Of a DNA stretch of 30,199 nt, positions 1 to 30,199 are shown piece after piece (within the stretch, counting starts at the first letter, position 1; each line of letters starts with the position of its first letter). Source of the stretch: Planctomycetota bacterium (GTDB lineage Bacteria > Planctomycetota > Phycisphaerae > FEN-1346). A model generated the notes under the pieces. It was not told the DNA's origin, did not search any database, and saw only the letters and a program-made list of their open reading frames with translations. Location: positions 1 through 30,199 of the forward strand of contig JAPLMO010000483.1 of assembly GCA_026386995.1 (NCBI GenBank). The letters are read 5' to 3'. The position numbers and the translations under genes were made by a program.

Positions 1-1
1 G

Positions 2-2203
2 GCCGAGGGCGACCGCGTTCCGGCCGACGCGCGGGTCCTCCACAGCATCAATCTTTCGGTCGACGAGTCGCTGCTGACGGGCGAATCGGCCACCGTCCGC
101 AAACGCGCCGGCGACGCCGCCGAAGCCGTCGCGCGGCCGGGCGGCGACGACCTGCCGTTCGTCTACTCCGCCACACTCATCACCCAGGGCCAGGGCGTGG
201 CCGAGGTCCTGGCCACCGGCATGCGCACCGAGATCGGCAAGATCGGCAAGGCACTCCAGACCCTCGGCACCGAGCAGACGCTCCTCCAGAAGGAGACCGG
301 CCGGCTGGTGCGGAACCTGGCCATCTTTGGCCTCTCGCTCTGCACCCTTGTGGTGCTCCTGTACGGCCTGACGCGCGGCAACACTTGGGCGGCGTGGGGA
401 GACGGCCTCCTGGCGGGCATCGCTCTGGCCATGGCGACGCTGCCGGAAGAGTTCCCCGTCGTGCTGACGATCTTCCTGGCGCTGGGGGCGTGGCGCATCA
501 GCCACAGCCGCGTCCTCACCCGCCGCATACCGGCCATCGAGACCCTCGGCGCCGCCACGGTGCTGTGCGTCGACAAGACCGGCACGCTGACGATGAACCG
601 GATGTCGATCAGCAAACTCCGGGCCGACGGCGAGACGTTCGACACCGAGGACCCGAGCCTCAAGGCCCTGCCCGAGAAATTCCATCAACTCCTGGAGTTC
701 GGCATCCTCGCGAGCAAGCGCGACCCGTTCGACCCGATGGACAAGGCCCTCAAGGAACTCGGCCTGAAGTACCTCGTGCAGACCGAGCATCTGCACGAGA
801 ACTGGTCGCTGGTGCACGAGTACCCGCTGTCGCCGGAACTGCTGGCCCTGTCGCACGTGTGGAAATCTCCCGACGGCACGGACTTCGTGATCGCCGCAAA
901 GGGCGCCCCCGAGGCCGTCGGCGACCTCTGCCACTTCGACCCCGAGCGGACCCGGCAACTGGCGCGCGACGTCGCCGCCATGGCCGACCGCGGCCTCCGC
1001 GTCCTGGGCGTGGCCAAGGGACGATTCCGCCAGGCGTCGCTGCCGGGCGGGCAGCATGATTTTCTTTTCGACTTCGTGGGCCTCGTCGGCATGGCCGACC
1101 CCGTGCGGCCGACGGTCCCCGCCGCCATACAGGAGTGCTACCAGGCGGGCATCCGAGTGGTCATGATCACGGGCGACTATCCGGGGACAGCCCAGAGCAT
1201 CGCGCGGCAGATCGGCCTGGCGTCACCCGACCACATCATCACCGGGCCGGAACTCGACGCCATGAACGACGAGGACCTCAAAGAACGCATCCGCACCACC
1301 AACGTCTTCGCCCGCGTCGTGCCCGAGCAGAAACTGCGGCTCGTCGAGGCCCTGAAGGCCAACCGCGAGATCGTCGCGATGACCGGCGACGGCGTCAACG
1401 ACGCCCCGGCCCTGAAGGCCGCCCACATCGGCGTGGCGATGGGCGGCCGAGGCACGGACGTGGCGCGCGAGGCCTCGGCCCTGGTGCTGCTGGACGACGA
1501 TTTCTCGTCGATTGTGCAGGCGGTGCGGCTGGGGCGGCGGATCTTCGACAACATCAAGAAGGCCATCTCGTACATCTTCGCCATCCACGTGCCGATCGCC
1601 GGCCTCTCGTTCGTCCCCGTGCTGATGAGCGACTGGTCGCTCATCCTGCTGCCCATCCACATCGTGTTCCTGGAACTCATCATCGACCCGTCGTGCTCGG
1701 TGATCTTCGAGGCAGAAGACGCGGAGCCCAACGTCATGCGCCGGCCGCCGCGCAACCCCAAGGAGCGGCTGTACAGTTGGAAATCGATCTCGGTCAGCCT
1801 CCTCCAGGGCGCCAGCGTCCTGGCGATTACCCTGGCGGTCTACGTCATCGCCCGGTACCTCGTCGGCGAAACCGACAACCACGCGCGGGCACTGACGTTC
1901 ACAACGCTGGTCGTGGCGAACATCGGCCTCATCCTGACGAACCGCTCCTGGTCCGAAACGATCGTCGGCACGATGAAACGGCCCAACAAGGCCCTCTGGT
2001 GGGTCCTGGGCGGGGCGGCAGCCTTCCTGGCCGTGGCGCTTTACGTGCCCTGGCTGAGGGACCTCTTCAGGTTCGAGAGCCTGCACGGGACGGACCTGGC
2101 GATCTGCTTCGGCAGCGGCATCTTAAGCATCCTGTGGTTCGAGGTGCTGAAGGCATTCAAGACCCGGCCCCGCGCGACAGCGTCTCGATCTGCCGGCGGA
2201 TAG
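2..2203 (+). CDS. P2-type cation-transporting ATPase, 5' end missing
   Basis: This is an E1-E2 ATPase that pumps a cation across the cytoplasmic membrane at the cost of ATP. The reading frame is open from base 2, so the N-terminus lies outside the window and 733 residues are visible. The actuator motif TGES is at visible residues 26-29. The transmembrane PEEFP motif, the P2-type counterpart of PEGLP, is at 148-152. The phosphorylation motif DKTGTLT starts at 191 and the hinge motif TGDGVNDAP at about 461. A C-terminal block of hydrophobic helices follows. No CxxC or heavy-metal CPC motif is seen, so a Ca2+-type or general monovalent/divalent pump is more likely than a copper or zinc pump. The ion cannot be fixed from sequence alone. 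The 3' end overlaps the opposing gene by 47 bp. Confidence 0.93.
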   Translation, partial: AEGDRVPADARVLHSINLSVDESLLTGESATVRKRAGDAAEAVARPGGDDLPFVYSATLITQGQGVAEVLATGMRTEIGKIGKALQTLGTEQTLLQKETGRLVRNLAIFGLSLCTLVVLLYGLTRGNTWAAWGDGLLAGIALAMATLPEEFPVVLTIFLALGAWRISHSRVLTRRIPAIETLGAATVLCVDKTGTLTMNRMSISKLRADGETFDTEDPSLKALPEKFHQLLEFGILASKRDPFDPMDKALKELGLKYLVQTEHLHENWSLVHEYPLSPELLALSHVWKSPDGTDFVIAAKGAPEAVGDLCHFDPERTRQLARDVAAMADRGLRVLGVAKGRFRQASLPGGQHDFLFDFVGLVGMADPVRPTVPAAIQECYQAGIRVVMITGDYPGTAQSIARQIGLASPDHIITGPELDAMNDEDLKERIRTTNVFARVVPEQKLRLVEALKANREIVAMTGDGVNDAPALKAAHIGVAMGGRGTDVAREASALVLLDDDFSSIVQAVRLGRRIFDNIKKAISYIFAIHVPIAGLSFVPVLMSDWSLILLPIHIVFLELIIDPSCSVIFEAEDAEPNVMRRPPRNPKERLYSWKSISVSLLQGASVLAITLAVYVIARYLVGETDNHARALTFTTLVVANIGLILTNRSWSETIVGTMKRPNKALWWVLGGAAAFLAVALYVPWLRDLFRFESLHGTDLAICFGSGILSILWFEVLKAFKTRPRATASRSAGG

Positions 2204-4337
2204 CCTCGGCGAGTTGGCCGTCCGGATCGCACGCGAGCGCCTTGCGGTAGTTCTCCAGCGCCTCGTCCAGGCGCCCCTTCTTCGCCAACAGGTCGGCCAG
2301 GCTGTTGAGGGTTTCCGCCTCGGGTTGCAGGCGGGCCGCCTCGGCAAAATGCGTGACGGCCTCGTCGGTCCGCCCCAGGGCCGCCAGCGCCCGCGCCAGG
2401 GCGTCGTGTGCGGCTGCGAAGTCCGGCCGCAGGCGAACCGCCTGCTGCAACTGTCCGGCGGCCTCCTCGGGTCTCTGCTGCGCCAGGAGCGCGTCGCCCA
2501 GGGCCATGCGGGCATCGGCGTCCGCCGGCTCCACGCGCACCGCCTCGGCAAAGTACGCCTCGGCCTCAGCTGGCTTACCCCATCGCATGCAGGCGGCACC
2601 GGCGCCGAAGTGGAACTCCGCGCGCTCTGGGAAGCGCGCGAGCACGAGGCGCCACTGCCGAAGGGCGGAATCGAACCGGCCGCGCTCGGCCTCCAGCCAC
2701 GCAAAACTCTCGCGGAGCCGCACATCGTCCGGAGCGGCGGCGAGCGCCGCCTCGCACAGCCGCGCATCATCGTCCATCGCCCCCGGTGCATAGGCCGCCT
2801 GCCTCAGGGCCATAACGTTCTGAAAGGCCGCGGCCTGCCGGAAGTCGTGGTCCAGTTGGTTCGTGAACGGCGGATTATCGGTCATCCGCCACGCCCGGAG
2901 GGCCACACGGTAGCGGGCGTACGCGCCGAAGCCCAGCCGCGCGGCACACGTTTGTTCGTCCGGCACGGCGCCGGCGGGCTGCCGCGGGAGGCGATCGGCC
3001 AGCGCCGCCTCCACCTTCTCCAGCATCAGCCGCGCAAGCCGGTAGTTGCCCTCGAACTTCAGGTGCACGTGCTCGTGGAAGACCTCGTCGCCGGGGACGC
3101 CGAGGCCGGTCTGGTCGGCCTCGGCGAAGGCCCGCTCGGCATCGAGGAACCCGACGCCCTCGATGCGGCCTCCGCCGGCCACCTCGTGGATGATCTCGTT
3201 GATGCGGCTGTCCGCGCGAAACCGCAGCGCATCCAAGTCGCGCGCCCGGACGTAGTGCACTCGCGCATCGGCCGGCCGGCCGGCGGCCGCAAGGCACCGC
3301 GCCATGCGGAAATGCAGGTCGGCGTAGCGGTCGTCGATGGCGGCAGCCGCGCGATACGACGCCAGCGCGTCGACCCACTCCTGCTGGGTCTCCAGGATCG
3401 CGCCCGCCCCGTACTCCGCTTCCCATTGCGCGAGGGCAGCCTCGTCCACGCCGGGACCATGGACCGATGCCAGCGGCGGGCAGTCCCTCAGGTTCACGAC
3501 CACGGTGGAGACGATCGCGCGGGCGCCGGCCCCGCGGCCGATGAGGCAGATGTCCTCGAGGTTGCGGCGGAAATGGCTGTAGACCGCCTCAAGCCGCGGA
3601 TCGGCGGCCGCCACGCGCCCGGCCAGCCACATCTGCATGCCCCTCCACTCGGCCGGCGTCCCGGGCCGCGGCGCGAGCCGCCCCGCCAAATCGCGGAACA
3701 ACCGGCCCAGGCACGTCGACTTGATCCAGAGCCCCGCCCGGATCGTCGGCAGACTGCCGGTGTACGGATCGAGGATCGTCCCCGGGCCGAACGGGCCGAC
3801 CACCTCATTGTTGCCCATGTAGATGATAAAGAGGTCCGGCCGGTGGGCCGCGCAGTCCTTCGCGATCTCCCGGACGACGTGCGAGTTGATCGCCGTCATG
3901 CCGGCGTTGACAACCTGGAATCGCACGGCCGGGTAGCGTTGGCGCAGCATCACTTCCAGGATGCGGCTGAAGGAGCACGACGGGTCGGGCACGCCTTCGG
4001 CGGCGGAACTGCCGAGGACGAAGATGCGGACTTTCCCCGCGGGCTTCTCGGCCTCCAGCAGGCACGGCTCGGGCTGGCGCGAGATCGCCGACGGAAAGAA
4101 CCGCAGGCCGAAGGCGTCGTTGGTCGCGTAGTTGCCGGCGGCGTCGGGCCCGACGAAGAAGTGCGGCGAGTAGCCGTAGCCAACGAGGTGCAGCACGCCC
4201 TCCGCAACGGCCAGCACCAGCGCCGGCGCAAGGACCACCAGCGCCAGCCGGGCCAGCCACAGTCGCCGGCCTGTCAGGCGGCACGGCGGCGTGCCGTCCG
4301 TATGATGTTCAAGGGGCCGACGGTTTGCCTCAGTCAT
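2157..4337 (-). CDS. Membrane-anchored SGNH-hydrolase-like protein with TPR repeats
   Basis: The 726-residue product has one N-terminal transmembrane anchor (about residues 28-50) followed by an SGNH/GDSL-like domain. Block I is GSSAAEG near 109-115, block II is NAGM at 144-147, block III is GNNE at 175-178, and DEVFHEHVH at 417-425 fits the catalytic Asp/His block. Helical TPR-like repeats lie around 305-375 and fill about 540-720, with the usual alternating small residues and A-x-x-Y/F patterns. The likely role is an esterase or O-acyl/sugar-modifying enzyme at the cell surface, with the TPRs as a protein-binding scaffold. The substrate is unknown. The ATG at 4337 was chosen because the membrane anchor follows directly. 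The gene ends inside the 3' end of the convergent ATPase gene. Confidence 0.85.
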   Translation of the reverse strand: MTEANRRPLEHHTDGTPPCRLTGRRLWLARLALVVLAPALVLAVAEGVLHLVGYGYSPHFFVGPDAAGNYATNDAFGLRFFPSAISRQPEPCLLEAEKPAGKVRIFVLGSSAAEGVPDPSCSFSRILEVMLRQRYPAVRFQVVNAGMTAINSHVVREIAKDCAAHRPDLFIIYMGNNEVVGPFGPGTILDPYTGSLPTIRAGLWIKSTCLGRLFRDLAGRLAPRPGTPAEWRGMQMWLAGRVAAADPRLEAVYSHFRRNLEDICLIGRGAGARAIVSTVVVNLRDCPPLASVHGPGVDEAALAQWEAEYGAGAILETQQEWVDALASYRAAAAIDDRYADLHFRMARCLAAAGRPADARVHYVRARDLDALRFRADSRINEIIHEVAGGGRIEGVGFLDAERAFAEADQTGLGVPGDEVFHEHVHLKFEGNYRLARLMLEKVEAALADRLPRQPAGAVPDEQTCAARLGFGAYARYRVALRAWRMTDNPPFTNQLDHDFRQAAAFQNVMALRQAAYAPGAMDDDARLCEAALAAAPDDVRLRESFAWLEAERGRFDSALRQWRLVLARFPERAEFHFGAGAACMRWGKPAEAEAYFAEAVRVEPADADARMALGDALLAQQRPEEAAGQLQQAVRLRPDFAAAHDALARALAALGRTDEAVTHFAEAARLQPEAETLNSLADLLAKKGRLDEALENYRKALACDPDGQLAEAIRRQIETLSRGAGS

Positions 4338-4415
4338 GCTGCACCCCGCGTGCGCCGGAAGGGCGATGTCCTATCTTAAGGCGCCGCTGGGCCGGCAGCA
4401 AGACGGGCGGTTAAC

Positions 4416-4576
4416 TACTGCAGTGCCACCGAATTGTCGCACATTATTGTATCGGGTGCCACGGTTGCGCCGTTCAGCAACCGTGCCGCCGTTCGACGAA
4501 GAGCACGGCTGCAAACAGCGCAGCCGTGGCACCCGGCGTGTTGGATAACGTGCAATCTGAGTGACCAACTACACTA
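4416..4576 (-). mobile_element. MITE-like element, copy C (diverged, reversed)
   Basis: This is a 161-bp non-coding element related to the copies at 24769-24930 and 25939-26100 but in the opposite orientation. The right end (cactacacta) matches the terminal repeat of the other copies exactly, and the left end (tactgcagtg) matches at 8 of 10 positions. The core is a long imperfect palindrome bounded by gggtgccacgg and ccgtggcaccc. The outer arms are reverse-complemented relative to the other copies, yet the central spacer (ccgccgttcgacg) keeps the same orientation. It occupies most of the 315-bp gap between two divergent genes, so it lies in their promoter region. Confidence 0.8.
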
Positions 4577-4578
4577 CC

Positions 4579-4602
4579 GCGGCGGGTCGGGAGACCCGCC
4601 GC
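4579..4602. repeat. GC-rich palindrome (GGCGGGTC family)
   Basis: A 24-bp near-perfect palindrome, gcggcgggtc followed by gggagacccgccgc, starts 2 bp after the MITE-like copy. The same motif occurs twice more at 21678-21765 upstream of the serS-like gene, so it is a dispersed repeat family. It could form a stable hairpin at the 3' side of the DRE-TIM gene. Confidence 0.75.
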
Positions 4603-4652
4603 GCAATCATGGCACTGTTGTTGTCCGGTTCCCCGTTCCCGGTTCCCGGCCG

Positions 4653-6032
4653 TCACAGCGTTTCGGGCTTGCGGGGCACGTCGCCGAAGGCCCGGAGGAC
4701 CTGCTCGTCCATCTCCTCGTCGCTGATGCCGGTCACACGGCCTTCCTCGTATTCCTGGGCGATCCACGCGACGATCTGGGCGACGCGGGGGTCGTCCTTC
4801 GCCAACTCCTGCGAAAACTCGTAACGGTCCTGGACCCACGCCAGCACGCCGGACACGCCGCTCTTGTCGGTCAGGCCGATGCGGGCCGGCCGCTTCAGGA
4901 GGCCCATCGTGTCGAACGGATTATAGATCTCTTCATTCTTCAGCATTCCGTCGGCGTGGATGCCGGCGCGGGTGATGTTGAAGTCGCGGCCCACCAGCGG
5001 ATAGAGCGGCGGAATGTCGTAGCCGATCTCGGCCCGGTAATAATCGGCCATCTCGGTGATGACCGAGTAATCGACCCCCTCCGTCTCGCCCCAGAGCATG
5101 GCGTGCTCGACCACCAGGCCCTCCAGGGGCGGGTTGCCCGTCCGCTCGCCGATCGAAAGCAGCGTCCCGTTGGCCGCGCAACAGCCGTGCAGCCACGCGG
5201 TCGTCGCGTTCACGAGGACCTTGTGGAAATCGTTGTGGCCGTGCCACTCCATCCACTCGGGCGGCACGCCCGCCTGCCGCCGCAGGCAGTAGACGATTTT
5301 TGCGACCGAGCGCGGCAGTTGGGCCCCCACGTACGGCACGCCGTAGCCCAGGGTGTCGCACGCACGGATCTTGACGGGCGTCTCGTACTGCTCGGCCAGT
5401 TTCATCAGTTCCGCCGCAAACGGGATGACGAACCCCTCGAAGTCCGCCCGCGTGATGTCCTCGAAGTGGCAGCGCGGCGTGATGCCCTCGTCCAGCGCCC
5501 CCCGGACGATGTCCAGGTACAGGTCGAGGGCCTGCTTGTGCGTCCGCCGCAACTTAAGGAAAATGTGGTAGTCCGAGCACGACGTCAGGATGCCCGTTTC
5601 CTTCAGGCCCATCTCCTTGACGATCTTGAAGTCGCCCTTGACGGCCCGGATCCAGCCCGTGACCTGCGGAAAGGCGTAGCCGAGTTCGCGGCACTTGTCG
5701 ACCGCCTCGCGGTCCTTCTTGGAATAGAGGAAGAACTCGCTCTGGCGCACGAGGCCCCGCGGGCCGCTCAGCCGGTGCAGGAACTTGAAGAGGTCCACCG
5801 TCTGCCGCACGGTGTACGGCGGCCGGGCCTGCTGGCCGTCGCGGAACGTCGTGTCGGTGATGAAAGTGTCTTCCGGAATGAACGTCGGGACCCTCTCGTG
5901 CGTGAAGGGAATCTTCGGAAACTGGCTGTACGGGAAGATGTCGCGGTAAAGGTTCGGCTCCGTGACGTCCACCAGTTTCGGCGCCTTCAGGTCCGTGTAA
6001 AACGATTGCGTGTTCTTGTCGTAGTAAAGCAC
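4653..6032 (-). CDS. DRE-TIM metallolyase, candidate Re-citrate synthase
   Basis: The enzyme belongs to the isopropylmalate/homocitrate synthase superfamily, which condenses acetyl-CoA with a 2-oxo acid. The 459-residue product has the DRE-TIM start (D60 with FRDGQQ, R64), the metal-binding HGHND at 264-268, GERTGN at 295-300 and a GIHADG loop downstream. It lacks the LeuA C-terminal regulatory domain. The combination of EWHGHNDFHK, GERTGN and GIHADGxxKNEEIYNxFDT resembles the Clostridium kluyveri-type Re-citrate synthase as I remember it, but homocitrate or other synthase activity is not excluded. The GTG start at 6032 was chosen because AGGAAAGGAG sits 7 nt upstream; the open frame continues 17 codons further without a better start. 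The gene appears to be a single transcription unit. Confidence 0.72.
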   Translation of the reverse strand: MLYYDKNTQSFYTDLKAPKLVDVTEPNLYRDIFPYSQFPKIPFTHERVPTFIPEDTFITDTTFRDGQQARPPYTVRQTVDLFKFLHRLSGPRGLVRQSEFFLYSKKDREAVDKCRELGYAFPQVTGWIRAVKGDFKIVKEMGLKETGILTSCSDYHIFLKLRRTHKQALDLYLDIVRGALDEGITPRCHFEDITRADFEGFVIPFAAELMKLAEQYETPVKIRACDTLGYGVPYVGAQLPRSVAKIVYCLRRQAGVPPEWMEWHGHNDFHKVLVNATTAWLHGCCAANGTLLSIGERTGNPPLEGLVVEHAMLWGETEGVDYSVITEMADYYRAEIGYDIPPLYPLVGRDFNITRAGIHADGMLKNEEIYNPFDTMGLLKRPARIGLTDKSGVSGVLAWVQDRYEFSQELAKDDPRVAQIVAWIAQEYEEGRVTGISDEEMDEQVLRAFGDVPRKPETL

Positions 6033-6160
6033 CGGACGACTCCTTTCCTCCGTGCAGCGCACAAAGCCGCCGCGGAGAACCACATTATAGGGATGCGGCT
6101 GCGGGCGTCAATAACGCGGACTCTGCACGCATCGCCGGGTGCGCCAGAAGTTTCTGGCAC

Positions 6161-6250
6161 GGGTGGCATGCCCAGGCCGCCGTTGCCTGGGCATGGTCCA
6201 TGGCCGCGGCGACAGCATGCCCAGCGAACAGCGCGCTGGGCATGCCACCC
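6161..6250. repeat. Nested palindrome (GGGTGGCAT family)
   Basis: Perfect 15-bp outer arms, gggtggcatgcccag (6161-6175) and its complement (6236-6250), enclose two smaller hairpins, such as gcatgcccagg pairing with cctgggcatg. The repeat is the main content of the 347-bp gap between the divergent genes at 4653-6032 and 6380-7348. Nothing else is evident in that gap apart from the two ribosome binding sites. Related structures occur at 10297, 17459, 21267 and 26111. Confidence 0.8.
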
Positions 6251-6379
6251 TGCTTGCGCCGAATGAGCGCCCAAAACTGCGGGGTTACCACGTAACAGGG
6301 GTCGGCCCTTGACCAGCCTGCGGCGGCCGGTAAACTCGTCCCTGGCCAAACGCACTTGGGACCGGCAAAGGAGAAGATC

Positions 6380-7348
6380 ATGACCGCCATGCGTCGCCGT
6401 GAATTCATCGAGCGGACCCTGGCCGCGGGCGTCGCCGCGGCAGCGCTGGGCCAGGACAGGTTGCCCGCCGAAGAGGCCAAACCCAAGTCGCTCGTCGTCA
6501 AGGCCGTCCGCGACGACGCCACCAAAGCCAAGAAGATTAGCGCGGCCGTCGTCCGCGAGATGGTCCACGCCGCCGTCTGCCGCCTCGCAGGCAAGCGGAA
6601 GCCCGAGGAGGCGTGGCCCGTCTACATCAGGAAGGACGACGTCGTCGGCATAAAGGTCTCCAGCAAGTTCGGCGTCGGGGCCGCCACGCACCCCGAGGTC
6701 ACGGCGGCCATCGTCGAGGGCTGCCGCATGGCGGGCGTGCCGGACGACAAGATCATCGTCTGGGACTTCGAGGACAAGCATCTGGAGATCAGCGGCTACA
6801 CGATCAACCGCGGGCCGGGCGTCAAGTACCGCGGCGTCAACGCCGACGGGTGGGAAGACCAGCCGACCGCCATCCACACCTGCCAGGGCCGGCTGGCGAA
6901 GATCCTGACGCGCGAGATCACGGCCCTCATCAACGCCCCGATCCTGAAAAGTCACCCCATTGTCGGCTTTACGAACTGCCTGAAGAACCATTACGGGAGT
7001 TTTCACAATCCGCAGGATGCCCACGGCGGGGGCTGCGACCCGTTCATGGCCCACCTGAATAACCTGCCCGTGATCCGCGAGAAGTCGCGCCTGATGCTGA
7101 GCGACGTGCTCCTGCCCGTGGCCGACCGCGGCCCGCAGCCCGCCCCGCAGTTCGTCTGGGAATATAAGGCCGTCCTTGCCTCAACCGACCCCGTGGCGAT
7201 CGACGCCGTGGCCCTGAAGATCCTCGACGAGCAGCGCATCAAGATCGGCAAGCCCCCGGCCTCCGCCAAGGCGAAGTGCCTCCAGACCGCAGCCCAGATG
7301 GGCCTCGGTGTGGCGGATATGGAAAGAATTGAGTTGGTGACGGTGTAG
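6380..7348 (+). CDS. Tat-exported DUF362 domain protein
   Basis: The 322-residue product begins with a twin-arginine signal (RRREFIERTL followed by an Ala-rich hydrophobic stretch ending near AEEA). The rest matches the DUF362 layout: VGIKVSSK, a central region with INAPILKSHPIVGFTNCLKNHYG, and the C-terminal signature STDPVAIDAVALKILDEQR. DUF362 proteins are often linked to iron-sulfur or redox proteins, but this copy lacks an obvious CxxCxxC ferredoxin cluster and its activity is unknown. The Tat signal suggests that a folded, possibly cofactor-bearing protein is exported. The ATG at 6380 follows AAAGGAGAAG. An in-frame ATG three codons later is also possible. Confidence 0.85.
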   Translation: MTAMRRREFIERTLAAGVAAAALGQDRLPAEEAKPKSLVVKAVRDDATKAKKISAAVVREMVHAAVCRLAGKRKPEEAWPVYIRKDDVVGIKVSSKFGVGAATHPEVTAAIVEGCRMAGVPDDKIIVWDFEDKHLEISGYTINRGPGVKYRGVNADGWEDQPTAIHTCQGRLAKILTREITALINAPILKSHPIVGFTNCLKNHYGSFHNPQDAHGGGCDPFMAHLNNLPVIREKSRLMLSDVLLPVADRGPQPAPQFVWEYKAVLASTDPVAIDAVALKILDEQRIKIGKPPASAKAKCLQTAAQMGLGVADMERIELVTV

Positions 7349-7490
7349 CGGAGAAGGTTCGTGACGCCTCTTAGCCCAACCGCCTCGTGGCCGAGGCCGG
7401 CGGCCCGGCGGGACTGTGAGGCGAGTTTTTGCCTCCGCCCCATCAGGCGCGAGAAGGCGGGGCGGCTCAAAGGCAAGCGATAGGATAAAC

Positions 7491-7515
7491 GAAATAGGTG
7501 GCTGTCCCCTATTTC
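7491..7515. repeat. Short inverted repeat gaaatagg/cctatttc
   Basis: Arms gaaatagg and cctatttc flank tggctgtcc, giving a small hairpin in the 289-bp gap after the DUF362 gene. The rest of that gap is GC-rich with short complementary patches (7430-7465) and shows no credible gene. A possible weak promoter, ttggga-17-tacttg at 7576-7604, precedes the next gene. The element could act as a terminator-like or repeat-derived hairpin. Confidence 0.5.
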
Positions 7516-7637
7516 TCTATTTCTTCTTTGCAGACAAGAGGCGAAAGTGCTTGTAGAATATGGCGGACGGAGTTTTTGGGAAGGACAGGTGTAGTTTGTA
7601 CTTGCCTTAGGGACATTCTCGGTACTGAATCTGAGTT

Positions 7638-8453
7638 ATGAAGTCAACGCGATGGAACATAGTTCTCGCTATAGCACTGCTGCTTGGTAGCGGTTTTTGC
7701 GCGGTTGGACTTTGGCTATTCATTTCGCGCCCGGCGACAGGTGTGATAGCGGATGTGACCTACGGAAGTCTTACGGTGATAGTATGCCTTGTCACGGGGG
7801 CTGCTTGGCTGATGGCGCGGGCGGCGATTCCTTCCGCCAAATGGGATCTGGCTCTAATCTCGGCTTTCCTGATGCTGCAAGCCACAACGTGGCTGCGACT
7901 ATCCAACTATCTTTCGGGCCGAACCAACGCAGCGGCCGCAGACTTGTGCTTCGCGTATTTTTGGTTCGGCGTGCTGGCGGCAGTTCTTCTCTGGGGCGGC
8001 TATGTTGTGCTCGCGGTTTTGGCGCACAACAAGGTGACACACGTGCAGAATGTCGCGCGTGCAGTGGGCATTTGTGTTATGGCAGTGATTATCGTGGCAG
8101 CGATATTTGCGCCAGCACCGGGCGAGCAGGCATTCCATCGGGGCTTTCGGCAATGGCTGGGCGAAAAAGAACTTGATATTCCGTCAATTCGCACGTGGCA
8201 GTCCAGCCTTGGCGTGACTCCAGGCGGGGATGTTCCCCAAGATCTGTGGCCGAGATCTGTAAGGGTTCTTGAGCCGCGGGTTGTCCGGTTTCTTGGGCCT
8301 AAGGCGGGAGTGGACATCCGTTGGGGGGGCGGGTTCTTGGGAATGTGGGGTGTTGTCGTCGGCCCGGACAGGCTGGAGATTCCCGCGGAAGACTGCGGAA
8401 CCTACATTGTCGTGTTTCGGCAGGGAGTCTACATGCACTTCCCCAAAGGGTGA
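7638..8453 (+). CDS. Unknown polytopic membrane protein
   Basis: I do not recognise this 271-residue protein. It has five likely membrane helices (about 8-30, 41-61, 69-85, 101-129 and 140-160) followed by a soluble C-terminal part of about 110 residues with no motif I can name. Its codons are visibly less GC-biased than those of neighbouring genes (many TTT, ATT, GTT and TCT-type codons), which hints at a different origin. The ATG at 7638 has only a poor upstream ribosome binding site. The gene stands alone between repeat-rich gaps, and a 145-bp transposable-element-like insertion starts 27 bp after its stop. It is probably real, because codon use is coherent and the helices are well formed. 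Confidence 0.65.
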   Translation: MKSTRWNIVLAIALLLGSGFCAVGLWLFISRPATGVIADVTYGSLTVIVCLVTGAAWLMARAAIPSAKWDLALISAFLMLQATTWLRLSNYLSGRTNAAAADLCFAYFWFGVLAAVLLWGGYVVLAVLAHNKVTHVQNVARAVGICVMAVIIVAAIFAPAPGEQAFHRGFRQWLGEKELDIPSIRTWQSSLGVTPGGDVPQDLWPRSVRVLEPRVVRFLGPKAGVDIRWGGGFLGMWGVVVGPDRLEIPAEDCGTYIVVFRQGVYMHFPKG

Positions 8454-8480
8454 CGTAATTGTTTTATTGGAGACGCTACC

Positions 8481-8625
8481 GAATGGCATTAGGATAAGCC
8501 GGAGAGGCCCTTTCACAAGCCGCGCGGATCACCCCCCGAACGGCCTTGGCGCTGCTTTGCGGGCCGGTTCCGCCAGTCGCTGTCCGTGGGCAAACGCCCC
8601 GAAAACCCTTATCCTAATGCCATTC
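8481..8625. mobile_element. 145-bp MITE-like element with 18-bp TIRs and 11-bp target duplication
   Basis: The ends are perfect inverted repeats: gaatggcattaggataag at 8481-8498 and its exact complement at 8608-8625. Immediately outside, the 11-mer gagacgctacc occurs as a direct repeat at 8470-8480 and 8626-8636, which is the signature of a transposition target duplication. The interior (about 109 bp) is GC-rich and encodes nothing, so the element would need a transposase in trans. The 11-bp duplication would suit IS4-family enzymes; that assignment is inference. Confidence 0.88.
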
Positions 8626-8878
8626 GAGACGCTACCCCTATTTTTCCCGGCGGCTGTAGTGGGCCAGTGTGCTGGTCAACCGAGATTCGTAATTCGGGTG
8701 ACAATACCGATATTCTCAGTGCCCTTTCCTTCGCGCCAATGAGCACGCAACTCAAGTTTTCCCGTTCTCCAGAGAAGGCCGGCTCTTTTACCCTTGCCGC
8801 GCGCGGCCTGCGAGGGCAAGGTAACAAGGCGCGGCAGGTGCGTCAATGGTTTACCGGCGGCGATGGGGATCAAAGGCA

Positions 8879-8909
8879 GTTCAAAGTTTCAGGTTCAAAG
8901 TTCAAAGTT
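8879..8909. repeat. Short direct repeats gttcaaagtt
   Basis: The 10-mer gttcaaagtt occurs at 8879-8888, 8893-8902 and 8900-8909. It lies in the 1.33-kb gene-free stretch 8454-9786. The tract looks like slippage-prone intergenic sequence with no coding or hairpin potential of its own. The segment 8640-8878 around it shows no feature I can support. Confidence 0.6.
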
Positions 8910-9031
8910 AACGGCCATGGAAAGACAGTTCCAAAGCCTGCCCGCCAGGCTTAAGGGCGGGTTCAGAGTTTCAGGGGTTGCCCGCCCCGGTTCCCGTACA
9001 TGCGTCGGCCACCTGCCGTTTTGCACGGCAT

Positions 9032-9109
9032 GGGCGGCCACTTAGGGTCGCCCCTACGACGGCGCCCGTGTGCGGGTCCCCCCGTAGGGCCAGCCCTGCG
9101 TGGCTGCCC
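9032..9109. repeat. Imperfect inverted repeat with 27-bp arms
   Basis: Positions 9032-9058 and 9083-9109 are reverse complements with about six mismatches, starting gggcggccac and ending gtggctgccc. It is one of several unrelated palindromic elements clustered in the gene-free stretch 8454-9786. Confidence 0.6.
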
Positions 9110-9201
9110 GCTGTTTCTTTGGCCGAATCCCGACCTCACGGCTCAGGCACGACTGCCAGAATGGCAGTCCCTGAGGCCACCGAGGGGGGCGAATCACCCT
9201 A

Positions 9202-9274
9202 AATCAGGGACAGCGCCAACCCCGCCCGGACCCCTGACCCCGCCTGGCGAGGCCGCTTGGCGCTGTCCCTGATT
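9202..9274. repeat. Inverted repeat with perfect 18-bp arms (agggacagcgcc type)
   Basis: The arm aatcagggacagcgccaa (9202-9219) is an exact reverse complement of 9257-9274, separated by a 37-bp C-rich spacer. No target-site duplication is obvious next to it. It would form a stable hairpin in RNA or a cruciform in DNA, and it may be a degenerate mobile unit. Confidence 0.75.
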
Positions 9275-9325
9275 ATGTTCGGGCCTCCGGAAGGGTCGCC
9301 GGAGAATCCCTACTGTTCCGGTAGG

Positions 9326-9554
9326 ATATACTATAGTATATAATCGGGGGTGGTCAAAACCGCCCGTGGGGATGCAAAAGGTATCAAGTTCCGATCAAAA
9401 ACAGTAAAAAGTGATCAAAAGGGGTCAAGTTTCGTCTTGCCTATCTTGCCAAACGACCCCAAAAACCGCATTGGCGCTAGCGCCAAGGGGGTTTTTGGCC
9501 CTTCACGGCGCAAAAATCACCCGTTTTTGCCCTCCGGCATATACTATAGTGTAT
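9326..9554. promoter_or_regulatory. Cluster of three palindromes, possible operator or promoter region
   Basis: A perfect 16-bp AT palindrome, atatactatagtatat (9326-9341), recurs with one change at 9539-9554. Between them lies a 40-bp palindrome (9459-9498): outer 9-bp arms ccaaaaacc/ggtttttgg and an inner perfect 16-mer ttggcgctagcgccaa share the same centre, with one 3-nt mismatch bubble. The intervening DNA is unusually A-rich and carries two copies of gatcaaaa (9395-9420 region). The layout looks like protein-binding sites rather than a random gap. No gene directly adjacent explains it; the next start codon is the broken ACT gene at 9787. Confidence 0.45.
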
Positions 9555-9583
9555 CGCAATCTTTTTGTACTAAAGGCTATAAT

Positions 9584-9598
9584 CCCCCCCCCCCCCCC
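9584..9598. other. Homopolymer tract of 15 C
   Basis: Fifteen consecutive C residues follow the second AT palindrome, about 190 bp upstream of the ACT-domain gene. Such tracts slip during replication and can act as phase-variable spacers in promoters, but they are also common sites of sequencing error. Confidence 0.7.
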
Positions 9599-9661
9599 GG
9601 CGGCACCCTTAGCCGGCGGCCCGGGCGAAGAACGGGTCCCGGCGCCTTTTCATCCAAAGTG

Positions 9662-9690
9662 TTGACACGGCCGCCCGGCGGGGTCAGACT
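9662..9690 (+). promoter_or_regulatory. Candidate sigma-70 promoter of the ACT-domain gene
   Basis: A perfect -35 box TTGACA (9662-9667) is followed after 17 bp by a weak -10 box CAGACT (9685-9690). It lies about 100 bp upstream of the start codon at 9787. Only the -35 half is convincing. Confidence 0.35.
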
Positions 9691-9786
9691 GGAGGGGTGG
9701 CGGGGTACCGTTGCCGGGGCGTCGCTCCGGCCGCCAACTCGGCATGCCCGGATACGGGCGCAGCACATCTACAGGGAGGCACGGCC

Positions 9787-10212
9787 ATGGCTCTGAAAGT
9801 GACGCGGGTGGACACGTGGGCGGCAACAATCGAGGACCGGCCGGGGGGCGTGGCCCGGAAACTGTGGGCCCTCGCCGCCGCCGGGGCGAACGTTTAAATG
9901 GTCTTCGCCGGCCGCAGGCCCGACCAGCCGGGCCGGGGCGTGGTGTACGTCACGCCCATCAAGGGTGCGAAGGCGGTCCGCGCGGCCGCGGCGGCCGGGT
10001 TCGCCAAGGCCGAGGGGATGCACAGCGTGCGTGCCGAGGGGCCGGACAAGCCCGGCCTGGGCGCCCGGATAACGCAGGGCCTCGCTGAAGCCGGGGTGAA
10101 CCTGCGTGGCCTGTCGGCGGCCGCCATCGGCAGGAAGTGCGTCGTGTACCTCTCGGTCGACACGGCCGAGGCCGCCGCCGCGGCCGTGGGCGTGCTGAAG
10201 AAGATCAAGTGA
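9787..10212 (+). pseudogene. ACT-domain protein interrupted by an in-frame TAA
   Basis: The frame 9787-10212 reads as one small protein of about 141 codons except for a TAA at 9895-9897 (codon 37). Two ACT-like halves are visible: MALKVTRVDTWAATIEDRPGG before the stop, and a second ligand-binding-type repeat with RAEGPDKPGLGARI and an alternating sheet/helix pattern after it. Such proteins bind amino acids or regulate their metabolism. The start has a good AGGGAGG site 8 nt upstream. The stop is followed at once by ATG (TAAATG), so the second part could be made by re-initiation. A GAA-to-TAA change would explain the lesion, because family members I recall read A-N-[LV]-E-x-V-F-A at this point. 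It may be recent decay, two coupled ORFs or a sequencing error. Confidence 0.7.
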
Positions 10213-10296
10213 CGGAGTACTGAAGTACTTGAGTACCTGAGTATGTGAGCGCACGCCGCGCGACGGACAGTCTGTGCGTGTTTTGCATGTGGCGCC

Positions 10297-10336
10297 GGGT
10301 GGCACGGCCACGCGCCGTTGCGTGACCGTGCCACCC
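10297..10336. repeat. Nested palindrome (GGGTGGCAC family)
   Basis: Outer arms gggtggcacgg (10297-10307) and ccgtgccaccc (10326-10336) enclose gccacgc/gcgtgac sequence. The hairpin lies between the ACT-domain gene and the mla promoter, where it could stop read-through transcription, although no U-tract follows. Confidence 0.7.
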
Positions 10337-10372
10337 CCCAAGTGACGCCGTACCAACCCTTCGCGGTAATTG

Positions 10373-10401
10373 TTGAATTGCCGCGTGCGTCCCCTTACCA
10401 T
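10373..10401 (+). promoter_or_regulatory. Candidate sigma-70 promoter of the mla genes
   Basis: TTGAAT at 10373-10378 and TACCAT at 10396-10401 are separated by exactly 17 bp. Transcription would begin about 15-17 nt ahead of the mlaE start at 10425, just leaving room for the GGAAGGAG ribosome binding site. Confidence 0.5.
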
Positions 10402-10424
10402 AGGAATTGCCGGAAGGAGCGCGT

Positions 10425-11240
10425 ATGAGAGCGACTGCGCCGGTTGCCGCGCTGGGTCGAGCCGCCATCGACCAGATCGGCGACCTGGGGAACTTTGCGG
10501 TATTCACGTGGCAGACGTTCGCGTGGATCCTGACGGACCTCACGCGGTGGCGTCTCCTCAGGCCGGTGCTCTACGAGGTGGGCGTCCGCAGTTTGCCGGT
10601 CATTATCTTTACGGGCGCGTTCGTCGGCATGGTGCTGGCGGTGCAATCGTACTTCCAGTTCGATGCGATGGGGCGGGCCGCGTGGTCCGGGATGGTCATC
10701 AACCTGTCGGTCGTCAAGGAACTCGGGCCCGTGCTGGCCGGGACGATGATCGCCGGCCGCGTGGGCGGGGCGCTGGCGGCGGGCCTGGGGACCATGAAGG
10801 TCACCGAGCAGATCGACGCCATGCGGAGCCTCGGGGCCGACCCGATCCGCTACCTCGTGGTCCCGCGGTTCCTGGCCTGCCTGTTCCTGATCCCGTTCCT
10901 GACGATCTACTGCGACTTTGTGGGCATCCTGGGCGGCTACGCCGTTACCTGGAGTTACGGCGTGGACTCGTACGAGTACTGGCGGCACTCGGCCGACGTG
11001 ATCGAGAACTGGGACATCTTCACGGGCGTGCTGAAGAGTTGCTTCTTCGGGGCGGCCATCGCCCTGATCTCCTGCTACAAGGGCTTCCAGAGCCGCCAGG
11101 GGGCCGAAGGGGTCGGCCGCGCGGCCACCGAGGCGTTCGTCGCCAGTTTCATGGCGATCCTTCTGCTGGATTTCTTCATCGTGTACCTGCTCCAGGGCAT
11201 CTACGATGCGATGTGGGGCCGGACGAGCATCTTCCTGTAA
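10425..11240 (+). CDS. mlaE: MlaE-type ABC lipid transporter permease
   Basis: The 271-residue product is the membrane subunit of an Mla-type ABC system that moves phospholipids between inner and outer membranes. It has the MlaE/DUF140 signature: a long N-terminal helix, then FTGAFVGMVLAVQ, VVKELGPVLAGTMIAGRVGGALAAGLGTMKVTEQIDA-like sequence and SLGADPIRYLVVPR, with four or five further helices up to the C-terminus. The ATG at 10425 has GGAAGGAG 5 nt upstream. The mlaF start follows 8 bp after its stop, so the two are co-transcribed. Presence of Mla supports a cell with an outer membrane. Confidence 0.93.
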   Translation: MRATAPVAALGRAAIDQIGDLGNFAVFTWQTFAWILTDLTRWRLLRPVLYEVGVRSLPVIIFTGAFVGMVLAVQSYFQFDAMGRAAWSGMVINLSVVKELGPVLAGTMIAGRVGGALAAGLGTMKVTEQIDAMRSLGADPIRYLVVPRFLACLFLIPFLTIYCDFVGILGGYAVTWSYGVDSYEYWRHSADVIENWDIFTGVLKSCFFGAAIALISCYKGFQSRQGAEGVGRAATEAFVASFMAILLLDFFIVYLLQGIYDAMWGRTSIFL

Positions 11241-11248
11241 GGCCGCCG

Positions 11249-12046
11249 ATGATCAAGAGTGATACAACCCGGCCCGGTGGGCCGTCGGAACACCTGATCC
11301 GCCTGGATCACGCGTACAAGGCGTTCAACGGCCACGTGGTCTTCGAGGACCTCTCGATCGGGTTCCGCCGCGGCGAGACCACGGTGGTCCTGGGGGCCAG
11401 CGGCGTGGGCAAGAGCGTCCTCTTGAAACTGATCCTGGGCCTGCTGAAGCCCGATCGCGGCCGCATCTTCGTTGACGGGACCGAGATAACGCACCTCTCG
11501 GAGCGCGACCTCGTGCCCGTCCGCAAGCGCTTCGGCATGGTCTTCCAGGGGGCGGCGCTCTTTGACTTCATGACGGTCTACGAGAACGTCTCGTTCGGGC
11601 TGCAAGAGCACAAGGCGCTGCCCGAGGCCGAGATGCGCCGCATCGTCGCCCAGAAACTGGCCCTCGTCGACATGGCGGGCACCGAGAACCTCCTGCCCGA
11701 GCAACTGTCGGGCGGCATGCGCAAGCGCGTCGGCCTGGCCCGCGCCATCGCCATGGAGCCCGAGGTCATCCTCTACGATGAGCCCACGACGGGCCTCGAC
11801 CCCGTGACCGCCGACACCATCAACGACCTCATCATCCGGTGCCAGAAGGAACTGAAGACCACGAGCATCGTGGTGACGCACGACATGGCCAGCGCGTACA
11901 AGGTGGGCGACCGCCTGATCCTGATTTACGAGGGCGAGATCATCGCCGACGCCGCGCCCGACCAGATTCGCCGCCATCCGGACATCCGGGTCCAGCGGTT
12001 CATCCACGGCGACGCGAGTCTGACAGCCGCGCCGCCTGTATCATAA
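11249..12046 (+). CDS. mlaF: MlaF-type ABC transporter ATPase
   Basis: The 265-residue cytoplasmic ATPase energises lipid transport by the Mla complex. The Walker A motif GASGVGKS is at 49-56, the Q-loop near FQG at 99-101, the signature LSGGM at 153-157, Walker B VILYDE at 173-178, and the switch histidine in VVTHDMA. The LSGGMRKRVGLARA form is typical of MlaF. It starts 8 bp after mlaE. Before mlaD there is a 155-bp gap filled by a long inverted repeat, which may reduce coupling to the third gene. Confidence 0.94.
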   Translation: MIKSDTTRPGGPSEHLIRLDHAYKAFNGHVVFEDLSIGFRRGETTVVLGASGVGKSVLLKLILGLLKPDRGRIFVDGTEITHLSERDLVPVRKRFGMVFQGAALFDFMTVYENVSFGLQEHKALPEAEMRRIVAQKLALVDMAGTENLLPEQLSGGMRKRVGLARAIAMEPEVILYDEPTTGLDPVTADTINDLIIRCQKELKTTSIVVTHDMASAYKVGDRLILIYEGEIIADAAPDQIRRHPDIRVQRFIHGDASLTAAPPVS

Positions 12047-12053
12047 AAGAAGT

Positions 12054-12174
12054 TTAACCGCAGAGAACGCGGAGAACGCAGAGAAAGGATTGGGGCGAGA
12101 AAAAGAGGACTAAACGACATGCTTGCATTTTGAACTCTCTTTCTCTCTGCGTTCTCAGCGATCTCTGCGGTTAA
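12054..12174. repeat. Long inverted repeat between mlaF and mlaD
   Basis: Positions 12054-12086 and 12140-12174 are near-perfect reverse complements built from repeated gcagagaacg words (ttaaccgcagagaacg and cgatctctgcggttaa). The spacer of about 53 bp is AT-richer. The repeat fills almost the whole gap inside the mla operon. As RNA it would form a long hairpin that could attenuate or protect the transcript. Confidence 0.8.
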
Positions 12175-12201
12175 AAGGAAGGGCCGGAGGGAGATGAAAT
12201 C

Positions 12202-13244
12202 GTGAACGACAAGAAACACATCGTCGTCGGCCTGTTCGTCCTGGTGGGGGCGATCATCCTCGGAACGATGATCATCTGGTTCGAGGGCGTGGCCATCTTC
12301 ATCCGCGGCGGGTATGTCGTCAACGTCCACCTCGACAGCGCCGTGGGCATCCGCGCCGGCAAACGCGTCCACCTGGACGGCATCGAGGTCGGCGAGGTCG
12401 TCAACGTCACGTCGGCCGAGCCGGAGCGGCGCGGCGTGTGGCTGGAATTGCAAATCAACTCCGCCGCGAAGATCCCGGCCAGCGCCAGGTTCGTGGCCCA
12501 GCAGAGCGCCACCGGCGGCGACGCATTCATGGATTTCCGGACGGTCTCGCCGACGAAGGAGTTCCTGCGCCCGACCGAGAAGGCCCGCATCGAGGGCGAG
12601 ATCATCCCGCCGACCCTTCTGCCGCCCGACCTCGTGGCCAACTTCAACGACCTCATCATGCCGCGGACGCTGGCCGAGTTAAGGCCGGCAAACCCGCCAA
12701 CCTCTCGTCGGCCCTCGCCCAGGTGCAACTCACGGCGCTGGCCATACAGGACGAGTTCCAGCAGCCCGAAAGCAGTTTCCGCGTTTTCCTGGGCAAGGCG
12801 ACCACCAGCACCGAGGAACTCACCAAGACCCTGAAGATCATCCAAGACACGCTCACCAAGCCCGACAGCGACCTGAACCAGCTTCTGACGGACTCGCGCA
12901 AAATGGTCAAGGGCGTCGACGAAACCCTGGCGACCGTCCGCCTCACCGCCGACACCTACACCAAGGCCGGCGTCTCGCTCATGGATACCAGCGAGGAGGC
13001 CAAGAAGGCCCTTACCCAGTTCAACAAGTCCGCCCAGGACATTGACGGCCTCGTCAAGAACCTTAACGCCGCCGTCGAGAACCTCCAGAAGGGCAAGGGC
13101 ACCCTCGGCCAACTCGCCACCAGCGACGAACTGCATCGCCAACTGGTCAACCTCGTCGAGAACCTCCAGAAAATGACCGACAACACCAACCGCCTCGTCA
13201 CGCTATGGCGGGAACAAGGCGTCTTTGCCAAGGAAGGAAAATAG
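12202..13244 (+). pseudogene. mlaD: MlaD-type MCE-domain protein, frameshifted near 12678
   Basis: The first part (12202 to about 12678) encodes an N-terminal membrane helix (IVVGLFVLVGAIILGTMIIW) and an MCE domain with GIRAGKRVHLDGIEVGEV and QQSATGGDAFMDF. It is the substrate-binding subunit that passes lipid through the periplasm. At 12676-12680 the frame breaks: the first frame reads on as Arg/Pro/Ser-rich nonsense, whereas the frame starting gtt at 12678 continues as a long helical coiled-coil C-terminus to the stop at 13244. Restoring one base (gag-gtt instead of gagtt) gives a continuous protein of about 347 residues. No slippery heptamer is present, so this is probably a single-base deletion or an assembly error. 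The start is GTG at 12202 with a GGAG site 8 nt upstream. Confidence 0.85.
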
Positions 13245-13261
13245 CAAGCCCCGGCGGGGCA

Positions 13262-13291
13262 ATGACTAATGTCTAATGACTAATGACTAAT
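13262..13291. repeat. Tandem heptamer repeat (taatgac)
   Basis: About four tandem units of taatgac/taatgtc stand directly upstream of proC, in the 68-bp gap after mlaD. The tract is AT-rich against a GC-rich background and slippage-prone. It could affect proC promoter spacing. Confidence 0.65.
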
Positions 13292-13312
13292 TGCTAAGGA
13301 ATAGCAGGAATC

Positions 13313-14122
13313 ATGGGCATGATACAACTCGGTTTCATCGGCGCCGGCAACATGGCCGAGGCGCTGGCGCGCGGCATACTGGGGGCGAAACTGGCGACGG
13401 CAAAGGAGTTGATCGCCGCCGACCCCGACGAGCGGCGGCGGACCCTTTTCGAGCGGGAACTGAAAGTCCCCACCACCACCGACAACCAGAAGGTCGTCGA
13501 GCAGGCCCCTGTCATCATCGTTGCCGTCAAGCCGCAGGTCTTCGACAAGGCCGTCGCGCCGCTGGGGAGCCTCTTCGGCCCCAAGAAACTTCTGATCTCC
13601 ATCTGCGCGGGCCTCTCGACCAAACATATTGAGGAAACCATCGCCGCCGGCACGCGAGTCGTCCGAGCCATGCCCAACACGCCGATGCTGGCGGGGCGCG
13701 GCATGTCGGCCGTCTGCGGGGGCGCCAACGCAAACGCCGCCGACGTGGCAAAGGCCCAGCGGTTGCTGGGGGCGGCGGGCCAGGTCATCCGCGTTCCGGA
13801 GGACCTGATGGACGCCGTCACGGCCGTCTCGGGATCCGGCCCGGCGTACTTCTTCTACTTCACGGAACTCCTGGCGGCGGCCGGCGTCAAGGCCGGCCTG
13901 CCGGAGGAAGATGCGCGGCTGCTGGCCCGCGTGACGTTCGAGGGGGCCGCGAAACTCCTGGCCGAGTCGGCCGAAGGGCCGGAAGAACTCCGCCGCCGCG
14001 TCACCAGCCCAGGCGGCACGACCGAGGCGGCGATCAAGACCTTCGACGCCCTGGGCCTCGCGAAGATCATCAACGCCGCCGTCGAGGCCGCACGCGATCG
14101 CGGGCGCGAGTTGGGTAGGTGA
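13313..14122 (+). CDS. proC: Pyrroline-5-carboxylate reductase
   Basis: The enzyme catalyses the NAD(P)H-dependent last step of proline synthesis in the cytoplasm. The 269-residue product starts with the Rossmann motif GFIGAGNMAEALARG. It contains VAVKPQ, VRAMPNTPMLAGRGMSAVC and the C-terminal signature SGSGPAYFFYFTE, with TSPGGTTEAAI at the end, all diagnostic of ProC. The length is typical. The ATG at 13313 is preceded by an AGGA-type site (gcaggaatc); an ATG two codons downstream is a close alternative. It follows the mlaD end by 68 bp and may be read from the same transcript. Confidence 0.96.
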   Translation: MGMIQLGFIGAGNMAEALARGILGAKLATAKELIAADPDERRRTLFERELKVPTTTDNQKVVEQAPVIIVAVKPQVFDKAVAPLGSLFGPKKLLISICAGLSTKHIEETIAAGTRVVRAMPNTPMLAGRGMSAVCGGANANAADVAKAQRLLGAAGQVIRVPEDLMDAVTAVSGSGPAYFFYFTELLAAAGVKAGLPEEDARLLARVTFEGAAKLLAESAEGPEELRRRVTSPGGTTEAAIKTFDALGLAKIINAAVEAARDRGRELGR

Positions 14123-14219
14123 GCTTCTTGCTTGGCAAACTTCTCTTGCCTGCGTCGCCTGTAAGTAATAGAATCTGCTTTGGGCAAGGCACGGCGGTTT
14201 TGCGGTGAGGGCTTTTCTC

Positions 14220-15236
14220 ATGAAGTCCCTTTCTACGGTCTTACCGGATACGGAATGCGACGCATTCACCAGGAACGACGTGTGCATATATTATGGGGAC
14301 GTCACCGAACTCTATGACGCCTGGGACCGGCCGGTGGCAATCATCTCTGATGGCCCTTACGGGGTGGCGGGTTTTCCCGGCGACCCTCCCCGTCCCGAGG
14401 GGCTGCCTGCCTGGTATGAGCCGCATATTCGCGCCTGGTCAAGGCGGGCCACGCCCCTAACTACCTTGTGGTTCTGGAACACGGAGGTTGGCTGGGCCAA
14501 TGTCCACCCCCTTTTGGTGAAGCTTGGCTGGACATACCGTTGCTGTCACGTCTGGGATAAGGGCATGGCCCATGCGGCGGGCAACAGCAACACAAAGAGC
14601 CTTCGCAAACTGCCTGTTGTCACAGAAGTCTGCGTTCAGTATGTCCGGGAAGCCGAGTTCGGCAAGAACGGGCGGCATGTGAGCATGCAGGAATGGCTGC
14701 GTACGGAATGGGAGAAGACGGGCCTGCCCTTCTCGGAAACGAACCAAGCCTGCCGCGTCCGTAATGCGGCCACGAGAAAGTATTTCACAAAGTGCCACCT
14801 CTGGTACTACCCTCCGATTGAAGCGTTTGAACAACTTGTTGCCTATGCGAACAAGTACGGCAGGCCCGAAGGACGACCCTACTTTTCCTTCGACGGCAAG
14901 AAGGTCCTCACGGCGAGGCAGTGGGCCAAGATGCGCGCCAAGTTCTATTGCGAGCCGGGCGTCACCAACGTGTGGTGCGAACCTGCCGTCAGGGGGGAAG
15001 AACGCCTGAAGAATGGCCTGAAGTGCATCCATACGAACCAGAAGCCGCTGCGGCTCATAGAACTAACGATTCGCCTCTCCTCGGACCCTGGCGATCTCGT
15101 GTGGGAGCCATTCGGGGGGCTGTGTTCCGCCGCAATTGCGGCTCACAGGTCAAAACGACGTTGCGTAAGCGCGGAGATTATCAAGGAGTTTTACGAAATC
15201 GCGGTCAAGCGGTTGGAGACATACGATGCCGTCTAA
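14220..15236 (+). CDS. Beta-class DNA N4/N6 methyltransferase of a restriction-modification pair
   Basis: The 338-residue enzyme would methylate an exocyclic amino group of A or C, using S-adenosylmethionine, to protect host DNA. The catalytic motif IV appears as DGPY at 44-47 (in place of DPPY). Motif X follows at about 271-278 (HTNQKPLR), and the SAM-binding motif I near the C-terminus is EPFGG at 296-300. The order IV, target region, X, I is that of the beta class. The central region with many aromatic residues is the likely target-recognition domain; the specificity is unknown. ATG at 14220 has GAGG 9 nt upstream; a GTG at 14205 is possible. Its stop overlaps the start of the nuclease gene by 11 bp. 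Codon use is less GC-biased than that of proC, which suggests transfer. Confidence 0.85.
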   Translation: MKSLSTVLPDTECDAFTRNDVCIYYGDVTELYDAWDRPVAIISDGPYGVAGFPGDPPRPEGLPAWYEPHIRAWSRRATPLTTLWFWNTEVGWANVHPLLVKLGWTYRCCHVWDKGMAHAAGNSNTKSLRKLPVVTEVCVQYVREAEFGKNGRHVSMQEWLRTEWEKTGLPFSETNQACRVRNAATRKYFTKCHLWYYPPIEAFEQLVAYANKYGRPEGRPYFSFDGKKVLTARQWAKMRAKFYCEPGVTNVWCEPAVRGEERLKNGLKCIHTNQKPLRLIELTIRLSSDPGDLVWEPFGGLCSAAIAAHRSKRRCVSAEIIKEFYEIAVKRLETYDAV

Positions 15237-16140
15237 GCCATCGCCGCCTGTAGAAGTTCAGCCTGATCCCAAGTGGCCGCATTATAAACTTTACACCCGC
15301 GTTCGCGACGCTGTTACGGCTCTCCCGCTGCACTTCAAGACCGAGACCGTTATAGCGGGGATAATGGCTACAGACCTCTTCACGCTGGCTGCCGCTCTGG
15401 GCGCCACAATCGAGCAACAGGTGGTTGATACCCTGAATGACATGCGGGAAGTGTGGGATCCCGAACACAAGTACGAACTGTACCACTTCTACCGGCAGTC
15501 TCAAACCTTTCCCGACGTGCTGCTAAGGAAGAGCGCAAATGCGGCCGACATAATCATGGGCCTTGAACTGAAAGGCTGGTATTTGCTGGCCAAAGAGAGC
15601 GAGCCGAGTTTCCGATTTCTGGTTACGCCGAAGGCGTGCAATCCTCAAGACCTCATTGTTGTGGTTCCTTGGGCGCTCTCCAACGTCATTTCGGGCACGC
15701 CCAGGGTTTTTGACCCCTACATGGTGTCTGCGCAGTTTGCAGCCAATTACCGCAACTATCATTGGCAACATCTTCGGGAGGCGAAGTCTGACCCTGCCAT
15801 AACGTCCCCAGCCAAGGTCGTCCCTTACCCCCAGAAGTCCGACGCGATAAGCGACAAGCCCAAGTCCGATGACGGAAAGAACTTCGGTCGGTTCTCCCGA
15901 ACAGGACTGATGGATGACTACCTGAAAGAGGTTGCCCTCCAACGCATTTGCGGCATTGAGGCAACCCATTGGAGAACGTTTTTCAAGGCTTTCCAAGAAC
16001 AGGCAACCCCGCAAAGCGTCCAGAAGGCAATTGAGAGATTCGTCGCCGACCTCAAGAAAGACTCCCGAGCCGCCGACCCAACGGTACTGGCCAGTGTACA
16101 GAAGATCATGGATGAACTGAAGAATCTTGTATCGGGCTGA
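15226..16140 (+). CDS. Putative PD-(D/E)xK restriction endonuclease
   Basis: The 304-residue protein is not one I can name, but it carries a convincing nuclease core: PD at 96-97, then E114-L-K116 on a predicted strand (GLELKGWYLL), giving PD-x16-ExK. The residues around it (Y, H, F before PD and WYLLAKE after ELK) fit the type II endonuclease fold. The gene overlaps the methyltransferase by 11 bp, the classic arrangement of a type II restriction-modification pair. The C-terminal 70 residues are helical and could bind DNA. Its lower GC content suggests it arrived with the methyltransferase. The cleavage site is unknown. Confidence 0.7.
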   Translation: MPSKPSPPVEVQPDPKWPHYKLYTRVRDAVTALPLHFKTETVIAGIMATDLFTLAAALGATIEQQVVDTLNDMREVWDPEHKYELYHFYRQSQTFPDVLLRKSANAADIIMGLELKGWYLLAKESEPSFRFLVTPKACNPQDLIVVVPWALSNVISGTPRVFDPYMVSAQFAANYRNYHWQHLREAKSDPAITSPAKVVPYPQKSDAISDKPKSDDGKNFGRFSRTGLMDDYLKEVALQRICGIEATHWRTFFKAFQEQATPQSVQKAIERFVADLKKDSRAADPTVLASVQKIMDELKNLVSG

Positions 16141-16259
16141 TCCCGGGACCAGTTTTCTAGTGAGGTTCTAGCCATGACTCAAGCGACCCCGCCCATGTTG
16201 CCTGCCTGCCCGCCGCGCACATACGAAATCTTAAAACACTCCAAATAAGCCCGGTTGAA

Positions 16260-17372
16260 TCAGTTCATTTTCTTCAGCGCTTCCGCCAGGACGAACGGGT
16301 CGGCCGAGACCACGGCCGAGGCGTAAAACTCCATCCCCCCCACGTCCACGGTCTTGGCGTTAAGGTCCCCGCGGTCCACGAAGTGCGCAAGCACGGGGAA
16401 TCCCGCCCACGCCGGGTCGGCCGGGCCGATGGGTGGCATGTACATCGCCATGTTATAACTCTTCACGTCCTGCCTCGCGTAGACCTTCAGGGCCCGCCAC
16501 AGGGCGGCCGGCAGGTCGGGGTTCTCGTAGCGGTCGGCCACAAGGATGATCTCGCGTTCCTTGGCGGGCGTAAGGTGCGCCAGCGCCGTGACGCTCCCCC
16601 ACTTGGCCGCAAGGCCAAGCGACTCGTGGACGGCCACCAGGTCGGCGAAGTAGTCCGAGCCGTGTTCTTTCTTGTACGCCGCGGCGTCGCGCCTCAGGCG
16701 CTCGTCCTTGCCGTAATGGAACTTGCGGGCCACGGTCATCTGGGCGTGGCCGTGGATGATGCTGGCGGCGGCCTTCCAGAGGCAGTTCCACATAAGGAAG
16801 AAGAACCGGGCCTCCGGATCCTCGGCGTGGCACTTCTCGGCCCACGCGCGGGCGGTAGCCAGGAGGTCGGCCAGTTCCGCGGGGTTGAATTCATCGTGGC
16901 GGAACCGCAGCGGATTATGGTCGTCGAAAATGACGAGGCCGTGGTACCCGTCGTACGCGGCCACGTTGGCGCAGGTTTTCTTTTCGCCGATGCGGCCGAA
17001 GGTGTTCGCCGGCGTCAACTCCAGGGGTTTGCAGAACGAGCATTTCGCGCGGGCGGCCTCGATCTCGGCCTCCAGGTCGGTGGCGGCCTTGGCCTCGATC
17101 GGCCGCTGCGAGCGGATGGCGTTAAAGAGCGTCGCCTGCCCCGTCACGCGGTTCATCACGTGCATGATCGGCTGATGGCGGATCGCCTCCAGCACGCCTT
17201 CCTTGGTGGGGGCGAGGTACTTGAAGGCCCCGGCGATCCAGCCTTCCATGGCAGGCGGCGGCAGGACCTTCGCCTCGCTGCCCACGTACTGGAACAGGCG
17301 GTCGAAGCGGCACCGGGCCTCCGGTGCAAGGCCCGAAACGACCTTGTCGAACGAGGAAATCGTGGCAGGCAT
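16260..17372 (-). CDS. GalT-like HIT-superfamily nucleotidyltransferase
   Basis: The 370-residue protein has the branch-specific HIT motif HGHAQ at 207-211, embedded in N-x10-S-x2-H-x-H-x-Q, and a CSFC pair at 111-114 that could bind zinc. This fits galactose-1-phosphate uridylyltransferase or sugar-nucleotide phosphorylase enzymes, in which the second His is the nucleophile. Overall similarity to classical GalT is low, so the substrate is open. It lies 185 bp downstream of a glycogen-synthase-like gene on the same strand, so a role in converting sugar phosphates and nucleotide sugars for that pathway is plausible. The ATG at 17372 was chosen for the AAGGAAAGGG site 7 nt upstream; an earlier in-frame start has none. 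Confidence 0.65.
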   Translation of the reverse strand: MPATISSFDKVVSGLAPEARCRFDRLFQYVGSEAKVLPPPAMEGWIAGAFKYLAPTKEGVLEAIRHQPIMHVMNRVTGQATLFNAIRSQRPIEAKAATDLEAEIEAARAKCSFCKPLELTPANTFGRIGEKKTCANVAAYDGYHGLVIFDDHNPLRFRHDEFNPAELADLLATARAWAEKCHAEDPEARFFFLMWNCLWKAAASIIHGHAQMTVARKFHYGKDERLRRDAAAYKKEHGSDYFADLVAVHESLGLAAKWGSVTALAHLTPAKEREIILVADRYENPDLPAALWRALKVYARQDVKSYNMAMYMPPIGPADPAWAGFPVLAHFVDRGDLNAKTVDVGGMEFYASAVVSADPFVLAEALKKMN

Positions 17373-17458
17373 AGGGGAACCCTTTCCTTGGCTCCTACAA
17401 TACGGGCATGCAACAAAGGCGTCCTGCAAATGTCCGTGTCAATCGCCCCCCTGCGGAC

Positions 17459-17534
17459 GTGGCGCGGCTGGCTTGCCCAGCCGTGGGGAACGTCGCAGAC
17501 CCTCCGCCACGGCTGGGCAAGCCAGCCGTGCCAC
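17459..17534. repeat. Nested palindrome with 28-bp arms (GTGGC-CGGCTGG type)
   Basis: Positions 17459-17486 and 17507-17534 are reverse complements with a single mismatch. Each arm also contains its own hairpin (cggctggcttgcccagccg). It lies between the glycosyltransferase and GalT-like genes on the minus strand and could end or attenuate transcription between them. Confidence 0.8.
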
Positions 17535-17557
17535 AACCGCGATGGCGCACGTTGCGA

Positions 17558-19291
17558 TTACTTCAGGTCCGCCAGGGCCGGCATCAGGTAGTCGCGGCTG
17601 ACGACTTCCCACGACATCTGCTTGGCCAGTTCATAGCCGTCGCTGATGAGTTTCTCGTGCGACTTGCGGTCCATCGGCAGGCGTTTGATGATCTCGTCGG
17701 CAACCTTGTCGGCCACCTCTTCTTCGAGGCGGTCGCGCTCGCGCGATCCGATCGACAGCACGTTATCCAGCGTGTCGTTGCCCTTGGGCATGTGCGTGTA
17801 GTCGGCCACCAGGACGTTCGGGACCGGCTTGCCGCCCGTCACCTTCTCCACGAATCCCGCGCAGCCGCAGATGTTGGTGATGACGCACAGTGCCCCGAAC
17901 GAGAGCGGCTCCAATTGCGCGATGCCGAACGGCTCGTAAATCGACTGGCCGAACTCGATGTCGGTGCCCTTGCGAACGTCCAGGAAGTCCATCTCCGGGG
18001 GCATCGCCATGCCGCACATCGCGCGGCTCCAGCCGAACTGGTTCACCAGGATCACCTTGATCTGCCGCGCACAGGCGTTGAACTTCTGCATGTGGACGTA
18101 GAAATCGGCCTCGCCGCCCGAGAGGTCGGGGTACCCTTCGCGGTGACCGACCGGCCATGAGTAACGGCCCTCCATGTCAAGGATCTCGTGGCCCTTGCGC
18201 GGCGCCCCGAGTTCGCTGGAGAGGATGTAGAAGACGCCGGTCTTGCCGATCTCGCGGAACTTCTGCTCCAGGTGCCAGAGGACCTTCAGGTCGCGCCACA
18301 TGCCCTTGGAGAGGGCCATGCGCGTGACGTGCGAAAAGACGAAGTCGGGTTTCAGTTGCAGGAGGGTCTGCGTGTACTGCTGGATGCGGCCCTTCGACTG
18401 CATCACGTCCTCGTAAGAGACCTGGTAGGCGGGGACGCCGTTATATGCCAGTCGCAGGTTCTTCCTGGCGAAGTCGGCCCCGAGGAACTTCATCTCCGAC
18501 AGGACCTCGTCGCCGACGCACAGGACGACGTCGCAGAAGCGTGCGGCCGAAACGAGGGCGTGCTTGAAGAACGGCGCCTGGAGGCCGAAGACGTCCTCGA
18601 CGAACTTGCCCTTGGCCATCGCCTGCTCAAGCACGTTGTAGAACATCGTGTCGTGGCCGGGATGGCCCTCGACGATGCGGCGCATCGTCGCCACCTCGTG
18701 CGCGTAAAAGCCCGTTCGCCACTGGCGGTTGTCCTGGGCGATGGCCGCCAGCGCCGTCGGCATGCCCATGAACTCGTGCGCGAGGATGACGGCGGGTCCC
18801 TTCGCCGCGGCCCCTAGCGCCTGGAGCGCCGCAAGGGCCGGCCCGGCGATCCGCACGTACTGCTCGTATTCCCAGGTGTGATAGAGGTCGCTGCGGATGC
18901 CGAACCGCTCGTAGAGCATCCGCTTGACCTCGCCCAGGCTGTCGAGGTTCGGGTGCGACACGTCGAACAGGATCACTTCCGGGTTCGACCCGATGCCGGT
19001 CGTCTTGTCCTTGAAGGCGCGGCGGCCGTAAATGATGCCGACGCCGAAGCGTTCCTGGATGGGCCGCAACTTCGCGCCCCAGCCGCCCTTGTCGGTCCCT
19101 GTGAGGCTCGAATAGAGGACCTCGCCGGCCTTCGCCAGGAGTTCCTGCGTGCCGGGGTCGCCTGGCCCGACCAGGATCGATCGTTCCACGGCGTCGTTAT
19201 ACGCCTTCGCCGTGAAGAACCCCTGGAGGACCGCCCCGATACCTCCGACCTTCTGAACGGCTTCGTGTGTGACGTGAACGAGGGTGTGCAT
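17558..19291 (-). CDS. Glycogen-synthase-like GT-B glycosyltransferase
   Basis: The 577-residue enzyme has the two-domain GT-B layout. The N-terminus carries the nucleotide-sugar loop QKVGGIGAVLQGF and ILVGPGDPG. The C-terminal domain carries the catalytic E-x7-E (E453 and E461 in EPFGIAQLEPLSFG). Features such as VGGI near the start and the AHE and HEVATMRR blocks look closer to the eukaryotic-type GT3 synthases, while the E-x7-E region resembles GT5/GT4. The likely role is elongation of alpha-1,4-glucan from ADP- or UDP-glucose. It precedes a GalT-like gene and follows a TauE/SafE permease on the same strand. The ATG at 19291 follows an AAGGA site. Other retaining glycosyltransferase activities cannot be excluded. 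Confidence 0.75.
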   Translation of the reverse strand: MHTLVHVTHEAVQKVGGIGAVLQGFFTAKAYNDAVERSILVGPGDPGTQELLAKAGEVLYSSLTGTDKGGWGAKLRPIQERFGVGIIYGRRAFKDKTTGIGSNPEVILFDVSHPNLDSLGEVKRMLYERFGIRSDLYHTWEYEQYVRIAGPALAALQALGAAAKGPAVILAHEFMGMPTALAAIAQDNRQWRTGFYAHEVATMRRIVEGHPGHDTMFYNVLEQAMAKGKFVEDVFGLQAPFFKHALVSAARFCDVVLCVGDEVLSEMKFLGADFARKNLRLAYNGVPAYQVSYEDVMQSKGRIQQYTQTLLQLKPDFVFSHVTRMALSKGMWRDLKVLWHLEQKFREIGKTGVFYILSSELGAPRKGHEILDMEGRYSWPVGHREGYPDLSGGEADFYVHMQKFNACARQIKVILVNQFGWSRAMCGMAMPPEMDFLDVRKGTDIEFGQSIYEPFGIAQLEPLSFGALCVITNICGCAGFVEKVTGGKPVPNVLVADYTHMPKGNDTLDNVLSIGSRERDRLEEEVADKVADEIIKRLPMDRKSHEKLISDGYELAKQMSWEVVSRDYLMPALADLK

Positions 19292-19420
19292 TATGAAATC
19301 CTTAGACTATGACCCCGACGATCCGCGTGTCGCGCGGCCCCCTTGGCCGCGCGTCCCCACCGACAGCCCTTATTCTATCGGAATTCGGCGGGCAGGACTT
19401 GCCCATTTCAGAATCATCTT

Positions 19421-20245
19421 TCAGGCCGCGCGGAACATCTCCCACGCCGTCCACAGGATGAAGCCGGTGAAAATCAGCCGCAGCCACACCCGCGGGGCGC
19501 GGTGCGTCAGGTGCGATCCGACCAGCGCCCCCGCCACCGCCGGCACGCCCAGGAGGCCGATATACGCCCACGGCCGCGCCAGGTCGACGCCGTGAGCGCC
19601 CAGGGAGACGTGCTTCAGGATAGCCGCCAGCAGGCACGAAAAGACCACCGTGACGGCGGAGTTCGCGATGGCCGCCCGCAGACGCATCTTCAGCAGAATC
19701 TGCTGGGCCGGCACGGCGATCGCCCCGCCGCCGATCCCCAGGAGGCCCGCGAAGAACCCTGTCACGAGGCCCACCCCGCCGATGGCGTACGCCTTTGGCG
19801 GCGGGCCGACGATGTCGCCCGGCGCCATGTCCACCGGAGAGAGCGGCCGAAGGAGCCGGTATGCGTTCAACCCCGCCACGTACAGCATCGTGACGCCGAA
19901 CAGCCGCCACAGCCAGACCTGAAGGTCGCCCTTGAAGAGGTTCCCGACCTCGACGCCCACCAGGCTCGCCGCCAGGCTGCACGGGATCAGGACCTTGATG
20001 ATGCTCCACATGACGCGCCCGGCCCGCGCGTGGCCCCAGGTGGCACTGGCGCCGACGAGGACGTTCAGGACAAGCGTGACGGCTATGGCCGTGTGCGGAT
20101 CGATCGCGGTCTCGGGGTTGGCGTCGCAGATCAACTTCATCAGCGGCATGAAGACCACCGTGCCGCCGATGCCCAGGAACCCGCCGAGCAAGCCGCCCGC
20201 CAGGCCCGATACGGCCAGCGCGGCCATCTGCCACCACTCAAGCAT
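19421..20245 (-). CDS. TauE/SafE-family permease
   Basis: The 274-residue integral membrane protein has two halves with the family hallmark glycine-rich repeats, GGLLGGFLGIGGTVVFMPLM and GFFAGLLGIGGGAIAVPAQQ, and about eight helices. Family members export sulfite, sulfoacetate or related organosulfur anions, or have unknown substrates. The ATG at 20245 was chosen because it lies within the hemC stop context (an 8-bp overlap, ATGCTTGA), implying translational coupling. The frame is open further upstream only because it shadows hemC. Confidence 0.87.
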   Translation of the reverse strand: MLEWWQMAALAVSGLAGGLLGGFLGIGGTVVFMPLMKLICDANPETAIDPHTAIAVTLVLNVLVGASATWGHARAGRVMWSIIKVLIPCSLAASLVGVEVGNLFKGDLQVWLWRLFGVTMLYVAGLNAYRLLRPLSPVDMAPGDIVGPPPKAYAIGGVGLVTGFFAGLLGIGGGAIAVPAQQILLKMRLRAAIANSAVTVVFSCLLAAILKHVSLGAHGVDLARPWAYIGLLGVPAVAGALVGSHLTHRAPRVWLRLIFTGFILWTAWEMFRAA

Positions 20246-21179
20246 CTCCGCCCTCGCCGTCGTGACAGACGTACCGCCCCGCCCCGGCCTCCAGAAGCGC
20301 CTCGGCAAGCGCCATGCCGAGGCGTGCGGCCTCGGCGGCCTTGCCGGCAAGGCTGCGGCGGATGGCCTCGTGGCCGTCGGGCGCCGCCAGATACGCGTCG
20401 AGTGTGAGCGTGCCGGCGGCATCGACGCGGCCCAGGACGCCGAGCGGCGTGCGGCAACCTGCGCCGAGGCGCGCCAGGAGCGCCCGCTCGGCCGTCACGG
20501 CCTGCCGCGACGGCGCGTGATCCAGCACCGCAATCGTCCGCCGCACGCGATCGTCGGAGTCGCGGAACTCCAAGCCCAGCGCCCCCTGCCCGGCCGGCGG
20601 CGTGAGGACGTCGGGCTCGATGACGACCATGCGCTTATCCAGGAGGCCCATGCGCGCCAGGCCCGCCCGCGCAAGGACGGTCGCATCGCACACGCCGGCC
20701 TCGAGTTTCGTCAGGCGCGTCTCCACGTTGCCGCGAAGGTCGATGAACTCTAGGTCCGGCCGGGCCGCCAGCAGCATCGCCCGGCGCCGCGGGCTCGACG
20801 AGCCGACCGTCGCGCCCCGGGGCAGGTCCTCCAGCCTGAGGCCCTGCCGCGTGACGAGGCACTCGCGCGGGTCCTCGCGCTGCGGCACGGCGGCGCCGAC
20901 TTCCAGCCCCGCCGGGACGACGGTGGGCACGTCTTTCAGGGAATGCACCGCCAGGTCCACGCGGTCCTCAAGCAGCGCCGTCTCGAGTTCCTTGACGAAG
21001 AACCCGATGCCAGGCAGATGGGCCAGCGGCGTCGCGCGGTCGCGGTCGCCGGCGGTGCGGAAGGTCTCGATGCAGACCTCAAGCCCCGGATGCGCGTCGC
21101 CCAGACGCCCCGCGATCCAGTTCGACTGGACCAGCGCCAGCCGGCTGCCGCGCGTCCCTATGCGAATGAGGTTTTCCAT
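20238..21179 (-). CDS. hemC: Hydroxymethylbilane synthase (porphobilinogen deaminase)
   Basis: The enzyme joins four porphobilinogen units into hydroxymethylbilane in tetrapyrrole synthesis. The 313-residue length is typical. The N-terminal IGTRGSRLALVQSN, DLAVHSLKDVPT and the cofactor-attachment region GAGCRTPLG (the Cys that binds the dipyrromethane cofactor) are all present. The ATG at 21179 gives the usual family N-terminus. A sigma-70-like promoter lies directly upstream, leaving a very short leader. It is the first gene of a minus-strand unit and overlaps the TauE/SafE gene by 8 bp. Confidence 0.96.
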   Translation of the reverse strand: MENLIRIGTRGSRLALVQSNWIAGRLGDAHPGLEVCIETFRTAGDRDRATPLAHLPGIGFFVKELETALLEDRVDLAVHSLKDVPTVVPAGLEVGAAVPQREDPRECLVTRQGLRLEDLPRGATVGSSSPRRRAMLLAARPDLEFIDLRGNVETRLTKLEAGVCDATVLARAGLARMGLLDKRMVVIEPDVLTPPAGQGALGLEFRDSDDRVRRTIAVLDHAPSRQAVTAERALLARLGAGCRTPLGVLGRVDAAGTLTLDAYLAAPDGHEAIRRSLAGKAAEAARLGMALAEALLEAGAGRYVCHDGEGGDA

Positions 21180-21188
21180 GGCCGTCAC

Positions 21189-21217
21189 ACGATAGTCAAA
21201 GTCCCGGCGCCGTGCAA
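21189..21217 (-). promoter_or_regulatory. Candidate sigma-70 promoter of hemC
   Basis: On the minus strand TTGCAC (21217-21212) and TATCGT (21194-21189) are separated by 17 bp. The transcript would begin only a few bases before the hemC start codon at 21179. Confidence 0.4.
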
Positions 21218-21266
21218 GCATGCCGTCCGAAATCCCGTCGCATATTAGTATCGCGGCCGCGTTACC

Positions 21267-21362
21267 GGGTGGCATGGCCACGCTGTTGCGTGGCCATGTG
21301 CCTCGAACGGCGCCTGGCCCGTCACTGCGACATGGTCACGCAACAGCGCGACCATGCCACCC
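21267..21362. repeat. Nested palindrome (GGGTGGCATGG family)
   Basis: Outer arms gggtggcatgg (21267-21277) and ccatgccaccc (21352-21362) enclose two smaller hairpins (catggccacg/cgtggccatg and a second gcgaccatg-type arm). It lies between the divergent hemC and the small gene at 21463, so upstream of both. Confidence 0.78.
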
Positions 21363-21462
21363 TCAGAAATCCCGGTCGTGTATTATAAGGTTTCGGTTGA
21401 CCTGGGCGGCGGAGAATGGCAGACTCTAGGATACGAACCCGCATCCATCGAAAGGAGACGCT

Positions 21463-21663
21463 ATGACGCCGGAACAAGTCCTGGAGGTCATGAAAGATAT
21501 CGACCGCGTCGGCATGCTGGTAACGGCCGTGCTGGTCCTCCAGGTCGTCATCGGGCTCGCCCTGATGATGGCCCATCGCAAGATCGCCAAGAACGAAGTC
21601 GAACTGGCCGACCTCATCCGCCAGGCCGTCGACAAGATCGAAAGCGATCTGCCGAAGAAATAG
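21463..21663 (+). CDS. Small single-span membrane protein of unknown function
   Basis: The 66-residue product has a short amphipathic N-terminus, one membrane helix (about residues 17-37: GMLVTAVLVLQVVIGLALMM) and a charged cytoplasmic or periplasmic helix with KIAKNEVELADLIRQ. I do not recognise a family. A strong AAAGGAGACG site precedes the ATG by 5-6 nt, and codon use matches the GC-rich host, which supports translation. It could be a small regulator or an assembly factor of a membrane complex. Confidence 0.65.
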   Translation: MTPEQVLEVMKDIDRVGMLVTAVLVLQVVIGLALMMAHRKIAKNEVELADLIRQAVDKIESDLPKK

Positions 21664-21677
21664 GCGCCCCGAAACGT

Positions 21678-21765
21678 GCGCGGTGGGTCTCCCGACCCGC
21701 CGCGATAAAGTGCGATGCAGCGCCTGTGCCCTGAGGCGCGCGGCGGGTCAGGAGACCCGCCGCGC
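21678..21765. repeat. Pair of GC-rich palindromes (GGCGGGTC family)
   Basis: Two related hairpins, 21678-21704 and 21738-21765, each read gcggyggg-t-c(t/a) with complementary ccc-gccgcg arms. They lie in the 118-bp gap ahead of the serS-like gene, ending 17 bp before its chosen start, so they may hide or replace a ribosome binding site. A third copy is at 4579-4602. Confidence 0.75.
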
Positions 21766-21781
21766 AATGCTGCGTGATTCC

Positions 21782-23242
21782 ATGCTCGACCTGGCGATGG
21801 TCCGAACCGAGCCCGAGCGCGTCATCGCGGCTCTGGCCCGCCGCGGCCTCGGCCCCGAGGCCGTCCGCGAGGTCGTCCAACTCGACGCCGAGTGGGCCGA
21901 CCGCGAAATCGTGCGCGAAACCCTCCGCCAGCGGCGCAGGCGCATCAGCGAAGAGGTCGCCCGCGCCAAAGCCGCGGGTGCCGCCGCGGCGGACCTCGAA
22001 ACCCTCGGCCGGCAGGTGGGCGACGAACTCGCCGCCATCGAGGCCGAGATGGCGGACCTCGATGCCCGCCGCCTGGCCGCCCTCGCGCCCCTGCCGAACC
22101 TTCCCGCCACCGACACGCCCGATGCGTTGGCCGAAGTTCAAGCCGGCGATGCACCGCAGTGGCCGAACCCTTTCGCCCCCCTTCACCACGCCGACCTTCT
22201 GGAGATGCTCGGCCTGGCCACCACGGCCGCGACGGCGGGGCACGGGTTTCTCGTCTGGCGCGGCCAGGGGGCGCGGCTGGTCCGGGCGCTGACGAACTTC
22301 ATACTCGACGTGCACACCCGCGAGTTCGGCTACGAAGAAGTGCGTGTCCCCGCGCCGGCGACCCGCTCCGCCCTCGGCGGCTCGGCCCACCTGCCGGCGC
22401 TCGAAGATAAGATGTACAGAGTCGCCACCGAGCACATCGGGCCAGCCGCTGCCGAGCCCGCGGCGGGAGCCGCGGGGTACTCCCAAACGGCGCAAGACCT
22501 GTTTCTCGCTCCCCGTGCCGAGCCGCACTTGGCGGGCCTTTTCACCGGCGAAATCCTTGAGGCGTCGCGGCTTCCGCTGCGACTAGCATCGGCCGGGCCG
22601 GCCTTTCGCCGCGAGGCGGGCGGCGGGGGCGCCGCCGGGCGGGGCCTCGCGCGACTGCACCAGTTCGATACGGTCGAACTTTACGTCTTTGCCGCACACG
22701 AGCAGGCCGAGGACGAACTCGCCCGCGCCGTGCGGGCCGCCGAAACGATCCTCGCGCGGCTGGAAGTGCCCCATCGCCGGCGTCTGCGCCCCGACCTCAG
22801 CCTCGCCGCCACCAAGACGGTCGACCTGGAGGTCTGGGCGCCGGGCATGCCCGCCGCAGGTGAAAAGGGGTCTGACCCCCTATCCGTTCAGGGGTCTGAC
22901 CCCTTTTCGCCTGAGCGCCGCTCAAACGAGCGAAGGGGTCAGGAGCCTGACGGATTAGGGCTCCAGACCCCTTCGTCGTCGCGCGGCCGGTGGCTTCCGG
23001 TCGCCGCCATCTCAACGTTCACCGACTACCAGGCCCGCCGCACCACCACGCGCTACCGCGACGCCGGCGGCCGCGTGCGGCTGGTCCACACACTCGGCGG
23101 CGCGGCCGTGGCCCTGCCGCACCTCGTGGCGGCTATTCTGGAGAACGGCCAGGAGGCCGACGGCACCGTGCGCCTGCCGGCGGCGCTGGCGCCGTACCTG
23201 GGGGACGCCGCGCTCTTGCACCTGAAGCATGGCGTTACTTGA
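21782..23242 (+). CDS. Seryl-tRNA synthetase-like protein with altered active site and inserted repeat
   Basis: The 486-residue product has the SerRS layout: an N-terminal coiled-coil arm (about residues 20-110, tRNA-binding type) and a class II catalytic core with HTREFGYEEV (motif 1 region), FRREAG...HQFDTVEL (motif 2) and AILENGQEADGTVR after motif 3. Several residues usual for serine activation are not seen: TxE is RAE, the EISSCSN-type block reads PVAAIST, and the motif 3 GR is LP. This is judged from memory of the family. Between WAPGMPAA and RWLPVAAIS, about 40 residues come from an inserted palindromic repeat (22861-22980). The ATG at 21782 gives the normal N-terminus MLDL; no good ribosome binding site is seen. 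It may be a non-canonical paralogue or a decaying copy. It overlaps the next gene by 8 bp. Confidence 0.8.
   Translation: MLDLAMVRTEPERVIAALARRGLGPEAVREVVQLDAEWADREIVRETLRQRRRRISEEVARAKAAGAAAADLETLGRQVGDELAAIEAEMADLDARRLAALAPLPNLPATDTPDALAEVQAGDAPQWPNPFAPLHHADLLEMLGLATTAATAGHGFLVWRGQGARLVRALTNFILDVHTREFGYEEVRVPAPATRSALGGSAHLPALEDKMYRVATEHIGPAAAEPAAGAAGYSQTAQDLFLAPRAEPHLAGLFTGEILEASRLPLRLASAGPAFRREAGGGGAAGRGLARLHQFDTVELYVFAAHEQAEDELARAVRAAETILARLEVPHRRRLRPDLSLAATKTVDLEVWAPGMPAAGEKGSDPLSVQGSDPFSPERRSNERRGQEPDGLGLQTPSSSRGRWLPVAAISTFTDYQARRTTTRYRDAGGRVRLVHTLGGAAVALPHLVAAILENGQEADGTVRLPAALAPYLGDAALLHLKHGVT
22864..22975. repeat. Palindromic repeat inserted in frame in the serS-like gene
   Basis: The segment holds aaaaggggtctgacccc (22864-22880) and its inverted copy ggggtctgacccctttt (22891-22907). 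A second hairpin follows, cgaaggggtcaggagcc (from about 22931) pairing with ggctccagaccccttcg (to 22975). It is about 120 bp long, keeps the reading frame and encodes a Gly/Ser/Pro/Arg-rich stretch absent from normal SerRS. Confidence 0.82.
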
Positions 23243-24653
23243 TTATGAGGGTGTTGATGAAGAGCCAGGTGCCGGCCTCGTTGTAGAACTTGAGGCGAAA
23301 GATACGTCGCGGCGGAAACTCGACCGTGAATTCACCCCACGTGTTGCCCCCGCCGTAGGGCCCGCCCTTGGCCACGGTCTTGCCGTCGGGATCCTGGACC
23401 TCGATCGTCATTTTGAACATGGCGGCGCCTTTGAAGTAGACCTGGCTCACGGTCTTCGGCGATCGCACATCATAAACCACGTTCTTCCCCGTTTTCTGGT
23501 CAAAATAAACCGGCTTGCCGTCGAAGGGGCCGAGCGGGTCAATGGTTTCCTGGATGGGGAAGCCACCCTCTTTGTGCTTAACCGCAAACGGTTTCATGCT
23601 GAGTTCCGGCACCAGCGCGATCCGCAGCCGGAGCGGCGCCTTCACGTCGGCCGACCCGACTCGTTTCATCTCCTCCTCGACATTCTTCAGGATCATTGCA
23701 GCCTTGGTGCGGCTGATGTCGGCCGCCTCGTGCAGGCGCAGGAATCGCTGGTAGTAGCCCTGGGCTCGGGCCAGCATGGCGATCTTGGCGGCAGGCGGGG
23801 CGCTGTCGGCCAGGGTCCTGTACCAATCGCCCAGTTCCATGCACGCCATCTCCGGCGCCGAGTCAATCGGCTTGGCGGCCGCCGGAACATACTTGCGGAG
23901 AGCCTCGTCCGACACACCCTCAACGTATATGGCGGCCTCGGCGGGGTTGTCCATGTCCACGAGGCACAGGCGTACGAGTTTTTCGCGGACCGCGGCATTC
24001 CGGGGGCCAGATTCGAGTTGCTTCTTCAGGCCGTCGGCCTCGCGGACAATCTTCGTGAGTTGCCCCAGGGACGCCATCCGGGCATCGATAACGCCCTTGG
24101 CCTCGCTGTTGACAAGCCGGGCCACGCTCTGAGCCCGGCGACAGAGCGCAAGCGCATCCGCCGGCGCGGAGGCCGCACGCATTTCAACAGCGGTCATCAG
24201 GACATCGATCAGGGCCTCGCCGGCCTTCACCCGCGCATTGCCCCTTCCGAGGTCAAACTGCTTCTGGCGGACCTCCAGGATGCGGTCGTAACACGCGTCG
24301 GCCTTGTCGGGAAACTTGCTCGACTCCAACTCCATCGCATCCACGGCCGTCTTGAAGCCGTCGGGGCTGACGGTCGCCAATTCGTACGCCTTCTCGCACA
24401 GGACCGCGACGAATTCCGGCGCCGTAGAGACTTCGCCGGCCGCCTTGAGGAGGCGTGCGGCCAGTTCCACGTCATCGCGGGTGTCGCTGGTGGCCTTGGC
24501 GCGCTTGATGTCCGCGCCATAGACCTCGCCGAACACCTTCTCGGCCTCGGCCATTTTCTCGGAGGCTTTTCCGGCCTCCTCGGCGCACAGACCTTTTGGC
24601 GCGAAGGCGGCCATGACGAGAACCAACGCGAGGAACCACTTCCTGCCGGCCAT
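23235..24653 (-). CDS. Secreted planctomycete-type protein of unknown function
   Basis: The 472-residue product starts with a signal peptide (MAGRKWFLALVLVMAAFAPK, cleavage likely near LCAEE). A long helical region follows. It includes a stretch NPAEAA...LRKYVPAAAKPIDSAPEMACMELGDWYR and RAQGYYQRFLRLHEAADISRTKA that I recall as a recurring repeat in planctomycete exported proteins. The last 140 residues look like a beta-rich domain (VYFDQKTGKNVVYDVRSPK, PPRRIFRLKFYNEAGTWLF). No catalytic motif is recognised. A surface or extracellular binding role is possible. The ATG at 24653 is chosen because it gives a clean signal peptide. The 3' end overlaps the serS-like gene by 8 bp, tail to tail. Confidence 0.75.
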   Translation of the reverse strand: MAGRKWFLALVLVMAAFAPKGLCAEEAGKASEKMAEAEKVFGEVYGADIKRAKATSDTRDDVELAARLLKAAGEVSTAPEFVAVLCEKAYELATVSPDGFKTAVDAMELESSKFPDKADACYDRILEVRQKQFDLGRGNARVKAGEALIDVLMTAVEMRAASAPADALALCRRAQSVARLVNSEAKGVIDARMASLGQLTKIVREADGLKKQLESGPRNAAVREKLVRLCLVDMDNPAEAAIYVEGVSDEALRKYVPAAAKPIDSAPEMACMELGDWYRTLADSAPPAAKIAMLARAQGYYQRFLRLHEAADISRTKAAMILKNVEEEMKRVGSADVKAPLRLRIALVPELSMKPFAVKHKEGGFPIQETIDPLGPFDGKPVYFDQKTGKNVVYDVRSPKTVSQVYFKGAAMFKMTIEVQDPDGKTVAKGGPYGGGNTWGEFTVEFPPRRIFRLKFYNEAGTWLFINTLIIK

Positions 24654-24768
24654 GTCGCACACCCCGTGATCGGAGCCCATTGTGCAGTCCGGATGTAAAG
24701 GCCAAGGACACACAAGTTATTATGCCGGGCACAGGCAATTCCGCAAGACACTTTTCACGGGCCCCTGC

Positions 24769-24930
24769 TAGTGTAGTGTTTCACTCAGATGATATCTTAT
24801 CCAGGGCGACCGGGTGCCACGGCTGCGCTGTTTGCAGCCGTGCCGCCGTTCGACGCAGAGCACGGCTGCAAACAGCGCGAGGCGTGGCACCCGATACCAT
24901 GATGTGCGATAATTCTGAAACACTACACTA
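24769..24930 (+). mobile_element. MITE-like element, copy A
   Basis: A 162-bp non-coding element bounded by ctagtgtagtgtttc at the left and its exact complement gaaacactacactag at the right (the outer c and g flank the TA-bounded element). The core is a long palindrome, gggtgccacggctgcgctg paired with cagcg..cgtggcaccc, with a short central spacer. Copy B, 1.17 kb away, is nearly identical (a few substitutions). The TA at both edges suggests TA-target insertion, as with IS630/Tc1-type transposases, but no transposase is present here. It fills most of the 296-bp gap upstream of the secreted-protein gene. Confidence 0.88.
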
Positions 24931-24949
24931 GCGTGAAGCCACGTTAAGC

Positions 24950-25870
24950 TTACCCCGGCGCGGGGCGAAGCGTCAGGAGGCTGATCTCCGGCCGACAGGC
25001 GAAGCGGACCCTCCGCGTCCATCCGATTCCGCGGGTAACGTAAACACATGTTCGCCCGACCGTATGCAGCCCCTGGTCGCGCGTGCGGTTCTCGACCGGC
25101 AGCAGGACCGGCCCGATGAACGGGATGCACACCTGCCCGCCGTGGGTGTGCCCTGCCAAGATCGGCCCGCAGCCGGCCGCAGCGAGTTCGTCCGCGGCGT
25201 CCGGGTTGTGGCAGAGCACCAGGTTGGCCGCGCCGGCAGGCACGTCGCGCATCGCAAGGCGGGGCAGGCAGCGGGACGTCCAGAAGTCCTCGACGCCGGC
25301 AACCCAGAGGGCCTGGCCCGAGCGGGTGAGTTGCACCGCCTCGTTCCGCAGGACCCGCACACCGTTCTTCGTCAGGTTCTCCGCAACGCCGAGGTCCGGC
25401 ACAACCCTGCCGTAAACCGGGCGAGTCAGGCCATAGTCGTGGTTTCCGAGGCACGCGAAGACGCCGTGCGGCGGACGGAGGCCGGCAAAAAGGCCCGCTA
25501 CACGCTCGGCGTTGGCGGGAATGTTGGAGAGGATGAGGTCACCGGCAACGGCCACGAGGTCCGGCTCAAGCGCCTTGACCTGCTCGATCGCGCGGGCCAG
25601 GTAGTCCAGCGGCACCCAGGCACAGTGGTGCAGGTCGGCGATGAGGGCGACGCGCGCCCCGTCCCATGCGGCCGGCAGGTGCGGCACCGGAAGGTCGTGA
25701 CGGGTGACCTCGATCCACTCCGGTTCGATCCAGCGCGCGTAGGCGGCCCCCGCGCCGGCGACTGCCAGCACGGCGCCGTACTTCAGAATCGCTCGCCGCG
25801 TCAGGCGCCTGCGCGGCGGCGACGCGGGGCCTTGGACCTCCGTAGGCTTGGGACTTTCGTTCGGCGTCAT
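24950..25870 (-). CDS. Tat-exported metallophosphoesterase
   Basis: The 306-residue product carries the calcineurin-like phosphoesterase motifs in order: DLHH at 79-82, GD at 110-111, GNHD at 142-145, H221 in CHNPD and GHTH at 240-243 (GHTHGGQ), which bind two metals. The N-terminus is RRRLTRRAILKYG plus a hydrophobic segment, a twin-arginine or anchoring signal. This is the YkuE/YaeI layout; members hydrolyse phosphodiesters such as lipid-linked pyrophosphates (UDP-diacylglucosamine-like) or remain unassigned. The ATG at 25870 has no strong ribosome binding site visible. The gene is framed on both sides by direct copies of a 162-bp MITE-like element. Confidence 0.9.
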   Translation of the reverse strand: MTPNESPKPTEVQGPASPPRRRLTRRAILKYGAVLAVAGAGAAYARWIEPEWIEVTRHDLPVPHLPAAWDGARVALIADLHHCAWVPLDYLARAIEQVKALEPDLVAVAGDLILSNIPANAERVAGLFAGLRPPHGVFACLGNHDYGLTRPVYGRVVPDLGVAENLTKNGVRVLRNEAVQLTRSGQALWVAGVEDFWTSRCLPRLAMRDVPAGAANLVLCHNPDAADELAAAGCGPILAGHTHGGQVCIPFIGPVLLPVENRTRDQGLHTVGRTCVYVTRGIGWTRRVRFACRPEISLLTLRPAPG

Positions 25871-25938
25871 GCGGGAATTATAGCGACCCGGCGGCCCGGC
25901 GGTAGTGCGACCAGCGGTAACCCCTCAATCTGGCGCTC

Positions 25939-26100
25939 TAGTGTAGTGCTTCACTCAGATGATATCTTATCCAGGGCGACCGGGTGCCACGGCTGCGCTG
26001 TTTGCAGCCGTGCCGCCGTTCGACGCAGAGCACGGCTGCAAACAGCGCAGCCGTGGCACCCGATACCATGATGTGCGATAATTCTGAAACACTACACTAG
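25939..26100 (+). mobile_element. MITE-like element, copy B
   Basis: A 162-bp element in the same orientation as copy A (24769-24930) and nearly identical to it: start tagtgtagtgcttc, end gaaacactacacta, same palindromic core. It is the first item in the 604-bp gap 25871-26474 between the metallophosphoesterase and ileS. The rest of the gap holds a palindrome at 26111-26173, the ileS promoter at 26228 and a 21-codon leader frame at 26303. Confidence 0.88.
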
Positions 26101-26110
26101 TATTGTGGGA

Positions 26111-26173
26111 TGTGGCACGGGTGGGAAGCGCCGCGCGCCATCCGCCACGGCTGGACAAGCCAGCCGTGCCACA
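26111..26173. repeat. Palindrome (TGTGGCACGG family)
   Basis: Outer arms tgtggcacgg (26111-26120) and ccgtgccaca (26164-26173) enclose ccacggctgg and ccagccgtg-type inner arms. It abuts the MITE-like copy B, from which it is separated by 10 bp. Confidence 0.65.
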
Positions 26174-26227
26174 TTGCGTAATCTGGAGCGCCCGCAACTG
26201 CACCTTACAGCAGCCGGAAGAAAGTCA

Positions 26228-26256
26228 TTGACGCCCGCGCGGGGGGGCGATACTAT
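26228..26256 (+). promoter_or_regulatory. Strong sigma-70-like promoter of the ileS leader and ileS
   Basis: TTGACG at 26228-26233 and TACTAT at 26251-26256 have exactly 17 bp between them. This is the best promoter match in the window. A leader of about 210 nt follows before the ileS start at 26475. Confidence 0.6.
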
Positions 26257-26302
26257 CTTCAACTGTACGCGGAAGGCCCGCGACCGATAAGGAGCATCGC
26301 GC

Positions 26303-26368
26303 ATGGAATCGCCGTGGCGTGGCAGCGAAAACGCCCGCGCGAATTCTATGCGCGCGGCTATTGCCTGA
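26303..26368 (+). CDS. Possible 21-residue leader peptide upstream of ileS
   Basis: An ATG at 26303 with a good AAGGAG site (9 nt upstream) opens a 21-codon frame ending in TGA at 26366-26368, within the ileS leader RNA. The peptide begins MESPWRGSENAR and ends RAAIA. It has only one Ile codon, next to the end, so classic attenuation by Ile starvation is doubtful. A second AAAGGAG overlaps its stop (26367-26373). It could also be a chance frame. Confidence 0.3.
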   Translation: MESPWRGSENARANSMRAAIA

Positions 26369-26474
26369 AAGGAGCGCGACCCAGGGCAACCGGTTCTGAC
26401 CATGTTCTCCGAGGCCCTGGCACGCCCGCCTTCGACGCGCCGCCAGGGCATCACTATTTCAGGGGTTCACTCGC

Positions 26475-29441
26475 ATGGCCAGCACATACAAGGATACGCT
26501 AAACCTTCCGGAGACGAAGTTCCCCATGAAGGCGGACCTGGTGCGCCGCGAGCCCGACATCCGCAAACGCTGGGCCGAGATGAACCTCTACTACATGCTC
26601 CGCACCCTGCCGCACCCCAAGGGCCGGTACGTCCTGCACGACGGGCCGCCTTACGCCAACGGCGACATCCACATCGGCACGGGCGTCAACAAGGTCCTGA
26701 AAGACCTAGTCATCAAGTACAAGACGATGCAGGGCTACGATTCGCCTTACATCCCCGGCTGGGACTGTCACGGCCAGCCCATCGAGCACAAGGTGCGCCA
26801 GGAACTTGGTCCGAAGGCGGCCCAGTTGAGTAAGACGGAGATCCGCAAACTCTGCGAAGAATACGCCGCCAAGTACGCCAAGCAGCAGAGCGAGCAGTTC
26901 CAACTCCTGGGCGTCCTGGGCCGCTGGGAAAAGCCGTACCTGACCATGACGCCCGACTACGAGCAAGGCGAGATGGAGGTCCTGGCGAAACTGGCCGACG
27001 AGGGCCTCATCCATCGGGAACTCCGGGCCATCCACTGGTGCATGCACTGCGGCACGGCCCTGGCCGAGGCCGAGATCGAGTACCAGGATGATGAGGGGCC
27101 GAGCATCTACGTGCTCTTTGAACTCTTCCCTCCCAACCACAAGGCGCATGGCCACGCAGGAGTGCCGCCCAAAGCGCTCGAAGTATTGGCAAGAGCCCAC
27201 GAGCACGGATTGCCTGTCTACCTCATGGTTTGGACGACAACCCCATGGACTCTGCCAGCGAACTTGGCTGTAGCGGTTCACTCAAACTTCAAATACACGG
27301 CCGTCAAGTTTCGTGACAGTCGCGGAGATGAGCGAGTTGCTTTCGTGGCCGAGGATCTTGCAGAGCGCGTTGCCAAGGAAGCAGGTATCATTCTGCTTGA
27401 GCAGTGGGGCACCTATGACGGCGTTGGCCTTCTCAACCTTGCTTATAAGCATCCATTCATGCCAATGCCATCTGGGGGTGCCCAGCCATCGGGTTCTGGC
27501 TTGCTAGAAGGGCTTGTGGCTCGCCACGTTCACCTCGCCCCAAACATGGTGACACTTGAGGAAGGCACAGGCCTCGTGCACGTCGCTCCCGGCCACGGAC
27601 GCGAGGACAACCTCTTGGGCATGGCCCTTAATCTTCCAATTTACAGCCCCGTCGATGCCCACGGACGCATGGACAAGACCGTGCCCGACTGGGTCCTCGG
27701 CCAGACCGTGTGGCAGGCCAACCCGATCATCACGCAGCACCTGAAGGAATCCGGCCACCTCGTGGCCGAGGGCCGCATGGCCCACCGCTACCCGCACTGC
27801 TGGCGCTGCCGCAAGCCGGTCATCTTCCGGGCCACGGAGCAGTGGTTTGTTGAACTGGACCGCGGCGAGACGGGCAAGAGCCTCCGCGAGCGGGCCCTGG
27901 ATGCCGTTGGCGGCGTGCAGTGGGTCCCCGCCTCGAGCGAGGCCCGCATCCGCGCGATGATCCAGACGCGGCCGGACTGGTGCATCAGCCGCCAGAAAGT
28001 CTGGGATGTGCCCATCCCCGCCCTCTACTGCGAGGGTTGCGGCGAGGCCCTGATGACCGGCGACATGATGCGCGCGGCGGGCAAGTTCTACGGCAAGCAC
28101 GGCTCGGGCGCGTGGTACGAGAACGAGAAACACTCGCTTGCGGACATCTTCGGCGCCGTGCCCGCGTGCCCGAAGTGCGGCGGCGCGAAGTGGCGCAAAG
28201 AGACCGACGTCTTCGACGTCTGGCTGGACTCGGGCGCCTCGTGGCGCAGCGTCTGCGAGGCCGAGGGCCTCGGCATGCCGGTGGACCTCTACTTCGAGGG
28301 CTCCGACCAGCACCGCGGATGGTTCCAGTCGAGTTTGATCCTGGGCGTGGTGGCGCGCGGCCAGCCGCCCTTCCGCACGTGCATCACGCACGGCTGGGTG
28401 ATGGACGAGCAGGGCCGCAAGATGTCCAAGAGCCTCGGCAACGTGGTGAGCGTGCTGGACGAGGTCAAGCGCCTCGGGGCCGACGTGCTGCGCCTGTGGG
28501 CCTCGAGCGTCGATTACAGCGTCGACATCCGGGCGTCCGACTCGCTCATCTCCAACCTCCAGGAGGGCTACCGCAAGATCCGCAACACCCTGCGATACCT
28601 GCTGGGGAACCTCGGCGACTATGACGCCGGGAAACACGCCGTCCGGCGCGAGGAGATGGAGGAGATCGACCGCTGGCTGCTGGCGCGCCTCGCGCGGCTG
28701 GTGGCAGACGTGACGGCGCAGATGGATGCGTTCCAGTTCCATCGCGTCTATCAACTGGTCCACGTCTTCTGCGTGAACGACTTAAGCGCGTTCTACCTGG
28801 ACGTGCAGAAGGACGTGATGTACTGCGATGCGGCCGATTCGCCCCGCCGCCGCAGCGGCCAGACCGCGATGGCCCAGACGGCCGACGTGCTGGTGCGGCT
28901 GCTCGCGCCGATCCTCGTCCACACCGCCGAGGAGGCGTGGGGCTACCTGCCCGCGCCCGCGCAAGGCGAGCGGGCGCTGAGCGTCCACATGGCCGAGTGG
29001 CCGCAGGTCGACGCGGCGGTGCTCGACGAAAAACTGCTGGCGAAGTGGGAGTGGCTGGAAGAGGTCCGCCGCGACGCATACGCGATCCTGGAGATCTTCA
29101 GGCAGCGCGGCAAGATCGACAAGTACACCGAGGCCCGCGTGGCGATGGCCGTGGCCGACGCCGCGGAACTGGCGAAGATGAATGAGGTCGGGGCCGCCAA
29201 ACTCGCGGACCTCATGATGGTAAGCGAACTGGTGCTCGTGACGCCGGAGGAAGCCAAGGCCCTGGCGGGCGAAACCGTCAGCGCCGAGGAGACGCAGGTC
29301 AAGCGGTTCGCCTCCGCGACGCGCCTCGAGCAAACCTACAAGCGGTGCGAGCGGTGCTGGACCTTCAGGCCCACGGTGGGCCAGGGCCCGCCGGCCGACG
29401 TGTGCGACCGTTGCGCGAAGGTCGTCGCCGGCCGTAAGTAG
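26475..29441 (+). CDS. ileS: Isoleucyl-tRNA synthetase
   Basis: The cytoplasmic enzyme charges tRNA-Ile and edits mischarged Val. The 988-residue product has the class I HIGH-type motif GDIHIGTG (H66-I67-G68-T69), the CP1 editing domain with the T-rich WTTTPWTLP at 253-261, KMSKS at 649-653, the anticodon-binding domain, and a C-terminal zinc ribbon with cysteines 958, 961, 977 and 980. The stretch 27110-27650, covering most of the editing domain, has markedly lower GC (about 54% in the part counted) than the flanks (about 66%). The ATG at 26475 follows an AGGGG site. The promoter at 26228 and a long leader suggest regulated expression. The enzyme looks intact. Confidence 0.97.
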   Translation: MASTYKDTLNLPETKFPMKADLVRREPDIRKRWAEMNLYYMLRTLPHPKGRYVLHDGPPYANGDIHIGTGVNKVLKDLVIKYKTMQGYDSPYIPGWDCHGQPIEHKVRQELGPKAAQLSKTEIRKLCEEYAAKYAKQQSEQFQLLGVLGRWEKPYLTMTPDYEQGEMEVLAKLADEGLIHRELRAIHWCMHCGTALAEAEIEYQDDEGPSIYVLFELFPPNHKAHGHAGVPPKALEVLARAHEHGLPVYLMVWTTTPWTLPANLAVAVHSNFKYTAVKFRDSRGDERVAFVAEDLAERVAKEAGIILLEQWGTYDGVGLLNLAYKHPFMPMPSGGAQPSGSGLLEGLVARHVHLAPNMVTLEEGTGLVHVAPGHGREDNLLGMALNLPIYSPVDAHGRMDKTVPDWVLGQTVWQANPIITQHLKESGHLVAEGRMAHRYPHCWRCRKPVIFRATEQWFVELDRGETGKSLRERALDAVGGVQWVPASSEARIRAMIQTRPDWCISRQKVWDVPIPALYCEGCGEALMTGDMMRAAGKFYGKHGSGAWYENEKHSLADIFGAVPACPKCGGAKWRKETDVFDVWLDSGASWRSVCEAEGLGMPVDLYFEGSDQHRGWFQSSLILGVVARGQPPFRTCITHGWVMDEQGRKMSKSLGNVVSVLDEVKRLGADVLRLWASSVDYSVDIRASDSLISNLQEGYRKIRNTLRYLLGNLGDYDAGKHAVRREEMEEIDRWLLARLARLVADVTAQMDAFQFHRVYQLVHVFCVNDLSAFYLDVQKDVMYCDAADSPRRRSGQTAMAQTADVLVRLLAPILVHTAEEAWGYLPAPAQGERALSVHMAEWPQVDAAVLDEKLLAKWEWLEEVRRDAYAILEIFRQRGKIDKYTEARVAMAVADAAELAKMNEVGAAKLADLMMVSELVLVTPEEAKALAGETVSAEETQVKRFASATRLEQTYKRCERCWTFRPTVGQGPPADVCDRCAKVVAGRK

Positions 29442-29491
29442 GTGGGTGGCATGATCACGCTGTGTACGTGCTTAGCGTGCCAGGCAAGACT

Positions 29492-29582
29492 TGTCATTCT
29501 GAGCGAGCGATAGCGAGCGAAGAATCTCGACCGCCCGAACGGCGAGATTCTTCGGCCCCGTAAACAGGGCCTCAGAATGACA
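29492..29582. repeat. Double inverted repeat (TGTCATTCTGAG element)
   Basis: The outer arms tgtcattctgag (29492-29503) and ctcagaatgaca (29571-29582) are perfect complements; the inner arms gaagaatctcg (29519-29529) and cgagattcttc (29543-29553) are too. The nested double hairpin fills the 167-bp gap between ileS and argD and could serve as a terminator for ileS. It lacks a clear U-tract. The same word family is widespread as an intergenic repeat in several bacterial phyla. Confidence 0.8.
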
Positions 29583-29608
29583 TCGCTAAACAGAAAGGTA
29601 AAAGGTCA

Positions 29609-30199
29609 ATGGCATCAACGCAGGAAGTCATCGAACTGTACAACAAGTACGTCATCGCCAACTACAAGCGGCTGCCGCTGGTGGCCGTCAAGGGCGACGG
29701 GGCGCTGCTCTGGGACGCCGACGGCAAGCGTTACATCGACCTCTTCGCGGGCTGGGCCGTGACGGGCGTGGGGCACTGCCATCCGCGGCTGGTCGAGGCC
29801 ATCGCCAGGCAGGCCGCCACGCTCATCTACATGCCTAACACCTGGCACAGCGAGCCGCAGGCCCGGCTGGCGGAGTGGATCGCCACGACCGGCTTCGGCG
29901 GCAAGACCTTCTTCTGCAACTCCGGGGCCGAGGCCAACGAGGCCGCCATCAAACTCGCCCGCATCCACGCCTCCACCAAAGGCAAGGGCCGTTACAAGTT
30001 CATCACCTTCGAGAACAGTTTCCACGGCCGCACGTTTGCCGCCATCACCGCGACCGCCCAGCCGAAGTACCAGGAAGGCTTCCGGCCGCTGGTGCCGGGC
30101 TTCATGTACGCGCCGCTGAACGACATGGCCGAGGTCGAGCGCCTCGTCGACGAGGAAACCTGCGCCATCCTGGTCGAGCCCATCCAGGGCGAGGGCGGC
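29609..30199 (+). CDS. argD: Acetylornithine aminotransferase, 3' end missing
   Basis: The 197 visible residues belong to the class III PLP-dependent aminotransferases that convert N-acetylglutamate semialdehyde to N-acetylornithine in arginine synthesis. [51 protein letters not shown] (PLP phosphate and ring binding), SFHGRTFAA and [11 protein letters not shown] are all present. The PLP lysine lies beyond the window edge. The ATG at 29609 follows an AAAAGG site. Ornithine aminotransferase and related omega-transaminases cannot be ruled out without the C-terminus. Confidence 0.9.

Follow-up and report, generated by a model that had tools for sequence, protein, structure and literature searches.

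Is a palindromic stretch of DNA inside a seryl-tRNA synthetase (SerRS)-like reading frame of an uncultured planctomycete a mobile repeat that entered the gene without breaking it, as an earlier note on this DNA had proposed, or an ordinary loop peculiar to one lineage? We addressed this question in the whole stretch of DNA that carries the gene, hereafter the window (30,199 nt, GC content 0.65), and in related proteins and genomes.

Structure of the inserted segment

The segment, which encodes GEKGSDPLSVQGSDPFSP followed by ERRSNERRGQEPDGLGLQTPSS, is inserted between DLEVWAPGM and RWLPVAAIS, and the reading frame remains open through two stem-loops (Table 1), which bears out the reading of an in-frame palindromic repeat: stem-loop DNA lies within the ORF with the frame kept, as in protein-coding palindromic elements. 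A 17-base repeat, AAAAGGGGTCTGACCCC, occupies 22863-22879, and three related copies lie at 22867-22883 (minus strand), 22887-22903 and 22891-22907 (minus strand). With up to three mismatches allowed, these four copies were the only ones in the window and none lay outside the insert (mean of 100 shuffles, 0.10), while a far looser pattern gave a single match outside it, at 9228. DNA folding returned one hairpin each at 22861-22909 and 22930-22976, with near-identical plans (11 and 10 bp, respectively, a 1x1 mismatch, 6 and 7 bp, and a loop of 11 and 9 nt), the one mismatch of each stem occupying the corresponding place in both. None of 200 shuffles was as stable as either hairpin (z = -7.2 and -6.5), and the RNA hairpins inside the coding region reached -31.7 and -34.5 kcal/mol. 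A census of the window (arms of at least 11, at most one mismatch, gene limits set by us from the ORF lists) yielded 14 hairpins, whereas five first-order Markov simulations gave 0-2 each; of the 14, 10 were between genes, two in other genes (arms of 11 and 12) and two, with the arms given in Table 1, in the SerRS-like gene. The 54-bp first unit is open in three of its six frames in the window, and Rfam gave no match in the window at the gathering score.

An addition of about 40 residues between two blocks that are adjacent in normal SerRS, close to the active site, had been claimed. We counted 45 added residues, about 40 of which are covered by the two repeat units, and in two alignments of solved SerRS the flanking blocks are separated by 5 and 2 residues; judged by sequence, the insert would indeed lie close to the active site, immediately before motif 3. 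Where the window protein has its left-edge residues, the relative P0006, whose site is empty, reads GMKQWLAV. As a separate observation, a possible third palindrome of the ORF, CCCGCGGC GGGA GCCGCGGG, was noted by eye at 22457-22476; it encodes EPAAGAAG, and similar peptides occur in two different loops of other members of the SerRS-like family.

Table 1. Positions of the SerRS-like gene, its inserted units and neighbouring features in the window
Feature	Position	Strand	Remark
CGGCGGGTC/GACCCGCCG palindrome pair	21677..21766	.	immediately 5' of SerRS-like start codon
SerRS-like ORF, 491 aa, host of the insertions	21767..23242	+	PF02403 N-terminal arm and PF00587 class II core matched
APRAEP	22508..22525	+	TxE motif position of canonical SerRS, reads RxE
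GMPAA (360-364), left edge of expanded loop	22844..22858	+	just 5' of the repeat
First inserted unit, GEKGSDPLSVQGSDPFSP	22859..22912	+	54 bp, 18 codons
Hairpin 1, within first unit	22862-22908		census: arms 18, 1 mismatch, loop 11
Second inserted unit, ERRSNERRGQEPDGLGLQTPSS	22913..22978	+	about 66 bp
Hairpin 2, within second unit	22931-22975		census: arms 17, 1 mismatch, loop 11
SRGR, right edge of expanded loop	22979..22990	+	then SerRS-like sequence again (WLPVAAIS)
GGAAVALPH	23096..23122	+	altered SerRS motif 3 (NGSGLA..R), Arg to His

The host gene and its variable loop

The description of the host gene as serS-like stood as far as the SerRS arm and core are concerned, but the gene is probably, on the evidence of its sequence, a second, divergent and non-canonical SerRS paralogue rather than the housekeeping serS. 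The window ORF scored 243.5 bits with TIGR00414 (serS), below the curated cut-off of 301.65, and family members without the window repeat likewise remained below it (246.4 and 260.3 bits). Among the four family-bearing genomes that were scored (G001, G002, G003 and G004; G007 was left out), a serS above the cut-off was present elsewhere in three (G001, G002 and G004, the G004 copy being partial), and G003 had only serS fragments below it; G005, which was also searched, contained a canonical serS alone. The canonical genes of G001 and G002 span 416 model positions in 1245 nt and therefore carry no such insert. The TxE motif, the NGSG of motif 3 and the motif-3 arginine, which we take to be active-site residues of SerRS, are all altered in the window protein. 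The changes to RxE and GGAA were found in 16 of 16 family rows compared to four canonical rows, and the arginine is replaced by histidine in 9 of the 16, the window among them, while R250, E252, G444, G445 and A446 were invariant across the 44 family rows chosen for an alignment with 67 invariant columns. Differences between the window gene and four relatives amounted to 0.23-0.29, 0.21-0.24 and 0.43-0.48 at codon positions 1, 2 and 3, respectively, which suggests continuing purifying selection on the gene. The nearest named relatives of the protein are Planctomycetota. Its probable status as a non-canonical paralogue would explain why inserts are tolerated.

To compare the loop among relatives, as the earlier note had advised, we used the best 120 of the 2378 homologues found; the loop alignments and the tree excluded 10 that did not exceed 400 aa, and the other 110 (>400 aa) comprised 92 members of the window's family and 18 canonical SerRS. 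The alignment revealed empty, half-filled and doubly filled sites. The loop segment measured 32 residues in all 18 canonical SerRS and in 66 of the 92 family rows, and 77 in the window, 82 in P0003, 55 in P0004, 60 in P0005 and 72 in P0008. For P0003-P0008, and for P0122-P0132 below, unit length and frame were read from the peptides. Both units are present in the window protein and in P0003 (79% identical to it, with a similar second unit), P0004 and P0005 have the first unit alone, and P0008 has a slightly changed first unit followed by another segment. Homologues with an empty site, as protein-coding palindromic elements have, include P0006, P0009, P0011 and most other family members.

At least eight extra residues occupied the loop in 24 of the 92 family members versus none of the 18 canonical SerRS, and the 24 filled rows fell into the classes GSDP (5), RGGS/PPR (4), DPRPS (2) and other (13). 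A quick tree from which the insert columns had been omitted, with gains and losses counted alike as changes, required 15 changes for the five insert classes and at least nine for empty versus filled, five of these nine being forced by starred branches. A starred six-row clade united four of the five GSDP rows with the two empty rows P0006 and P0009, with P0008 outside it. P0004 is the sister of the window protein on this tree yet lacks the second unit that P0003 carries, which implies more than one loss or gain of this unit. By sequence comparison, then, the loop before motif 3 is a recurrent insertion site. The translation of the palindrome pair just upstream of the start codon (RGGS..DPPR, by eye) resembles the inserts of P0063, P0067, P0076 and P0091 in this same loop.

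Other loops of the family vary too, many members having inserts of 8-80 aa. These follow window residues 72, 125, 134, 154, 225-227 and 431-438, and some have repeat-like wording (RGGSPHPPRD, SMPTEKTPWA, a tandem LTLGASNNLPD and RLRQGYGGQ).

The first-unit peptide and related palindromes elsewhere

When residues 362-410 were used as the sole query, P0003, P0004 and P0005 were recovered together with seven radical-SAM proteins (P0122-P0128, PF04055), all planctomycete and some annotated as heme b synthase or SPASM protein. The 18-mer GEKGSDPLSVQGSDPFSP is letter-identical in all seven, as it is in P0004 and P0005, and the identical stretch takes in the spacer LSVQ. The E-values of the radical-SAM matches were high (0.15-0.89) because the match is short, and the evidence therefore lies in the identity of the peptide. 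The same element thus occurs in unrelated genes, at the protein level. A mobile DNA unit best accounts for the presence of an identical peptide in folds that are unrelated to each other, and since the first-unit peptide recurs in a different fold, it represents a dispersed element rather than a lineage-specific loop. Among the best 120 of 7269 radical-SAM homologues, the loop from VTCAPH to GCLGG could be parsed in 66, and the element was present in nine of these, in P0132 at another point of the loop; the query represented one reading frame of the element, so the uniformity of frame in this set is biased. A degenerate form in P0137 was not counted among the nine, nor was P0146, a tenth match to the GSDP label that we regarded as due to chance. 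Apart from the degenerate form, the remaining parsed homologues lack the element, among them P0130, P0133, P0142 and P0153.

At the DNA level, one of the 61 relatives of G004 contained AAGGGGTCWGACCCC and 60 did not, and in a phylum sample of 392 genomes seven contained AAGGGGTCTGACCCC and 385 did not, so the first unit is rare; G201, a genome of 1.8 Mb, held 60 matches to AAGGGGTCTGACCCC. The arm motif of hairpin 2, AAGGGGTCWGGMKCC, gave five matches in 3 of 41 relatives, and the reversed control also gave five; single matches are therefore meaningless and only a paired copy in G004 counts. This copy (G004:C152:9238-9277) is a stem-loop of the hairpin-2 type 5' of a probable start codon, with a frame open through it. 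In the viral_contigs set, the 17-base repeat occurred in six stretches on four contigs and the hairpin-2 form on one contig (L200), with no match to the full first hairpin. The ORF adjoining the repeat on L141 was considered as a transposase and rejected by eye, two weak Rhodospirillum matches from a plasmid search (E = 0.03) were dropped, and a phage search gave no match.

Each of the three Y1_Tnp genes found in G201 (L165, L168 and L171) is flanked on either side, at distances of up to about 1.8 kb, by palindromes of the form GGGGTCAGACCCC or GGGGACAGTCCCC, which suggests a RAYT-like mover. These palindromes are built differently from the window repeat in being single and often perfect. A fixed motif gave nothing at 27 of 32 Y1_Tnp loci and was found on both sides at the three G201 loci only; none was present at 12 Y1_Tnp loci of G001-G008. 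A looser motif placed palindromes on both sides of L173 (G249) and on one side of L128 (G007), and the inverted repeats listed around 10 of another 12 Y1_Tnp regions included no GGGGTC palindrome. Separately, a TAAGGGGTCAGACCCCTTA palindrome at about 1500-1520 of L123 (G044) reads, by eye, through one minus-strand frame and is perhaps an in-frame insertion.

Origin of the insert and comparison with known elements

In our view the segment is probably a mobile palindrome, REP-like or MITE-like, whose in-frame insertion was tolerated by the loop just ahead of motif 3 in this divergent SerRS paralogue. What is observed is the stem-loops, the empty, single and double states, the 18-residue peptide in an unrelated family, and the open frame. 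The element may have moved as single-stranded hairpin DNA, mobilised in trans by a RAYT/IS200-type Y1 (HUH) transposase, with such palindromes landing in tolerant loops; entry would probably have been stepwise, in two steps, unless the second unit was lost later in some relatives. The insertion presumably survives because 54 bp is a multiple of three with three of six frames open, and because the GSDP-rich peptide is hydrophilic and the loop under weak constraint. The inserted peptide most likely acts as a passive linker, not as a functional part that the protein has newly gained.

Other origins were weighed against this mobile-palindrome reading. An ordinary lineage-specific loop, in which a GC-rich disordered region grew by slippage and local duplication with the palindromes incidental, would fit the short extensions without recognisable repeat in P0010, P0053, P0065 and P0083, the length variation in several other loops of the family and the partial duplications seen as GEKGSGEKGSDPL in P0125 and P0127 and as GEKGPGEKGSDPL in P0005. 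It is largely refuted by the identical 18 residues, spacer included, in an unrelated fold, and two stem-loops of like plan with such z-scores also speak against it, leaving it very improbable. The earlier note had set this outcome, the same insertion in relatives with no repeat elsewhere, against its own proposal; what we found was empty or half-filled sites and the peptide in radical-SAM proteins. Identity of the unit between the two families, together with its rarity elsewhere, is what recombination or gene conversion between them, or an assembly chimera, would leave behind if the segment had been copied without transposition. Within the radical-SAM loop, however, the element sits at two different points (P0132 versus the rest), the carrier proteins come from several sources and contigs, and copies of the hairpin-2 type lie outside both genes, which makes this account very improbable as well.

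The remaining two accounts concern the gene and the hairpins themselves, and we hold both to be improbable. If the SerRS-like gene were a decaying pseudogene, it could tolerate anything, and the active-site changes (RxE and GGAAV in 16 of 16 rows, histidine for the motif-3 arginine in 9 of 16) and the inserts in several loops would follow; full-length open frames throughout the family, the 67 columns invariant over 44 rows and the excess of differences at third codon positions argue otherwise. The hairpins might instead be kept for a role, with the mRNA structure tuning translation or the encoded peptide segment taking part in binding, in line with the folding energies of the RNA hairpins in the coding region and with the retention of both units in P0003 at 79% identity, but P0004 does without the second unit, P0006 without either, and the sequence found at this site differs in other lineages. 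In favour of the mobile palindrome we rejected the growth of an ordinary loop, gene conversion without transposition, and decay of the gene as a mere pseudogene.

The likeness drawn earlier to the Rickettsia palindromic elements (RPEs), reportedly described by Ogata et al. in 2000 and 2002, proved apt for the in-frame insert, the empty sites and the same peptide in unrelated proteins. In the part of PMC10969869 on which we draw, RPEs are short palindromic repeats of about 150 bp that lie in frame within unrelated protein-coding genes and are translated as extra segments, and the contribution of such repeats to proteins is termed unexplored. The window repeat shares the in-frame coding palindrome, but its units of 54 and about 66 bp and its planctomycete host set it apart, so by size and host it is not an RPE proper. 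Intragenic REPs of the GTAG and CGTC superfamilies are described, in the portion of PMC3733652 used here, as lying wholly inside ORFs, often as dimers that contribute 20-30 residues to the protein, with cases among the tRNA synthetases of three species, and with different REPs at about one site in recB of two Xanthomonas species; REP families are reported there from Planctomycetes and Verrucomicrobia. Palindromes within ORFs are common to both systems, whereas one loop reused across a family, and a SerRS paralogue and a radical-SAM protein as targets, distinguish the present case from what that portion of PMC3733652 covers. Hairpin 1 has neither GTAG nor CGTC at its stem; the stem of hairpin 2 does overlap a CGTC at its 3' end, but the G004 copy lacks this tetranucleotide, which makes its standing as a tag ambiguous.

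Two inverted palindromic arms with a short loop also characterise REPIN/RAYT (Y1_Tnp) systems in the excerpts of PMC3116915 and PMC2817692, while the Y1_Tnp-flanking palindromes seen here, in G201, are of a related kind and in a genome other than the window's. Coding palindromes of Nematomorpha mitochondria, according to an excerpt of PMC6649704, are likewise translated inverted repeats inside protein-coding genes, but they are animal, mitochondrial and up to 284 bp. SLIMP, as the excerpts of PMC10570016 and PMC10817482 present it, resembles the window protein in being SerRS-like with changed active-site residues, but is an animal mitochondrial protein, whereas the window protein is bacterial and keeps the N-terminal arm. 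The repeat string was not found, in three forms, in the literature searched, and titles and abstract openings disclosed nothing beyond PMC3733652 on such insertions in Planctomycetota. In-frame intragenic REPs and RPEs are thus already known, and the parts of the literature consulted yielded no record of this repeat, these target genes or the repeated use of one loop.

Overall, the element has the look of a mobile repeat from which proteins acquire extra segments. One gene family displays empty, once-filled and twice-filled states and several kinds of insert at a single site, and together with a second family bearing the identical peptide, this makes the order of steps, the frame and the tolerance directly traceable. 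Much more tentatively, a general process in these planctomycetes is conceivable, though doubtful, in which several unrelated palindrome families, made coding-safe by their unit lengths and frames (the first unit measuring exactly 18 codons), repeatedly enter the same few loops of certain proteins and build protein segments stepwise; the SerRS paralogue and the radical-SAM protein would then be natural landing pads. A caution also follows for annotation, as a gene labelled 'serine--tRNA ligase' may be a paralogue in metagenome-assembled genomes of this kind.

The window contains further features. Other palindrome families, mostly intergenic, lie at 4414-4607, 6161-6250, 10297-10336 and 17453-17540, with more, again mostly intergenic, at 21267-21362, 24810-24931 and 25981-26173. 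The stretches 24768-24931 and 25938-26100 share near-identical copies of 111 nt and 52 nt. At 14205-16140, an N6/N4 DNA methylase gene (PF01555) is followed by an overlapping gene without a Pfam match, possibly its restriction partner.
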